Part shown: in pieces, positions 1-64,000 of the stretch
Layout of the letters: each line of letters begins with the position of its first letter
Position numbering within the stretch: position 1 is the stretch's first letter
Assembly: GCF_030269305.1 (NCBI RefSeq)
Contig: NZ_BSTC01000001.1
Span: 819,467-883,466 of the forward strand
Source: Kineosporia sp. NBRC 101731
Lineage (GTDB): Bacteria > Actinomycetota > Actinomycetes > Actinomycetales > Kineosporiaceae
Reading direction: 5' to 3'
Length of the DNA stretch: 64,000 bases
Position numbers and translations under genes: made by a program
Notes under the pieces: generated by a model
Seen by the model: only the letters and a program-made list of their open reading frames with translations
Database searches by the model: none
Told to the model about the DNA's origin: nothing

Positions 1-1
1 G

Positions 2-3000
2 GGTGTCGAGAAGCCGAGTGTCGAGCGGTCCGGCGTCGGCAAGCCCGCGGCCCCGACGGAGTCCGCTCCCCGCGACACCCCTCAGCCCGACATCATCGTC
101 GACATCACGCATGCCCAGCCGCTGCCCCAACGTCGTGTGGGGAAGTCGGGGGCGGCAGAGGCGTCCGAACCGCTGCGTGATCGGGTAGTCAGCTCCCGGG
201 ACAGCGATACGTCTCAGCGCCCCGAACCAGCAGATCGGCCAACCGTCCGGAACGACGAGCAGGATGAGCGTCGCAGCCCGCAGCCGTACGCCGACGACAG
301 CGCCGGCCCAGACCACTCAGACCGCCCGGGCAAGACCGGCGTGATCACCGGTGCTGCGGCAGCTGTGGCCGGGGCTCTGGCCGGACGCCGCGGCGCGGAA
401 CCGGATGAACCTTCCACCCCGGAACCGGAAAGGCGTCGCCCATCTGAATCGGTGGACGAACGCGGAGCCGAGCCGACGGGGCGTTCCCCCCTCGAGTCCG
501 GAGAAGACCGCAGGACTGGGTCGGAAGAACGGCGCCCGGCTGAGTCGGACGAGAGCCGTCGGACCGCGGTGGACGGTCCTCGTTCGTCCGCGCCGGTGGG
601 GAGCCGAAAGCCCGAACCGGTCAGGCGGCGCTGGGCCGAACTGGAAGACCAGCGTCGGGCTGACCAGGAGGCGCGACGCAAGGCTGAACTGGAAGACCAG
701 CGTCGGGCTGACCAGGAGGCGCGACGCAAGGCTGAACTGGAAGACCAGCGCCGGGCTGACCAGGAAGCGCGAGGCAAGGCGGAGCTGGACGACAGTCGCC
801 GAGCCGAATCGGGACGAGTTCTCGGAGCCGAACCGGAACGACTTCGCGCCACTGAGCCGCATCGGAACGAGGTCGGGCCGGTGCCCGGCCGTCCGTCCGG
901 CTCGTGTGCGGATACTTCGGCCGGTTCCGGTTCCGGTTCCGGTTCCGGTTCCGGGTCCGGGGTCGCGAGTGAGGCCGGGCCGGTCCCGGGTCAGACCCTT
1001 GATCCCGCGGTGGCTCGCTCGACCGAGCCGGAGTCGGCCGACCCCGCCGAGTCGAGGTCGGGCCGCGGTGCTGAGCCGGGTTCGGGTCCCGCGATCGAGT
1101 TGAGGTCGGGCCGCGGTGCTGAGCCGGGTTCGGGTCCCGCGATCCAGTCGAGGCCGGATCGCGATGCTGACTCCCGGTCGAGCGACCGCATGCAGTCGCA
1201 GCCGGAACGAGTGGCCGGGCCCCCTCAGATCGATCAGGGGTCCGCCACGGCTTCCTCCTCGGATTCACCGCCGCTGGGTGAGAAAGCCGGACCGGTCGTC
1301 GTTCCGCAGATGCTCCCGACGCCCGCGAAGCCGAAGGCCGGGGGACGTTCGGAGCTCGGTGGAGTTCCGGTGCTCGGGGCTGCGGATGATGACGACCGAC
1401 GGGCCGACCAGGAACTGGACCAGGAGGACGAGCAGGCGGCCGAGGCCTCTACCGGCCAGGGCCCGACGCCGTCACCCGCACCGATCAGCGCCCTGCGTCG
1501 CCGGCCGGCATCACCCCCGGCCCGGCGCAGTCAGGAGCCGTACGACCCGTCGAAACATCCCTACCAAGACTCCGACAGCCCCGACGACGATCTTCCGGTG
1601 CCGCGTCTCTCGCAGCTCCTGTCGCAGTCCAAGCGCCGGGTGATGGACCGGGCCCGCAAGGTGCTACCGGGTTCGGACCCTGACGAGGCGAACGAGACGC
1701 CGAAGCCCACGACGGGCACCCCCACCGGGACGACACGGGCCCGGATGAACGAAAAACCCGAGCCGACAAAGAATGCGACACCCGAGACGCCACGGGCCCG
1801 GATGGACGAGGCTCGCAAGCCCGCATCCGGTGTGTCCACCGGGGCCGCAGAAGTTCGCGCGGACGAGACCTCCGATCCGCGAACAGCCACCGCTGATCAG
1901 GCATCTGAAGGCACGGGACACCATGGCCCGGCGGCAGCACTCAGTGCGGCCGCGGCGGAGGGTGCTGCGATCGACGCTGATCGCCAGGACGCCGATCGTC
2001 AGGACATCGAACGGCCGAAGATCGAACCTCCGCGAACAGTTCAGGATGCCCGCAAGGCCCGGCCTCACCGGCCCAGCCTGCGGGAGGCCATGGGGCGCTC
2101 GCAGCCCAGGACCCCTGAGCCGGACACCACGGAACCCGGCCAGAACGAGGCAGATCCGGCCCCGGACACCGGCACCGATCAGTCGGCCGGAACGGCCGAC
2201 TCCGCCCGGGAGCCCAGGGAAAGCGTTGCTGACCCGCTGCCGGTCCGGGCGAAAGGCCCGGTGCCCAGGTCCGGTTCGGTAGCGCCGGCCCCCGGGGCAT
2301 CGACGGGTCGGTCAGAGCTTTCCGGGCAGGACGACCCGGAACGTTCCGGCACCTCGCACGACACCCCGGCCGGCTGGGCGGAGAAGCCGTACTCGTTCTT
2401 CGGGCTCGGCGACGAGGTGGGCCCGGATGACGAGGGCGCGCTGGACTACGCACCGGGTGACCGGGACGACGACCAGGCATCCCGTTCGGTTGGGGAGAAC
2501 AGCGACGGGCCGGACGAGTCCCTCGAGACTGCCGCCGAGATCGCCGCTGCTGCCGACCTGGCCGAGTCCGACGTGTCCCGGGGAAGCACCCCGGACGATG
2601 ACGACAGCGACGACAGCAGGGATGCCCGACGTCGACCCGATGTCTCAGGGGCCGCTGCCGCTCGCCCGGTCGCCGAGAGCCTGGGTGGATCGGTCGCGTC
2701 GTCCGGGCCGGCCGAGGGCTCGTCCCCGGAAGACCCGGTTCAGGGTGACGAGGTGAGCTCGTCCGACAAGACCGGGACCGAGACCGGGACCGAGGACGAG
2801 GACGGGTCGCTGGCCGGGGGTGCCCCGACGACCCCACGGTCGATCCCGGGGCAGCGGGAGCGAGTACTGCTGAGTCCGGCCAACGAACCTCCGGAGCGGA
2901 CACCGCGCCGGTCGCCGGCCCGGGAGGAACAGCCGCACCAGCTGAGCCGGAACACCCACCGCATCAAACTGCTGCACATCGACCTCGAAGACCGGCTCGC

Positions 3001-3637
3001 CGACGAGGCCGTCTGTCAGGTGGCACTGGAACTGGCCGGGGCCCCGGACGACGAAGTCGTGCGCCAGATCCTGCTCGACGCCCTGCGTGACTCGCTCACC
3101 AGCGACGGCAGCGCCATCACCGAGTCGGGCTCACAGCTTCAGGTGACCACGCTGCGCGGATCCGGTGGTGAGGTGGCCAAGATCCTGGACGGCCTGGTGC
3201 TGATGCGCGACCTCAGCCCGCGCCCCGCGGGCCCCCGCGCCGGCGTGCCCGGGGTGACCGCGTCGTCCTCGAACACCGATCGGCCGGTGCACGAAGACCT
3301 CGTCTACGCCGTCGCCCCGACCCGCCTGACACGTCACCTGCTCTCGACCGACCAGGGTTTCACCCGGGCTCTCGCCGGCTGGGCGCTGCCCCGCGACGGC
3401 TCCGACCGGGCCGAGCACGAGGCGGCCTTCCAGCACGCGGTCGCGCGGATCCCGTTCGACCTGATCGAGACCATGAAAGACGCGGCCCGGCTGGCTCCGC
3501 CCTTGTTCGGGGTGCCGCTGCGGATCGACCGCTCGAACGGTGTGGTGGTCACCCTGCCCGAAGACCAGGCGCACGAGGTGCCCGGCGAGGGTTTCCCGCC
3601 GGAGTGGCGCAGCTCCGAACGTCGCTTCCACAACTGA
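2..3637 (+). CDS. Large low-complexity repeat protein, 5' end outside the window
   Basis: The frame is open from base 2 with no stop, so the gene very probably starts upstream; the first in-frame GTG is at 137 and has no good ribosome binding site. About 1,210 residues are visible. Nearly all of it is charged, Pro/Ser/Glu/Arg-rich and probably disordered, with three 16-residue repeats of the type AELEDQRRADQEARRK (635-778), a second 16-residue repeat (1049-1144) and a Gly-Ser run near 919-960. Only the last ~230 residues, from about 2940, have mixed hydrophobic composition like a folded domain. No signal peptide or membrane segment is visible. I recognise no family. A scaffold or surface-organising role is possible but is inference. 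Confidence 0.75.
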   Translation, partial: GVEKPSVERSGVGKPAAPTESAPRDTPQPDIIVDITHAQPLPQRRVGKSGAAEASEPLRDRVVSSRDSDTSQRPEPADRPTVRNDEQDERRSPQPYADDSAGPDHSDRPGKTGVITGAAAAVAGALAGRRGAEPDEPSTPEPERRRPSESVDERGAEPTGRSPLESGEDRRTGSEERRPAESDESRRTAVDGPRSSAPVGSRKPEPVRRRWAELEDQRRADQEARRKAELEDQRRADQEARRKAELEDQRRADQEARGKAELDDSRRAESGRVLGAEPERLRATEPHRNEVGPVPGRPSGSCADTSAGSGSGSGSGSGSGVASEAGPVPGQTLDPAVARSTEPESADPAESRSGRGAEPGSGPAIELRSGRGAEPGSGPAIQSRPDRDADSRSSDRMQSQPERVAGPPQIDQGSATASSSDSPPLGEKAGPVVVPQMLPTPAKPKAGGRSELGGVPVLGAADDDDRRADQELDQEDEQAAEASTGQGPTPSPAPISALRRRPASPPARRSQEPYDPSKHPYQDSDSPDDDLPVPRLSQLLSQSKRRVMDRARKVLPGSDPDEANETPKPTTGTPTGTTRARMNEKPEPTKNATPETPRARMDEARKPASGVSTGAAEVRADETSDPRTATADQASEGTGHHGPAAALSAAAAEGAAIDADRQDADRQDIERPKIEPPRTVQDARKARPHRPSLREAMGRSQPRTPEPDTTEPGQNEADPAPDTGTDQSAGTADSAREPRESVADPLPVRAKGPVPRSGSVAPAPGASTGRSELSGQDDPERSGTSHDTPAGWAEKPYSFFGLGDEVGPDDEGALDYAPGDRDDDQASRSVGENSDGPDESLETAAEIAAAADLAESDVSRGSTPDDDDSDDSRDARRRPDVSGAAAARPVAESLGGSVASSGPAEGSSPEDPVQGDEVSSSDKTGTETGTEDEDGSLAGGAPTTPRSIPGQRERVLLSPANEPPERTPRRSPAREEQPHQLSRNTHRIKLLHIDLEDRLADEAVCQVALELAGAPDDEVVRQILLDALRDSLTSDGSAITESGSQLQVTTLRGSGGEVAKILDGLVLMRDLSPRPAGPRAGVPGVTASSSNTDRPVHEDLVYAVAPTRLTRHLLSTDQGFTRALAGWALPRDGSDRAEHEAAFQHAVARIPFDLIETMKDAARLAPPLFGVPLRIDRSNGVVVTLPEDQAHEVPGEGFPPEWRSSERRFHN
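635..778 (+). repeat. Three tandem 48-bp coding repeats
   Basis: Three adjacent 48-bp units start at 635, 683 and 731, each coding a 16-residue charged segment (AELEDQRRADQEARRK); a decayed fourth unit follows from 779. Near identity at DNA level, including synonymous sites, points to recent unequal duplication. The charged alternation would favour a helical or coiled-coil segment. Confidence 0.9.
919..960 (+). repeat. GGTTCC hexanucleotide run
   Basis: A run of GGTTCC hexamers, decaying at its 3' end, codes for alternating Gly-Ser in the large repeat protein. The hexamer keeps frame, so slippage would change linker length without a frameshift. Confidence 0.85.
1049..1144 (+). repeat. Two tandem 48-bp coding repeats
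   Basis: Two 48-bp units at 1049 and 1097 differ at one or two bases and code for 16 residues ending GSGPAI; a diverged partial third unit follows at 1145. This is unrelated in sequence to the 635-778 array but has the same unit length. Confidence 0.85.
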
Positions 3638-3865
3638 GGCCGCCGCAGACGTCGAAAAGTTCAAGATCCGCGCTGTTTTCTGCGGTGGTTCAGTGGCTCG
3701 ATCGCCTGTTGGGGTGCACCCACGCGTCCCACTACTGCGGGCGGGCGACTGTCTACTTGGATGTGCGTCCTCGCTGACGACCCGGGTACCTGGCTCTACT
3801 GAAGCTCTACCGAACAGTCCATATAGACCACGCCTCCCGGGCCAGGGGCGAGCCAGGGAGGGTGA

Positions 3866-4792
3866 GTGTTCCGCGCAGGACGCGTTCGTACGATCGGTGG
3901 GGCGGCGCTCGCCCTGGTTTCATCGGCCCTGGTGACGATGCTGGTGTCCCAGCCCGCCCTGGCTGCTTCGTCCGCCTCGTCCGCCACTCGGACGATCGGC
4001 TGGACCGACCTGGCGCCGACCCTGATCCGCCCGAACACGGACTACACGCGGCTCGCCACGGCCACCAGGGTTCCGGGCACGGCCGACGGCAAGGCCCTCA
4101 AGCTGACCCTGCCGGCCAACCCGGAGGCCGGCCCGATGGGTGGTGTCGGCTTCGAGACCACGAAGGCCTACCGGTACGGCACCTTCGGCACCCGGATGAA
4201 GACGGCCGACTGCACCGGCCAGAACGCGCCGGGTGTGGTCTCGGCGGCGTTCACCTACTCACGCGACCACAGCGACACCAACGGCAACGGCGTCACGGAC
4301 AACAACGAGATCGACTTCGAGATCCTCTGCTCCCAGCCCGACGTGGTCTGGATGACGATCTGGACCGACTACAGCGAGACCTCGAACAACCTGCGCTCGA
4401 TCTCGCGCGTGGTGAATGTGCGCACCGGACAGGTGCTTTACAACTGCTACATCGTGTCGTACGGCACCGGCTGCCAGACCCCGCAGGCCGGCGAGAACGT
4501 GCCCGCGAAAACTCAGCCGATCCCGGGTTTCGACGCCTCGAAGCAGTTCCGCACCTACAAGTTCGACTGGCAGCCCGACCGCATCACCTTCTACACGTTC
4601 GACAACCAGAACCGGAAGGTCGTGCTCTGGGACTACCGCGGCCCGGCCGAGCGCATCCCGCACACCCCGTCGCTGTTCATGCAGAACGTCTGGCACAGCG
4701 CCAACTGGGACCCGTTCGGCGGTCGCTCCGCGCACAACCGCCCGACGGTCGCGAACACTGCATTCATCGACAGCACGTTCCTCCCGCAGTAA
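3866..4792 (+). CDS. Secreted GH16-like glycoside hydrolase
   Basis: A 308-residue secreted protein. A basic start, hydrophobic core and ALA/AS site form a signal peptide (about residues 1-34). The GH16 catalytic signature ExDxE appears as EIDFE (E148, D150, E152), placed mid-domain as expected for the jelly-roll fold of laminarinases, lichenases and related retaining glycosidases. Start is GTG 3866, preceded by AGGGAGGG; GTG 3862 is less well spaced. A TATAGA at 3822-3827 may be a -10 box. The C-terminal half aligns by eye with the second GH16-like protein at 38900-40120, including the shared DYxGPAERIP stretch, so the two are paralogues. No carbohydrate-binding module is present. The substrate cannot be read from the sequence. 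Confidence 0.82.
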   Translation: MFRAGRVRTIGGAALALVSSALVTMLVSQPALAASSASSATRTIGWTDLAPTLIRPNTDYTRLATATRVPGTADGKALKLTLPANPEAGPMGGVGFETTKAYRYGTFGTRMKTADCTGQNAPGVVSAAFTYSRDHSDTNGNGVTDNNEIDFEILCSQPDVVWMTIWTDYSETSNNLRSISRVVNVRTGQVLYNCYIVSYGTGCQTPQAGENVPAKTQPIPGFDASKQFRTYKFDWQPDRITFYTFDNQNRKVVLWDYRGPAERIPHTPSLFMQNVWHSANWDPFGGRSAHNRPTVANTAFIDSTFLPQ

Positions 4793-4797
4793 CGTTT

Positions 4798-4828
4798 ACT
4801 TGGGCGTCAAATAGTTGGACGTCCAAGT
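4798..4828. promoter_or_regulatory. Inverted repeat upstream of icmF, MarR-type operator candidate
   Basis: ACTTGGGCGTC and GACGTCCAAGT form an 11-bp inverted repeat with one mismatch and a 9-base spacer. It includes a perfect 12-bp palindrome, TTGGACGTCCAA (4815-4826), of the TTG-N6-CAA type common for MarR-family dimers. It lies 22-52 bases before the icmF start, and a MarR gene is in the same operon. It could instead be the terminator of the GH16 gene, but no T-run follows. Confidence 0.5.
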
Positions 4829-4849
4829 GTCTCAGCGGGGAGGCGCAGG

Positions 4850-7800
4850 ATGTCGGTTCCGGACGGCGACAGCAACGGCTTGCGGACGACGCCGAGCTCT
4901 GATCACGCGGCCCACCAGGGCACGATCCACGGCAGCGATCACGGCACAGTGCCGGACTCGACGGTGGAGAGACGTCCGGTGCGGTTCGTCACCGCGGCCA
5001 GCCTGTTCGACGGCCACGACGCCTCGATCAACATCATGCGGCGCATCCTGCAGGCCCAGGGGTGCGAGGTGATCCATCTCGGTCATGACCGCTCCGTGGA
5101 TGCCGTGGTGGCGGCCGCGATCCAGGAAGACGTGCACGGCATCGCGATCAGCTCCTACCAGGGCGGCCACGTCGAGTACTTCGGCTACCTGGTAGACCTG
5201 CTGGCCGAACGAGGTGCCCCGCAGGTGCGGGTCTTCGGCGGGGGCGGTGGCGTGATCGTTCCCGACGAGATCGCCCTGCTGAAGGCCAAGGGGGTGCTGA
5301 TCTTCTCGCCGGACGACGGGCAACGACTGGGCCTGGCGGGAATGATCAGCTCGGTGGTGCAGGCGTCGGACCGCGACCTCACGAGCACGGCGCCGGACCT
5401 CGACGAGCTCCGGGCCGGGTCGGATCCGGCGCTGGCCCGGGCGATCTCGGTGATCGAGGCGGGAAACGCCGACGCGGCCTGGCTTGCTGCACTACGGGAG
5501 AGCGCGGGGCCGGCCCCGGTGCTCGGCATCACCGGTACCGGCGGCTCAGGCAAGTCGTCGCTCACCGACGAGCTGATCCGCCGTCTGCGCACCGACCAGC
5601 AGGACAAGCTCCGCGTAGCCGTGATCGCCGTCGATCCCACCCGGCGCCGGGGCGGTGGCGCACTGCTCGGCGACCGGATCCGGATGAACGCCCTGCAGCC
5701 CGGCCGCACCTTCTTCCGTTCCCTGGCCACCCGGGGCGCCGGCGGCCAGGTGCCCGAGCACCTGCCCGACGTGATCAATGCCTGCCGGGCAGCGGGTTAC
5801 GACCTGGTGATCGTCGAGACCCCGGGCATCGGGCAGGGTGACACCGGCATCGTCGACCTCGCCGACGTGTCGCTGTACGTGATGACGCCCGAGTTCGGCG
5901 CCGCGTCGCAGCTCGAGAAGATCGACATGCTCGACTTCGCCGACGCGGTGGCGATCAACAAGTTCGAGCGGCGCGGCGCGCTCGACGCCCTGCGCGACGC
6001 GAGCAAGCAGGTCGCCCGCAACCGCGAGGCGTTCGGCGTGCCCTGGGACCGGATGCCCGTCTTCGGTACCAGCGCGGCCCAGTTCAACGACGACGGCGTG
6101 ACGGCCCTCTACCAGCACCTGCGCGGGCTGCTGGCGGCCAGGGGTCTGCCCGTGGCCGAGGGCGTGCTGCCGGAGGTGACGGCCAGGACGTCGACCCAGG
6201 CCGCCGCGGTCGTGCCGCCCGAACGGGTGCGATACCTGGCCGAGATCGTCGAGACAGTGAGGAATTACCGCCGGGAGACGGCAGAGGTGGCGGAGGCGGC
6301 GAGAAAGGCCCAGCACCTTCGGACTGCGATCAGCGAACTCCAATCCTCCGTGATCATGCAAAACCTCCCCGGGGAGGTTTTGCATGATCACGAACACAGT
6401 GTTCTTGCCGCGAAGGCCGACGCATTCGAGCGTTCGGTGCCCACCGACGTCCGCCATCAGTTGACCGAATGGCCCGACACCGTGCGCCAGTACGCGGGTG
6501 AGGAGTTCGCGGTCGAGGTCCGGGGGCGCACGCAGAGCACGAAACTGCGCCGGCTGACGCTCTCGGGCAACCAGATTCCCCGGGTCGCCCTGCCTCGCAC
6601 CACCGACCACGGCGATCTGGTGCGGTATCTGCGCGAGGAGAACCTGCCGGGAGTCTTCCCTTTCACCGCCGGGGTGTTCCGGTTCAAGCGGGATGCCGAG
6701 TCGCCGGCCCGGATGTTCGCCGGCGAAGGCGATGCCCGGCGCACCAACCGCCGCTTTCATCTGCTGGCGCAGGGTCAGCCCGCGACCCGGCTGAGCACAG
6801 CCTTCGACTCCGTGACCCTGTACGGCCGCGACCCCGACCTACGGCCCGACATCTACGGCAAGGTCGGCACTTCCGGCGTCTCCATCGCCACGCTCGACGA
6901 CATGCGCCAGCTGTACGAGGGCTTCGACCTCTGCGACCCCACCACCTCGGTCTCGATGACGATCAACGGCCCGGCCCCGGCGATCCTGGCCATGTTCCTG
7001 AACGCGGCGATCGATCAGCAGCTGGCAGCACACCCGCACGAAGACCCGGCCGCCGTCCGTCAGAGAGTCTTGAGCTCGGTCCGCGGCACCGTTCAGGCCG
7101 ACATCCTCAAGGAGGATCAGGGCCAGAACACCTGCATCTTCAGCACCGAGTTCTCGCTGCGGGCCATGGCTGATGTGCAGGAGTGGTTCATCGCCCACGG
7201 TGTGCGCAATTTCTACTCGGTCTCGATCAGCGGGTATCACATCGCCGAGGCCGGGGCCAACCCGATCAGTCAGCTGGCGTTCACGCTGGCTAACGGATTC
7301 ACCTACGTGGAAAGCTATCTCGCGCGAGGTATGGCGATCGACGACTTCGCGCCGAACCTGTCGTTCTTCTTCAGCAACGGTATGGACGCCGAGTACACGG
7401 TGCTCGGACGGGTGGCCCGGCGGATCTGGGCGGTGGCGATGCGGGAGCGCTACGGTGCGGGTGAGCGCAGCCAGAAGCTCAAGTATCACGTGCAGACCTC
7501 GGGCCGCTCGCTGCACGCGCAGGAGATGAACTTCAACGACATCCGCACCACGCTGCAGGCCCTCTGCGCGCTCTACGACAACGCGAACTCGTTGCACACC
7601 AACGCCTACGACGAGGCGGTGACCACTCCGACCGAGGCCTCGGTGCGCCGGGCCCTGGCGATCCAGCTGATCATCAACGCCGAATGGGGCCTGTCGATGA
7701 ACGAGAACCCGCTCCAGGGCTCGTACATCGTCACCGAGCTCACCGATTTGGTCGAAGAGGCCGTACTGGCGGAGTTCGAGCGCATCAGTGAACGCGGCGG

Positions 7801-8182
7801 GGTGCTGGGCGCGATGGAGACCGGGTATCAGCGGGGCCGGATCCAGGACGAGTCGATGCTGTACGAGCAGCGCAAGCACGACGGATCGCTGCCGTTGATC
7901 GGGGTGAACACGTTCCTCGGACCGGACGAGGCGGCGAGCCAGGGGCTCCAGGGCCTGATCCGGGCGACCGAGCAGGAGAAGCAGTCGCAGCTGGACCGGC
8001 TGCACCGGTTCCATGAGGCGCACCGGCACGAAGCCCCCGCGGCCCTGGCCGCCCTCAAGCACTCGGCGGCGGCCGGGGGCAATGTGTTCGACGAGTTGAT
8101 GAACGCCGTACGCTGCTGCTCCCTGGGCCAGATCACCGAGGCCTTCTTCGAGGTCGGCGGTCAGTACCGTCGCAACGTTTGA
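4850..8182 (+). CDS. icmF: Fused isobutyryl-CoA mutase IcmF
   Basis: Adenosylcobalamin-dependent radical mutase interconverting isobutyryl-CoA and n-butyryl-CoA, with its G-protein chaperone fused in one 1,110-residue chain. Order: B12-binding domain (~42-175; cobalt-ligand motif DGHDAS at 54-59, H56, and a GGGGG turn ~130), MeaB-like GTPase (~222-480; P-loop GITGTGGSGKSS at 226-237, VETPGIGQGD, NKFE at 370-373), linker, then substrate-binding mutase barrel (~545-1095). Start ATG 4850 follows GGGGAGG. Oddity: linker residues 501-514 are encoded by a perfect 44-bp palindrome (6349-6392) belonging to an intergenic repeat family. MarR and BtuF-like genes follow, consistent with a B12-linked acyl-CoA operon. 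Confidence 0.95.
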   Translation: MSVPDGDSNGLRTTPSSDHAAHQGTIHGSDHGTVPDSTVERRPVRFVTAASLFDGHDASINIMRRILQAQGCEVIHLGHDRSVDAVVAAAIQEDVHGIAISSYQGGHVEYFGYLVDLLAERGAPQVRVFGGGGGVIVPDEIALLKAKGVLIFSPDDGQRLGLAGMISSVVQASDRDLTSTAPDLDELRAGSDPALARAISVIEAGNADAAWLAALRESAGPAPVLGITGTGGSGKSSLTDELIRRLRTDQQDKLRVAVIAVDPTRRRGGGALLGDRIRMNALQPGRTFFRSLATRGAGGQVPEHLPDVINACRAAGYDLVIVETPGIGQGDTGIVDLADVSLYVMTPEFGAASQLEKIDMLDFADAVAINKFERRGALDALRDASKQVARNREAFGVPWDRMPVFGTSAAQFNDDGVTALYQHLRGLLAARGLPVAEGVLPEVTARTSTQAAAVVPPERVRYLAEIVETVRNYRRETAEVAEAARKAQHLRTAISELQSSVIMQNLPGEVLHDHEHSVLAAKADAFERSVPTDVRHQLTEWPDTVRQYAGEEFAVEVRGRTQSTKLRRLTLSGNQIPRVALPRTTDHGDLVRYLREENLPGVFPFTAGVFRFKRDAESPARMFAGEGDARRTNRRFHLLAQGQPATRLSTAFDSVTLYGRDPDLRPDIYGKVGTSGVSIATLDDMRQLYEGFDLCDPTTSVSMTINGPAPAILAMFLNAAIDQQLAAHPHEDPAAVRQRVLSSVRGTVQADILKEDQGQNTCIFSTEFSLRAMADVQEWFIAHGVRNFYSVSISGYHIAEAGANPISQLAFTLANGFTYVESYLARGMAIDDFAPNLSFFFSNGMDAEYTVLGRVARRIWAVAMRERYGAGERSQKLKYHVQTSGRSLHAQEMNFNDIRTTLQALCALYDNANSLHTNAYDEAVTTPTEASVRRALAIQLIINAEWGLSMNENPLQGSYIVTELTDLVEEAVLAEFERISERGGVLGAMETGYQRGRIQDESMLYEQRKHDGSLPLIGVNTFLGPDEAASQGLQGLIRATEQEKQSQLDRLHRFHEAHRHEAPAALAALKHSAAAGGNVFDELMNAVRCCSLGQITEAFFEVGGQYRRNV
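6349..6392. repeat. Perfect 44-bp palindromic element inside icmF
   Basis: Two 22-base arms with no spacer, left arm beginning CGTGATCATGCAAAACCTCC, form a perfect palindrome centred at 6370/6371. The same arm occurs at 14618-14640 and 14680-14702 between genes. Here it is translated without a stop, giving VIMQNLPGEVLHDH in the linker between the GTPase and mutase domains. It looks like an inserted mobile palindrome tolerated by the protein. Confidence 0.92.
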
Positions 8183-8189
8183 GGTGCCC

Positions 8190-8690
8190 ATGAGCCAGCT
8201 GCCTTTCGACCCGATCGAAGAGGCGCAACGTCAGTGGGTCGCCCACGGCTGGGACGACGCCGCGCCCGGGATGGCGGCCGTGACCTCGATCGTGAGGGCG
8301 CACCAGATCCTCATGGCGCGGGTGGAGGAGACGCTGCGGCCGCACGACCTGACCTTCGCCCGCTACGAACTGCTGCAGCTGCTGGCCTTCACGAAGACCG
8401 GGTCCCTGCCACTTTCGAGGATCGGTGCCCGGTTGCAGGTGCATCCGGCCAGCGTCACCAATGCGGTCGACCGGTGTGAGCAGCGAGGGCTGGTGCGGCG
8501 GATGCCGCACGCCACCGACCGGCGCACCACCCTGGCCGAGATCACCGATCCCGGGCGGGAACTGGTGTCCAAGGCCACGGACAGCCTGAACCGTGAGGTC
8601 TTCACCTCGCTGGGCCTGGACGAAGCGGCCATGGGCGAGCTGACCGGCGTCCTCAAGCATTTTCGTCAGGCGCACGGTGACTTCTCGTGA
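8190..8690 (+). CDS. MarR family transcriptional regulator
   Basis: A 166-residue protein with a MarR-type winged helix: dimerising helices at both ends, a central recognition region (ARLQVHPASVTNAVDRCEQR) and a wing with DRRTTL. MarR proteins are dimeric repressors, often relieved by small aromatic or acyl ligands. ATG 8190 is preferred over GTG 8184 because GAGG lies at 8181-8184. It follows the icmF stop by 7 bases and overlaps or abuts the next gene, so it is part of the icmF operon. A TTG-N6-CAA palindrome in front of icmF (4815-4826) is a plausible autoregulatory site, by inference. Confidence 0.9.
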   Translation: MSQLPFDPIEEAQRQWVAHGWDDAAPGMAAVTSIVRAHQILMARVEETLRPHDLTFARYELLQLLAFTKTGSLPLSRIGARLQVHPASVTNAVDRCEQRGLVRRMPHATDRRTTLAEITDPGRELVSKATDSLNREVFTSLGLDEAAMGELTGVLKHFRQAHGDFS

Positions 8691-8700
8691 ACAGCGGCCG

Positions 8701-9453
8701 ATGATGGACGACGACCTCGGGGCACCCGTTCGGGTGCCGGTCACGGTGGGGCGGGTTGTCTCGATCGTTCCCTCGCTCACCGAGAGCCTGGCCGCAACCA
8801 GACCGGGTCTGCTGGTGGGGGCGACCGACTGGTGCACCCACCCGGGCGATCTGGACGTCGTCCGCGTGGGCGGCACCAAGAATCCCGACCTCGAGGGAAT
8901 TCGGCGACTCGCACCGGATCTCGTGGTGGCGAACGAGGAGGAGAACCGGCCGGAGGATCTGAGGGCATTGCGAGAGGCCGGGCTGAACGTTTGGGTGACG
9001 CGGGTGCGTACGGTGCCCGAGGCATTCACCAGTTTGCGGCGGATGCTGGCGGCCGCTTGTGGACCGGAGGTTCCCGGATGGTTGCTCGACGCCGAAAAAT
9101 CCTGGTCAGCAGTGGTTCCCGCGCCGGAGCAGCGGGTGATCGTCCCGGTCTGGCGGCGTCCGTGGATGGTGGTGGGCCGCGACACGTTCACCGGCGATGT
9201 GCTGGCCCGGCTCGGGCGGTTCAACGTGTTCGCAGATCACGCCGAGCGGTACCCGAAGATCCAGCTGGACGAGTTGCGTTCGGTGCCGGCTGATCTGGTG
9301 GTGCTACCGGACGAACCCTACGCGTTCACCCGTGACGACGGCCCGGAGGCGTTCGTCCCCGTGCCCTCGGCCCTCGTCAGTGGCCGGCATCTGACCTGGT
9401 ACGGGCCGAGTCTGACGCAGGCTCCGGAGATTCTGCGGCGGCAACTGGGCTGA
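8701..9453 (+). CDS. Helical-backbone metal receptor, BtuF-like
   Basis: About 250 residues with the two-lobed helical-backbone receptor pattern: SIVPSLTESL near the N terminus, a VRVGGTKNPD turn, then a long linker and a second lobe with DELRSVPADLVVLPDEP. Relatives bind cobalamin, haem or siderophores for ABC import. There is no signal peptide or lipobox, unlike a true periplasmic BtuF, so a cytoplasmic role is likely. Linkage to icmF suggests cobalamin handling, but that is inference. Start is uncertain: ATG 8701 is used; GTG 8677 would overlap the marR stop by 14 bases and add eight residues. Confidence 0.78.
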   Translation: MMDDDLGAPVRVPVTVGRVVSIVPSLTESLAATRPGLLVGATDWCTHPGDLDVVRVGGTKNPDLEGIRRLAPDLVVANEEENRPEDLRALREAGLNVWVTRVRTVPEAFTSLRRMLAAACGPEVPGWLLDAEKSWSAVVPAPEQRVIVPVWRRPWMVVGRDTFTGDVLARLGRFNVFADHAERYPKIQLDELRSVPADLVVLPDEPYAFTRDDGPEAFVPVPSALVSGRHLTWYGPSLTQAPEILRRQLG

Positions 9454-9455
9454 AC

Positions 9456-9499
9456 AGCCGTCCGGGGCACCTCCCCGTGGGGAGATGCCCCGGACGGCT
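9456..9499. terminator. Bidirectional terminator hairpin
   Basis: AGCCGTCCGGGGCA pairs perfectly with TGCCCCGGACGGCT across a loop that itself holds CTCCCC/GGGGAG. It sits between the convergent ends of the metal-receptor gene and the PPOX gene, so it can stop transcription from both sides. Confidence 0.85.
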
Positions 9500-9509
9500 G
9501 GGGGATGGT

Positions 9510-9923
9510 TCAGTTGACGACAGACCCGCCGACGACCGCGATGAACTGCTCCGGGCGGAAGGTCAGCACCACCCGGACATCGGCATCACTGATCGGATAG
9601 ACGTTGCCGTAGCGGATCTGGAGCGAGTGGTAGAAGGACGCATCGGCGTCGTCGTCCTCCACCGACTCCAGCTTCGCCCGGACCTCGACGAACCGGTAAG
9701 GGTTCTCCGGGTCCAGCACCGACAGCGCCACGCGGGGCTCGTTCTGCAGGTTCGCGAACTTCTGCCGGTTCTTCGTGTGCGTCAGCTTCAGCACCTCGCC
9801 GTCCCAGGCGAACCACATCACGCTGCTCTGGGGTGACCCGTCGGGACGGATCGTGGCCAGGTGGGCGAAATTGGCTCGTTCGAGCAGGTCCTTATGACTT
9901 TCCGGAAGGGCCCTGGTTGCCAT
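9510..9923 (-). CDS. PPOX-class flavin/F420-dependent oxidoreductase
   Basis: A 137-residue split-barrel protein of the pyridoxamine-5'-phosphate-oxidase superfamily. ANFAHLATIRPDGSPQSSVMWF is the first strand pair (about residues 17-38) and LKLTHTKNRQKFANL the cofactor-binding region. Such small actinobacterial members usually use F420 or FMN to reduce diverse substrates; this one's substrate is unknown. ATG 9923 follows GGAGTGAGAGC. It lies 42 bases downstream of the small membrane-protein gene and may be co-transcribed with it. Confidence 0.88.
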   Translation of the reverse strand: MATRALPESHKDLLERANFAHLATIRPDGSPQSSVMWFAWDGEVLKLTHTKNRQKFANLQNEPRVALSVLDPENPYRFVEVRAKLESVEDDDADASFYHSLQIRYGNVYPISDADVRVVLTFRPEQFIAVVGGSVVN

Positions 9924-9965
9924 GCTCTCACTCCTGCGTTCGAGGCCGGACGGTGTTGCCCAACG

Positions 9966-10244
9966 CTACTCCGGGCGTTCGGAATCGTCCTGTTCCACCG
10001 GCACACGCAGCGGCCGGAGGAAGACCCAGGCCAGCATGATGGCCGCGAACACCAGCAGGCCGATGCTCACGCGGGTGTTCAGGTTGATGCCGTCGGCCCG
10101 GTCGATCTCGCTGGCGTCGGTGAACCACAGGCCCATGACCAGGAGGATCACCCCGTAGATCCCCATCAGGCCGCCGATGATGGTGCGGATGTCGAAGGCA
10201 CCGGCGGTGGTGGTCTTCTCCGCTGTTTCTGAGGTCTCTGCCAT
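9966..10244 (-). CDS. Two-TM small membrane protein partnered with symporter
   Basis: A 92-residue protein with two predicted membrane helices (about residues 22-42 and 58-78) separated by a short acidic loop and ending in an acidic tail. It starts 12 bases after the stop of the SSS symporter gene, with AGGAGCC in the gap, so the two are surely co-expressed. The pairing resembles other solute-symporter operons that carry a small accessory membrane protein. I do not recognise a named family; a transporter-subunit role is inferred from context. Confidence 0.8.
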   Translation of the reverse strand: MAETSETAEKTTTAGAFDIRTIIGGLMGIYGVILLVMGLWFTDASEIDRADGINLNTRVSIGLLVFAAIMLAWVFLRPLRVPVEQDDSERPE

Positions 10245-10256
10245 GACGGTGGCTCC

Positions 10257-11936
10257 TTAGAAGAAGATGATGTTCAGGGCCACCACGAGCACGCCGGCCA
10301 CGCCCACCAGCATCGGGGTGGAGCGGTACCAGACCGCCTCGTCGCCCGTGCGGTTCTCGCTCAGGTCGGCCTTCGGCGTCAGGGAGTAGACCAGACCCCG
10401 CAGTTCGGACTCGGGCTTCGGCTTGGTCACCATCGTCACCAGCACGCTGATCACGATGTCGGCCACGAAGGCCACACCCGCCGCCAGGAAGCTCGCGCCC
10501 TGACCCTGCAGGCTGATCACGTCGGTCTCGGAGAGGATGAAGATGAAGATGGCAGAGCTGGTTCCGACCACCAGGCCGACCCAGCCGGCCGTGGCCGTCA
10601 TGCGCTTCCAGAACATCCCGAGGATGAACGTGGCGAACAGCGGTGCGTTGAAGAACGAGAACAGCTGCTGCAGGTAGTCCATCAGGTTCGAGTAGCCCGA
10701 CGCGATCACCGCGGTGAAGATCGCGGCGATGGTGGCGACGATGGTGATGACCCGGCCGACCTTGAGGTAGTACTCGTCGGGGCGGTCCTTCACCACGTAG
10801 GTCTGCCAGATGTCGTAGCTGAACACCGTGTTGAAGGCACTGATGTTCGCGGCCATACCGGCCATGAACGAGGCCAGCAGACCGGTGATGGCCAGGCCCA
10901 GCAGGCCGTTCGGCAGCAGGTCACGCATGAGCAGCAGCAGCGCGTCGTTGTAGGTGACGTCGCCGCCGGTGCCGCCGTTCGCCTTGTACTGCACCATCTC
11001 CTGCACCGAGACCGCGGCGATCATGCCGGGGATCACGACGATGAAGGGGATGAACAGCTTCGGGAAGGCGCCGATCACCGGGGTGCGGCGGGCGGCCGAC
11101 ATGCTCTTGGAAGCCATCGCGCGCTGGACCTCGACGAAGTTCGTCGTCCAGTAGCCGAAGGAGAGCACGAAGCCGAGGCCGAAGATGATGCCGAAGACCG
11201 AGAGGAAGTCGTTGTTGAAGCCGGAGAGCTCGTTACCGGGCCAGGCCGAGAGCTGCTCGGCGCCGCCGGGGCTGGCGCTGATCTTGTCCTTCAGGCCTTC
11301 CCAGCCGCCGACCTTGTGCAGACCGGCCAGCGTGAGCGGCAGCAGCGCAGCGACGATGACGAAGAACTGCAGCACCTCGTTGTAGATCGCCGCTGACAGA
11401 CCGCCGAGGGTGGTGTAGACCAGCACGATCGCGGCGGCGGCGATCAGGGAGACCCAGAGCGGCCAGCCCAGCAGCACATTCACGATGGTGCCGAGCAGGT
11501 ACAGGTTCACGCCGGCGATCAGCACCTGCGCGAGCGCGAAGCTCAGCGCGTTCACCAGGTGCGCGGCCGGACCGAACCGGCGCAGCATGAACTCAGGCAC
11601 CGAGCGAACTTTCGAGCCGTAATAGAACGGCATCATCACCACGGCGAGGAACAGCATCGCCGGAACGGCGCCGATCCAGAAGTAGTGCATGGTCGGCAGG
11701 CCGTACTGCGCGCCGTTCGCCGACATACCCATGATCTCGATGGCACCGAGGTTCGCGGAGACGAACGCGAGGCCGGTGACCCAGGCAGGCAGTGATCGGC
11801 CGGACAGGAAGAAGTCGATACTGCTCGACACCTGCCGACGGGCCAGCACACCGATACCGAGGACCACAGCGAAATACGACGCCAGGATCACGTAGTCAAT
11901 GGCAGACGCATCCAGGCGGAGGACGTCCGAGTCCAC
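10257..11936 (-). CDS. Sodium:solute symporter (SSS family)
   Basis: A 559-residue permease with about 13-14 membrane helices and the LeuT-fold SSS landmarks: FFLSGRSLPAWVTGLAFV in the TM1-TM2 region, GLSAAIYNEVLQF and the FGYWTTNFVEVQRAMASKS loop. SSS proteins take up sugars, carboxylates, amino acids or vitamins with Na+; the SGLT-like GRSLPAW and QRAMASK pattern suggests a sugar or related solute. GTG 11936 is chosen because AAGGGAG stands five bases ahead; GTG 11966 has no such site. The next gene downstream codes a small membrane protein, probably an accessory. Confidence 0.9.
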   Translation of the reverse strand: MDSDVLRLDASAIDYVILASYFAVVLGIGVLARRQVSSSIDFFLSGRSLPAWVTGLAFVSANLGAIEIMGMSANGAQYGLPTMHYFWIGAVPAMLFLAVVMMPFYYGSKVRSVPEFMLRRFGPAAHLVNALSFALAQVLIAGVNLYLLGTIVNVLLGWPLWVSLIAAAAIVLVYTTLGGLSAAIYNEVLQFFVIVAALLPLTLAGLHKVGGWEGLKDKISASPGGAEQLSAWPGNELSGFNNDFLSVFGIIFGLGFVLSFGYWTTNFVEVQRAMASKSMSAARRTPVIGAFPKLFIPFIVVIPGMIAAVSVQEMVQYKANGGTGGDVTYNDALLLLMRDLLPNGLLGLAITGLLASFMAGMAANISAFNTVFSYDIWQTYVVKDRPDEYYLKVGRVITIVATIAAIFTAVIASGYSNLMDYLQQLFSFFNAPLFATFILGMFWKRMTATAGWVGLVVGTSSAIFIFILSETDVISLQGQGASFLAAGVAFVADIVISVLVTMVTKPKPESELRGLVYSLTPKADLSENRTGDEAVWYRSTPMLVGVAGVLVVALNIIFF

Positions 11937-12047
11937 AGGAACTCCCTTGTACTGACCGGGCTCCACATGGTCGGAACCCGATTCGGGTACGCCAGGTATA
12001 AACCCGGTTCAAGGAGATCGCAATTCGGGCCAAGGGGAAAACAACGA

Positions 12048-12836
12048 TCAGTTGGGTGCGTTGGTTCCCGAATAAAAGACGCCTGTGACGACCGTCGCAT
12101 TCAGGTCGGGGTCTTCGTGGAGCTCAGTCTCCAGTCCCTGACCAGCAACGATGGCCTCGGCGAGGGGTGCCTGGCGCTCGCTCACCTCGGACATGACCCG
12201 TCCGCCGGGCGCCAGCCACGACGTGGCGCCCATCACCAGGCGCCGGAAGAGGGCCAGGCCGTCGCCGCCCCCGTCCACGGTCGCGCCGGGTTCGTGCAGC
12301 CGGGACTCCGCGGGCAGGAAGGGGATGTCGCCGGTCGGAACGTAGGGCACGTTGGCGACGAGCACGTCGATCCGTCCCCTCAACTGCTGGGGGAGCGGCG
12401 CGAAGAGATCGCCGGTGTGCAGGGTCGCCCGGGTGCCCAGGTTGGTGGCGGCGACCCGGACGGCGACCGGGTCGATGTCGGCGGCGTGCAACGTGGCCGT
12501 GGTCTCGGCCAGGATCGCGGCGCTGATCGCCCCGGCCCCGCAGCAGAGCTCGACGACCACCGGCTGATCCAGTTGTCTGACGGCCGAGATGGCCTGCCCG
12601 GCAAGGAGTTCTGTGCGCAGACGGGGGACGAAGACCCCCGGCTCGACCCGGATCCGCAGCCCTCGGAACCGCGCCCATCCCACCACGAGCTCGAGCGGGA
12701 CCCCCTGCGCCCGCCGTGTCACCATGGCCTCGAGATCCAGCGAGGAGGTTGTGCTTTCGGTAAGCAGCGAGGCCTCTTCCTCGGCCCACACACAGCCCGC
12801 GGCCCGCAGGGTGGTGACCACCTCGTCGTACGTCAT
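12048..12836 (-). CDS. PrmC/HemK-like putative protein-glutamine N5-methyltransferase
   Basis: A 262-residue class I SAM methyltransferase. VELCCGAGAI (~95-104) is the SAM-binding loop; NVPYVP (162-167) replaces the NPPY catalytic motif of PrmC, a change typical of the actinobacterial paralogue annotated as putative protein-N5-glutamine methyltransferase. The N-terminal helical substrate-binding domain (~1-70) is short. A canonical PrmC modifies release factors at GGQ; whether this copy does so is unknown. The start overlaps the stop of the upstream GNAT gene by four bases. Confidence 0.85.
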   Translation of the reverse strand: MTYDEVVTTLRAAGCVWAEEEASLLTESTTSSLDLEAMVTRRAQGVPLELVVGWARFRGLRIRVEPGVFVPRLRTELLAGQAISAVRQLDQPVVVELCCGAGAISAAILAETTATLHAADIDPVAVRVAATNLGTRATLHTGDLFAPLPQQLRGRIDVLVANVPYVPTGDIPFLPAESRLHEPGATVDGGGDGLALFRRLVMGATSWLAPGGRVMSEVSERQAPLAEAIVAGQGLETELHEDPDLNATVVTGVFYSGTNAPN

Positions 12837-13381
12837 GCGCCCGCTTCCCGCAGCCCGACGCAGTCGTTGTCCCAGAACTCCCGCGCGTAGACCAGTGTGC
12901 CGCTCATCCAGTCTTCGTAGGCGGGCAGTTTCACCACCTGGAACGCCGCGTCGGGGGTGCGCAGCGACGGCTTGCGAAAGCCCAGTGGCCCGCCCGCGCG
13001 GAAACCGACCCGACGGTAGAAGGCCGGATCGCCCTCGAGGAACAACAAGGGGACAGAGGTCTTCGACATCTCCTCGATCGCGGCCCGCACCAGCGCCGAC
13101 CCGATTCCCCGCCCTTGATGTCCGGGGGCTACGGCCAGCGGGCTGAGCACCGCCACGTCGACCAGCCGGCGTGGGGCATCGAGCAGGCTGCGGGTGCAGA
13201 GAACCGAGCCGACGACCTCGCCGCCCTCCTCCGCCACCAGCGCCAGATCGCTCGAGGACGGCGGCATGGCCCGAAGCGCGGTCAGCAGCCGGACGATCAC
13301 GGGCCCTTCGTCCCCGAAGCCTCGTCGGTGAACCTCGTCGGCGGCGATCCGGTCAGCCGCGGTCTCCCTGCGAATCTGCAC
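12833..13381 (-). CDS. GNAT family N-acetyltransferase
   Basis: A 182-residue GNAT protein. LAVAPGHQGRGIGSALVRAAI (about 84-104) is motif A with the R/Q-x-x-G-x-G/A acetyl-CoA loop, and VPLLFLEGDPAFYRRVGF is motif B with the late Tyr. The family moves an acetyl group from acetyl-CoA to an amine; the acceptor is not deducible, although the YRRVGF ending resembles YhbS-like members. It is translationally coupled to the methyltransferase by a four-base overlap. Confidence 0.88.
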   Translation of the reverse strand: MQIRRETAADRIAADEVHRRGFGDEGPVIVRLLTALRAMPPSSSDLALVAEEGGEVVGSVLCTRSLLDAPRRLVDVAVLSPLAVAPGHQGRGIGSALVRAAIEEMSKTSVPLLFLEGDPAFYRRVGFRAGGPLGFRKPSLRTPDAAFQVVKLPAYEDWMSGTLVYAREFWDNDCVGLREAGA

Positions 13382-13422
13382 GGACGGAGGCTAACGAGCT
13401 GGGGATGTACCTGGCACCTTCT

Positions 13423-14553
13423 TTAACTCGTCACCAGCAGCGCCGCCCAGCCGCCCAGCAGGATCAGGGGGAGGCCGCCGAGTCCGACCAGACCGAAGCG
13501 GAGGGCACTGATCTCGACGCCTCGCTGGCGGCAGCGTTCGCGCCACAGCAGGGTGGCCAGGGAGCCCCAGAGCAGGACGAGAGGGCCGGCGTTGGTGCCG
13601 ATCAGGGCGCCGAGGAGCTGGGTGGTGTGGCCTGCCGGGACGGCCGACTCCACGGCCAGGTAGGCGGGGAGGTTGTTCACCAGGTTGCTCGCACCGGCCG
13701 CGGTGATCACGGTGGCCAGGGTCGACTGCCCGGCCAGGTGCTCGATCAGGTCGCGTCCACCGTGCACGGTCAGCGCGGTGACGACGAGGAAGAGTCCTTC
13801 GGTCAGCAGCACGATCCTCCAGGGCAGGAGCCAGATCCCCAGCACCGAGGGTGCACGGACGGCGAACACCGTCACTGCGGCCAGGGCGCAGGGCACTGCC
13901 ACGACCCACGGTTCGAAGCCGGCCACCACGCCGGGCGCGAGAGCCAGGCAGGCCAGGGCGCAGACGCGGAACGTCCAGGGGTCCGGCGGGGGGACGTGCT
14001 CGGGCGGGTCGAAGCTCCCGCGCAGGTCACGGCGGTGGATCAGCCAGAGGTAGAACACCGTCACCAGCACGCAGGCCAGCTCGGGAAGGGCCATCCGGGC
14101 CAGGAACTGGGTGGGGTGCATGTCGAGCCGGCTGATCGCGAGCAGGTTGGTCAGGTTGGAGACCGGCAGCAGCAGGCTCGCGGTGTTCGCCAGCCAGACC
14201 ACGAGCAGCGCGAACGGCATCGGGCGCAGGCCTAGCTTGTCGGTGACCGTGAGCACGACCGGCGTGAGCAGCACCGCGGTGGTGTCCAGGCTCATCCCGA
14301 CGGTGGTCAGCACACCCAGTGCGGCGATCAGCAGGAACAGCCGCAGCGTCGAGCCCCGGGCCAGCCGCGCCGCCACCCGGGCCGCGGCATCGAAAACCCC
14401 TGCCTTCTCGGCCAGATCGGCCAGAATCGTGATGGCGACGAGGAACCCGAGTACCGGCAGGGCGCGCTCGACCGCCACGTCGTACGCCTGTGCCCGGGGG
14501 AGCCACCCGGTGAGAACGACGAGCACGCCACCGACCGCCAGTACGAGCCACAT
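13423..14553 (-). CDS. ArsB/NhaD/SLC13-like ion transporter
   Basis: A 376-residue permease with about ten membrane helices in the inverted-repeat pattern of the ion-transporter superfamily. Signatures are VGMSLDTTAVLLTPV in the first half and AGASNLVNNLPAYLAV in the second, the paired hairpin motifs that hold the substrate. Members move arsenite, Na+/H+ or di- and tricarboxylates; arsR or arsC neighbours are absent, so the substrate is open. Start is ATG 14553. Upstream lie the palindromic elements at 14582-14702. Confidence 0.82.
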   Translation of the reverse strand: MWLVLAVGGVLVVLTGWLPRAQAYDVAVERALPVLGFLVAITILADLAEKAGVFDAAARVAARLARGSTLRLFLLIAALGVLTTVGMSLDTTAVLLTPVVLTVTDKLGLRPMPFALLVVWLANTASLLLPVSNLTNLLAISRLDMHPTQFLARMALPELACVLVTVFYLWLIHRRDLRGSFDPPEHVPPPDPWTFRVCALACLALAPGVVAGFEPWVVAVPCALAAVTVFAVRAPSVLGIWLLPWRIVLLTEGLFLVVTALTVHGGRDLIEHLAGQSTLATVITAAGASNLVNNLPAYLAVESAVPAGHTTQLLGALIGTNAGPLVLLWGSLATLLWRERCRQRGVEISALRFGLVGLGGLPLILLGGWAALLVTS

Positions 14554-14581
14554 GGCTGAAAGCTAAGGGCTAGGGCGATGG

Positions 14582-14702
14582 TTTGCATGATCACGAACAA
14601 CCCCTCCCCCAAACCTTCCGTGATCATGCAAAACCTCCCCGGCGTTCTAGAACTCTCCCGGCGACAGTTCTAGAACTCTGGGGAGGTTTTGCATGATCAC
14701 GG
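14582..14702. repeat. Composite palindromic element, three arms
   Basis: A 23-base perfect inverted repeat, arms 14618-14640 and 14680-14702 (left arm starts CCGTGATCATGCAAAACCTC), encloses two direct copies of GTTCTAGAACTCT (14644-14656, 14667-14679). A further inverted arm, TTTGCATGATCACGAA, lies at 14582-14597, so the left arm can pair either way. Same family as 6349-6392. It stands between the 3' end of the CapA gene and the 5' end of the permease gene, both minus strand, and may also terminate transcription. Confidence 0.9.
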
Positions 14703-14718
14703 ACAAGGGGTTACGGGG

Positions 14719-15930
14719 TCAGGGGGTTGCGGGGGTTAAGCCGGCTTTCGCCCCGCCCATGCTCTCCACCACCTTCGTGGTGCGGCGCAGGGCCTGGAGC
14801 AGCCGGGGACGGGTGGTCGAGCCGTAGTCCTTCGTGCGCAGGGCCTGGCGCACGTCGAGCACTCGGTGCGGTGTCTTCTTGGTCATCAGCAGGGGCACGT
14901 ACTCGGCCTTCGAGACGGTGAAGCGCCGGGCCCCGGGTGAGCGGGTGAAGGTGAACCGGGTCAGCAGGCCCTCGGCGTTGGCCTTGCCCGGGGTGTCGTG
15001 GTCGGCCAGCAGGTTGCCGAGCCCGTAGACCACCCAGGTGCGGCCGATCTTCTGCACCGGCTCCACCACGTGGGCGTGATGGCTGATGATCAGGTCGATC
15101 TTTCCGGATTTCGCCAGCCGGGGAGCCAGGTAGGCCTGGTCGGCCGACGGGGTCTGCTGGTACTCCTGCCCCCAGTGCAGCGAGGTCACCACCACGTCGG
15201 CACCGGCCTTCCGGGCCCGGGCGGCGTCTTTCAGCACGGTCGACTCCTGAAGGAGGTTCGCCCGCCAGGTCTGCCCCTGCGGATAGTCGATCCCGTTGAA
15301 ACCGTAGGTGTACGAGAGGAAAGCGATCTTCGCTCCGTTCACGCGCAGCATCGTGATGCGCCGTGCCTCCTTCTGGGTGCGCGCGGAGCCGGTGTGTCGC
15401 AGGCCGGCCGCGTCGAGCCGGGCCAGGGTGCGGTCGATCCCGTCACCGCCCTGGTCGAAGGTGTGATTGCTGGCGGTGCTGCACACGTCGTAACCGGTCG
15501 CGGCCAGCCCGGCGGCGATCTGGGGAGGGCCGGAGAAACTCGGGTAGGAGGAGTACGGGCCGCCCGGGGGAGCGAGGGGCGTCTCCAGATGACACAACCC
15601 GACGTCCGCGCTCTCCACATAGGTGCGCACCTCGTCCATCATCGGTGCGAAATCCAGGCGACTGCGCCCGGTGGCCTGGGCATCCCGCTTCGCCTGGATC
15701 CATAAAGGCTTGTGCAGCAGGACATCACCGGTGGCGACCAGAGTGAACTGATCGGGTGCCGGGGTGGTGGGCGACGGCGGGCTGACCGACGCCGTGGAGG
15801 CCGGCCGGCGGGGTTCGTCGTCCACTGCCGGACTGCTCGAACAAGATGCCAGAACGACGCAGAGCCCGGCTCCTGCCCAGGGGAGGAGCCGGGCTCGGAG
15901 GCCGTTAGTTGTGTGGCTGCTGTGACGCAC
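14719..15930 (-). CDS. CapA-family putative lipoprotein
   Basis: A 403-residue protein with a lipoprotein signal: basic N terminus, hydrophobic stretch and lipobox LASC at about residues 27-30, then a Ser/Pro/Thr linker. The rest is a CapA/PgsA-type metallophosphatase-like domain: LVATGDVLLHK, ADVGLCHLETPLAP, ASNHTFDQGGDGI, and SHHAHVVEPVQ with the His residues expected at the metal site. CapA proteins take part in poly-gamma-glutamate capsule export, but many actinobacterial homologues are unlinked to capB or capC, as here. Start is GTG 15930. Confidence 0.88.
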   Translation of the reverse strand: MRHSSHTTNGLRARLLPWAGAGLCVVLASCSSSPAVDDEPRRPASTASVSPPSPTTPAPDQFTLVATGDVLLHKPLWIQAKRDAQATGRSRLDFAPMMDEVRTYVESADVGLCHLETPLAPPGGPYSSYPSFSGPPQIAAGLAATGYDVCSTASNHTFDQGGDGIDRTLARLDAAGLRHTGSARTQKEARRITMLRVNGAKIAFLSYTYGFNGIDYPQGQTWRANLLQESTVLKDAARARKAGADVVVTSLHWGQEYQQTPSADQAYLAPRLAKSGKIDLIISHHAHVVEPVQKIGRTWVVYGLGNLLADHDTPGKANAEGLLTRFTFTRSPGARRFTVSKAEYVPLLMTKKTPHRVLDVRQALRTKDYGSTTRPRLLQALRRTTKVVESMGGAKAGLTPATP

Positions 15931-15969
15931 GCCCCGAGTATGCCGGTTATGGGCGATTCCGTCGGGGAT

Positions 15970-17493
15970 CTACGGGACCACCGTGAGCGTGCCCGCGGCC
16001 ACCGAGGTGCCCTTGATCCGGCCGGTGCCGGAGTAGGTCAGGGTCAGCCGGTACCTGCCAGCCACCAGTCTCGGTAGCACAACCCAGCGAGAACCCTTGT
16101 TAGAGTACGTGAAATCGATGGACGCGCTGCGCTTGGCACCGCTCTTGGCCGTCGCGGTCAGCGTGACCCGTCCCGGCGGTCTGGCGGTACCCGGCACTCT
16201 CACCTTGACCTGTGCCTTCGCGTTCTGCGTGGTCGGCACCGGCTTGCTGTTGCGGTAGAAAGTCATCTTCGAGCTGACCTTCACCGGGTTGATCACCTGC
16301 GAGAGGGCCACACTGCGGAAGGCGATGTGCTCCTTCCAGGTCTGCGTACCGGTCTCGTAGAGCACCCCGACCCCGGCCCCGATCTGCACGATGTCCGAGT
16401 ACGAGCCCGGCGTGCTGTGCAGCTCCAGCTGGTAGCGGCTGCGCCAGGTCTTCCCACCGGTGGTGCTGACGAAGATCGACAGGTCACGCCGGAGGTTACG
16501 GGTGCGATCAGCGGGCGCCGTGAACAGCAGCACGTTGTCGTACCTTCCGGACGGCGTCAGGGCCGCGCCCTGCACCGACACGATCGGCAGCTTGGACGCG
16601 GCGAAACCCTGGCCCGACAGCGTTTCCCCGCCGTCCTTGGACAGCGCCCACTCGCGGGCGGTACCGGCCGGGGCCTGGTCGATGCGCTCGCGGTAACTGA
16701 TGAACAGATCGCCGTTCGCCAGTTCGGCCGCGGTGCCCTCGATCCAGTCGTGCGTGCCGCCGGTGTCGAGCTGCTGGTAACCGGTGTGCCAGGTCGCGCC
16801 GTGGTCGTCGCTGTAGATGCCGTAGGCGCCGTACAGACCTTCCTTGGTCTTGTACGCCACCGGGTACAGCAGTCGGCCGGCATGGGTGCGAGTCAGCTGG
16901 ATGCCGTGCCCCGGACCGGCCAGGCCGCCCTTGAGGCCGTCCGCCTTCATCGGGTTGCTCAGCAGCGCCGAGAACGTCTTGCCGTCGTCCGTGCTGGTCT
17001 GCAGGTACAGGCCCTTGCCCTGGCCACCGGAGTTCTCCCGCACGCTCACGCTGGAGAGCACCAGCACGTTGCCGGTCTCGGCGTCGACCAGGGCCGACGG
17101 GCTGGCCACCCGGTTCGCGCCGTCGCTGGCGATCACCTTCGGCGCGCTCCAGGTGCAGCCGTTGTCGGTGGAACGAGCCGTCGCGATGTCGTAGTCGCCC
17201 ATGTCGCTGGCGTCGTTGTTGTCCCGGGCCTCGGCGAACGCGACCAGGGTGCCTTTCGGCGTCCGCACCAGCGAGGGGATGCGGTACCAGAGCGTCTTGG
17301 ACGGCTTGCTGACGAACGGCGCGCCGGAACAGGTCGCGGTCTGCCGGATGGGGGACGCAGGTGGGCCCGCTCCGATGGAGGACGCGGTTGCGGTTGCGTT
17401 CGCGGAGAGGGCGTTGCCGAGCGCGAGCCCGGCGACGGCCGTGGATGCGATCAGTCCGCCGGAGAACCGGCGGAAGACGGACGTGCGGGTCAT
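15970..17493 (-). CDS. Secreted sialidase (exo-alpha-sialidase)
   Basis: A 507-residue secreted six-bladed propeller. A signal peptide covers about residues 1-34. The catalytic-arginine motif YRIP is in LWYRIPSLV (~70), followed by several Asp boxes (SxDxGxTW type: STDNGCTW, STDDGKTF, SDDHGATW, STTGGKTW). EGTAAEL supplies the likely glutamate and GSYSDI the nucleophilic Tyr. A C-terminal Ig-like beta domain (~405-507) may bind carbohydrate or wall. It hydrolyses terminal sialic acids from glycoconjugates, outside the cell. No sialate uptake or catabolism genes lie nearby. ATG 17493 is the only suitable start before the signal peptide. Confidence 0.92.
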   Translation of the reverse strand: MTRTSVFRRFSGGLIASTAVAGLALGNALSANATATASSIGAGPPASPIRQTATCSGAPFVSKPSKTLWYRIPSLVRTPKGTLVAFAEARDNNDASDMGDYDIATARSTDNGCTWSAPKVIASDGANRVASPSALVDAETGNVLVLSSVSVRENSGGQGKGLYLQTSTDDGKTFSALLSNPMKADGLKGGLAGPGHGIQLTRTHAGRLLYPVAYKTKEGLYGAYGIYSDDHGATWHTGYQQLDTGGTHDWIEGTAAELANGDLFISYRERIDQAPAGTAREWALSKDGGETLSGQGFAASKLPIVSVQGAALTPSGRYDNVLLFTAPADRTRNLRRDLSIFVSTTGGKTWRSRYQLELHSTPGSYSDIVQIGAGVGVLYETGTQTWKEHIAFRSVALSQVINPVKVSSKMTFYRNSKPVPTTQNAKAQVKVRVPGTARPPGRVTLTATAKSGAKRSASIDFTYSNKGSRWVVLPRLVAGRYRLTLTYSGTGRIKGTSVAAGTLTVVP

Positions 17494-17664
17494 TCGGCGT
17501 TGTTCGCGTCGAGGGCCACGGGATCCCCATCGACACCGGTCGGTAGCACTTGAGTCTGGAAGCTTTTCAAGAATCCCCCCGGGACGGCAGGGACTCGACG
17601 TTAGGCGCCCGGAGGGAGCCCGCTCGAGGCCCGCTGCACCGAGCAGACCTCGACAAAAGACAGA

Positions 17665-17719
17665 AGCGGCCGGTGCGGAGAGGACGAGTCACGCACTCGT
17701 CTCTCACGCACCGGCCGCT
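17665..17719 (-). terminator. Long hairpin terminator
   Basis: AGCGGCCGGTGCG and CGCACCGGCCGCT are perfect complements, and the inner GAGAGGACGAGT / ACTCGTCTCTC continues the stem with one bulge. It lies 80 bases past the end of the GT2 gene and before the sialidase promoter region. The rest of 17494-17798 holds no visible gene. Confidence 0.8.
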
Positions 17720-17798
17720 GTGGTCCGGTCCTCCGGACCCGGGGCGGGTGTCCCTACCTACCGCCGGTGGCGGACCGGACGTCCGCAGGCGCCAGGGT

Positions 17799-19352
17799 TC
17801 AGACCGTGAAACCCCGCTGCCGGCGGAACACCTTGCGGGCCATGAAGAGGGTCTGCACGACGGTGAAGATGTAGAGCGCCGGCCAGCCCAGCGACAGGAT
17901 CGCGGCCTGCACCCCGATCGACTGCTGGCTCCAGGCGAGGATCAGCAGGCCGAACACCGCCGCGAAGACCACCAGCGGGAAGATGTACGCCGCGCCCCGG
18001 CCCTTCTCGGCCGCCGCCTGAGCCGCCCAGTTGTCCTTCTCCACCCGGGCGAAGAACTGCGTCCAGGCGGAGAGGAAGTGGCCGATCCGGATCCACATGT
18101 AGGCCTCGGCCGGCAGGAGGAAGCAGAACAGGTAGTCCGAGGCCGACTTGTCGTGCATGGCCATGGCCAGACGCAGGTTCAGGGCGATCGCGATCACCGG
18201 CGGGAGCAGCCAGATCGGGTTGAACACGAAGGCATGGATCGACAGCGCCGCCGCCAGCAGCAGGAAGAAGGCCATCCGGCTGACGATGTTGGAGACCATC
18301 GAGAAGTTCTCGAACCAGCGCAGCCGCAGGTTCGGGTGCAGCGGCTGACCCTTGGTGTCACCCCGCTGGCCCGGCCACATCAGGTCGATGGCGCCGTAGT
18401 TCCACTTCACCTGCTGACCGTGCAGCGCTCGCAGGTTCTCCATCGCGCCGACGTAGGCCCGGGCCCGGGCGCTGATCTTGGTGCTGAAGCCGGCGTCGCG
18501 GATCTGCAGGCTGAGTTTGGAGTCCTCGACCTCGGAGTCCCGCACCCAGGGAGTGTTCTGGTGGTCGCGGAGCATCACGGTCTGCAGGGCCTGCATCGAG
18601 AAGATGCTGAACTGGCCACCGAGCACGGCCATGTTGCGGCCCCGCAGCAGGTTGTCCATGTTGAACCCGGCGAACTGGGCGCGCTGCCCGGCCACCAGGA
18701 ACTTGGCCATGCCGCCCTCGATCTTGCTCTTGTCGATCGAGTAGATGGCCGAGATGCCGCCGATCCGGGGGTCGTCGACGATCTCCTTCTCCAGCCACTC
18801 CACCGCCTGGCGGTGGGCCGTGGTGTCGCCGTCGACACCCAGCAGGTAGTCGTAGCCACGGGCCAGGCGGAAGCCGAAGTTCAGCGCCCCGACCTTCTTG
18901 TCCGGGTTCACGCCCATGTCGTGCACGTGGATCGTGGTCTCGTAGGTCTGGCCCTTGACCGTGCGGCGGTGCCGGCCGACGTAGCGGTTCGCGATCTCGA
19001 CGGTGTCGTCGTCGGTGTTGTTGACGACCACGTGGATGACGTCGGGCAGGCGGGTCTGCGACAGCAGCGACTCCAGCACGTCGGCGATGCTGTCCTGCTC
19101 GTTGTACGCCGGGATGACGCAGGCGATCCGGGCGTGGCGGATGATCTCCAGATCGGCGGTGCCGCTCTCCGGCGACGTGGTCTGGGCCGGCAGGTGCAGG
19201 GCCCGGGCCGCGGCCTGCTGGCCGGCATCGAGCATGCGCTGGTGGAAGGGCCGGGTGTCCGGCAGCTGCGGGTTGCGGCGCACCGGCACCTGGGTGACGA
19301 CGTGCACCTCGCCGGGCTCACGGGCGATGAGGATCTCGTTGTTGCTGCTCAC
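17799..19352 (-). CDS. Membrane family-2 glycosyltransferase, processive type
   Basis: A 517-residue GT2 enzyme. The cytoplasmic domain has VIPAYNEQDSI (~83-93), GVDGDTT (DxD), a DSEVEDSKL acid/base region and QQVKW as the Q(Q/R)xRW polymer-binding motif. Several membrane helices follow (~340-510), as in cellulose, chitin or hyaluronan synthases. It therefore probably polymerises an extracellular beta-linked polysaccharide and exports it. GTG 19352 overlaps the lipoprotein stop by three bases (GTGA), so the two are translated together. The sugar is unknown. Confidence 0.88.
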   Translation of the reverse strand: MSSNNEILIAREPGEVHVVTQVPVRRNPQLPDTRPFHQRMLDAGQQAAARALHLPAQTTSPESGTADLEIIRHARIACVIPAYNEQDSIADVLESLLSQTRLPDVIHVVVNNTDDDTVEIANRYVGRHRRTVKGQTYETTIHVHDMGVNPDKKVGALNFGFRLARGYDYLLGVDGDTTAHRQAVEWLEKEIVDDPRIGGISAIYSIDKSKIEGGMAKFLVAGQRAQFAGFNMDNLLRGRNMAVLGGQFSIFSMQALQTVMLRDHQNTPWVRDSEVEDSKLSLQIRDAGFSTKISARARAYVGAMENLRALHGQQVKWNYGAIDLMWPGQRGDTKGQPLHPNLRLRWFENFSMVSNIVSRMAFFLLLAAALSIHAFVFNPIWLLPPVIAIALNLRLAMAMHDKSASDYLFCFLLPAEAYMWIRIGHFLSAWTQFFARVEKDNWAAQAAAEKGRGAAYIFPLVVFAAVFGLLILAWSQQSIGVQAAILSLGWPALYIFTVVQTLFMARKVFRRQRGFTV

Positions 19353-20089
19353 TGGGAAGCTCCTTCGCTGGCGGCCTCGCTGCTTGAACTCACGTTCAGC
19401 GCGACGGTGTCCAGAACGGTCTGGCGGTAGAAGGCACCCGAGCCGGGCTCGGTCTCGACGAGTAGGTCGAAGCGGACGTCGATGGTCCGGTCGGCCGTGT
19501 CGGTAGCGGTGGGGATCGCCAGCGCGGAGGTGTACGAGTACGGCGGGGTCAGCACGAACTCGCCCTGGTCGTCGGCCAGCGACACATTGCTGCCGTCGCT
19601 GTGCTCCAGGGTGGCGGCGAACCGGGTCACCTTGACCGCGTGCAGGCTGTCGGCGCCCTTGAGCTCGGCCGAGAGGTGCACGCTGGTGTCGCTGTCGTCG
19701 GTCCAGTAGTTGACGACCAATGAGTGGTCGCCGACCGCCTGAGTGTGCTTCGCCGATCCGTCAGCCAGCTCGCCTCCGGCGAAGGGGTTTACGGACGCGG
19801 TGGTCGCCGTCGCCGTCGGGCTCGGGGTGGCCGTGGCGTGCGGCGTGGGGACGACGCTGCGAGCGGCCGGTGTCTTCGCCGTGAGCGAGGGACTCATGGA
19901 GGCCCACTCGGTGGAGCAGCCGGACAGGAACACCGGGAGGGCGAGGAACGACGCCACGAGGGCGACGCGCTGACGCCGGTTCTTGCCGAGGCGACCGGGG
20001 ACACGGCCGTTGCTCTGCGTAGGACTGTGATGGCGTGGCGTCTGGGACGGACGCCCACCGTGGGACATGGTGGTACTCGGTCTGGACAT
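19349..20089 (-). CDS. Putative lipoprotein coupled to glycosyltransferase
   Basis: A 246-residue protein with a long basic N terminus, a hydrophobic segment and a lipobox, LSGC (about residues 57-60), so probably a surface lipoprotein. The next ~40 residues are Ala/Thr/Pro linker, followed by one beta-rich domain (~100-230) with many Thr, Val and Asp. I recognise no family. Overlap with the GT2 gene argues that it acts with polymer synthesis or export. ATG 20089 is used; the frame stays open further upstream but without a better start. Confidence 0.75.
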   Translation of the reverse strand: MSRPSTTMSHGGRPSQTPRHHSPTQSNGRVPGRLGKNRRQRVALVASFLALPVFLSGCSTEWASMSPSLTAKTPAARSVVPTPHATATPSPTATATTASVNPFAGGELADGSAKHTQAVGDHSLVVNYWTDDSDTSVHLSAELKGADSLHAVKVTRFAATLEHSDGSNVSLADDQGEFVLTPPYSYTSALAIPTATDTADRTIDVRFDLLVETEPGSGAFYRQTVLDTVALNVSSSSEAASEGASQ

Positions 20090-20447
20090 GAAACCCCATT
20101 GCGTGACGATGGGTGGTGACTTCTCGTCGGCTCTTCGTCGAGGCCGCCGTTTCCGTCGCTCTGTGTCATCACAAGTTGGCCACACCGGCTGGCGATTACG
20201 GAAGGTAGTCGTTGGGCTTGCAGGCGATCGGCTCACTCCCCGTCACGAATCCGATAACGAAATCACGCTGCGTATATATTCGGCGCATGTCACACCGCCG
20301 GAGTGGCCGCTATGGGGGGTTCGGGAGCTTCGTCCTCGATTTAAACGACACATGTAGGACTAACGTCTGTTGTGCCCGCGCCTGGACGTCTCACCGGAAA
20401 TGGCGACGCCCGACCGACGCGGCGACATCTCGTGGAAGAGGTCAGTC

Positions 20448-21473
20448 ATGAAAGCCGTGCAGTACCGCACGATCGGCAAGGGCCCTGAGGTCGTGGAGAT
20501 CGACAAGCCGGTCGCCGGGCCGGGACAGGTCCTGCTGAAGATCACCGCGGCCGGCCTGTGTCACTCGGACGAGCTGGTCATGTCCGTGCCGGATGCGATG
20601 GGTTACGAACTGCCGATGACGCTGGGCCACGAGCCGGCCGGCATCGTCGAGGAGCTGGGCGCCGGCGCGACCGGTATCGAGGTCGGCACACCGGTCATCG
20701 TGTACGGCTGCTGGGGTTGTGGCGTCTGCGAAATGTGCGCCGCTGGAAAGGAAAACCTCTGCCTGAAGGGCATGACCTCGCCCGGTCTGGGCTCCGACGG
20801 CGCGATGGCCGAGTACATGGTCGTCGACACGCCGCGCCACCTGGTGCCGATCGGTGACCTCGACCCGGTGCGCGCCGCATCCCTCACCGACGCCGCCCTG
20901 ACGCCCTACCAGGCCATCCTTTCCGTGCTGCCGAAGCTCAAGGGCGGCTCGACCGCGGTCGTGCTCGGCGTCGGCGGTCTCGGCCACGTGGCCGTGCAGC
21001 TGCTGCGTGAGCTCACGGGCACCCGGATCATCGCGATGGACGTCGCCCCCGAGAAGCTAGAGCTCGCGAAAGAGTGCGGTGCGCAAGAGGTTCTGCCGTC
21101 CGGCCCGGAGGCTGCGGCGGAGGTGAAGAAGATGACCGGGGGCCGTGGCGCCGAGGTCATCTTCGACTTCGTCGGCATCGACAAGACCAGCGAACTGGCC
21201 CTGGCCTGTGCCGGTTACGAGTCGCACATCGTCATCGTCGGTGCCGGTGGCGGCGGTGTGAAGATCGGCTTCCTCAGCGCCCCGTACAACATCAACGTCT
21301 CGACCTCGCTGTGGGGCGGCCGGGCCGAACTGGCCCAGCTCGTCGGCATGGCCCAGCGTAACCAGATCCACATCAAGACACGTACTTTCAGCCTGGACGA
21401 GGTGCCGAAGGCCTACGAGCTCCTGCACGAGGGGCAGATCGTCGGCCGGGCGGTCGGCGTCCCCTCCCGGTAG
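20448..21473 (+). CDS. Zinc-dependent alcohol dehydrogenase
   Basis: A 341-residue MDR-family dehydrogenase. Catalytic zinc ligands are C38 (GLCHSDE) and H61-E62 (GHEPAG); the structural zinc lobe is C91, C94, C97 and C105. GVGGLGHVAV (~176-185) is the NAD(P) fold. It oxidises an alcohol to the aldehyde or the reverse. ATG 20448 follows GAAGAGG at 20435-20441. Upstream 20240-20370 is AT-rich with TATATATT near 20272 as a likely -10. The convergent neighbour is pta, so a link to acetyl-CoA/acetaldehyde metabolism is possible but not shown. Confidence 0.92.
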   Translation: MKAVQYRTIGKGPEVVEIDKPVAGPGQVLLKITAAGLCHSDELVMSVPDAMGYELPMTLGHEPAGIVEELGAGATGIEVGTPVIVYGCWGCGVCEMCAAGKENLCLKGMTSPGLGSDGAMAEYMVVDTPRHLVPIGDLDPVRAASLTDAALTPYQAILSVLPKLKGGSTAVVLGVGGLGHVAVQLLRELTGTRIIAMDVAPEKLELAKECGAQEVLPSGPEAAAEVKKMTGGRGAEVIFDFVGIDKTSELALACAGYESHIVIVGAGGGGVKIGFLSAPYNINVSTSLWGGRAELAQLVGMAQRNQIHIKTRTFSLDEVPKAYELLHEGQIVGRAVGVPSR

Positions 21474-21496
21474 CGAGGGCAGGGGCCCTCAAACCT

Positions 21497-21568
21497 GGTC
21501 ATGATCAGGCAAAGTGTCCCCAGTCGTGGCAGTTCCGGAGCTCCGGGGACACCTTGCCTGATCACGGA
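21497..21568. repeat. Palindromic element between adh and pta
   Basis: TGATCAGGCAAAGTGTCCCC on the left pairs with the complementary GGGGACACCTTGCCTGATCA on the right with one mismatch. The loop contains CCGGAGCTCCGG. It resembles the GTGATCATGCAAA elements, with CAGG in place of CATG. Sitting between convergent gene ends, it could serve as a bidirectional terminator. Confidence 0.85.
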
Positions 21569-21573
21569 GGTTT

Positions 21574-23652
21574 TTAGTTGCGCTGGCCGGCCTGGATCGC
21601 GGTCAGGGCGATCGTGTAGATGATGTCGTCGACCAGGGCGCCGCGGGACAGGTCGTTGACCGGCTTGGCCAGGCCCTGCAGCATCGGGCCGACACTGATG
21701 ACGTCGGCGCTGCGCTGAACCGCCTTGTACGTGGTGTTTCCGGTGTTCAGGTCGGGGAACACGAACACCGTGGCCCGGCCCGCGACCGGGCTGTCGGGCG
21801 CCTTGCTCTTCGCCACCGAGGCGATGGCGGCCGCGTCGTACTGCAGCGGTCCGTCGGCGAGCAGTTCCGGAGCGCGCTCGTGCACGATCCTCGTCGCCTC
21901 GGTCACCGCGGCCACGTCGGTGCCGGAGCCCGAGCTGCCGGTGCTGAAGCTGATCATCGCCACACGCGGTTCGATGCCGAAAGCCTCGGCTGAACGCGCA
22001 CTCTGGATCGCGATGTCGGCCAGCTGCGACGGCGTCGGGTTCGGGTTCACCGCGCAGTCACCGTAGATGACGACCTCGTCGGGCAGACACATGAAGAACA
22101 CCGACGAGACCAGCTCGGCCCCCGGTGCCGTACCGAGCAACTGCAGGGCCGGGCGCACCGTGGCGGCGGTGGTGTGCACGGCGCCCGCGACCAGGCCGTC
22201 CACCTCGTCCAGCCGCAGCATCATCGTGCCCAGCGTGATCGGGTCGGTGAGCTCGTCCGTGGCCCGCTCGGGCGTCATGCCCTTGTGCCGGCGGGCCTCG
22301 ACCAGCTTGTCGACGTAACGGTCGGCCACCCGCCGGGGATCGATGATCTCCAGGCCCTCGGGCAGCTTCAGGCCGAGCCCCTCGGCCTGGGCGCGCACCT
22401 CGTCCTCCGGCGCCAGCAGCACACACTGGGCGATGCCCCGCTGGTGACAGGCCACGGCCGCGCGCAGAGTGCGGGGCTCACTGCCCTCCGGCAGCACGAT
22501 GCGCTTGGACACGGCCCGGGCCCGGGTGGTCAGCCGGTGCCGGAACGCCGGCGGGCTGACCCGGGTCAGATGGGTCGCTGTCGGAAGCTCGGCCAGCCAG
22601 TCCGGATCGAGCGATGCGGCCACGCTCGAGGCCGCCATCCGGGCCCGCTCCTCGTCGTCGTAAGGAATCTCCGGATCGAAAGAGTTGAGCGTCAGAGCGG
22701 TTTCGTAGCTGTACTCGTCGGTGAGAAGGATCGGCAGGCCGGTTGCGGCGGCCGGCTGGCACAGTGCCCAGACCCGCGGGTCCGGCTCGATCCCGACCGT
22801 GAGCAGCAGACCGGCCAGCCGCACCCCGTTCATGGCGGCCAGGCAGACCCCGAGGATGACGTCGACGCGGTCGCCGGGCACGACCACCAGCCGACCCTCC
22901 CGCAGGAGAGGCAGCATGCCCTGCACCGACTGTGCGGCAATGATGACGTCCTTGACCCGGCGGTCCTCGTCACCCTCGCTGAGCACCTTCACGTCGAGCG
23001 CGGCGACCAGATCCTTGGTGCGCGGCCAGCTCAGTGATTCCTTCGCCGGAACCGCCCCGGCCAGGCGAACCCCGACCTCGGCGAGCGCATGATGCAGCTG
23101 CGCCTTCTGCTCCGGCGACCGGCCGGTGACCTTGTTGACGATGCCGCCGATCACCCGGTCGTGCTCGCCACCGCGATATGTCTGCGCCGTGATGGACATC
23201 GACTCGGCCGTGCGGTCCACATCGCCGTCCACATCGGCCGCACTGACCAGCACCACGTCCGCGTCGAACGCCTTGGCCAGCGCCAGGTTGACCCGGCCGG
23301 AGTAGACACCGCCGGGACCGCTCGCCAGACCTTCCACGATCACCACGTCGTGGGCCGAGACGATCGGCTCGGCCGTCTCGACCGCCTGCTGCATGAGGGT
23401 GTCGAGGCTGTTCTCACTCAGCAGCCGCTCGGCCTCCTTGGCCGGGATCGGCTCCGGAGGCTCGAGCGCGGAGATCAGCCGGATCAGCGACGTCGACGTG
23501 TCGGCCACGTCGGTGCGCGCCCGGAACTGGGCCAGTGGTTTGAAGAAACCGACGTTCACCCCACGTTGCTGCAACGCGGCGACGACGCCGAGGCAGGTTG
23601 TCGTGAGGCCGGAACCGTGTCCGGTGGGAACCATCAGCAGGGTGCGGGTCAT
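21574..23652 (-). CDS. pta: Phosphate acetyltransferase, long form
   Basis: A 692-residue long-type Pta catalysing acetyl-CoA + Pi to acetyl phosphate + CoA. Three parts: an N-terminal P-loop-like domain (PTGHGSGLTTT at 8-18), a middle DRTGG regulatory domain (~220-340) and the C-terminal catalytic transferase (~370-690) with SSVFFMCLPDE, NPNPTPSQLADIAIQSA and FPDLNTGNTTYKAVQRSA. ATG 23652 follows GGAG by six bases. No ackA follows within the window on this strand; downstream lies the palindromic element at 21497-21568. Confidence 0.95.
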   Translation of the reverse strand: MTRTLLMVPTGHGSGLTTTCLGVVAALQQRGVNVGFFKPLAQFRARTDVADTSTSLIRLISALEPPEPIPAKEAERLLSENSLDTLMQQAVETAEPIVSAHDVVIVEGLASGPGGVYSGRVNLALAKAFDADVVLVSAADVDGDVDRTAESMSITAQTYRGGEHDRVIGGIVNKVTGRSPEQKAQLHHALAEVGVRLAGAVPAKESLSWPRTKDLVAALDVKVLSEGDEDRRVKDVIIAAQSVQGMLPLLREGRLVVVPGDRVDVILGVCLAAMNGVRLAGLLLTVGIEPDPRVWALCQPAAATGLPILLTDEYSYETALTLNSFDPEIPYDDEERARMAASSVAASLDPDWLAELPTATHLTRVSPPAFRHRLTTRARAVSKRIVLPEGSEPRTLRAAVACHQRGIAQCVLLAPEDEVRAQAEGLGLKLPEGLEIIDPRRVADRYVDKLVEARRHKGMTPERATDELTDPITLGTMMLRLDEVDGLVAGAVHTTAATVRPALQLLGTAPGAELVSSVFFMCLPDEVVIYGDCAVNPNPTPSQLADIAIQSARSAEAFGIEPRVAMISFSTGSSGSGTDVAAVTEATRIVHERAPELLADGPLQYDAAAIASVAKSKAPDSPVAGRATVFVFPDLNTGNTTYKAVQRSADVISVGPMLQGLAKPVNDLSRGALVDDIIYTIALTAIQAGQRN

Positions 23653-23875
23653 CGAGCACTCCAATTACAGGACGGCGCACTGCTCGCGACCAGCCTGCCT
23701 CGTGGGTGACCAGCCTGCCCCGTGAAGAGCATCCTCGCCCTTCGTGGAGTGAACGAACAGATGTCTGGACAGGACGTTACCCAGGGGAAGGAAGTCCCGG
23801 ATCGCCCGGGCCCAGTGTCCGGGCATCGGGTTTCGTGATGATCCGCACGGGCGTGGCGTTCGCCTCACCCCGTTC

Positions 23876-25759
23876 CTACGAGGAGAGCGTTTCCAGCACC
23901 TGCTCGCCGTACTTCTCCAGCTTCGCCTGACCCACGCCGTCCACCGTGCCGAGCTGCTGCAGGCTCGTGGGCACCAGCGTGGCGATCTGCCGCAACGTCT
24001 TGTCGTGGAAGATCACATACGCGGGCAGCCCCTGCTCCTTCGCCACCCCCGCCCGCCAGGCCCGCAGTTTCTCGAACACCACCGTCGCCTCGGGCGTCAG
24101 ATCGATGGCCGGGCTCGCCTTGCTGCCCGACGACCGGCCCGAACCCGACGACCGCGACGGCTTCTCCGGCTCGGTGCGCATCATCACCTCACGCTCACGA
24201 CGCAGCACGGACGAGCTGCCGTCGGTCAGCGTGAGCGTGCTGTACTCGCCCTCGACCGCCAGCAGGTTCTTCGCCAGCAGCTGCCGCACCACCCCGCGCC
24301 ACTGCGACTCGCTCAGCTCGGTGCCGATGCCGAACACGCTCAGCTCGTCGTGCCGGAACTTGGTGACCTTCTCGGTCTTCTTGCCGAGCAGGATGTCGAT
24401 GGACTGACCGGCGCCGAACTTCTGGTTGCGCTCGCTCTGCAGCCGGTAGACCGTGCTGAGCAGCTTCTGCGCCGGCACGGTGCCGTCCCAGGTCTGCGGC
24501 GGGGCCAGGCAGGTGTCGCAGTTGCCGCAGGGCTTGGCCTGTTCGCCGAAGTAGTTGAGCAACTGCACGCGACGGCAGTCGACCGTCTCGCAGAGAGCCA
24601 GCATGGCGTCGAGGTGCCCGGACAGCATGCGCCGGTGGGCCAGGTCGCCCTCGGAGGAGTCGATCATGCGGCGCTGCTGCACCACGTCGGCCATGCCGTA
24701 GGCCATCCACGCGGTGGACGGCAGGCCGTCACGACCCGCCCGGCCGGTCTCCTGGTAGTAGCCCTCGATCGACTTGGGCAGGTCGAGGTGCACCACGAAC
24801 CGCACGTCGGGCTTGTCGATACCCATGCCGAACGCCACGGTCGCCACCATCACCAGGCCGTCTTCCCGCAGGAAACGCGACTGGTTCTTCGCGCGCACCC
24901 GCTGGTCCAGACCCGCGTGGTACGGCAGCGCCGGGATGCCGCTGGCACTCAGCGTCTCCGCCGTCTTCTCCACCGAGTTGCGGGAGAGGCAGTAGACGAT
25001 GCCGGCCTCACCGTTGTGCTCGGTGCGCAGCAGGTCGAGCAACTGCTTGGTCGGGGAGTTCTTTGGCACGATCCGGTACTGGATGTTGGGCCGGTCGAAG
25101 CTGGCGACGAAGTGCTTGGCCCCGGTCAGGTTGAGCCGCTGCGCGATCTCCTCATGGGTGCGCGACGTGGCCGTGGCCGTCAGGGCGATGCGCGGCACGG
25201 TGGGCCAGCGCTCGTGCAGCATCGACAGGGCCAGGTAGTCGGGCCGGAAATCGTGACCCCACTGGGCCACACAGTGCGCCTCGTCGATCGCGAACAGAGC
25301 GATGTTGCCCTGCTCCAGTAACCGCATGGTGGACGAGGTGCCACCGCCCAGCGCCTCGGGGGCCAGGTAGAGCAGATCGAGTTCGTCGGCCAGGAAAGCC
25401 TTCTCGACCTCGCGCCGGGTCTCGTAGTCCTGACTGGAGTTGAGGAAACCGGCCCGTACCCCGAGCGCCGTCAGCGCGTCGACCTGATCCTGCATCAGCG
25501 CGATCAGCGGCGAGATCACCACCCCGACGCCCGGCCGCACCAGCGACGGCACCTGGTAGCACAGCGACTTGCCGCCACCGGTCGGCATCAGCACCAGCGC
25601 GTCGCCGCCGCCGATGACCTGATCGACGATCTCCCGCTGGCTACCCCGGAAGGAGTCGTACCCGAACACCCGGTGCAGCACCTCGAGCGCCGGATCCGGA
25701 TCACCGGCCCCGCTGACGGTGATGCCGGGGTCATGGGCAGTCTCGGCGTCCGCAGTCAC
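23876..25759 (-). CDS. recQ: ATP-dependent DNA helicase RecQ
   Basis: A 627-residue RecQ helicase unwinding 3'-tailed and forked DNA in repair and recombination. [13 protein letters not shown] is motif [21 protein letters not shown] is motif II with the aromatic-rich loop, [13 protein letters not shown] and [10 protein letters not shown] are motifs V-VI, and the RecQ-Ct zinc site follows ([19 protein letters not shown]). A C-terminal HRDC domain (~555-627) completes the classical layout. GTG 25759 gives the normal length; an upstream reading would add 64 basic, unconserved residues. It diverges from the DUF1992 gene. Confidence 0.95.
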
Positions 25760-25855
25760 CCGCCCGAGTTTAGAGGCGGCACACGAGCGCCGTCGGCGCC
25801 CTGGGGACAAAGGTGATCTGTGGACAAGGGCGCCGGACCCCGGCCGGTCCGGGAA

Positions 25856-25896
25856 CGGGGAAGATCTGTGCGTTGTGGCCGCACGGATCTTCCCCG
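25856..25896. promoter_or_regulatory. 17-bp inverted repeat in recQ/DUF1992 intergenic region
   Basis: CGGGGAAGATCTGTGCG and CGCACGGATCTTCCCCG pair with one mismatch over a 7-base loop. The site is midway between divergent starts at 25759 and 25978, so it could be an operator or a 5'-leader hairpin. I see no terminator T-run. Confidence 0.6.
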
Positions 25897-25977
25897 TCGA
25901 GCAGCGGCGTCGGACTCGCGGGAAAATGTGGGACCGCGCCGGCGTTGTCACCGGTGGACGAGTGCACAGGGGAGGCC

Positions 25978-26469
25978 ATGACGGAGCGGAAGCCGGCGGG
26001 CATGCGCAGCGAGGACTGGGTCGAGCGGCAGATCCGCGAGGCCCGGGAGCGGGGTGCGTTCGACAACCTGGAGGGCGCGGGCAAGCCCCTGCGCGGTCTG
26101 AACCGCACGTTCACCTCGGAGGAATGGGCCCGGGACTGGGTGCAGCGCTCGGGTGGTGACCTGGAGGCCCTGCTCCCGCCCCTGCTGATCCTGCGCAAGG
26201 AGCGTGCCGCCCTGCTCTCGGCTCTGCCCACCTTCGCGTCGGAGAAGGTCTTGCGCGAGACCGTCGCCGACTTCAACCACCGCCTGCTCGACCAGTACCG
26301 CCGCCCCATGGACGGGCCCCTGATCGCTGTCGGTGTGCTCGACGCCGACGAGACGGTGGAGCAGTGGCGGGCGGCTCGCCCGGAAGAGCCTCAGGAACCT
26401 GAACCCGAATCGCTTCCTGGTCCGGGTCGGTGGCAGCGGATCCGCCGTCTGGTCCGCCGCCGCGGCTGA
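25978..26469 (+). CDS. DUF1992 (DnaJ-homologue C28) domain protein
   Basis: A 163-residue protein. [26 protein letters not shown] (about residues 12-37) is the DUF1992 signature, also found in DNAJC28; the rest is helical, ending in a basic tail. The family's role is unknown; no J domain is present. ATG 25978 follows AGGGGAGG. It stands alone, divergent from recQ. Confidence 0.88.
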
Positions 26470-26515
26470 CCGGCTCGACCCGGCCTGTTCTTCTGGACGA
26501 GTCTTCTGGACGAGC

Positions 26516-26677
26516 TCAGGCGAGGGGGAGCCGGCTGACCCCGGCGTCCACCTCGTCATCGGTCGTGTCGTGATCGTGATTGCGCCAGGCGCCCCGTTCG
26601 CTCGGGCGCGTCGGCCGGGCGGCGTCGTCCGGGCCCATCTCGCTGTCGTCCAGTGCGTCGGGCGGTCCCAGTGACAT
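26516..26677 (-). CDS. Small acidic hypothetical protein, 53 residues
   Basis: An ORF of 53 residues from ATG 26677 (MSLGPPDALDDSEMGPDDAA at its start) to TGA 26516, with GAGGACGAAG just before the start. Composition is Asp-rich with several Pro and His, without hydrophobic segments, so a soluble, possibly disordered protein. Codons are GC-rich in third position like neighbouring genes. It fills the gap between the DUF1992 gene and the exporter operon. No family is recognised. Confidence 0.55.
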   Translation of the reverse strand: MSLGPPDALDDSEMGPDDAARPTRPSERGAWRNHDHDTTDDEVDAGVSRLPLA

Positions 26678-26849
26678 CTTCGTCCTCCATTGCTCCGAGT
26701 CACTTCAGGCTACGCCCGGTAGATAATGGGTGGGCGACGGGCTCCTCGTCCGGGCTACTGTGCGCCCCCGGGGCCACCGATGAGAATCGGCTGTCAGGCC
26801 GGTCCATCTCATGGAAGCAGACGCCACGAACACATGCGGGAGGGGTGCG

Positions 26850-27806
26850 ATGACCGACCTGGCTATTGAAACAGCCGGTCTGGTGAAGACCTTCGGGTCG
26901 ATGCGGGCCGTCGACGGGGTGGATCTGAAGATCCCCGAGGGCGGCGTGTACTCGGTGCTCGGGCCGAACGGGGCGGGGAAGACCACCACCATCCGGATGC
27001 TGGCCACCCTGCTGGTGCCGGACGGTGGCACGGCCACCGTGCTGGGCCACGACGTTGTGCGGGAGGCCGCGCAGGTGCGCGCCCGGGTGGCGATGACCGG
27101 TCAGTTCGCCTCGCTCGACGAAGACCTGACCGGCCTGGAGAACCTGCTCCTGCTCAGCCGGCTGTACGGCTACCCACGCCGGGCGGCGAAGGAGCGGGCC
27201 CACCAGTTGCTGGCTGCCTTCGACCTCGGGGATGCCGCGAACAAGCAGGTCAAGGCCTATTCGGGCGGTATGCGCCGGCGCATTGACATTGCCGGCAGCA
27301 TTGTCGTGCGGCCCGATCTGATGTTCCTCGACGAACCGACCACCGGGCTCGACCCGCGCAGTCGCAACCAGGTCTGGGAGATCGTGCGGGCCCTGGTCGG
27401 GGCGGGCACCACGATCCTGCTCACCACGCAGTACCTGGAGGAGGCCGACCAGCTCGCCGACCGGATCGCGGTCATCGACCACGGCCGGGTCATCGCCGAG
27501 GGCACGAGCGGTCAGCTCAAGGCCTCCGTGGGCACCGGGGCGGTGAAGGTGCGGGTGGCCGATCCGGCCGACCGCGACGAGGTGGCCCGGTTGCTGGGCG
27601 AATCCCTGACCACCGAGCCGGTGCTCGAGTCCGATCCGGCGTCCGTCTCGCTGCGGGTGACAAATCCGGCCGCGGTGGCCGGGGCGCTGCATCGCGTGGG
27701 GGAGCACGGCCTGCTGATCAGCGAGTACTCGCTCGGTCAGCCGAGTCTCGACGAGGTGTTCCTGGCCCTGACCGGCAAGGCGACCGAACAGGAGGTCCCG
27801 GTATGA
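26850..27806 (+). CDS. DrrA-type ABC exporter ATPase
   Basis: A 318-residue ATPase. GPNGAGKTT (38-46) is Walker [13 protein letters not shown] the signature, [10 protein letters not shown] Walker B, and [14 protein letters not shown] the switch region typical of the daunorubicin-resistance DrrA group; a C-terminal regulatory domain (~225-318) follows. It energises drug or lipid export together with the next gene. ATG 26850 follows GGGAGGGG; the upstream in-frame ATG at 26811 has no such site. The four-base overlap with the permease gene shows coupling. Confidence 0.92.
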
Positions 27807-28627
27807 CGACCAGCTCCGGAATCGATGCGAAGGTGCTTGCCGCGCTGGGGTCTTCGGAACGGCCGGCACCGGCCGGGCCGATCAGTTCGTCACTCACCTT
27901 CGGCTGGCGGGCCTTGCTGAAGATCAAGCACGTGCCCGAGCAGCTCTTCGACGTGACGATGTTCCCGATCATGTTCACGCTGATGTTCACCTACGTGTTC
28001 GGCGGCGCGGTCTCCGGTTCGCCGAAGGAGTACCTGCAGTACGCCCTGCCCGGAATCCTGGTGCAGACCATCATCTTCATCACGATGTACACGGCGATGA
28101 CGATCAACGCGGACATCGAGAAGGGTGTGTTCGACCGGATCCGGTCGCTGCCGGTCTGGCGCCCGTCGCTGCTCGTCGGGGCCCTGCTCGGAGACACCCT
28201 GCGCTACCTGATGGCTTCCACGATCGTGCTCGTCGTCGGTCTGCTCATCGGGTACCGTCCACCGGGCGGGATTCTCGGGGTCTTCGGGGCGGTGGCCCTG
28301 CTGCTGGCCTTCTGCTTCTCGCTCAGCTGGCTCTGGCTCATCCTCGGGCTGAAGGTACGCACACCCAACGCCGTGATGGGCATGGCGATGATGATCCTTT
28401 TCCCGCTCACCTTCGTCAGCTCGGTGTTCGCCCCGCCGGAGACGATGCCGGGCTGGCTTCAGGCCTTCGTCGACGTCAACCCGGTGACCCTGCTCGTCGA
28501 GGCGGCCCGAGGCCTGCTCAACGACACGCCCGACCGGGGCGACATCCTCGTCGTGCTCGGCGCCTCGGTCGCCCTGACCCTGGTGTTCTCGCCGATCGCC
28601 CTGCGGATGTACAACCGCAAGACCTGA
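27803..28627 (+). CDS. DrrB-type ABC-2 permease
   Basis: A 274-residue ABC-2 permease with six predicted membrane helices after a ~45-residue cytoplasmic N terminus. [29 protein letters not shown] and [18 protein letters not shown] are the conserved DrrB-family coupling stretch. It forms the export channel for the preceding ATPase. The cargo is unknown; no biosynthetic cluster lies nearby. Confidence 0.92.
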
Positions 28628-28676
28628 TCGGTCAGGATCGGTCAGGATCGGTCAGGATCGGTCAGGATCGGTCAGG
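28627..28676. repeat. 10-bp tandem repeat, five units
   Basis: GATCGGTCAG is repeated about five times without interruption between the convergent ends of the drrB-like gene and the next minus-strand ORF, whose stop lies at its edge. Perfect identity marks recent slippage. No hairpin is formed. Confidence 0.9.
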
Positions 28677-28905
28677 ACGCCGGGGGCGGCTCGCTCGTGG
28701 TGTACTCCCGGTCGGCGTCCACGTAGGCGTTGAGCCACCGGCTGGCGGGGTAAGCGCCGACGACAACCCGGTTCTCGTTCCAGCCACAGCCCACGGTGAG
28801 CACCCCGGAATCACTGATCGAGATGTTCTCGGCGTCCTTGTAGACGTCGGCGCTGGAGATGGGCCCGGTCTCGTCGTGCCGGGCCAGGATCACGGTTACT
28901 GACAT
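28672..28905 (-). CDS. Hypothetical protein, 77 residues
   Basis: A 77-residue ORF from ATG 28905 (MSVTVILARHDETG) with alternating hydrophobic strands, VLTVGCGWNENRVVVGAYPA in the middle and an acidic, Pro-rich end. It has no signal peptide or membrane segment. An upstream in-frame start (29055) adds 50 residues with unlikely composition. I recognise no family. Ribosome binding site is weak. Confidence 0.6.
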   Translation of the reverse strand: MSVTVILARHDETGPISSADVYKDAENISISDSGVLTVGCGWNENRVVVGAYPASRWLNAYVDADREYTTSEPPPAS

Positions 28906-29035
28906 GCCGTGATCGTAGTATCGCTCAGGGTAATCCAGGTGGGGGGTCACCGGTTCGGCCCAGCGGTGACCGAGGAAGTTCCCTACGCACGGCGCGAGAC
29001 CGGTCACACCGGCCGGCATGGCACACTTCCCGGTC

Positions 29036-29368
29036 ATGAGCTCCCGCGTGGTCACCGCGTTCCGCGTCGTCGCCTTCGCCGAAGCAGTCAGCTGGCTGGG
29101 CCTGCTGATCGGTGTGTACCTGAAGCGGGTCGCCGAGACGACCGAGGTCGGCGTGCAGGTCTTCGGGCCGATCCACGGCGCCGTCTTCGTGACCTACGTG
29201 CTGCTCACCCTCTGCCTGGCCAGGGTGCGGCGCTGGTCGATCGGCACCACCGTGCTCGGTCTGGCCGCCTCCATCCCGCCGTTCTTCACCGTGGTCTTCG
29301 AGATCTGGGCCAAGCGGACCGGGCGGCTGGAGTCCTCGCAGGAGTCCGGCGCGCCGGTCGCCGTCTGA
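29036..29368 (+). CDS. DUF3817 small membrane protein
   Basis: A 110-residue protein with three predicted membrane helices. VVAFAEAVSWLGLLIGVYLK near the N terminus and GPIHGAVFVTYVLLTL in the middle are the DUF3817 pattern. The function of the family is unknown. ATG 29036 is used; ATG 29018 would add six residues. It is a single-gene unit between a divergent hypothetical and a convergent SDR gene. Confidence 0.85.
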   Translation: MSSRVVTAFRVVAFAEAVSWLGLLIGVYLKRVAETTEVGVQVFGPIHGAVFVTYVLLTLCLARVRRWSIGTTVLGLAASIPPFFTVVFEIWAKRTGRLESSQESGAPVAV

Positions 29369-29376
29369 CGTCGGGC

Positions 29377-30099
29377 TCAGGCCGGGAGCTCTCCCCGGAT
29401 GAACGCCGGGGTGTAGAACGCGTTGGGGTCATGGGCCAATGAGGCCTTCACGTACCGGGTCCAGTCGTCGACCAGGACCTCGCCCAGTCCCGCCTCGACC
29501 CCGTCCAAGGCGGCAGCCGCGACCTGGGCCGGGCTGACCATCGGCCCCTCGTAACCGGCCATCATGTCGGTGTCGGCGGCACCCAGGTGCACGCCGGTGA
29601 CCTGGGTGCCCTGCTCGAACAGCTCGATCCGGAGGCTGTTGGTCATGGCCCAGGCGGCCGACTTGCCCACGGCGTAGCCGCTGCTGCCCGGGTAGCTGAA
29701 CCAGCTCAGGGCCGAGAGCATGTTCACGATCGCCCCGCCCCCGTTCGCGGCCAGCGCCGGGGCGAAGGCTCGCACCATGTTCAGGTTTCCCCAGAAATGC
29801 ACGTCCAGTTCCTGGCGCACCAGGTCGAGCCGCTCGTCCAGGAGCCGGGCGCCGGTCAGGACGCCGGCGTTGTTCACCAGCAGGGTGACGTCGTGGGCCA
29901 CCTTCGCGGCGGCTGCCACCGACTCGGGGTCGGTGATGTCCAGCTGGAGCACCTCGACGCCGGGCAGGTCTACGGAGGACGCCGTCCGGGCGGTCGCGTA
30001 GACCTTGCTCGCTCCACGTTCCACCAGGTGGGCGGCCAGTGCCCGGCCGAGGCCGCGGTTCGCTCCGGTGACCAGGGCAACGGATCCGGCGATCTTCAC
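29377..30099 (-). CDS. SDR family oxidoreductase
   Basis: A 240-residue classical short-chain dehydrogenase. TGANRGLG (11-18) is the NAD(P) loop, NNAG (76-79) the structural motif, and Y142-K146 (YAVGK) the catalytic pair. Substrate unknown. It is divergent from a MerR-family gene, with a dyad sequence at 30158-30173 between them, so MerR-type control is likely. Confidence 0.9.
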   Translation of the reverse strand: MKIAGSVALVTGANRGLGRALAAHLVERGASKVYATARTASSVDLPGVEVLQLDITDPESVAAAAKVAHDVTLLVNNAGVLTGARLLDERLDLVRQELDVHFWGNLNMVRAFAPALAANGGGAIVNMLSALSWFSYPGSSGYAVGKSAAWAMTNSLRIELFEQGTQVTGVHLGAADTDMMAGYEGPMVSPAQVAAAALDGVEAGLGEVLVDDWTRYVKASLAHDPNAFYTPAFIRGELPA

Positions 30100-30157
30100 A
30101 TGAGCTCCTCGGGGATTCGCCGCCCTCGGTGGGCGGCGCCTGCGAGTACGCTAAAAG

Positions 30158-30173
30158 CTCACATCGGTGTCAG
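30158..30173. promoter_or_regulatory. MerR-type operator candidate
   Basis: CTCACATCGGTGTCAG is a dyad with 12 of 16 positions symmetric. On the minus strand it lies inside a 19-base spacer between TTGCCC (30179-30174) and TTAGCG (30154-30149), the unusual spacing of MerR-controlled promoters. It would drive the SDR gene. The -10 match is poor. Confidence 0.55.
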
Positions 30174-30197
30174 GGGCAAGTACTTCTGGGGTGGTTC

Positions 30198-30578
30198 ATG
30201 CGAATCGGTGACGTGGCGGCCCGGTCGGGCGCCAGTGTGCGGTCTCTGCGCTACTACGAGGAGCAGGGGCTGCTGGAGTCCGGCCGCAGCACGAGTGGTC
30301 AGCGGATCTACGCCGAGGAGGCCGTCGAACGGGTGCAACTGATCCAGATGCTCTACACGGCCGGCCTGCCCAGCCGGAGGATCCAGGAGCTGCTGCCCTG
30401 CGTGGAGACCGGCGTCTCGACCGATCACACGCGGGCCCTGCTGCTGACCGAGCGGGAGCGCATCGACCGGCAGATGAACGAACTGGCGTTGGCCCGGGGC
30501 AAACTGGACGAGATCATCAGCATCGCGTTCGACGACAGCCAGCCCTGCGCCGCTTCCAAGATCGACAAGGTGGCTTAA
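30198..30578 (+). CDS. MerR family transcriptional regulator
   Basis: A 126-residue MerR protein. MRIGDVAARSGASVRSLRYYEEQGLL begins the winged helix and RRIQELLPCVETG starts the dimerisation helix. There is no CueR/ZntR-type metal-binding Cys loop, so it probably senses an organic compound or redox state. ATG 30198 matches the normal family start. Divergent from the SDR gene, which it probably controls. Confidence 0.9.
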   Translation: MRIGDVAARSGASVRSLRYYEEQGLLESGRSTSGQRIYAEEAVERVQLIQMLYTAGLPSRRIQELLPCVETGVSTDHTRALLLTERERIDRQMNELALARGKLDEIISIAFDDSQPCAASKIDKVA

Positions 30579-30609
30579 CTGTCCCGGCGTTCTGCCGATA
30601 CCAAGCCCC

Positions 30610-31077
30610 ATGACCGACGAGACCCTGGCCATGGGCACCGTGACCGTGGAGGCGTCTGTCTCCGGAGCCGGGGGAGACCCCATTCTGCGGCTCTTCGCGA
30701 GTATTGCCGAGCATGCGTCGTTCGAGGTCGGCATCACCGTGGCGGTCGACGGTGCGCTGGTCTCCGGGGTGCTGGTCGGGCAGGACGAGTGGCTGAGACT
30801 GCTGGGCCAGACCATGGACGGCGGTGACTCCATCGCCCAGTCGTTGCGCCGGTACCTGAACAAGGGCCTGCACGAAGCGGTCACGGCCGTCATCGAACCG
30901 CTGACCGACGATCCGCAGCCCGAGGAGTACGAGTACCTGCACCTGAAGAACGCCCGTTACGTGATGGGCGAGGCCTTCGTGCCCACCCCGGCGGCCGATC
31001 CGGTGCTCTGGCGCGGGCGCATCGTCCATATCTCCGGCTGGAGCTGGGGAGCGCTCACGGCGCCCGGCGCGCACTGA
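30610..31077 (+). CDS. gvpU: GvpU-like gas-vesicle accessory protein
   Basis: A 155-residue protein resembling GvpU of Bacillus megaterium as I remember it: FEVGITVAVDGALVSGVLVG matches the IxLxVNGAVISGTMI region, EYEYLHLKNARYV matches the HLKNTK stretch, and VLWRGRIVHISGW matches the FWRGKIAEVDG segment. GvpU is an accessory gas-vesicle protein reported to affect vesicle clustering. No gvpA or other gvp gene is in the window, so here it is an orphan. Start ATG 30610; it follows the MerR gene by 31 bases. Confidence 0.78.
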   Translation: MTDETLAMGTVTVEASVSGAGGDPILRLFASIAEHASFEVGITVAVDGALVSGVLVGQDEWLRLLGQTMDGGDSIAQSLRRYLNKGLHEAVTAVIEPLTDDPQPEEYEYLHLKNARYVMGEAFVPTPAADPVLWRGRIVHISGWSWGALTAPGAH

Positions 31078-31416
31078 GGGGCCGTACTACGAATTCCAAT
31101 CAGGCGGTGGAGCGGGCTGGGACTCACCGGCGTGCCTGCCGGTGATCAACCCCCGGGATCGCGGTGTCTTTCGCCCTGCTCGGGGTGAGTGCCCTGTTGC
31201 ACCACGAGGTCGAGCGGCAGGTGCGGGAGGAAGCGGGTCACCCCCGACGACGTGACCGAGCTGACGCCCGTCCTGGATCTGGTGCGGGCCCACATGAGGA
31301 GCCGGCCCCCGCGGTCGGCGACCAGGCGTGCCCGTCGCTGACCATCCTTGGCCGGCTGAGACAAAATGCAAGCCGCCCGGCCGCTTTCGCGAACCGGGCG
31401 ACGTGGTGAGAATGGG
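31078..31416. other. Non-coding or decayed region
   Basis: No intact gene is convincing. Two short plus-strand stretches in different frames (LLHHEVERQVREEA near 31195 and VTPDDVTELTPVLDLVRAHM near 31240) join across an apparent frameshift, which may be the remnant of a decayed gene. Family not recognised. Confidence 0.35.
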
Positions 31417-32079
31417 CTACTTGGGCATGCTGCCCTGGTAGATGGTGTTGCGGCCGGTGCCGCCGTACAGCTTGTCGGTACCCGCATCGCCGGCGAGCAG
31501 GTCGTTGCCGGAGTTGCCGTAGATCTTGTCGTTGCCCTTGCCGCCGAGCAGGCCGTCGGGGCCACTGCCGCCGACGATGTAGTCGTTGCCCGCGTCGCCG
31601 CTGACCCCGTCGCTACCGGTGCCGCCGTAGATCTTGTCGTTGCCGTTACCACCGACGATGACGTCGTCGCCGGCGTCGCCCGAGAGGTAGTCGTTGCCGG
31701 CGTCGCCGGTGATGGTGTCGGTGCCCGCGCCACCGTAGACGGTGTCGTTGCCCGAGGCCCCGATGATCGTGTCGGCGCCGTCCTGGCCGTAGATCTTGTC
31801 GTTGCCGGCGTCGCCGGTGATGACGTCGGCGCCGGCGCCGGCGCAGACGATGTCGTTGCCGCCGCGGCCCTCGATGTAGTCGTCACCGCCGCCGGACACG
31901 ATCACGTCGATGCTGCCGGTGCCGATCAGGTAGTCGTCACCGCTGGTTCCGACGATCGTGGCGGACTTACCACCGCAGGTATACGTTGCGGCCTGGGCTG
32001 TGCCCGCCCCGCTCAGAGCCAGACCACTCACCACGGCCGTGGCCGCACCGAAGATCGCCACGCGCTTGAACACGTTCAC
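31417..32079 (-). CDS. Secreted RTX-type calcium-binding repeat protein
   Basis: A 220-residue secreted protein. A signal peptide (about 1-30, ending AQA) is followed by a short TYTCGGKSATIVGTSGDDYL lead and then about ten nonapeptide repeats of type GGxGxDxux (for example GGSGPDGLLGG, GDAGNDYLSGD), the calcium-binding beta-roll of RTX proteins. No hydrolase domain or type-I secretion signal is present. GTG 32079 is chosen because AGGGGAG lies six bases ahead. The next gene upstream is a diverged paralogue with the same layout. Confidence 0.88.
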   Translation of the reverse strand: MNVFKRVAIFGAATAVVSGLALSGAGTAQAATYTCGGKSATIVGTSGDDYLIGTGSIDVIVSGGGDDYIEGRGGNDIVCAGAGADVITGDAGNDKIYGQDGADTIIGASGNDTVYGGAGTDTITGDAGNDYLSGDAGDDVIVGGNGNDKIYGGTGSDGVSGDAGNDYIVGGSGPDGLLGGKGNDKIYGNSGNDLLAGDAGTDKLYGGTGRNTIYQGSMPK

Positions 32080-32247
32080 GAACTGCTCCCCTGATTTCGT
32101 CCGGGCCGTCATGGCCCGGTCGCAGCTGTCACACCCGTCCGAGGATGCGAACCCGCGCGCGTACCGCGGGAAATGTGACGTTACTGATGAGTTGGGGTAG
32201 CCGTCGGACAATGCCCTGTGACCTAGTGCACAGTTTTCTCACAGGTT

Positions 32248-32856
32248 TCAGCGAGGGCCGATTCCCTGGAACACGGAATCGACGCCGCTGCCGCCGTCGA
32301 GCTTGTCGAGACCCGCTCCTCCGGCCAGATAATCGGCCCCGGCGCCACCGAGAAGCGTGTCCTTGTCAGCGTTCCCGCGCAGGTCGTCCGCCCCGTCGCC
32401 GCCCGTGACCCGGTCGTCACCGGCCCCGCCCGCGAGGGCGTCGGCACCGGAATTGCCGTAGATCCGGTCGTTCCCACTGCCGCCGACCACCGTGTCGACG
32501 CCCGACCCGCCGGAGATCCAGTCGCTGCCGCTGTTTCCGGTGATCAGGTCGACACCGCTGTCACCGTAGACGCGGTCGGCGCCCGTGCCGCCGGCGATCA
32601 CGTCGTTACCCGTGCCGCCGCAGATCAGGTCCTTGCCGCCGTTGCCCTCGATGTAGTCGTTGCCCGACCGGCCGACGATGACGTCGACGCCCTCGGTGCC
32701 GATCAGATCGTCGTTACCGGCGGTGCCGATGATCGTGGCCTTCTTGCCGTGGCACGTCGGCACGGCCGCCTGGGCGGTGCCGGCCAGGCCGAGCACGGTG
32801 GTGCCGATCAGGCCGATCGCCATACTGCCGAACGCGAATCGCCTACGCGAAGTCAC
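32248..32856 (-). CDS. Secreted RTX-type calcium-binding repeat protein, paralogue
   Basis: A 202-residue secreted protein with signal peptide (about 1-30, ending AQA), an N-terminal VPTCHGKKATIIGTAGNDDL stretch like that of its neighbour, and RTX nonapeptides (GGTGNDVIAGG, GGSGVDTVVGG, GGAGADYLAGG). GTG 32856 is preferred over ATG 32862 because GAGGGAG is correctly spaced only for GTG. Tandem with the gene at 31417-32079 on the same strand, separated by 168 bases, so it probably arose by duplication. Function unknown; extracellular calcium-folded repeats are the only clear property. Confidence 0.87.
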   Translation of the reverse strand: MTSRRRFAFGSMAIGLIGTTVLGLAGTAQAAVPTCHGKKATIIGTAGNDDLIGTEGVDVIVGRSGNDYIEGNGGKDLICGGTGNDVIAGGTGADRVYGDSGVDLITGNSGSDWISGGSGVDTVVGGSGNDRIYGNSGADALAGGAGDDRVTGGDGADDLRGNADKDTLLGGAGADYLAGGAGLDKLDGGSGVDSVFQGIGPR

Positions 32857-32899
32857 AAACATCTCCCTCGTAAAGATCGATGACCCTGCGCAGGCTAGC

Positions 32900-33409
32900 T
32901 CACGAAACGGTAACGGCATCCCCGCCCGCCTCGGGATCGCCGTTCAGCCAGGCGGTCAGCCGGATCCCCGCCGCACTGTCCCGTTTCGTCGCGACCTCGG
33001 TGGCAAGGTCGAGAATGCTTACTCCACGTAGTGATTCGCTCCAGGCGCGTTCGGCCACGGCCATGGTGCGGGCAATGCCGCAAGGCTCCAGGCACTGCTC
33101 CGGAGAGCCGGCCATCGGCCCGCGTTGCCGGATCTCGTTGCAGACGAAGGCAGGTCGACCGCCATCCACCGCCCGCACGATGTCGTACACCGAGATCTCG
33201 CCCGGTGGGCGGGCGAGAACGTAGCCGCCGTCCTTGCCCTGCACCGACCGGATGATCTTCGCGCGCGACAGTGCCTGCAGGTGTTTGGCCAGGTAACTGC
33301 CCGAGACGTCGTGGAACTGAGCGAGTCGCGCCGCGGGAACAGGGTTGTCGGCAGCGGTCAGCACCACGCAGCAGTGCACTGCCCACTCGACACCGTCGGA
33401 CATCTTCAT
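32900..33409 (-). CDS. Rrf2 family transcriptional regulator
   Basis: A 169-residue Rrf2 protein. MSDGVEWAVHCCVVL starts the winged helix, HDVSGSYLAKHLQALSRAKI is the recognition part and GKDGGYVLARPPGEISVYDIV the wing. Three C-terminal cysteines (FVCNEIRQR, QCLEPCGIA) could hold an Fe-S cluster as in IscR/NsrR, making it redox- or NO-sensitive, by family knowledge. Divergent from the NAD(P)-binding SDR gene; two matching 23-bp repeats between them are likely its operator. Confidence 0.9.
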   Translation of the reverse strand: MKMSDGVEWAVHCCVVLTAADNPVPAARLAQFHDVSGSYLAKHLQALSRAKIIRSVQGKDGGYVLARPPGEISVYDIVRAVDGGRPAFVCNEIRQRGPMAGSPEQCLEPCGIARTMAVAERAWSESLRGVSILDLATEVATKRDSAAGIRLTAWLNGDPEAGGDAVTVS

Positions 33410-33425
33410 CTGCCCAGGGTAGTTG

Positions 33426-33482
33426 ACTCGGACTATCGGTGTCCGGGTATGGTTTATGAACTCGGATAAATAGTGTCCGGGT
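33426..33482. promoter_or_regulatory. Two 23-bp direct repeats, likely Rrf2 operator
   Basis: 33426-33448 and 33460-33482 share ACTCGGA at the left and GTGTCCGGGT at the right with a variable middle; each is a partial dyad because ACTCGG is nearly complementary to CCGGGT. Start-to-start distance is 34 bases, about three helix turns, so two dimers would bind the same face. They lie between the Rrf2 start and the SDR start. Confidence 0.75.
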
Positions 33483-33499
33483 TAATCCGGAGGTAGATC

Positions 33500-34228
33500 A
33501 TGAAGATCGTCGTGATCGGTGGCAGTGGCCTGATCGGTGCGCAGGTGGTCCCGATCCTGAGCGAGCAGGGGCACGACGTGGTCGCGGCATCGCCCTCGAC
33601 CGGCGTGAACACGTTGACCGGTGAAGGGCTGGCGCTGGAGGGGGTCGACGTCGTGGTGGACGTCTCGAACTCGCCGTCGTTCGCCGACGACGACGTGATG
33701 AGCTTCTTCACCACGTCGACCGGGGTGCTGCTGGAGGCCGAGAAGGTCGCCGGGGTGAAGCATCACGTGGTGCTCTCGATCGTCGGCACCGATCTCATCC
33801 CCGACAGCGGCTACATGCGGGCGAAAGTGGCGCAGGAGAAGCTGGTGCGCGACTCCGGCATCGCCTACTCGATCGTGCGGGCCACCCAGTTCTTCGAGTT
33901 CGCGCCGGGCATCGCGGCCATGTCCACCGACGCGACCGGGGTGGTGCGGCTGTCCTCGGCCTTCGTCCAGCCGATCGCAGCCTGCGAGGTGGCGCGGATC
34001 GTGGCCGGGACGGCGCTGGGATCGCCGCTGAACGGGCACATCGACATCGCCGGCCCGCAGCGCTACGGCCTGGACGAGTTCATCCGGCGGGCGGTTCCCG
34101 AGGCCGAGGTCGTGACGGACGAGACCGCGACCTACTCGGGGGCGCGGTTGCGGCCGACGTCGCTGGTCCCCGTCGGTGAGGTGACCCGGCTCTCCGAGGT
34201 GACCCCGTCGTGGGACCTGAGCGCCTGA
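33500..34228 (+). CDS. NmrA-like NAD(P)-binding SDR protein
   Basis: A 242-residue atypical SDR. MKIVVIGGSGLIGAQV gives the GxxGxxG loop; YMRAKVAQEKLVRDSGIAYSIVRATQF is the helix and strand typical of NmrA/YwnB-like redox sensors or NADH-quinone-type reductases. No Tyr-x3-Lys of classical SDRs; Y and K are at different spacing. ATG 33500 follows GGAGG. It is the probable target of the divergent Rrf2 regulator. Its stop overlaps a truncated second SDR start (34228). Confidence 0.85.
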   Translation: MKIVVIGGSGLIGAQVVPILSEQGHDVVAASPSTGVNTLTGEGLALEGVDVVVDVSNSPSFADDDVMSFFTTSTGVLLEAEKVAGVKHHVVLSIVGTDLIPDSGYMRAKVAQEKLVRDSGIAYSIVRATQFFEFAPGIAAMSTDATGVVRLSSAFVQPIAACEVARIVAGTALGSPLNGHIDIAGPQRYGLDEFIRRAVPEAEVVTDETATYSGARLRPTSLVPVGEVTRLSEVTPSWDLSA

Positions 34229-34344
34229 TGAGGATCGCGGTCGCGGGCGGCACCGGCACGCTCGTCACCGGGCCGGGTGCGGTGCACGGTCGTCAGACCT
34301 ACGCGCGGTGGCCGGCCGGTCAGCCTTCTCGTCCCACCGGCTGA
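34228..34344 (+). pseudogene. Remnant of second NAD(P)-binding SDR gene
   Basis: ATG 34228 overlaps the stop of the preceding gene (TGATG) and opens MRIAVAGGTGTLVTGP, the start of a Rossmann NAD(P)-binding protein, but the frame shifts in composition after about 15 codons and stops at 34344 after only 38 codons. The normal ~250-residue body is missing. This is likely the 5' stump of a coupled second SDR gene, lost by deletion. Confidence 0.7.
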
Positions 34345-34441
34345 AGCCGTTCACCGGCGCAGCGGGCATCCGGGCCCTCCGGGCGCTTAGCCTGACTGGA
34401 CGGGTAACGGGTGCGTGTCACGTGCGGATGGGGTGAGTCGG

Positions 34442-35398
34442 ATGTGGGCTTATCGGCTGGCGGGTCCGGGGCGGTTCGAGCGGTGTTCGGTACCGGCACC
34501 CGAGGAACCCTCGGCGGGACAGGTGGTTCTGCGCACGACGTCGGGCGGCCTCTGCGGCAGTGACCTGGGGTTCTTCCAGGGGGCGACGACGCCGGAGGGC
34601 ACGCTGAAGGAAAGCATGTTCGGGGAGCCGGGCTTTCCGCTGCACGAGATCACCGGTCGGGTGGTCGCGTCGGCGCACCCGGCGCACGCGGTCGGCGACC
34701 AGGTGGTCGGGTGGGCGACGCGGGCGGACGGGGTGGCCGAGTTCGTGGTCACCAGTGGGGACGAGGTGGCTGGGTACCGATCCGGGCTCAGGCCCGAGAT
34801 CGCCGTGCTGCTGCAACCTCTCGCCTGTGTTCTGTACGCCGTGGAGACGATGGGTGACGTGCGCGGCAAGAACGTGGCCGTGCTCGGTCTGGGCCCGATC
34901 GGGCTGCTCTTCGCCCACGTACTGCGGGCCCGCGGGACCGGGCGCATCATCGGGGTCGACCGGGTGAGGCGCGACGGCATCGGGCCCCGGTTCGGTGTGG
35001 ACGAGGTGGTCTGGGCCTCGACCGACCGCTGGGCCCGCGACGCGATCCTCGGGCCCGACCTGGTGGTCGAGTGCATCGGGCACCAGGCGGGCACCCTGAA
35101 CGACGCGATCCGCGTTGCGGCGTTCGGCGGTCAGATCTACTTCTTCGGGGTGGCCGACGAGGCCACGCAGAGCGTGAACCTGCGTCAGTTGCAGCGCAAG
35201 AACCTGACCCTGCGAACGGGTCTCACGCTGGACCGGCGCCGGATGCTCGCCGAGGCGGACGACTACCTCGCCGAGCACCCGGAACTGGCCTCCGACTACG
35301 TCACCGACGTGCTGCACGTGGTCGAGATCGACGCCGCGTTCCGGCGGGCGCTCAACCCGGCACCGGAGCAGGCCAAGGTGGTCGTCCGGATGCCCTGA
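34442..35398 (+). CDS. Zinc-binding MDR dehydrogenase
   Basis: A 318-residue medium-chain dehydrogenase. C38 in GLCGSD and H68-E69 (LHEITG) are the catalytic zinc ligands; the structural four-Cys lobe is absent, as in some polyol or threonine dehydrogenase-like members. VLGLGPIGLLFAHVLRARG is the NAD fold. Substrate unknown. ATG 34442 has GGGGTGAG four bases ahead; GTG 34415 is not favoured. Confidence 0.88.
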   Translation: MWAYRLAGPGRFERCSVPAPEEPSAGQVVLRTTSGGLCGSDLGFFQGATTPEGTLKESMFGEPGFPLHEITGRVVASAHPAHAVGDQVVGWATRADGVAEFVVTSGDEVAGYRSGLRPEIAVLLQPLACVLYAVETMGDVRGKNVAVLGLGPIGLLFAHVLRARGTGRIIGVDRVRRDGIGPRFGVDEVVWASTDRWARDAILGPDLVVECIGHQAGTLNDAIRVAAFGGQIYFFGVADEATQSVNLRQLQRKNLTLRTGLTLDRRRMLAEADDYLAEHPELASDYVTDVLHVVEIDAAFRRALNPAPEQAKVVVRMP

Positions 35399-36985
<1,587 letters not shown>

Positions 36986-37018
36986 GAATGTCTCCGCGGC
37001 TCTGGTTTCTGGAGAGCG

Positions 37019-37041
37019 CGGGCAGGCCGAAGGACCGCCCG
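37019..37041 (-). terminator. Attenuator hairpin candidate upstream of ABC-F gene
   Basis: CGGGCGGTCCTTCGGCCTGC begins a stem (minus strand) closed by CCCG, with one wobble and one mismatch. It lies between the leader ORF and the ABC-F start, where an attenuator terminator would be expected. No U-run follows, so the assignment is tentative. Confidence 0.45.
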
Positions 37042-37085
37042 GCTCATGAGGACCGGAACGGCGGCGCGGAGAGGGGCTCGGGTGG

Positions 37086-37103
37086 CGCCGCCGTCAGGCG
37101 GCG
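37086..37103 (-). promoter_or_regulatory. Hairpin across leader-ORF stop codon
   Basis: CGCCGCC and GGCGGCG pair over a four-base loop containing the leader-peptide stop. A ribosome stalled at the end of the leader ORF would prevent this stem from forming. Confidence 0.55.
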
Positions 37104-37138
37104 AACCGGAGCCGCATGAAAGCGGTGCCCAGATACAT
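37094..37138 (-). CDS. Leader peptide of ABC-F gene (MYLGTAFM type)
   Basis: A 14-residue ORF, MYLGTAFMRLRFAA, from ATG 37138 to TGA 37094. TATCGT sits seven bases before the ATG as a likely -10 box, so the mRNA would start at or next to the ATG and be leaderless; no Shine-Dalgarno is present. Short MYL-starting leader peptides are known ahead of antibiotic-responsive actinobacterial ABC-F and HflX genes, where drug-stalled ribosomes prevent termination (established knowledge, recalled). Placement, the overlapping stop hairpin and the downstream hairpin fit that scheme. Confidence 0.7.
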   Translation of the reverse strand: MYLGTAFMRLRFAA

Positions 37139-37282
37139 GCTGTCGACGATAGGCGCCGTGTTCTTCGGCCGCCACCCAATTTCCGACTTCAGTCAGCACG
37201 GGCTTGTCGCACGCCTAAATGAATGTGAAATGGAAACTTCCAGGCGGTCAGGGGATCCGGGCGCTGCTACCTTTGAGGGAGT

Positions 37283-37307
37283 AATTAGTGAGGGGAACTT
37301 ACTAATT
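37283..37307. promoter_or_regulatory. AT-rich inverted repeat upstream of chitinase gene
   Basis: AATTAGTGAG and CTTACTAATT form a 10-bp inverted repeat with one mismatch around GGGAA, 63 bases before the chitinase start. Such an AT-rich dyad stands out in GC-rich DNA and is a likely operator. Confidence 0.55.
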
Positions 37308-37369
37308 GCAGGGCACCAAGCCGACTGTTCCTGACCCAGCCGGACACCCTTCCCTGAATCGAGTTACTG

Positions 37370-38692
37370 ATGAGCCGACGCCTCTCAGTCCGTCATCCGC
37401 AATCACCGGCCGCACGCTGGACATCACCCCGCACCCTGATCGGGATGGTCTCTCTCGCCGCCGTCGTGGTGATGCTCGCCGCCACCACGCTGTTCGGCTC
37501 GGGAGCGGCCAGTGCCGCCCCCGCGCTGCCGACCCACCTACTCACCGGCTACTGGCAGAACTTCAACAACGGTGCGAAATCACTGAAACTGTCTGAGGTT
37601 CCGACCAGTTACGGGATCGTCGCGGTGGCCTTCGCCGACGCGGTGCCGAGCCGCACCGGCGCCATCGACTTCAACCTCGACACCTCGGTGGCCGGTGGCT
37701 ACACCGAGACCCAGTTCAAGGCCGACGTGGCCACACTGAAGGCCCGTGGCCAGAAGGTGGTCATCTCGGTCGGCGGCCAGAACGGCACGATCTCGCTGCC
37801 CGACGCCGCCGCGGCCACGGCCTTCGCCGACAGTACCTACGGCCTGATGCAGGAGTTCGGTTTCGACGGTGTCGACATCGACCTGGAGAATGCCCCGAAT
37901 CTGGTCAACATGACCTCGGCGCTGAAGCAGATCGGGAGCAAGGCCGGTTCGGGTTTCGTGCTCACCATGGCCCCCGAGACGATCTACGTGCAGCCGGGCG
38001 GTTCCTACCTGCAGCTCATCGACCAGGTGAAAGACCTGATCACCGTGGTCAACACGCAGTACTACAACTCCGGCAGCATGCTCGGGCGCGACGGCAAGGC
38101 CTACAGCTCCGGCACGGTCGACTTCCAGACCGCCCTGGCCGACATCCTGCTCGACGGGCATCTGCGTGCCGACCAGGTCGGTCTCGGTCTTCCCGCCAGC
38201 ACCAGCGGTGCCGGTAGTGGTTACGTCGCACCGTCGGTGGTCAACAACGCCCTCGACTGTCTCACCCAGGGCACGAACTGCGGCTCGTACAAGCCGGCCG
38301 CGAAGTACCCGACCCTGCGTGGTGCCATGACCTGGTCGATCAACTGGGATGCGTCGAACGGTTACAACTGGGCCAACACCGTGGGCGGTCACCTGGCGAG
38401 CCTGCCGGGCGGCACCGGCGGCGGCACCACGCCGACCAACCCGACCAGTCCGAGCACGCCCGTGCCGACCACCACGACGGTCGCCCCCACCGTGGCCCCC
38501 ACGGCCACGAGTACGACCAACCCGCCGAGCACCGGCTGCACCGGCCTCGCGGCGTGGAACAAGACCACGGCCTACACCGGCGGCACGAAGGTCAAGTACA
38601 ACAACCACTCCTGGGCCGCCAAGTGGTGGACCTACGGTGACACTCCGGGCGCCAACGCCCAGGACGTCTGGGTAGACGGCGGAGCCTGCTGA
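37370..38692 (+). CDS. Secreted GH18 chitinase with CBM5/12
   Basis: A 440-residue secreted chitinase. A signal peptide of about 50 residues ends ASA. The GH18 barrel (~55-350) contains FDGVDIDLE with D166, D169, D171 and catalytic E173. A Thr/Pro linker (~350-392) leads to a chitin-binding CBM5/12 domain (AAWNKTTAYTGGTKVKY, then WWTYGDTPG). It cleaves chitin with retention through substrate-assisted catalysis. ATG 37370; upstream inverted repeat at 37283-37307 may control it. A palindromic element and a strong terminator follow. Confidence 0.94.
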   Translation: MSRRLSVRHPQSPAARWTSPRTLIGMVSLAAVVVMLAATTLFGSGAASAAPALPTHLLTGYWQNFNNGAKSLKLSEVPTSYGIVAVAFADAVPSRTGAIDFNLDTSVAGGYTETQFKADVATLKARGQKVVISVGGQNGTISLPDAAAATAFADSTYGLMQEFGFDGVDIDLENAPNLVNMTSALKQIGSKAGSGFVLTMAPETIYVQPGGSYLQLIDQVKDLITVVNTQYYNSGSMLGRDGKAYSSGTVDFQTALADILLDGHLRADQVGLGLPASTSGAGSGYVAPSVVNNALDCLTQGTNCGSYKPAAKYPTLRGAMTWSINWDASNGYNWANTVGGHLASLPGGTGGGTTPTNPTSPSTPVPTTTTVAPTVAPTATSTTNPPSTGCTGLAAWNKTTAYTGGTKVKYNNHSWAAKWWTYGDTPGANAQDVWVDGGAC

Positions 38693-38703
38693 TCCCCTTC
38701 GTT

Positions 38704-38763
38704 CGTGATCATGCGAAGTGTCCCCGGAGTTTCAGAACTCCGGGGACACTTTGCATGATCACG
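38704..38763. repeat. Palindromic element after chitinase gene
   Basis: Arms beginning CGTGATCATGCGAAGTGTCC and the complementary ending pair over nearly their full length (one mismatch each side of a small AGTT/AACT-type tip). Shares GTGATCATG with the icmF and 14582-14702 elements and the GTGTCCCC part with 21497-21568. Confidence 0.9.
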
Positions 38764-38850
38764 ACAAGGGGTTGGGTGCCAACGCCTACACCGCGCTGCC
38801 GGGTGGGCGTGCCGAAGTCTCCCCGTGCGTCCTTCATCCCAGACGGCAGA

Positions 38851-38883
38851 GCGCCGCGCGTCCCGATCGGGGACGCGCGGCGC
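38851..38883. terminator. Strong hairpin terminator
   Basis: GCGCCGCGCGTCCC and GGGACGCGCGGCGC are perfect 14-base complements with a GATCG loop, between the convergent chitinase and GH16-like genes. Confidence 0.85.
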
Positions 38884-38899
38884 TTGTGGTTCAGATGGG

Positions 38900-40120
38900 T
38901 TACTTGAGGGCCTGGGTGACGCTGGAGTCGACCGCGACCGTGAGCGGCGAGGTGGGGGACTGCACCGACTTCGGGCGGCCTTCGGCGGCCCAGTCGCTGG
39001 TGTGCCAGAAGTTCACCAGGTAGCTCGCCGGGCGGCTCGGGATGCGCTCGGCCGGGCCCTTGTAGTCCCAGAGTGTGATGCCCTTGCCGGAGGAGTCTGT
39101 GATGGTGAACGTGACGCCGCCGGCGGTCCAGTCGATCTTGTAGTCGTTGTACGACTTCGAGGAGTCGAAGCCCGAGATGGCGGGCACCGTGGCCGGGCTG
39201 GCCTGGGTGCCGCTCAGCACCTCTTTGCACTCACCCGAGAAGTCGGTGTAGTAGCAGGTCGAAATGACCTTACCGGCAGCCAGATCCACGATGCGCGAGA
39301 CCCGCTGCGACTTCGCGGTGCTGTCTTCGTAGTCGGTGTAGATGGTCAGGTTCAGCACGTCGGGCCGGGCGCAGAGCACCTCGATGTCGATCTCGCTGTT
39401 GTCAGTGAGACCGTCACCGTCCTTGTCGGTGCCGTCGTTGCCGTAGGTGAAGATGCCCGTCACCGCACCGGTGTTCGGCTGGGCGGAGCAGTCGGCGGTC
39501 TTCACCCGGCTGCTGAAACTGCCGTAGGTGAACTGTTCCTTGGAGGCCAGCTCGGCGGCGTTGCCGGGTGAGGAACCCGCACCGGCCGGGATGGTCAGGT
39601 TGACGGCCTTGCCGTCGGTGGCGCCGGAGTCGCTGACCCCGCCCTTGACCGTGCTGCCGCCGCGCTCGTACTTGGTGTAGAGCTCCGAGACGTTGGCCGT
39701 CCAGTTCTCGGTCTTCTTCGTGCCGGCGAAAGCGGCATTCGTGGAAGCCGATTTCGTGGTGGCGGCCGGTGCCGTGGTCTGGGTGGGCTCGGCCGTCGTG
39801 GTCGGTTCGGTCGGTTCGGTGCTGGCGGACGGGGTGCTCGCCGAGGGCTCGGCGGTCGCCGTCTGCGTCGGTGTGGTGGTGGCCCGCTTCTTGCGGTGCT
39901 TCTTCTTGACGTGCTGCGTGGCGCCGTCCGAGGCCGGGTAGGCACTGCGCTTGCCGTAGGCGACCGTGGTGGTGTCGTCCGGCGCGGTGGTCTTGGTCTG
40001 CTGCACGGCCATCGCCGTGCCCCCGGCCGTGAGGACCAGGGCCGTGAGTGATGCCGAGACCAGGTACACGCGCCGTCGCCGGGAGTTCTTCATCGACCGG
40101 CGGTTGCGGACTTCGTTCAT
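38900..40120 (-). CDS. Secreted or membrane-anchored GH16-like glycoside hydrolase
   Basis: A 406-residue protein. A basic N terminus and one hydrophobic segment (~22-42) may act as a signal anchor; a long Thr/Pro/Ser/Glu linker (~60-120) follows. The C-terminal domain holds EIDIE (E243, D245, E247), the GH16 catalytic triad region, and shares DYKGPAERIP with the protein at 3866. The two are therefore paralogues, this one with an extra linker. Substrate unknown; a beta-glucan or similar is likely. ATG 40120 is used; a downstream ATG (40093) is also possible. Confidence 0.85.
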   Translation of the reverse strand: MNEVRNRRSMKNSRRRRVYLVSASLTALVLTAGGTAMAVQQTKTTAPDDTTTVAYGKRSAYPASDGATQHVKKKHRKKRATTTPTQTATAEPSASTPSASTEPTEPTTTAEPTQTTAPAATTKSASTNAAFAGTKKTENWTANVSELYTKYERGGSTVKGGVSDSGATDGKAVNLTIPAGAGSSPGNAAELASKEQFTYGSFSSRVKTADCSAQPNTGAVTGIFTYGNDGTDKDGDGLTDNSEIDIEVLCARPDVLNLTIYTDYEDSTAKSQRVSRIVDLAAGKVISTCYYTDFSGECKEVLSGTQASPATVPAISGFDSSKSYNDYKIDWTAGGVTFTITDSSGKGITLWDYKGPAERIPSRPASYLVNFWHTSDWAAEGRPKSVQSPTSPLTVAVDSSVTQALK

Positions 40121-40300
40121 CGGGTTCAGGGCCTCCGAGCGGGATCGGGCCGCGGGACGCACTGCCGAACATCAGGGGATCGGCAGTGCGCCCGCGGCAT
40201 TGCCCGGTGATCCTCGCGCTCCTGATCTCAAAGTCAGGTAAAGCGCCAGGTAACGCATCCCTGCGAAGTATTTGTCGTAGCACTCAGAGTGAGGACGCGT

Positions 40301-41266
40301 TCACAGGGCGACGGTGCGGAACCCGGTGTTGGCCATCGAGGAGTCGGGTGTGTTGGACGAGCGGGCCGCGTTGCGATAGCGGTTGCAGTAGGACGGGTGG
40401 CAGAGAAAAGACCCTCCCCGCATGGACTTCTGGCTCCCGGAGTCCGGGCCCGGCGGATCGGTGACGGTGCCCGCCGTGAGGCCGAAACGGTAGTAGGCCG
40501 GATGGGACCAGTCCGAGCACCATTCCCAGACATTGCCGACGACCTGCCACAGCCCGTACCGGTTGGGCGAGTAGCTACGCACCGGCGCGGTGGTGAGATA
40601 GCCGTCGTCCAGGGTGTTCTCCTGGGGAAAAACGCCCTGCCAGATGTTGCACGGCCAGGCGCCGTCCACCATCTCGTCGTCGCCCCACGGGTATCGCCGG
40701 CCCGGGACCCCACCGCGTGCGGCGGCCTCCCACTCGGCCTCGGTGGGCAGTCGCCGCCCGGCCCAGGCGCAGTAGGCCGCGGCGTCGTTCCAGCTGATGT
40801 GGGTGACCGGGTGATCGGGGCGGTCATCGATCCCGGAGTGCCTGCCCTGCGGGTGTTTCCAGTCAGCACCGGTGACCCCGAGCCACCACGGGGTGGCCGG
40901 CGGCTGGCCGATGATGTCGGCCTCGTCAGCGGCGAGGGCCAGGTGGAAGACGGCGGAGTAGCCGAAGGTCTCGGCCTCGGTGCGGTATCCGCTGGCCTCG
41001 GCGAACACCGCCCAGTCGGCATTGGTGACGCTCGTGGCGTCGATGCTGAACGGCGACACGGTGACCGGGTGCACGGGGGTCTCGCCGTCGGCCCGTTTGC
41101 CGTCGCCGTGATGATCACCCATGGCGAAGGTCTGACCCGGGATCGGGCACTGCTCGATCGTGTGACTGCCGGCGCCCGGCCGCAGGGGCTGGGGCGGCGC
41201 CTTCTCGCCCGACGACTCGCGCGCAGGCGCGCAACAGGCGTGCTCGTGGCCGGTGTGCTCAGGCAT
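40301..41266 (-). CDS. Formylglycine-generating enzyme family protein
   Basis: A 321-residue FGE-sulfatase-fold protein. PEHTGHEHACCAP opens a Cys/His-rich start; NADWAVFAE and RRLPTEAEWEAAARGG are conserved FGE segments; GGSFLCHPSYCNRYR near residues 284-298 has the two active Cys (about C289 and C294) that bind copper and convert the sulfatase Cys to formylglycine. No sulfatase gene is in the window. ATG 41266 gives the normal length. Confidence 0.9.
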   Translation of the reverse strand: MPEHTGHEHACCAPARESSGEKAPPQPLRPGAGSHTIEQCPIPGQTFAMGDHHGDGKRADGETPVHPVTVSPFSIDATSVTNADWAVFAEASGYRTEAETFGYSAVFHLALAADEADIIGQPPATPWWLGVTGADWKHPQGRHSGIDDRPDHPVTHISWNDAAAYCAWAGRRLPTEAEWEAAARGGVPGRRYPWGDDEMVDGAWPCNIWQGVFPQENTLDDGYLTTAPVRSYSPNRYGLWQVVGNVWEWCSDWSHPAYYRFGLTAGTVTDPPGPDSGSQKSMRGGSFLCHPSYCNRYRNAARSSNTPDSSMANTGFRTVAL

Positions 41267-41280
41267 CCGGACCACGATGA

Positions 41281-41315
41281 CACACCCCGGGCCGGATTCA
41301 CCGGCCAGGGGTGTG
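41281..41315 (-). terminator. Hairpin between small minus-strand ORF and FGE gene
   Basis: CACACCCC and GGGGTGTG pair outside GCCGG/CCGGC over an ATTCA loop. It follows the stop of the small minus-strand ORF at 41323, so it may end that transcript. Confidence 0.65.
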
Positions 41316-41322
41316 AATGTGA

Positions 41323-43502
<2,180 letters not shown>

Positions 43503-43655
43503 GATCTCGATCGTGTGTTGTGTGGGCGATAGATCGGGTGAAAGTTTTTCGCTCCGACCCCCAACCCCGCGAGGGCTCCGCCGTGTTCTTCCCGACGACA
43601 GCGCATCACGCACTGTCGTCGAGACGAGTGTCGAGGGTCGAGGGGGAACAACCTG

Positions 43656-44492
43656 ATGAAGAAGGTGACCACGGCGAGGGCGGCGGTCCTGGCCATGTGT
43701 GCGGCACTGGTGGTCGGGTCGGCGCCGGTGGCGCAGGCCCAGCCGGTGGCGGGAGAGGGGCGGCTGGTGGCTGCCGGTCTGCCCCAGACCGGTGACCAGC
43801 TGTCCTACGTGCAGCGGGGCGGAGCGGTGCAGGTGTACCGGTCCGGGGAGAGGCTGGCCGACGTGCGCGTCGCCTCGGCTGCGCATCCCGAGGGCCGGGG
43901 CAAACTGGTGCTGACGGTGAAGGCCCATCAGACCTTCGCCTTGCGGTTCGGCCAGTTCGTCTGGGCCGATGCCACCGGTGACCATGACGCGGTCAGTCCA
44001 CTGCGCAAGGTGAGGATCAAGGGCGGAACCACCGAGAGTGTCTCCATCCGGTTCGACGGGGTGGAGAACGGCAATGTGCTCTGGGCACCCCGGCGGGAGA
44101 ACACGGTCGGAGCCTGGAAGGTCTCGGCGCGCCGGATCATCGGTCTGTCGCATCTGCTGTCGCCCAGCTACGTGCAGAGAGACGCGGTGGTGTCGGTCTA
44201 CAAGGCCGGTGCGCCGGTGGCCCGGGTGACGGCGCAGTCGGCCGTGCACGCCGAGGGTAAGGGGGCGCTCCGGCTGGAGGTCGAGGTGCTGAAGAAGATC
44301 TCGCTGCGGCCGGCGGCATTCGTCTGGGTGGACGAGGCCGGTGAGCGGCACCGGGTGGTGAACGCCCGGAAGGTCACCGTGGCACCGAAGACCACCCGCA
44401 CCCTGACGTTCGGCTACACCGACGTCGAGGCCGGTGAGGTCGTCTGGTCGCCGCGCGTCGGTGTGGTGGCCGGTGCCTGGGGTGTCGGCTGA
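43656..44492 (+). CDS. Secreted protein with duplicated beta-rich domain
   Basis: A 278-residue secreted protein: signal peptide ~1-29 (ends AQA), then two homologous repeats of about 105 residues. Repeat 1 starts YVQRGGAVQVYRSGE and repeat 2 YVQRDAVVSVYKAGA; both have FVW (FVWADATG, FVWVDEAG) mid-way and end xxW-P-R near a GAWxV stretch. The same repeat appears in the membrane protein at 45193. I recognise no named domain; it is all-beta by composition. ATG 43656 has a purine-rich GAGGGGG ahead. Confidence 0.82.
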   Translation: MKKVTTARAAVLAMCAALVVGSAPVAQAQPVAGEGRLVAAGLPQTGDQLSYVQRGGAVQVYRSGERLADVRVASAAHPEGRGKLVLTVKAHQTFALRFGQFVWADATGDHDAVSPLRKVRIKGGTTESVSIRFDGVENGNVLWAPRRENTVGAWKVSARRIIGLSHLLSPSYVQRDAVVSVYKAGAPVARVTAQSAVHAEGKGALRLEVEVLKKISLRPAAFVWVDEAGERHRVVNARKVTVAPKTTRTLTFGYTDVEAGEVVWSPRVGVVAGAWGVG

Positions 44493-44522
44493 TCCGGCTG
44501 GGTCGGCGCATGGTGTGAAAGC

Positions 44523-44552
44523 GCCGGGCAGACGGAAAGCTGTCTGCCCGGC
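44523..44552 (+). terminator. Hairpin terminator
   Basis: GCCGGGCAGAC and GTCTGCCCGGC are perfect 11-base complements around GGAAAGCT, between the secreted-protein gene and the sigma-factor gene, so the latter has its own promoter. Confidence 0.8.
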
Positions 44553-44599
44553 GGCCTGGGGGCAAGGAGAACGGCTGTCCGGGTGATCGCGGGGGACGG

Positions 44600-45196
44600 A
44601 TGAGGCAGGACCTGAAAGACCGCTTCCAGCAGATGGCGCAGGTGGAGTTGCCGAGGCTGCGGCGCTTCGCGTACACGATGTGTGAAGACTGGCACCGGGC
44701 CGACGACTACGTGCAGGGGGCACTGGAGCGGATGTATGTCGCGTGGCCCCGGGTGCACGGGATTGCCTATCCGGGAGCCTATTTGCGCGCAATTCTGGTG
44801 CGGCAGATGCTGAACGAGTGGCGTCGGCCGTGGCGGCGTGAGCACAGCACCGATGAACTGCCCGAGGCCGGGTACGAGACCACCGGCGGTGCTGACCTGG
44901 GGCTCGACCTCGCCCGGGCCCTGTCGGGGCTCAGCACCCGGCAGCGGGCGGCCGTGGTGCTGCGATACGTCGAAGACCGGCCGGTGGCCGAGGTCGCGCA
45001 GATCATGGGGGCCGCGCCGGGTACCGTGAAGCGTCACTGCTCCGACGCCGTCGTCCGGCTGCGACGAATCCTCGGCGAGAACTTCATCGACGATCGTCTG
45101 CACGACGACTCGCGTGGTTCGCCGTCCGGTGGGCGGCCCGTATCCGAACTCGTACCCGAACTCGACCTCGACGAGACCGGCAGAGGTATCCGATGA
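44600..45196 (+). CDS. SigE-family ECF RNA polymerase sigma factor
   Basis: A 198-residue ECF sigma factor of the SigE-family subgroup. Region 2: FAYTMCEDWHRADDYVQGALERMYVAWPRV (about 24-53). Region 4: LSGLSTRQRAAVVLRYVEDRPVAEVAQIMG and GTVKRHCSDAVVRLR. The C-terminal ~35 residues are acidic and unconserved. ATG 44600 has GGGGGACGG ahead. Its stop overlaps the next gene's ATG (ATGA), so the membrane protein is a probable anti-sigma or sensor. Confidence 0.92.
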   Translation: MRQDLKDRFQQMAQVELPRLRRFAYTMCEDWHRADDYVQGALERMYVAWPRVHGIAYPGAYLRAILVRQMLNEWRRPWRREHSTDELPEAGYETTGGADLGLDLARALSGLSTRQRAAVVLRYVEDRPVAEVAQIMGAAPGTVKRHCSDAVVRLRRILGENFIDDRLHDDSRGSPSGGRPVSELVPELDLDETGRGIR

Positions 45197-46149
45197 ACGC
45201 AGAACCCACTCCGCTGTCGAAGAGACTCAAACAACTCGACGCGGTGACGCAGGCCCAGGGCATGCCCGAGTTCGACCTCGACGCGGCGGTGCGGGGAGGG
45301 GAACGGCGTCAGCAGCGGCGCAGTATCGCCGGTACCGCAGCCGCGACCGTGGGCGCCGGGCTGGTCGCGGCTGCGCTGTTCGCCGGTGGGGTGCACTGGA
45401 ATGCTTTCTGGGGTGAGGATCCCGATCCGGCCCCGAGCGCGGCCCCGGCCGACCTGGTCTATGCGCAGCACGGTGATTCGGTGACGGTGTCCCGGGGCCG
45501 TGACCCGCTGGCCCGCGTCACGGTGAGCTCGGTGGCGGTTGACGGGAACGGCAGGGGAACGGTCGAGGTGATGGTCGACTCGGATGCCGAGTTCGTCCTG
45601 CCGCTGTCCGATTTCGTCTGGGCGGGTGATTCTCTCGACCGCCTTTCGGGTGCTGCTGCGGTGACGGTCGACGGCTTCCGCACGGTCCGTTGGACGTACG
45701 AGGGGGTGTCCGACGGTGAACTGGCCTGGACGGTGCCCGGTACCGACCGGCTCGCGGGCGTGTGGAGCGTGGGTGACCGGGTCGAGCCGGTGGCTGCCGA
45801 CCGGTCCTGGTACCTCCAGGTCGGCAGCGCCGTGACGGTGTACGAGGGGGTCGAGCCGCAGGCGCGGGTGACGGTGTCGTCGGTTGCTGTCGGTCGTACG
45901 GTCGGTGCGGCGCATGTCAGCGTCACTGCTCATGACGGCTACGAGCTGAGGGCCGACGACTTCGTCTGGGCCGAGGAGAGCGGTCCACAGCATGCCCCGC
46001 TGGCTGACGACTGGAGATCCTTGTCGGCGCGCGGCGATGCGGTGAATACCGGCGACCTCCGCTTCGCCGGGGTGGGGGAGGGCTACCTGTTGTGGGCGCC
46101 GGACGGCCTGGAGACCGCAGGTGTCTGGCTGAGCCCGGCGGCGGGTTGA
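45193..46149 (+). CDS. Membrane protein coupled to sigma factor, with duplicated extracellular domain
   Basis: A 318-residue protein: N-terminal ~55-residue cytoplasmic part (PEFDLDAAVRGGERRQQRR), one membrane helix (~57-75), then two beta-rich repeats. Repeat 1: VTVSRGRDPLARVTVSSVAV, SDFVWAGDS. Repeat 2: VTVYEGVEPQARVTVSSVAV, DDFVWAEES. These match the domain in the secreted protein at 43656. Its coupling to the sigma gene suggests a membrane-bound anti-sigma factor or sensor, although no clear anti-sigma zinc motif is visible. The extracellular domain would sense a wall or secreted signal. Confidence 0.82.
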   Translation: MNAEPTPLSKRLKQLDAVTQAQGMPEFDLDAAVRGGERRQQRRSIAGTAAATVGAGLVAAALFAGGVHWNAFWGEDPDPAPSAAPADLVYAQHGDSVTVSRGRDPLARVTVSSVAVDGNGRGTVEVMVDSDAEFVLPLSDFVWAGDSLDRLSGAAAVTVDGFRTVRWTYEGVSDGELAWTVPGTDRLAGVWSVGDRVEPVAADRSWYLQVGSAVTVYEGVEPQARVTVSSVAVGRTVGAAHVSVTAHDGYELRADDFVWAEESGPQHAPLADDWRSLSARGDAVNTGDLRFAGVGEGYLLWAPDGLETAGVWLSPAAG

Positions 46150-46180
46150 CCCAGGTTCCTGCCACCACTCGGCTTCGATC

Positions 46181-46564
46181 TCACGGCCAGACGGTGGACA
46201 GGCTCTGGAAGGTTTCGGGGTCGCTGTGTACGGGGATGACGCAGAGCAGATGGCCGCCGGGTGCTCTGAGTGTGCGGCAGTCGAGCCAGCGGCTGATCTC
46301 GACGGCGCCGAGGGCGAGGAGGCGGTTCGTCTCGGCGTCGAGGTCATCGGTCTCGATGTCGATGTGGAACCGGGGGGCCGGGTCGTCAATCGCCTGGATC
46401 GCCGTGACCAGGCCCGGGAGCGCGCCCTTCAGACTCGTGAACTGTTCCTCGCCGGGAACCGGGGTGGCCGGCACGCCGAGGGCCGAAGACCAGAAGGTCG
46501 CCGCCGCGGGGGCTTCGTCGCGGGGGACATCGATGAGCAGAGTGGAGAATCGGCTGCGATGCAC
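46181..46564 (-). CDS. VOC family protein (glyoxalase/bleomycin-resistance fold)
   Basis: A 127-residue vicinal-oxygen-chelate protein with two beta-alpha-beta-beta-beta modules: FSTLLIDVPRDEAPAAATFW at the start and RFHIDIETDDLDAETNRLLALGA in the middle. HIDIE gives a metal-type His and Glu. Substrate unknown. It diverges from nothing nearby on plus; the next gene on this strand ends ten bases away, so they may be co-transcribed. Confidence 0.85.
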   Translation of the reverse strand: MHRSRFSTLLIDVPRDEAPAAATFWSSALGVPATPVPGEEQFTSLKGALPGLVTAIQAIDDPAPRFHIDIETDDLDAETNRLLALGAVEISRWLDCRTLRAPGGHLLCVIPVHSDPETFQSLSTVWP

Positions 46565-46573
46565 GGCGGAATT

Positions 46574-47089
46574 TTATCCGCCTCGGATGCCGACCGTCTG
46601 CGCTATAAGAGTCAAAGTTTCTTCCTCGGTGGATGTCTCGCCGATAACGGATTCGTTCAGGGTGTCGAGCAGATCTCGGTGGGTGTACCAGTCCCGCATC
46701 TGTTCGGCCGTGAACTCCTCGGCCTGCGGACGGGTGGAGTGACGGCGCACCGTCTCGGCGAAGCTGATGTCGAAGTAGAAGAAGTGGGTGGGGCCACTGT
46801 GCTCGGAGGCCAGGGTTCGTAGCATCTCGCCGTACCGGCCGGTGAACAGAATGCCCTCGAGGATGACGTGATATCCGTGGTGCAGAAGGAACCTGACGTT
46901 GTGCTCGATGAAGGCGGGGGCCAGGCCCGGTCCGCTGTCGCGCTCGCGGAGCACGATGCGGCGCAGGAAGTCTTGCTCGACCAGTGCCCATCCCCGTCCT
47001 GCGTGAAGACGTAGTTGCTTCGCGATGGTGCTCTTGCCCGATCCGGAGTTGCCACGGATGACGACCAGGTGGGACGAAGACGACGTCAC
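46574..47089 (-). CDS. P-loop kinase-like ATPase
   Basis: A 171-residue small P-loop protein: VIRGNSGSGKSTIAKQL is Walker A (about 11-27), and the HVILEGILFTGRY stretch corresponds to the kinase core seen in shikimate/uridylate-kinase or zeta-toxin-like folds. It likely phosphorylates a small molecule. GTG 47089 has GGAGGTG seven bases ahead, favoured over 47152. Confidence 0.82.
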   Translation of the reverse strand: MTSSSSHLVVIRGNSGSGKSTIAKQLRLHAGRGWALVEQDFLRRIVLRERDSGPGLAPAFIEHNVRFLLHHGYHVILEGILFTGRYGEMLRTLASEHSGPTHFFYFDISFAETVRRHSTRPQAEEFTAEQMRDWYTHRDLLDTLNESVIGETSTEEETLTLIAQTVGIRGG

Positions 47090-47174
47090 GGTTGCACCTC
47101 CGTGCTGAACCGGTTCCGTGGACTCGTGGTCAAGCCGCTGCCAATACATCATTCTCAGCGGTCATGGCCTGGAT

Positions 47175-47222
47175 CCGCCACGCCCCTTCCGGCCGGTAGA
47201 TGGCGTCATCAGGGCGTGGCGG
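47175..47222 (-). terminator. Inverted repeat past end of DUF5682 operon
   Basis: CCGCCACGCCC and GGGCGTGGCGG are perfect 11-base complements over a 26-base loop, just after the operon's last stop at 47248 on the minus strand. Confidence 0.65.
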
Positions 47223-47247
47223 TGACGTCAGACCGGCTGGAGCGTTG

Positions 47248-50049
47248 TCATCCTCCGATCAGGGACGCCATGGCGTTCGTGCTCTCGGGGTGGGTTTCCC
47301 TGAGCTTCTTGGCCAGTCCGATAGCGGCCGATGCCGGTTCCGGGGCATCTGCCGCCGGGGTTGCCGACCACTCGCCAGGCCGTCCCAGGAGGGCGGCTAC
47401 TCCGAGTGCTGTGAAGGGATGGGCGTCGAGCAGTCGACGGGCTGCCGAGGCAACCGGTGCCGGCTGTTGCGTGAGCACGGTGGTCTTCTGGGCCGAGCGG
47501 TTCCACGGCGCTGTCCAGGTGTCGAGCTCAGACAGTGTGCCGGGGAAGGTACGGCCTGCCTCGCGGGTCAGCACCGGCACCAGCTCCGGCGAGTCTTGCT
47601 TCAGCGTGGTGATCAGCGTCGGCAGCCAGGGCAGGAGCACCGGATCGGGGAGGCGAGCGAAAGCCTTGGAGAGGGTCTCGACGACGAACGGGGCCAGCCT
47701 CGGCACCGGCTCCAGAGCATGCACGAAACCGCTGACGTACTGCGGGAAACTGGGCACCACGAGCGGGTTGGCCAGCAACTCGTCACAGTGGCGACGTAGG
47801 TCGCCCACGGCCAGGTCGCCCAGCTGGTGGCGGGCCGCCCAGAACAGCGCCGTCTTCGCCGGGCCGTGCGGAACGGACTGCTGCACGGCCAGCTCCAGCT
47901 GCGTGCGCTCGCAGCCGAGACTCAGGGCCAGTCCTTCCATGCTGAACAGGAAGCCCAGCATCGCGGCGACCTGCCGCACCCCGGTCTCCTCGTCAGCGAA
48001 CGACATGGGCAGCAACGTGCAGTAGTGCGCGTATCCGGCCTTGACGAACTGCTCGCACCATCCCGGCAGGGATCCGCCGGGATGGGCAGGGCTCTCGAAG
48101 TAGGCGATCAGGCGGCGGATGCGGGCCAGGACCAGCGGGGCATCGTCCACGGTGCGTTCGGCTGCCAGCAGCTCGACCGCCCGGATACCGAGCTCGTCAC
48201 TGAGCCGAGGGCTGTCCAGCAGCCGCAGGGAGTCTTCCACCGCGTCAAGTGCGTCGGCCGAGGTGGCCTTCGGGTCTCGCACGGCGCGGCGCAGTCGCTG
48301 CTCCAGCACCTGCTCGACCGTGACCCCCTCGTAGCCGAGCTCGATCAGGGTGCGCTGGTGGCGGCCCAGATCTAGATCCCAGCTCTCCTGCACGGACTTC
48401 TCGCCGAGCCGCCGTGACCCCATCACCGTGCGCACCGCGTGGCCCGGCAATAGGTATTGCAACCGCCACAGCAACCGGGAGCAACCCGCCAGCTCCGGGT
48501 TCGCCACCAGGTCGATCAGGGCCCGGCGGATCTTCCGGGCCTGGAGGTCGAGCCCCAGCGGATCCAGACGGTCGTGAACGTCTTTGGCCAGCGGAGGCAG
48601 CGCCTCGTAGCCGACCTGACCGACCTTGTCGCCGCCGAGCAGGATCTCGCAGAGTCGGCGGACGTCGCGGCGGCCGGGCACCACGTCCTTCTCGATGCAG
48701 GTGACCGCGGCGTCCTGGAAGTCGTACGGGGTGGGCCGAGCCCGGCCCCGCATACTCGCCAACAGCACCGATGTCTCGTAGACGGCGATGGCGTCGGCCG
48801 TGCTCGCCAGATATCCGTTACGCCGGGCCAGGCGGACCAGATCGACGCACCAACCGCGCAACTCCTCGTCATCGAGCCCACCGAGCGCCGCGGGAGCGGC
48901 CAGATAGTCGGTGAGCCGGTCGGTGGCCGGTTCCTGAGCCACCGCCGGGGGCAGAGCCTTCGTGGCCCGGCGGCGTGTGCCCTTCTGCCCCTGAAGGCGG
49001 AATGGCTTCAGGCCTGACCGGTTCAGGCCTTTCTCCCAGGTGGCCGCCGCGATGGACACCGAGCCCGGGGCCAGGCCGAACTGCGCCTCGATGGCCGAGT
49101 GGCTGGACGGGATGAGGCCGTACAGCCAGGTGGTGCCGGAGCGTGGCGTGATCTTCAGATCGGGTGTGCCCGGCTGCGACCCGGCCTCCGCCACCCGGCT
49201 GACCGCGTGGAAGGCCCCGCACACGTACAGGCAGTCTTCCCGCTCGACCCCGGACTGCGCCAGATGGGAGCGGATGCGGGTCCACATGAACCGCTCGCGT
49301 TCCTCGTCGGACTCCAGCCGCCGGGTACCGGCCGGGGTCAGCCGCCGGAACAGGCTGCCGACCAGCGTCATCACCTGGCGGTAGGTGTCGTGGTCGGCAC
49401 CCACCAAGGGCTGCTCCACGTACTGGTCCCACCACTCCGACCAGTGCCGGACCCGGCCGTGATGCAGCAGGTGCTGCTCCAGTTCGGCGAACCGGGGCCG
49501 TAGATCGCCGATCTCGACGCCGACGGCGTCACCGTGCAGATCGTCTTCCGGTTCTTCCCGCTCTTCCTCAGCCGGTTCGTCGGGCGCCCACTGGAAGACG
49601 TGGTCTGCCGACCGGTCGACCAGAACCAGCTCTACACCGGGCGTCTCGAGGGCGTAGGCAATCGCCTGGTACTCGGCCGAGGCTTCCGTGACCGGTGCGA
49701 CCACGCTGAGCGGGCCCCACGTCGCGGGGAAACCTTCCAGCTCGGACGCGAACGCCTGCAAGGCCACGGGCAGTCGGCAATTGCGCAGCTCGGTCAGCAG
49801 CGGTTGGAGGTCTTCACACAGCTCCAGGTAGATCACCTTCGGCTGCTTCTCCCGCAGCCGACGACCCATCGCCAGCGCCGAGGCCGGCGAGTGGTGGCAG
49901 ACCGGGAAGATCTCCAGTGGTTCGGCCAGGGAGTGGTCCACATCGTCTACCAGGCCGGCCAGGATCTCGGGCAGCGCGGCCGGACCGTCGGTGAAGGTGG
50001 AGGCAGCGTCGAGGAGCTGCTGCCGAAGGGGCTCGAAGACCTGGCTCAC
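47248..50049 (-). CDS. DUF5682 family protein of MoxR/VWA cluster
   Basis: A 933-residue protein. Near the N terminus EIFPVCHHSPASALAMGRRL and KVIYLELCEDLQPLLTEL match the HHxP(G/A)SA / LIEGP-type start of DUF5682 proteins, which resemble TraB/ChaN-like folds. The rest is helical and unassigned. It is the last gene of the five-gene minus-strand operon; GTG 50049 overlaps the MoxR stop by four bases. The homologous E. coli yehLMPQ set pairs a MoxR ATPase, a VWA protein, a SWIM protein and one such large protein (recalled). Its precise function is unknown. Confidence 0.85.
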   Translation of the reverse strand: MSQVFEPLRQQLLDAASTFTDGPAALPEILAGLVDDVDHSLAEPLEIFPVCHHSPASALAMGRRLREKQPKVIYLELCEDLQPLLTELRNCRLPVALQAFASELEGFPATWGPLSVVAPVTEASAEYQAIAYALETPGVELVLVDRSADHVFQWAPDEPAEEEREEPEDDLHGDAVGVEIGDLRPRFAELEQHLLHHGRVRHWSEWWDQYVEQPLVGADHDTYRQVMTLVGSLFRRLTPAGTRRLESDEERERFMWTRIRSHLAQSGVEREDCLYVCGAFHAVSRVAEAGSQPGTPDLKITPRSGTTWLYGLIPSSHSAIEAQFGLAPGSVSIAAATWEKGLNRSGLKPFRLQGQKGTRRRATKALPPAVAQEPATDRLTDYLAAPAALGGLDDEELRGWCVDLVRLARRNGYLASTADAIAVYETSVLLASMRGRARPTPYDFQDAAVTCIEKDVVPGRRDVRRLCEILLGGDKVGQVGYEALPPLAKDVHDRLDPLGLDLQARKIRRALIDLVANPELAGCSRLLWRLQYLLPGHAVRTVMGSRRLGEKSVQESWDLDLGRHQRTLIELGYEGVTVEQVLEQRLRRAVRDPKATSADALDAVEDSLRLLDSPRLSDELGIRAVELLAAERTVDDAPLVLARIRRLIAYFESPAHPGGSLPGWCEQFVKAGYAHYCTLLPMSFADEETGVRQVAAMLGFLFSMEGLALSLGCERTQLELAVQQSVPHGPAKTALFWAARHQLGDLAVGDLRRHCDELLANPLVVPSFPQYVSGFVHALEPVPRLAPFVVETLSKAFARLPDPVLLPWLPTLITTLKQDSPELVPVLTREAGRTFPGTLSELDTWTAPWNRSAQKTTVLTQQPAPVASAARRLLDAHPFTALGVAALLGRPGEWSATPAADAPEPASAAIGLAKKLRETHPESTNAMASLIGG

Positions 50050-51158
50050 GACAGCACCGAGATTGCCTGGCGGCCACCCTCGAGGAAGCCGGTCCATTCG
50101 CCGCCCTCGTTCTGGCTGCGGGGCTCGATCACGCCGTGCCAGTAGGTGCTGAGGATGGCCAGGTCTTCGGGGCTACGGCGAGCGAGCGACCCGACCAGCG
50201 AACTGGCCAGTGTCTGCGAGGTGAGCTCACGCTCCCCGAAGAAGGTGCTGTGCAGCACGGCATCCTCGAGCACACCGATCTGCTCGGCCGTGGACAGCGC
50301 CGATTCGAGCTTCTCGTCGTCACTGGTCGCCGCGGCCGACGCGGTGCGTAGATCGGCGAAGCTCTGCAGCAGCACGTCGAGCAACGTGGGCGGGACCTCC
50401 AGGTCGATCGCGTGCCGCCGCAGCAGCTCCTCGGTGCGGAACCGGACGATCTCCGCCTCGCTCTTCTTGTTCGTGACCACCGGGATACGGACGAAGTTGA
50501 AGCGGCGCTTGAGGGCCGACGACAGGTCGTTCACACCCCGGTCGCGACTGTTGGCCGTGGCGATCACGGAGAAGCCGGGCTTGGCGAAGACGATGTTGTT
50601 GTCGTCGAGCTCGGGGATGGACACGTACTTCTCGGAAAGGATCGAGATCAGTGCGTCTTGCACGTCGCTCGTGGACCGGGTGAGCTCCTCGAAGCGGCCG
50701 ATCACGCCACCCTCCATGGCGGTCATGATCGGCGAGGGGATCATCGAGTCACGCGACTGGCCCTTCGCGATGACCATCGAGACGTTCCACGAGTACTTGA
50801 TGTGGTCTTCGGTGGTGCCGGCGGTGCCCTGTACGACCAGCGTGGAGTTACGGCTGATCGCGGCGGCCAGAAGCTCGGCCAGCCAGCTCTTGCCCGTACC
50901 CGGATCGCCGATCAGCAGCAGACCCCGGTCGGAGGCCAGCGTGACGATCGCCCGCTCGACGATGCTGCGGTCACCGAACCACTTCTGGGTGATCTCCCGG
51001 TCGAGACCGTCGGCCGGCTCCGAGCCGAGTACGAACGTGCGCACCATCTTCGGGCTCAGACGCCACGAGAACGGCTTCGACCCGGTGTCGACCGACTCCA
51101 GCCAGTCGAGCTCCTCGGCGTACTTGACCTCGGCGGGGGCGCGCAGGATGTCACTCAT
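50046..51158 (-). CDS. MoxR-type AAA+ ATPase
   Basis: A 370-residue AAA+ ATPase of the MoxR/YehL type. LLLIGDPGTGKSWLAELLAA gives Walker A (84-91); GRFEELTRSTSDVQDALISILSEK holds Walker B region; VIATANSRDRGVNDLSSALKRRF is the sensor-1 and Arg-finger part. MoxR proteins remodel partners holding VWA domains. ATG 51158 follows GGAG by six bases. Between VWA and DUF5682 genes in the operon; a 46-base gap separates it from the VWA stop. Confidence 0.92.
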   Translation of the reverse strand: MSDILRAPAEVKYAEELDWLESVDTGSKPFSWRLSPKMVRTFVLGSEPADGLDREITQKWFGDRSIVERAIVTLASDRGLLLIGDPGTGKSWLAELLAAAISRNSTLVVQGTAGTTEDHIKYSWNVSMVIAKGQSRDSMIPSPIMTAMEGGVIGRFEELTRSTSDVQDALISILSEKYVSIPELDDNNIVFAKPGFSVIATANSRDRGVNDLSSALKRRFNFVRIPVVTNKKSEAEIVRFRTEELLRRHAIDLEVPPTLLDVLLQSFADLRTASAAATSDDEKLESALSTAEQIGVLEDAVLHSTFFGERELTSQTLASSLVGSLARRSPEDLAILSTYWHGVIEPRSQNEGGEWTGFLEGGRQAISVLS

Positions 51159-51204
51159 GGGAAACTCCAAGTCAGATAAGTATTTTAGGAACAGTGAACG
51201 AGGA

Positions 51205-52743
51205 TCAGCTCAGGAAGTTCTTCAGCTCGGTCACCAGCTTGCGCACATGGCCGGAGAGCACCGGCGTGCCCTGATCTTTGAACCGCTGACGGAACCAGGG
51301 ATTCACGCTCTGCTGGCCACCACTGGAGACCGACCCGACCGGGATCAGCTTCACCCCCGACTTGTGCAGCGCCTCCAGCCCGGTGAAGACCTCCTTCTCC
51401 TGCCACTCGTAGAAGTCGGAGATCCAGACCACGACGGTGTTGCGGGCGTCAGCGATCTTCGGGCGGGTCAGTTCCAGCGCGGCCCGTCCGTCCGTGCCGC
51501 CGCCGAGCTGGGTGCGCAGCAGCACCTCGAACGGGTCGTGCACCCACGGTGTGAGGTCGAGGGCCCGCGTGTCGTAGGCGACCAGGTGCACATCGACCTT
51601 CGGCAGCCCGGTGAAGATCGAGGCCAGGATGGTGCAGTTGACCATCGCGTCGACCATCGACCCGGACTGGTCGACCACCACGATCAGCCGGGCCGGCTCG
51701 ATGCGCTTGGCCGTCTGCCGGTAGAACAGCTTGTCGACGTAGAGCTTCTCGTCGTCGGGGTTCCAGTTCGGCAGGTTCTTCCAGATCGTGCGGTTCAGAT
51801 CGAGGTTGCGGAAGACCCGCTTCGGCGGCACCGAGCGGTCGATCTTTCCGGTACTCGCCTGTGCCACCTGGGTCTTCAGCACCTCGGCCACCTGGTCGAC
51901 GAACTGCCGGATCAGGGCCTTGGCGTTGGCCAGCGCCACGCCGTCGAGGTTGTCCTTGTCGCGCAGCAACTGCTCGATCAGCGACATGCTCGGCGTGAGC
52001 TGCTGGGCCAGGCGACTGTCGGCCAGCACCTCGCGCAGGTGCATGCGGCGCACCAGATCGCCCTCGATGTTCGCGAGCACCGGAGCCAGCTTGTCCAGCT
52101 GACCCGGAGCCGTGCCGAAGCCGTTGCCGGCGTGATTGCCGGCGCCCGGTCCCGCCCCATGGCCGCGACCCTTGCCCTTACCCCGCAACCCACCCGGCTC
52201 GAGCCCGCAGGCCCGCTCGAACCACCCCGCGTCGGCCTGCCACCGGGACAACTGCCCGGCCGTGACCTCACCGTTCCCGGTCGCGAACACGTTGAGCAGC
52301 AACTTCGAGACCAGCGCGGCCCGGCGCACCTCGTCACTTCGCCCCGGGGGAGGAGATGTAGAGGTGGCGGTGGAATTTGCATCAGATGTGCTGGGGTTGC
52401 CGGCGGCAGGGGCGGCAGGGGCGGCAGGGGCGGCAGGGGCGGCAGGGGCGGCAGGGGCGGCAGGATCGACGCCGATCACCCTGTCTTCGCCGGTATCGGC
52501 CGGGCCCGGTGTCAGCAACCCGTCGAAATCGGCGGCCAGGTCAGGAAACCGCTGCACCAGGCTGTCGACCGAGATGGCCGGGTCGAGCACGGCGGCCGGC
52601 AGGCCGAGTTCATCGACGACCGCGAAGCTCGCGGTCTCCAGGGATCGCTGCTCCTCAGGATCGAAAAGCCTGGCCAGAAGGCGCCAGTAGAGCACCTGGC
52701 GCCGGTTCTCGGCGGCTGGGTCGAGGGCTTGGGGGTCGGTCAT
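51205..52743 (-). CDS. VWA domain protein of MoxR cluster
   Basis: A 512-residue protein. The C-terminal VWA domain starts RLIVVVDQSGSMVDAM (MIDAS DxSxS, about residues 352-367) and includes LGGGTDGRAALE with the MIDAS Thr. The middle is helical. Residues ~91-113 are a Pro-Ala-Ala run encoded by 9-bp tandem repeats. VWA proteins are MoxR partners, the metal site binding acidic ligands. ATG 52743 overlaps the previous gene's TGA (ATGA). Confidence 0.9.
   Translation of the reverse strand: MTDPQALDPAAENRRQVLYWRLLARLFDPEEQRSLETASFAVVDELGLPAAVLDPAISVDSLVQRFPDLAADFDGLLTPGPADTGEDRVIGVDPAAPAAPAAPAAPAAPAAPAAGNPSTSDANSTATSTSPPPGRSDEVRRAALVSKLLLNVFATGNGEVTAGQLSRWQADAGWFERACGLEPGGLRGKGKGRGHGAGPGAGNHAGNGFGTAPGQLDKLAPVLANIEGDLVRRMHLREVLADSRLAQQLTPSMSLIEQLLRDKDNLDGVALANAKALIRQFVDQVAEVLKTQVAQASTGKIDRSVPPKRVFRNLDLNRTIWKNLPNWNPDDEKLYVDKLFYRQTAKRIEPARLIVVVDQSGSMVDAMVNCTILASIFTGLPKVDVHLVAYDTRALDLTPWVHDPFEVLLRTQLGGGTDGRAALELTRPKIADARNTVVVWISDFYEWQEKEVFTGLEALHKSGVKLIPVGSVSSGGQQSVNPWFRQRFKDQGTPVLSGHVRKLVTELKNFLS
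52402..52472 (-). repeat. 9-bp tandem repeat in VWA gene
   Basis: GGGGCGGCA is repeated about seven times without interruption (plus-strand reading), coding a Pro-Ala-Ala run. As the unit is a multiple of three, copy-number change lengthens the linker without a frameshift. Confidence 0.88.
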
Positions 52744-54080
52744 TTCCGCAGCAGCCTTCCCGCTCGCTCCCGCAGCACCTCGACCGCGACCCCGGCAGCG
52801 GCCTCGGCCTTGGCAGCCTTGGCCTCGGTCGGGCCGAGCGCCCAGTCGCCGGTATGCACCGCCACGGCCTTCTTGCGCACCGTGGCCTGCACCGCGAGCG
52901 GACGCAGGAACCAGCGCCCGGCGTCCCATCGCAGCAGCCCGATGCAGGCGGACGATGACGAGACCAGTGCGGGGGTCAGTGGGCCGGCGGAGGGCAGGGG
53001 ATCGATGCCGACGACGGCACCGCCCAGGTCCAGATTCTCGCCTGACAGCGAGTAGCCCTCCAGAAGGACGGGTTCGGAGATCGCTGCCGGATGCCGGTCG
53101 AGCGGAGCCGGCGATGACCCGACGGCACCGCTGAGCTGGACCCGGGCCGTCGTGAACGGATCCGCAGCCTCGCCGGCAGCGGTGAGGGACTCGTCCCACA
53201 GCAGGTCGCCGGAGGCGGTCACCCGCATGCCGTCGACCTCGACGGACTGATGCCCGGCGAGCGCCCCCAGCAGCACGGGCACGCCCGTGAACATGCGCCA
53301 GACCGACGGCCCGGTGATGGTGTCGACCTTGGCCGCGGTCACGGTGGCACGCACGACGCGCACCGTCGCGCCGGCCTCGAGCAGACCGTGCACCTGAACC
53401 TGGACGGCGGTCGGATGTTCGCGAAGATCCGCCCCCAGCGGCAGGAACCGGCCCTTCACCGGTTCGGCCGGAGCCTCGGCGTGGGACATGGTCAGAGCCC
53501 GGCTCCACAGGTCGGCCCAGCGCCGGGCCGGCACCTGACTGAGCGTGGCCACCGGAGCTCCTGCCATCAGCTCGGCCGCGAGGCCGTCGACCAGCACGGC
53601 CAGCCGCCGTTGCCGGGGGTCTTCGAGAAGGCCGGGCACGGCCCGGGCCCCGGAGGCCGCGATCTCGTGGTCCACCCCGCGCCAGCCGGTGATGGCCAGT
53701 TCCCGCAGCCAGGAACGGATTCCCGGGGGAACCGAAACCTCGGCCGCAGCGACCGGGAAAGGTGCGCAGACGCGTCCAAAAGCAGTATCCAGACCCGACC
53801 GCAACGCATCGTGCACCGACCCCAGCAACGCCACCCGCGCCCCGGCCAGGGCCAGCAGGTGATCGTCGGTGACGGAACCGGCCGCGATCTTGCCCACCGA
53901 CTCGGCGACCGGTTCGGCGAGGGGCGAACCAGCAAACACCGCAGCAATATTCGTCAGTGACTGAAGATGTGTCTCGTCGGGGCGGCCCAGGCCGTGCACC
54001 AGTGCGTCGTCCAGCCCGTCGACCAGTGCCAGCGCCTCGGGGAGCCCTTCGGGTGTGTCGGACAGAGCCTCGCTGAGCAT
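52740..54080 (-). CDS. Uncharacterised protein of MoxR/VWA/SWIM cluster
   Basis: A 446-residue soluble protein, largely helical in the first half (many Leu/Ala), with an RWADLWSRALTM stretch near residue 185 and a beta-rich second half (VRATVTAAKVDT, LLRWDAGRWFLRPLAVQ). No signature known to me. ATG 54080 shares one base with the SWIM stop, and its own stop overlaps the VWA start, so it is a full member of the operon. It may correspond to the part of longer SWIM-family proteins beyond the zinc motif, by inference. Confidence 0.72.
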   Translation of the reverse strand: MLSEALSDTPEGLPEALALVDGLDDALVHGLGRPDETHLQSLTNIAAVFAGSPLAEPVAESVGKIAAGSVTDDHLLALAGARVALLGSVHDALRSGLDTAFGRVCAPFPVAAAEVSVPPGIRSWLRELAITGWRGVDHEIAASGARAVPGLLEDPRQRRLAVLVDGLAAELMAGAPVATLSQVPARRWADLWSRALTMSHAEAPAEPVKGRFLPLGADLREHPTAVQVQVHGLLEAGATVRVVRATVTAAKVDTITGPSVWRMFTGVPVLLGALAGHQSVEVDGMRVTASGDLLWDESLTAAGEAADPFTTARVQLSGAVGSSPAPLDRHPAAISEPVLLEGYSLSGENLDLGGAVVGIDPLPSAGPLTPALVSSSSACIGLLRWDAGRWFLRPLAVQATVRKKAVAVHTGDWALGPTEAKAAKAEAAAGVAVEVLRERAGRLLRK

Positions 54081-54589
54081 CACTTCGGCACCGGCCCGGC
54101 CGGGAACCACTGCATCTCGGGCAGCGGCTCGGTACTGACGGGGATTTCCAGATAAGCGAGGTGCCGCAGGAAACTGCTGAACACCTCGGCCGCTCGACTG
54201 GGCGCGCTGGTCGGGTGCAGGCCGCTGAACAGGCTTTCTCCCTCGGCAATTTCGATGGTGAGGTACCGGGCCACCCGGGCCGTGCCGAACTGTTTCTCGG
54301 CCTCGGCCAGCAGACCCTGGATGTGCTTGCAGGCGTAGCTACCGCTCAGCCCGCCGCACGGACGGTTGTTGTTGGTGGAGCAGCTCAGACCGTGATCGCC
54401 GGACGAGACGGACGAGACGTAGACCCGCTCGATGTCGGACCCGCTGGAGACAACCCCCTGCAACCTGCCCTCGGACAGCTCGAGGAACGGCACCTTGGCC
54501 AGCTTGCGTGGATTGACCGGCGGCACCTGCGGTGACGTGCTGCTGCGTACCGGCCCGGCTTCGTCTCTGTCCACAACCCCTGCGTCCAC
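54080..54589 (-). CDS. SWIM zinc-finger family protein, short
   Basis: A 169-residue protein with GLSCSTNNNRPCGGLSGSYACKHI (about 70-93), a SWIM-type C-x-n-C-x-n-C-x-H zinc motif. SWIM domains bind nucleic acid or protein. It is shorter than the multi-hundred-residue SWIM proteins of such clusters. GTG 54589 is used, in a region with a 15-base duplication (GCAGGGGTTGTGGAC) just upstream; the start is uncertain. First gene of the five-gene operon, divergent from the sigma gene at 54762. Confidence 0.75.
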   Translation of the reverse strand: MDAGVVDRDEAGPVRSSTSPQVPPVNPRKLAKVPFLELSEGRLQGVVSSGSDIERVYVSSVSSGDHGLSCSTNNNRPCGGLSGSYACKHIQGLLAEAEKQFGTARVARYLTIEIAEGESLFSGLHPTSAPSRAAEVFSSFLRHLAYLEIPVSTEPLPEMQWFPAGPVPK

Positions 54590-54724
54590 AACCCCTGCCT
54601 TCCGTGGCCCGGCCCCTCCGGGTGATCAAATTTCTAGCGGAGCCCACCGACAAAATGGATGAAGCGCAGGTGGGAGTCCTGATCCCGATATTCGGTGGCC
54701 GAGCGACCGGCCTGGAGGGAACTA

Positions 54725-54739
54725 TGGATCGCCGATCCA
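54725..54739. promoter_or_regulatory. 15-bp palindrome upstream of second sigma gene
   Basis: TGGATCGCCGATCCA is a perfect palindrome about 23 bases before the sigma start and next to the operon head on the other strand. GGAAC six bases upstream resembles an ECF -35 element. A regulator site is likely; the binder is unknown. Confidence 0.5.
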
Positions 54740-54761
54740 ACGGCGCCTTCGGTGAGGGTGG

Positions 54762-55367
54762 GTGTCCTACCAAAATCCGTCGGAAACAAATCGTCCTGTG
54801 CAGACATGTAGTCGTGTGAGTGATAGCCACGAGTGGTTCCGAGACGTCTACCTGCAGACGTACGCCGACCTGGTGAGGTTCGTGGTCAGGCGAATACATC
54901 CGCCCGACCGCGCGGAGGACGTGGTCGCCGAGGCCTTCGTGATCGCCTGGCAGCGACTTGGGGACCTGCCGCAGGAACTGGATGAGGCGCGGGCCTGGCT
55001 CTTCGGCATCACCCGGCGGTTACTCCTGGCCGAGTACCGGGCGCAGAGCCGGGGGCAGTCGTTGTCGGTGCGGATTGCGGAGAACAGCACGACGACCACT
55101 GCCCACGACGATCTGGTCGCGACCTCCGTGGACCTGATCCGGGCGTGGCAGAAGTTGGCCGCGGTGCATCAGGAGGCCCTGAGCCTCAGAGTCTGGGAGG
55201 GACTGAGTGCCCAACAGGCTGCTGGCGTGCTGAGCATCTCGCCAGTGGCCTTCCGGATCCGGCTGAGTCGTGCTCGCCGTGCCCTGAAGGTTCATCTCCG
55301 GTCGCTGCCCGAGCCTGTTGATCGCTCTGCAAACCCTTTTCCCGTTAAGGAAGGACGCCTGTCATGA
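54762..55367 (+). CDS. ECF-type RNA polymerase sigma factor
   Basis: A 201-residue ECF sigma factor. Region 2: YADLVRFVVRRIHPPDRAEDVVAEAFVIAW; region 4: HQEALSLRVWEGLSAQQAAGVLSISPVAFRIRLSRARRAL. GTG 54762 is used; GTG 54816 (beginning VSDSHEWF) would give a more standard length of 183. Its stop overlaps the next gene's ATG (ATGA), so it is coupled to a membrane protein. It is divergent from the SWIM/MoxR operon. Confidence 0.88.
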   Translation: MSYQNPSETNRPVQTCSRVSDSHEWFRDVYLQTYADLVRFVVRRIHPPDRAEDVVAEAFVIAWQRLGDLPQELDEARAWLFGITRRLLLAEYRAQSRGQSLSVRIAENSTTTTAHDDLVATSVDLIRAWQKLAAVHQEALSLRVWEGLSAQQAAGVLSISPVAFRIRLSRARRALKVHLRSLPEPVDRSANPFPVKEGRLS

Positions 55368-56164
55368 ACCTTGAGAGGACGCTTCGCCAGCATGATGCCG
55401 CCGCCGACGTCACCGACGATCTGATTGCTTCGCCGCGGGCTGCCGCCACCTTGTTCCGGGTGACTCAAGAGGTCCCGGGTACTGCCGGGATATTGCCGAA
55501 ACGGCGCCATAGAATTCGTTATTCGATGGCAGTTGTCATCGCGGCAGTGGGTGTGGTGGTGGCTCCGGTGCTGGGGGGCGGGAATGCGGCGTTCGCCGAG
55601 TGGACAACGAAGGCCCGTGCCGCCACACCGGCGGAGGCCCGGCAGTGGGGTACCTACTGTCAGGGGATGGTGGGCGATGCCCTGGACGGTATTCGGCGTG
55701 TCTACTCGCCGCAGGTGGTGGAGATGAGGGGAAAGCTGGCGCTGGCCTATCTGGAAGCCCCGGACGGGTATGAGTCGCTCTGCGTGACAGAGACCGAACC
55801 CAGTGGCCCAGGTGGAAGTTTCACGGGCCAATCGTTGACGGGAAAGCTTTCGGCAGTGCCGGTGGCCGATGGGTTGGCCACCAATAGTGTGTTGGACGTA
55901 CAGCTTCAGGGGGGCACCCTGTACGCGGTGGCCGGGAAAATGGGGGACGACGTGGTCAGCGTGACTTTCGATGCTGGCGGCGTCGATGCGGAGGCTACTG
56001 TCCAGAACGGTTACTTCGTTGCCTGGTGGCCTGAGCGGAAGCCTGCCAGTCTGCTGGAGCGGGCGACACGGAACGGCCCGCCCAACCCGGATGTGAAGAT
56101 CACGCTCAAGGACGGGACCAGTCGGGTCCGACCTATCCAGGACTTCGACATCTCACCCATGTAG
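55364..56164 (+). CDS. Membrane protein coupled to ECF sigma factor
   Basis: A 266-residue protein. Residues ~1-50 are cytoplasmic and hydrophilic with a helix-rich AAATLFRVTQEV segment, 52-75 a membrane helix (VVIAAVGVVVAPVL), and the rest a beta-rich extracellular part with two Cys (GTYCQGM, ESLCVTE). It may be an anti-sigma factor or sensor; no zinc anti-sigma motif is visible. Overlap with the sigma stop shows coupling. It is not similar to the membrane protein at 45193 beyond layout. Confidence 0.78.
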   Translation: MNLERTLRQHDAAADVTDDLIASPRAAATLFRVTQEVPGTAGILPKRRHRIRYSMAVVIAAVGVVVAPVLGGGNAAFAEWTTKARAATPAEARQWGTYCQGMVGDALDGIRRVYSPQVVEMRGKLALAYLEAPDGYESLCVTETEPSGPGGSFTGQSLTGKLSAVPVADGLATNSVLDVQLQGGTLYAVAGKMGDDVVSVTFDAGGVDAEATVQNGYFVAWWPERKPASLLERATRNGPPNPDVKITLKDGTSRVRPIQDFDISPM

Positions 56165-56194
56165 GGCAGACAGTGTGGTGCGGCTCGGTCTGCG

Positions 56195-56734
56195 TCAGGT
56201 CGCCTGCAACACGGTGAACGGCGGACGCACCCCATCGGTCAGTTCGACAGCAGCCTCCAACGCCATCACCGTGCGCTGGCGGCTGTCGATCAGGGATGTG
56301 GCGGTGGAGTGCAGGGACCCCAGGGCGACGAGGTATCCGGACCCGACGGCCGAGTACCCGGCCATGGTGTGCCCGACCTGGTAGTCGGACCCGATGACGT
56401 AGAGCCGACCGTGGATCCCGACCAGGAAATCCCCGCCTTCTTCGCGCCCGTCTTCGGCTTTCGCATAGCCGCCGTCGGTCAGGCACTGGCGGACGGCGTC
56501 GATGAACGTGGTCGCCATGAACCGGTCGACGTCCCAGGTGTCGGGTTCGCCGATCTCGAGCGAGTAGCGCAGGAGCTGGCCCATCCGGTAACTGGTGGTG
56601 AAGCCCATGATGTAGGGCCCGACCTGGAACACCTTGGTGTCCGACCGGACCGCGACGTGCCAGCCGTCGCTTCCTGCGGAGTCGCCGCCGATGGTGACGG
56701 TGTGGCCGTCCGTGATGCCGACTATGCATGTCAC
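56195..56734 (-). CDS. Ntn-hydrolase, proteasome-beta-like protein
   Basis: A 179-residue Ntn-fold protein. MTCIVGITDGHTVTIGGDSAGSDGWHV places Thr2/Cys3 at the mature N terminus and GDSAG as in proteasome beta and HslV; MGFTTSYRMGQLLRYSLE follows. Stand-alone members occur in actinobacteria and phages; substrate unknown. No ATPase partner is nearby. ATG 56734. A strong hairpin (56761-56794) lies just upstream. Confidence 0.82.
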   Translation of the reverse strand: MTCIVGITDGHTVTIGGDSAGSDGWHVAVRSDTKVFQVGPYIMGFTTSYRMGQLLRYSLEIGEPDTWDVDRFMATTFIDAVRQCLTDGGYAKAEDGREEGGDFLVGIHGRLYVIGSDYQVGHTMAGYSAVGSGYLVALGSLHSTATSLIDSRQRTVMALEAAVELTDGVRPPFTVLQAT

Positions 56735-56760
56735 GGGACAATTCTACGTTCCGGTGCATC

Positions 56761-56794
56761 GAGGGCGGTGTGGAATGTCGTTCCCCACCGCCTC
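56761..56794. terminator. Strong hairpin upstream of Ntn-hydrolase gene
   Basis: GAGGGCGGTG and CACCGCCTCC with inner GGAA/TTCC form a stem of about 14 pairs. It lies between divergent starts, so it could be a 5'-leader structure or terminate read-through. The remainder of 56735-57028 shows no gene. Confidence 0.5.
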
Positions 56795-57028
56795 CTGGAT
56801 CAGCGGATCGTCACCGTGGTGGCCTCGACCGATGACTGGCCGATCTGGGTGTCGACGCCGGTTCGAATCAGGTGCCTCCGTTCGCGCAGCACTGCACCGG
56901 CGTGAATACTCCGTTGAGAATTTTGGACGAAGTCCCAGGTGAGCGGGTTTGTTCAGAATGGCCTTCTATAGGCTCCTTGCGGGGTACCGCCCGGTACGCC
57001 CATGAGCTTGTGAACCGATGGGGCTGGG

Positions 57029-57472
57029 ATGGACGAGCAGAGCACGCCTGCCGAGAGCGAGACACCGGCCACGGCCGTGATCGAGGTGGCTCCGGCGGCC
57101 GAGCCCGAACGAGAGCCGGCAGTAGTAGGAACTGGAGTGACCATGGTTGAACGCGAAGTGGTGGAGAAGATCGCGGCGGCCGCGGCCCGATCCGTACCCG
57201 GGGTGTCGGAGCTGGGCGGCGACGTCGCCCGTTTCCTGGACTCGGTGCTGGACCGGGTCGGCCTGACCGAGGCCGGCGACGCCACGCGGGGTGTTCACGC
57301 CACGGTGAACGGCATTGAGACCACCGTGACGGTGGTGCTGGTCATCAAGGCGGACGAGGTCGTTCCGGACGTCACCACCGCGGTTCGCACCTCGGTCACC
57401 CTGGCCCTGGAGAACTACGGCCTGAAGGTCATCGCGGTCAACATCAAGGTCGACGACATCACCATGGCTTGA
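57029..57472 (+). CDS. Asp23/Gls24 family envelope stress protein
   Basis: A 147-residue protein with an acidic ~35-residue N terminus and the Asp23 domain: VEREVVEKIAAAAARSVPGVSEL, then GVHATVNGIETTVTVVLVIKADEVVP and TLALENYGLKVIAVNIKVDDI. Members form envelope-associated filaments in Gram-positives and respond to alkaline or wall stress. ATG 57029. A terminator follows at 57483-57512. Confidence 0.9.
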   Translation: MDEQSTPAESETPATAVIEVAPAAEPEREPAVVGTGVTMVEREVVEKIAAAAARSVPGVSELGGDVARFLDSVLDRVGLTEAGDATRGVHATVNGIETTVTVVLVIKADEVVPDVTTAVRTSVTLALENYGLKVIAVNIKVDDITMA

Positions 57473-57482
57473 GCTCTGAGGA

Positions 57483-57512
57483 CGGTGCTGGGCCCGGAAG
57501 GGCTCAGCACCG
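57483..57512 (+). terminator. Hairpin terminator
   Basis: CGGTGCTGGGCCC and GGGCTCAGCACCG pair with one mismatch over GGAA, ten bases after the Asp23 gene stop. Confidence 0.8.
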
Positions 57513-57628
57513 CTGCTGGTATCCGATGAGTACCAGGGGTGAAGGGTTCGGTCATAGGTCATCCGGGCGATGCGTCGGCGGATGACTTATGGTGCGCGGG
57601 ACCGTCGGCCGGAGCTGGCCTGACCGTT

Positions 57629-59842
57629 TCAGTTGTGGCTCGGACGGCGACGGCGGCCCCGACGGTGGAACAGGACCAGGAACAGGGCCAGGAGCACGAT
57701 GGCACCGGCAGCGCCCTTGCCGATAGACCCCACGTGAGGTTTGGTTTCGGCACTGGTCAGAGTCGAATTGATGACGCTCGCCTTCGCCTCCGGGGCCGTG
57801 CTGGGCGAGGACGTTCCTGAGGACGTGGCCGCAAGGGTGGTCGTCGCTGACAGCGTGACGTCGTTGCCGTCGCCGCCGGTGTAACTGAGCGTCCGGCCAT
57901 TCAGCTTGGCACCCTGCTTGAGCCCGGCGAAGGTGCCGGTGATCTTGCCGGTGCCGGTGTTGTCGATCAGGGTGATCGCCTTTTTGCTGGCCCCTGGAGC
58001 CAGCGACAGCTTGCCGGCCAAGGTGATTGGTCCGGTGACCTCGAACCCGCCCGTGATCAGTGTGGCGCTCGCGGTCTGCTGGTAGCTGCCTTTGACCTTG
58101 GCTGCCGAGGCCGTGATCTTGCCGTTGTTGGTGAGGGAGCCGCTGATGGTGGCGCCCAGAAGCTCGAGGTTGCCCTTGCCGGTCGCCGTCACCGTTCCGG
58201 CACCGGTGATGCCGGCCCGGACCGTGCCGGTGGAAGAGCTGCGCAGGTTGAGTGCACCACCGGCGATGATCGTGCTGCCCTGGGCCGCGCTCAGGTTCTT
58301 GAGCGTCTGGGCGCCGGCCTTGGAAAGGTCCAGCGTGGTCTTCTTCGTCAGCCGGACCGAACTGCTGTGCGACAGCGTGCCCGAAACCAGCTGCAGACGT
58401 CCCCTGGAAAGCGTTGTTTTTCCTTGATACGTGGGAGATACCAGCGTCACGGCCGCGGCTCCACTCTTGGTGAAGCTGCCACTGCCGCTCACCTTGGACA
58501 GTGAGAGCTTCGTCCTGGCGTTCGCGACGATGAAGGTGCCGTTGTTGATCACCTGGTAGAGGTTGCTGGCGAGCAGGCTGGAATCCTCACCGGGGGTTCC
58601 GTTGCCCAGGCGCAGCGAGGCGCCCTTTCCGATGGTGGTACTACCGTCGTAGTTCTGCGGGACCGTGAACGTGACGGCGTTCCCTTTCGTGGCTGCGATG
58701 ACGATGTCGCCGGTTCCGACTGCGGCCAGCGTGTCGTGGAACGTGCCGCCTGAGAACGGCAGGTTGACCACGGTCGGCCCGTTGTAGTTGAGGATCACCC
58801 TGCTGCGGGCGCGCCTGGTGTGCAGGTTGATGTAACTACCCTGCGCCAGCGTGCCGGGCAGGAAGAACCGGCTTGTCGTACCGTCACCGAACTCCACGGT
58901 GGCGCCTTCGAGATTCAGGCCCCGCGCATTGTTGTTGTGTGCCACCAGAGCCGTGTTGAGGGATGACTTGCTCAGTCGCGGGTTGATCAGGGAGTTGTTG
59001 TCCGACCAGCTGTAGACGCCGGTCATCTGGACCACGCCCGTGCCCCAGGTATGGAAGTTGATGTCGTTGCCCCAAGCCTGCGACCAGTAGTCAGCGCGGT
59101 CGACGATCCGCTGACCGTCGGCCGCGCTGTGGATCGCCGAACCCTGGTTGACGACGGTGCGCAGGTTCGGCAGAGCGGTGTTCCAATTGACCGATCCGTA
59201 GTCGAATCCCGTGCCGTTGTAGAAGGCGCCGGAGAACGAACTGCTCCCCGCCAGCGACGTTCCGGGCCAGATGTCGCGCCGCGCGATCACCAGGCCGGAC
59301 CCGCTGAGTCTGCCGAGATGAACCCGGCTGCTGATGTTGAGTTCCAGAGTGCCGTCGACACGGGTGTTGAGCAGGTTCCACCGCTCTCCGGCTCCGTTCG
59401 GCGTCTGATAGTTGGCGATCTGCCCGGTGCCTGAGCCGATCCCGTACTGCAGGGTCGCGCCCTTCTGCACGATCACGGCCGGTGGATCGACATCGACAGC
59501 ACGGACCATCGGCGCTCCACCTCGGGCGCCCCCGTCATAGGTCGTGAGGCGCTCCTTGCTGCCCGGGCGGGTGAAGCTGCTGTCCTGGGTAAGCACGAGG
59601 GTGCCCGAACCCGCGACGGTGAGAGTTCCGGACCCAGAAAGGCTTCCGGTGTACGTCACCGTGCCGGTCACTCTCACCAGTGCATCCCCACTGAGAACGA
59701 TGTTCCGATTGCTCTTGACGGCCGAAGTGATATCGGTGGATGCCTGCGCGGACAGCGCCGGCAGCGGCGCGACGAGCAGCAAAATCGCGACTAGCGCGGC
59801 TAGACCGAACCGGGACCCTGAACGCCGATGCGAAATCGACAA
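57629..59842 (-). CDS. Large membrane-anchored beta-helix-like surface protein
   Basis: A 737-residue protein. TTG 59842 has AAGGAG five bases ahead; the signal peptide (~1-33) ends LSAQA. The body (~40-690) contains repeated strand-turn motifs GSGTLTVAGSGTLVL, GNLELLGATI, SLTNNGKI, resembling autotransporter-associated beta-strand repeats or a right-handed beta-helix. The C terminus has one membrane helix then RRGRRRR, so it is anchored in the cell membrane facing out. No hydrolase motif is evident. Confidence 0.85.
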   Translation of the reverse strand: MSISHRRSGSRFGLAALVAILLLVAPLPALSAQASTDITSAVKSNRNIVLSGDALVRVTGTVTYTGSLSGSGTLTVAGSGTLVLTQDSSFTRPGSKERLTTYDGGARGGAPMVRAVDVDPPAVIVQKGATLQYGIGSGTGQIANYQTPNGAGERWNLLNTRVDGTLELNISSRVHLGRLSGSGLVIARRDIWPGTSLAGSSSFSGAFYNGTGFDYGSVNWNTALPNLRTVVNQGSAIHSAADGQRIVDRADYWSQAWGNDINFHTWGTGVVQMTGVYSWSDNNSLINPRLSKSSLNTALVAHNNNARGLNLEGATVEFGDGTTSRFFLPGTLAQGSYINLHTRRARSRVILNYNGPTVVNLPFSGGTFHDTLAAVGTGDIVIAATKGNAVTFTVPQNYDGSTTIGKGASLRLGNGTPGEDSSLLASNLYQVINNGTFIVANARTKLSLSKVSGSGSFTKSGAAAVTLVSPTYQGKTTLSRGRLQLVSGTLSHSSSVRLTKKTTLDLSKAGAQTLKNLSAAQGSTIIAGGALNLRSSSTGTVRAGITGAGTVTATGKGNLELLGATISGSLTNNGKITASAAKVKGSYQQTASATLITGGFEVTGPITLAGKLSLAPGASKKAITLIDNTGTGKITGTFAGLKQGAKLNGRTLSYTGGDGNDVTLSATTTLAATSSGTSSPSTAPEAKASVINSTLTSAETKPHVGSIGKGAAGAIVLLALFLVLFHRRGRRRRPSHN

Positions 59843-60071
59843 CGCAACTCCTTGACCAGTTCTTGAGCTCTGAGACTTCGGCGGGTCACATGACACGTCC
59901 AAGAGAGGACGGTCCGCCCATCGAGCCCATAACAGTTTTCTCAGAACAGGTTGGGGAATCGCGCCTGATCAGACCGGCCGGGCGCTGGGTGCCTGAATGC
60001 TGACCTTCAGCAGACAGGTAGGCCAGGTGCGCGCGGGTGATCTGCTCGACGTGGGTGTCCCCATCGGATTT

Positions 60072-60095
60072 GGTGTTCGGTCAATACCGAACACC
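60072..60095. promoter_or_regulatory. 10-bp perfect inverted repeat
   Basis: GGTGTTCGGT and ACCGAACACC are perfect complements with a CAAT spacer. It resembles a dimer operator; no adjacent gene is certain to use it. Confidence 0.55.
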
Positions 60096-60340
60096 GAACA
60101 GTGCAGACCTGTGGGCCAAGCACTGGCAGCACTCATCGGAGGTTCCAGCACCCTGTCGGACCTCGCTCCGCACCCATCTCTCTGCTTGATGTCGCAACCG
60201 GAGACGGGGTCGCGACCTTGAAGCAGGGACTTGTCTCCTGGGGGCGCTTCGTCGAGGAAATATCAGCCTCACCAGGGCCTCACGTTGGCCGCACAAGGAT
60301 CTTGAGGCCAACCGAACCACGGCGTTCTTGCAGGTCAAGC

Positions 60341-60369
60341 TAGGTGGGCCCCCGGGGGATCGAACCCCG
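60341..60369 (-). other. tRNA 3'-end remnant, attachment-site candidate
   Basis: Minus strand: CGGGG, TTCGATC loop, CCCCG form a T-arm (60369-60353), followed by GGGGCCC (acceptor 3' strand), A and CCTA. No D-arm, anticodon arm or 5' acceptor strand is present, so it is a 3' fragment. Such fragments mark the end of elements integrated at tRNA genes. Confidence 0.7.
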
Positions 60370-60591
60370 AACCCGCGGAAACTGGGGCGGATCTTGCGGT
60401 TCTTGGTGAATAATGGCTCTTACCTGCTAATACTCCGGTGTGATGCTGGCATCAGTCGGTGTCGTTGGCGGTCGTCTGGGGCTGTTTTGTGTCCCTAAAG
60501 TGTCCCGGTCCGGCGTTCTGAATCAGTCCTGCCGGTGTGACAGAGCGTCAATGGCTTCGCTGTGCGCTCACTCTGTTCTACCGTGTTGAGT

Positions 60592-60915
60592 ATGTCTGTG
60601 GCTGCTTCGTCGGGATCGGATCCTGCCCTGCCCCTTGGTGGGCGTCTGGCTCCTCGATCGATCCGTGATCGGCTGCTGCCTGCCGAGGCCGGCGACTTCG
60701 ACCGGGAGTACCGGCGCGTAATGGCTGAGGCCACTGAAGCGCTGGATCTGAAGCCGGTGCTGGACATGCTGACCCGCTGGGAGCGGGTGGCGCTACTGAC
60801 GGAACGGGATCCCGAGGGGTATCAGCGGATGCTGCGGACGGCTGAGCGGCTGAACGCGGGTGAGGATCTGCCGACGCGGCCGTGGGCTGACGTGATGAGG
60901 GATCTGGGCCAGTAG
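60592..60915 (+). CDS. DUF6247-like antitoxin candidate
   Basis: A 107-residue protein. GDFDREYRRVMAEATEALDLKPVLDMLTRWERVALL resembles the DUF6247 family, recurrently found ahead of RelE-like toxins in actinobacteria. It is helical and acidic overall. ATG 60592 starts the conserved part. The toxin-like gene begins at the base after its stop, so they are translated together. Confidence 0.72.
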   Translation: MSVAASSGSDPALPLGGRLAPRSIRDRLLPAEAGDFDREYRRVMAEATEALDLKPVLDMLTRWERVALLTERDPEGYQRMLRTAERLNAGEDLPTRPWADVMRDLGQ

Positions 60916-61170
60916 GTGTACCGGCTCGAGGTTCTGCCCGAGATCGAGGAACAGATGGCAGCCCTGCCAGTCGATGCCTTGGTTTCGCTGGCCGAGGTCA
61001 GAGTGATGCTCGAGCTGACGCCGTGGAGCGGGGATCCGCTTAATCGGGAACATCCTGAGCGAAACATGCGGTCGGTGCTCTTCGGCCCGAACGGCGAGGG
61101 ACTGTTGGTGTATCTGATCCTGGAGGATCAGCGGCGCGTCATTCCTCTTCAGATGACTTGGCTCGGCTGA
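60916..61170 (+). CDS. RelE-like toxin candidate
   Basis: An 84-residue protein: VLPEIEEQMAALPVDALVSLAEV is the RelE-type N-terminal helices, and NMRSVLFGPNGEGLLVYLILEDQRRVIPLQMTW the beta sheet with the RelE-like C terminus. RelE toxins cleave mRNA on ribosomes. GTG 60916 abuts the antitoxin stop. Confidence 0.78.
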   Translation: MYRLEVLPEIEEQMAALPVDALVSLAEVRVMLELTPWSGDPLNREHPERNMRSVLFGPNGEGLLVYLILEDQRRVIPLQMTWLG

Positions 61171-61376
61171 GCGCGAGCATCCGGCCTCACCCTGGAACTC
61201 CTAACCTTCTGATCTAAATCCGGGGTTGTTAGTGGCACCGGATGGTGGCAGTTGGTTGCCGTTGCCCTGGTCAGGGGCGGTTTAAACCTGCTGACGTCTC
61301 GCGTCGTTGTGCGTTGTCTGGCGTTGAATCATGTGAGTAAACGCTGAGCGCTGGCTACCTGCGGGCTGACCGACCG

Positions 61377-61547
61377 TTACGCCAGGTCCAGTTCGAGCTG
61401 GATGAACACCGGCAGGGTGAGGCGACAGACCCGGGGCTTCAGGCGCTTCGGTGCCATTGGCCGGCGGACTCTCACGAACCGACCGAGGGCATCCCGCAGC
61501 AGGAGTATGGGGAACCAGAAGCGCTTGCCTCCGTGACGCCGAGTCAT
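61377..61547 (-). CDS. Small basic hypothetical protein, 56 residues
   Basis: Minus-strand ORF from ATG 61547 to TAA 61377: MTRRHGGKRFWFPILLLRD at the start, Arg/Lys-rich throughout. GGGAGG lies eight bases before ATG. No family recognised; nucleic-acid binding is possible from charge only. Some codons are unlike neighbours. Confidence 0.42.
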   Translation of the reverse strand: MTRRHGGKRFWFPILLLRDALGRFVRVRRPMAPKRLKPRVCRLTLPVFIQLELDLA

Positions 61548-61897
61548 GTCCTTGACCTCCCGTGGTGGGCCTGCGGTGGGGCCAGCTGTTCTTGCTGGCT
61601 CCGCCGTGGGAGGTAGGTACCGGCCCTGGGAGGCTCGCAGTCAACCCCGCCCCGCCCGCTCAGTCCGCCCGCGCCCGCACGGAGTGCAGACCTGGACCAC
61701 GCTAGGACTGCGGGGTTGATTGGGAGTCAGGGTGCGGTACCGGAAGGTGGGCCGGGAAGCAGTGCCAGGTGAGCAACTACTGCTTCTATCGGACATCGGT
61801 TGCCATGAGTCTGCGCTCTACCTCTATGCCCGTGGGGCAGCAGTTCGTTGTGACGAGTGCCGCTGTGCAGGCGGCGTCCCAACTGCGATGATGTGCG
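61548..61897. other. No certain gene
   Basis: It holds a hairpin of GGGGCCAGC/GCTGGCTCC type near 61577-61602 and a distant inverted repeat (TCAACCCCGC near 61640, GCGGGGTTGA near 61710). Frames across it lack convincing starts and composition. Confidence 0.5.
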
Positions 61898-62725
61898 GTG
61901 AACCTCGAGACAGGGATGATCATGGCAATGGCGGACGTCAAGGCGAGTCTGGCAGGTGCGTACGCTGCCGGAGAGCGCCCGACCTTCGTCTCTGTACTCC
62001 CTTCCGGATATGACGAAATCTGGAAGATGCATGGCGTCATGCTTGTGGTTCCGATTGTTCCTCCCGATGCACCTACAGCCCTGCAATTCGCCCTTCGACT
62101 GCGGCGGGATGCGTTGATCAGCGGGATTTGCGAGAACTGTGAAGCCACCTTTGCCATTAAAATTGAGGCAGAGGTTCTTGACGTCCCGCTTGCTGGCCTA
62201 TTCTTTCCGCACAGAATCACTTGTCCAGGAAATGACGCGTCTACCAAGAAAATGCTTCAAGGCTATCGCCAGGCTAAACACGATGAGAAATTTGATCTTG
62301 CCAGTGCGGCGGCTAGTGAGCGTCTTCGAGAAGATGCGGGGAGCAATGGCGTCGAACTAGACGCTGCCGAGTTCGGAGATCGAATCGAGCAACGGATCGC
62401 CGAACTCTTATCACCTCCCGTGCCTGTGTGCGAACACCTTGAAAGTGATCCTGATCAGGTCTGGAGCACTTTTATTGCCCACGCTGACTGGAAGTGTGAT
62501 GCGTGTTGGGAACAGGAGCGGCAAGAGGTACTTCGAACTGGCACCAAATTCGACGCGATTGAAGAATTTACATGCGATTTGTGTCGTCGATATGCCCCTA
62601 AATCTATTGCAAAGCTGGTAATTCGACATGGCATTTTTCTTCTACGAGGTGGAGCATGTGCTCGCTGCCAGGCCCATGAGGCGAGCCAACGAGCTATTGA
62701 TGCAACCGTGAGCGGAGGGAACTAG
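61898..62725 (+). CDS. Cys-pair protein, hypothetical
   Basis: A protein of up to 275 residues with four CxxC pairs (CENC, CDAC, CDLC, CARC), the last three spread over the C-terminal third, so a zinc-ribbon-like fold is likely. Codon use is AT-richer than in the rest of the window, which suggests transfer. Start is uncertain (GTG 61898 or ATG near 61916-61931). Followed two bases later by the vapB-like gene. Function unknown. Confidence 0.65.
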   Translation: MNLETGMIMAMADVKASLAGAYAAGERPTFVSVLPSGYDEIWKMHGVMLVVPIVPPDAPTALQFALRLRRDALISGICENCEATFAIKIEAEVLDVPLAGLFFPHRITCPGNDASTKKMLQGYRQAKHDEKFDLASAAASERLREDAGSNGVELDAAEFGDRIEQRIAELLSPPVPVCEHLESDPDQVWSTFIAHADWKCDACWEQERQEVLRTGTKFDAIEEFTCDLCRRYAPKSIAKLVIRHGIFLLRGGACARCQAHEASQRAIDATVSGGN

Positions 62726-62727
62726 CT

Positions 62728-62934
62728 ATGGTCGAAAAAGGTACAACTGTTGATGACATCGACAGTGAAAGTCTTGCGGCGGCGCAAAAGATGCTCGGCG
62801 TGGCCCGGCCGAGAGACGCCGTTAATCAAGCCCTCAAAGAGGCAGTGAGGCGGAAGATGGTGGAGGAATACGTTGATTTCATGAAGACAAATTTATTAGA
62901 CCCAGACGAGAGCATTCGGAATGATGCATGGTAG
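62728..62934 (+). CDS. vapB: VapB-like antitoxin
   Basis: A 68-residue protein: IDSESLAAAQKMLGVARPRDAVNQALKEAVRR is a ribbon-helix-helix-like DNA-binding part, followed by an acidic C terminus that would bind the toxin. ATG 62728 has GGAGGG before it. Its stop overlaps the toxin start by seven bases, the common VapBC layout. AT-rich codons. Confidence 0.82.
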   Translation: MVEKGTTVDDIDSESLAAAQKMLGVARPRDAVNQALKEAVRRKMVEEYVDFMKTNLLDPDESIRNDAW

Positions 62935-63347
62935 TCGCACGGTACATGGCTGACACGAGTGCAAATGCGCGCATTCGACACCAACCAGTTGAGGACAGGC
63001 TCGCTCCGCTGATCGACCGCTATCTCGTGGCTACGTGCGCGGTTCTCAATCTGGAAGCCTTATTTTCGGCACGTAGCCCGGTAGAGTACGAGCAGATTTG
63101 GAACTGGCGGAATAGTATTTTCGAGTACGTCGACACTGATGAAAGTTGTATGCAGCGAGCACAAGAGGTGCAGCGTATTTTGGCCGAGCGCTCGTCGCAT
63201 CGCGTCAAACTGCCAGATCTAATCATCGCGGCTACGGCAGAAGCTCATTCGCTGACGTTATTGCACTACGATAAAGAATTCGACCTCATTGCTTCAGTGA
63301 CTAAACAGTCAGTCGAATGGATAGCTCCACAAGGAAGTCTCGCTTAA
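62928..63347 (+). CDS. vapC: VapC-like PIN-domain toxin
   Basis: A 139-residue PIN protein with the acidic set D9 (MADTSA), E43 (NLEALF), D97 (LPDLII) and D115, which bind Mg2+ and cleave RNA. It is coupled to the antitoxin gene. VapC toxins often cut tRNA or rRNA; the target here is unknown. AT-rich codons suggest recent arrival. Confidence 0.88.
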   Translation: MVVARYMADTSANARIRHQPVEDRLAPLIDRYLVATCAVLNLEALFSARSPVEYEQIWNWRNSIFEYVDTDESCMQRAQEVQRILAERSSHRVKLPDLIIAATAEAHSLTLLHYDKEFDLIASVTKQSVEWIAPQGSLA

Positions 63348-63351
63348 AACG

Positions 63352-63999
63352 CTATTTTCCGGTTCTGGCTACTCGATCGAGCACGATACTGGCATGCGAG
63401 ATCGCTTCAGATCGCTCGTCAAATACCGCAGAGTCACCGCGAATTGCTCTGTATTTTCCGTCCCCCCGGCGGCGATCCAAACCGAAAGAACTGCGCCCCT
63501 TCTTATTGGGAAAAACCCTTGCGCGCCAGGAGTTTTGCCCATCCGCGCTAGTGCCATCCCAGGTATCCTCGCCCAAAACTTGCCAGGACACTACGGGTCG
63601 CGTCGCTTCTAAAGCATGACGCAATTCGCTAGGCGATTTGTAGCGTCGTTCGGCATTAATATGTAGGGCCTTTTTAATAACCTTCCGAAGTGGATCGTGG
63701 ACGTGCGGCAGATAACTGTCTCGCGCTGGAAAACGGCCAAGCCGGATGAGGTCTATAAGATTATCTCCCCAAGCCTCTGTGTCCATGACTGCATCACTGT
63801 TTACTAGACGGTGCAGCGTAACTCCCATTGCGTAAACATCGCCTTGAACACTGTCGATGTATCCAGGGTCGGCCACGGATTCGGGCGGCAGATGAGTGAC
63901 GTAACCGATTGGCGCTTCGGAAACCTGCTCCTTGCCACATGCCAAACCGAAGTCAGAAACTTTGATCGCTCCCGAGGGGGCCAGCATCAAATTCGCCGG
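63352..63999 (-). CDS. Ser/Thr protein kinase, C-terminal part, 5' end beyond window
   Basis: The frame is open to the window end: PANLMLAPSGAIKVSDFGLA places the end of the catalytic loop (HRDLKPAN) and DFG motif at the edge, then YVTHLPPES (APE-like) and SVQGDVYAMGVTLHRLV (subdomain IX). The N lobe and HRD lie beyond base 64000. The last ~70 residues after the kinase core are unassigned. Likely in an island with toxin-antitoxin genes. Confidence 0.88.
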   Translation of the reverse strand, partial: PANLMLAPSGAIKVSDFGLACGKEQVSEAPIGYVTHLPPESVADPGYIDSVQGDVYAMGVTLHRLVNSDAVMDTEAWGDNLIDLIRLGRFPARDSYLPHVHDPLRKVIKKALHINAERRYKSPSELRHALEATRPVVSWQVLGEDTWDGTSADGQNSWRARVFPNKKGRSSFGLDRRRGDGKYRAIRGDSAVFDERSEAISHASIVLDRVARTGK

Positions 64000-64000
64000 T

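Follow-up and report, generated by a model that had tools for sequence, protein, structure and literature searches.

In Kineosporia sp. NBRC 101731, the gene for an exported protein, SecA (copy A), heads a three-gene unit that continues with an ECF sigma factor of the SigE family and its membrane partner, and a domain of ~110 residues is present in two copies in SecA and in another two in the outer half of the partner. A functional link between the exported copy and the sigma factor is well supported, because this layout, which we call X1, is real, conserved and recurrent, and because a sigma-type promoter connects the two. We read the locus, with confidence somewhat short of even, as an autoregulated ECF module whose main output would be the exported copy of the sensor ectodomain, serving as a soluble, ligand-binding component of a negative feedback.

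The three genes lie in a window of 64,000 nucleotides, share one strand and form a single unit (Table 1). The coordinates and reading frames that a sequence-only reading had given for the exported and the membrane protein were correct. The signal peptide of SecA is of the AxA type (...PVAQA-QPV).

Table 1. Genes, repeats and regulatory elements of the X1 locus, in positions of the window
Feature	Position	Strand	Description
Putative sigma-dependent promoter	43562-43587	+	CAACC (-35) 43562-43566, 15 bases, CGTGTT (-10) 43582-43587
Inverted repeat just 3' of the -10 box	43593-43621	+	From leader folding; presumed mRNA 5' end
Exported protein SecA (copy A)	43656-44492	+	278 aa; signal peptide, then two repeats
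Repeat S1 (SecA)	43788-44126	+	Homology; AlphaFold2 mean pLDDT 95
Repeat S2 (SecA)	44145-44489	+	Repeat homology
14-bp stem-loop between exported and sigma genes	44522-44553	+	No T run; in six species
Sigma factor gene	44600-45196	+	198 aa; ECF, SigE family TIGR02983
Membrane partner (putative anti-sigma factor)	45193-46149	+	318 aa; one TM
TM segment of the partner	45322-45390	+	Hydropathy scan; near residue 44
Repeat M1 (membrane partner)	45442-45768	+	Repeat homology
Repeat M2 (membrane partner)	45793-46146	+	Repeat homology

The match between the two secreted repeats and the two repeats of the membrane protein, which the sequence-only reading had proposed, was borne out in every one of the six pairings of these four (blastp, 29-41% identity, E 2e-11 to 3e-25), with local scores of 16-35 sd over 500 shuffles and 19 columns invariant across the four. 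That reading would have been undermined had the repeats belonged to an already assigned common domain that lacks sigma linkage; no Pfam or NCBIfam family was above cut-off for any of them, and neither DUF4352 nor MPT63 gave a sequence match at E up to 10.

The AlphaFold2 model of the X1 repeat, for which 36 repeats from six species served as input, is confident and all-beta (mean pLDDT 95). Foldseek E-values for this model were weak throughout (best 0.004), and the matches were re-examined by VIA-align. The best fold match is MPT63 (1lmi, Z 9.5, rmsd 2.9, 100 residues), followed by a staphylococcal lipoprotein (3qfg, Z 8.7, rmsd 2.6, 103 residues), YcdA (4r4g, Z 8.0, rmsd 2.9, 93 residues) and YjhA (3cfu, Z 7.5, rmsd 3.3, 95 residues). 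The predicted fold of the repeat is the MPT63/DUF4352-like, Ig-like beta-sandwich of exported bacterial proteins. The MPT63/DUF4352 lipoproteins are alike in predicted fold (Z 9.5 to 7.5) and differ in sequence, with an identity to the repeats of only 10-13% and no Pfam match; the modelled likeness is one of fold only, and neither family membership nor function follows from it. We know of no sigma linkage for these lipoproteins.

Actinobacteria possess many SigE-family sigma factors, whose signals are mostly not known, and this genome has 11 that score over the TIGR02983 cut-off. The sigma factor of the X1 locus reaches 143.7 bits against TIGR02983 'SigE-fam_strep', above the curated cut-off of 141.55, and its stop is overlapped by the partner gene by 4 bases, in agreement with the coupling of the membrane protein to a SigE-family sigma factor that had been claimed for it. 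Elsewhere in the window, a second ECF-like sigma gene (54822-55298, +) matches TIGR02983 weakly, at 62 bits. The membrane partner is composed of an Arg-rich cytoplasmic N-terminus of ~43 residues, one TM and the two repeats outside. We infer an anti-sigma role from this architecture, that is, a protein adjoining the sigma factor with one TM, a short cytoplasmic N-terminus and an outer domain; a recognised anti-sigma domain was looked for in Pfam and NCBIfam and none matched, so we describe the partner as a putative anti-sigma factor. When its N-terminus was compared with those of the other 56 SigE partners, only the general architecture proved common, the best score being 10.4 bits against 11.4 for shuffles, and homology of partner N-termini across SigE systems was dropped as not above shuffles.

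What the sigma factor may read is suggested by the upstream regions. In an alignment of the leaders of the exported A genes and of the G003 copy B (the second exported gene, described below), CAACC and CGTGTT are conserved with 15 bases between them; AAC (-35) and CGT (-10) are the canonical ECF promoter boxes (PMC8103513). The motif CAACC-N15-YGTGTTNTT is found exactly once per genome in six genomes of 8-9 Mb, each time heading the X1 operon, and its backward control has zero occurrences across the six. In G003 the exact motif precedes copy B, which is there the exported gene nearest to the sigma gene, and the version ahead of copy A is degenerate (CATCC...TGTGTC). Judged by the strict motif, the sole target would be the operon itself; a looser motif could add targets. 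A loose search with CAACCN{14,17}CGTGTT returned 13 matches, most of the others being inside long reading frames. One site of similar form, CAACC-N16-CGTGTT (L102:3994-4020, -), precedes an orphan Arg-rich one-TM protein beside which no SigE gene was detected.

Two potential RNA elements accompany the promoter. The inverted repeat just 3' of the -10 box folds with z-scores from -3.0 to -6.1 in the leaders of all six exported genes, and its arms vary by species with complementarity largely retained; it is a candidate operator or mRNA-stabilising 5' hairpin. In the stem-loop between the exported and the sigma gene, 97% of cells are paired, three pairs have changes on both sides, and pairing falls to 29-51% in a control with a sliding partner; the shuffle control is only suggestive, as the covariation score was reached by 54 of 500 shuffles. 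The candidate function of this element is that of a partial terminator or a processing site.

All six Kineosporia genomes retain the gene order exported-sigma-membrane, and each encodes six repeats in three proteins, namely exported A, the membrane partner and exported B. The sequence-only reading had suggested that a profile of the four repeats be used to search for further sigma-linked copies; in this genome the profile did recover six repeats in three proteins, but the third of these, an exported protein, is not linked to the sigma factor. Copy B is unlinked in five of the six species and lies between A and sigma in G003. In G000 it is L036 (G000:C8:284192-284896, -), an exported two-repeat protein, and the copy B leaders of five species have GTCGTA(C/G) and GGTCTGACG elements in common in place of the ECF promoter. 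No repeats were detected outside Kineosporia in 52 non-genus relatives and the other 394 genomes of the class sample, the membrane protein had no match among plasmids, and the only match in a scan of genome contigs was the K. mesophila locus, with 94% identity over the query. Relatives too remote for sequence detection may exist outside the genus.

Within these six species of one genus, which are the basis of the distribution reported here, identity is 63-96% for the sigma factor, 56-93% for the exported copies and 37-82% for the sensor ectodomain. The dN/dS values (sigma 0.11-0.24, exported A 0.22-0.54, partner 0.22-0.35) indicate that all three genes are under purifying selection (0.11-0.54 overall). 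Evolution is faster in the sensor ectodomain than in the exported copy, the identity between the more distant species being 37-57% against 56-76%, and in the repeat tree the exported and membrane groups are separate, the long branches being those of the sensor repeats.

The same design is present at two other Kineosporia SigE-family loci, X2 (L096) and X3 (L091), with unrelated ectodomains. In X2 the identity between the exported and the membrane copy is 84% in G000, over 135 residues, and 80% in G002, the two species in which the exported gene is linked to sigma. X2 also provides the most stringent test of the regulation. A promoter of the form TGCAACC-N14-(T/C)TCCGT(T/C) stands before the sigma genes of G000, G002, G003, G004 and G005 and also before the exported genes of G000, G002, G003 and G005; in two of these species, G003 and G005, the exported gene lies elsewhere in the genome, unlinked from sigma, with its promoter retained. 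Exact CAACC-N14-TTCCGTY sites number two each in G002 and G003, both within the X2 system (in G003, one at the sigma gene and one at the exported gene), with one to three additional matches in each other genome and one match of the backward control in the six genomes together. In G000 and G002 the membrane ectodomains of X2 (L096, L187) are nested in the exported clade with 99/99 support, and this nesting suggests that the neighbouring copies were exchanged or recently duplicated, by gene conversion or domain recapture. Such exchange or copying is expected if the exported and membrane copies read the same thing. The model of the X2 domain is mixed alpha/beta (pLDDT 88.6), unlike the X1 beta-sandwich, and its matches to Tsi3, Apa, RseB, Mog1, LpqN and PsbP are weak to middling (Z 9.1 to 5.2), resembling in this prediction the Mog1/PsbP/LpqN group.

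At X3 the exported and membrane copies share 30% identity over 102 residues, and each of the five membrane ectodomains is matched by a profile built from the exported copies (E 1e-14 to 1e-19). The order exported-sigma-membrane is present in five species, a GACAACCATAGG...GCGT-type promoter stands ahead of every exported gene, and the exported copies of several species have lipobox-like sequences. These loci came from a survey of the SigE loci of this genome, its family and its class, comprising 56 non-redundant loci with a membrane partner beside sigma; genes were called by a simple codon-usage script, and start codons are uncertain for some X3 exported genes. Free copies were found at L091, at L096 and its orthologue L187, and at L171 of another genus, where the exported copy (42% over 351 residues) lies downstream of the partner. 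A free copy is nearby at only a minority of partnered loci, which counts against the module reading. Of all genes in these loci, 5.7% have a paralogue nearby, and the free-copy rate by itself is not above this; the case for recurrence therefore rests on conservation and promoters and not on frequency.

We propose that the membrane partner would hold the sigma factor until an outside signal acts on its two-domain ectodomain, and that a ligand on this ectodomain would cause sigma to be released. Judging from the motif, the freed sigma factor would then read one strong promoter ahead of the operon. The exported two-domain copy would be made first and most, with less sigma factor and partner, and the stem-loop before the sigma gene may lower sigma relative to the exported protein. 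The exported copy would most likely bind the ligand of the sensor and neutralise it, as a soluble receptor or scavenger, and this neutralisation would close a negative feedback loop. The faster evolution of the sensor ectodomain argues against the strict form of this model with one and the same ligand, from which it would not be expected, and the second exported copy, lacking the ECF promoter in five of six species, also counts against the module.

The same two observations favour a different origin, which we regard as possible if rather doubtful, in which the exported protein would have work of its own at the surface, where it binds or protects a ligand of the envelope, and the sensor would have borrowed its domain to monitor that ligand, in the manner of SigI/RsgI; the sigma feedback would be incidental. 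The exported copies are more conserved than the sensor ectodomain, whose faster change fits this origin equally well, and five of six species have a second, unlinked exported copy with another upstream region. Elsewhere, domains of the MPT63/DUF4352-like kind are known from free exported proteins or from lipoproteins. RsgI6 likewise has a GH10 domain, and GH10 enzymes are among the targets of its sigma factor (PMC4711584). Against this, the strict promoter gives the operon as the only target where the regulon of an effector would be expected to be wider, and no catalytic domain is attached to the exported protein.

The exported copy could instead bind the partner ectodomain directly, shielding it from cleavage, for which RseB on RseA is a precedent, or bridging it elsewhere. 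The lipobox-like X3 exported copies of several species would sit at the membrane beside the sensor, and the two X2 copies share 80-84% identity in two species, but the X1 and X3 pairs are just ~26-41% identical and we consider such homotypic contact improbable. Smaller still is the chance we give to ordinary tandem duplication, in which the neighbour is by coincidence a copy of the partner gene and has no regulatory meaning: the 5.7% paralogue rate and the occurrence of whole sigma-partner pairs in tandem (L193, L141) speak for it, but it would leave unexplained why the arrangement is kept under selection in six species (X1) and five species (X3) and why sigma-type promoters precede the exported genes, unlinked ones included.

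The sequence-only reading knew of no described system with this layout, which overstates the case. The gene order is that of the mpt83-sigK-rskA cassette of Mycobacterium and others, which comprises an exported protein, an ECF sigma factor and a membrane anti-sigma factor and in which SigK has eleven further target genes (PMC7509140). In both loci, moreover, the exported gene is preceded by a sigma-type site. They differ in that SigK belongs to ECF18/19 whereas the X1 sigma factor passes SigE-fam_strep and is not of the SigK family, and the X1 membrane partner has no RskA match; by analogy, the X1 locus would work like this cassette without being a member of it. To our knowledge, MPT83 (fasciclin) and the RskA ectodomain have no common domain. 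Sharing of a sensor domain (e.g. GH10, CBM3) with secreted targets is described for SigI/RsgI of Clostridium thermocellum (PMC4711584), which is autoregulated, as X1 would be, and comprises several paralogous systems with different ectodomains (PMC4711584). It differs in that its targets are many enzymes and not a free ectodomain copy alone, SigI is not ECF, and the N-terminal domain of RsgI is recognised. RsiV is a one-TM anti-sigma factor whose ectodomain consists of two domains, DUF4163 and DUF3298, and binds the inducer lysozyme directly (PMC4183432). SigV/RsiV resembles X1 in this one-TM, two-domain build and differs in its domains and its sigma group. We know of no adjacent free ectodomain copy in that system. 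The part of the earlier statement that stands concerns the dedicated output: no free ectodomain copy as the output of a sigma factor was found in the open-licence literature searched, which suggests that a dedicated output consisting of the sensor's ectodomain in free form, recurring with unrelated domains, is new.

That the layout recurs with domains unrelated to each other suggests a principle of design and not a one-off duplication. A general design, in which the near-only output of an ECF sigma factor is an exported decoy of its own sensor ectodomain, which arose three times or more within one genus from domains that are unrelated, and in which the decoy receptor switches the response off, is a more speculative proposal that we judge unlikely. 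If the decoy reading is true, these loci would offer a bacterial parallel, open to testing, to soluble decoy receptors. The likely output of the sigma factor can here be read from sequence as a free copy of the sensor domain, and the exported protein is usable as bait for the ligand.

The survey also brought up a different kind of duplication. At L193 (G001) and L141 (G089), whole sigma-partner pairs are duplicated in tandem and their ectodomains have diverged. L141 had been taken as an example of the X1 design in another genus and was rejected, since its 'exported' gene starts with a cytoplasmic N-terminus; the upstream DNA identifies it as a tandem sigma-partner duplication. Such duplication is a plausible route of sensor diversification.
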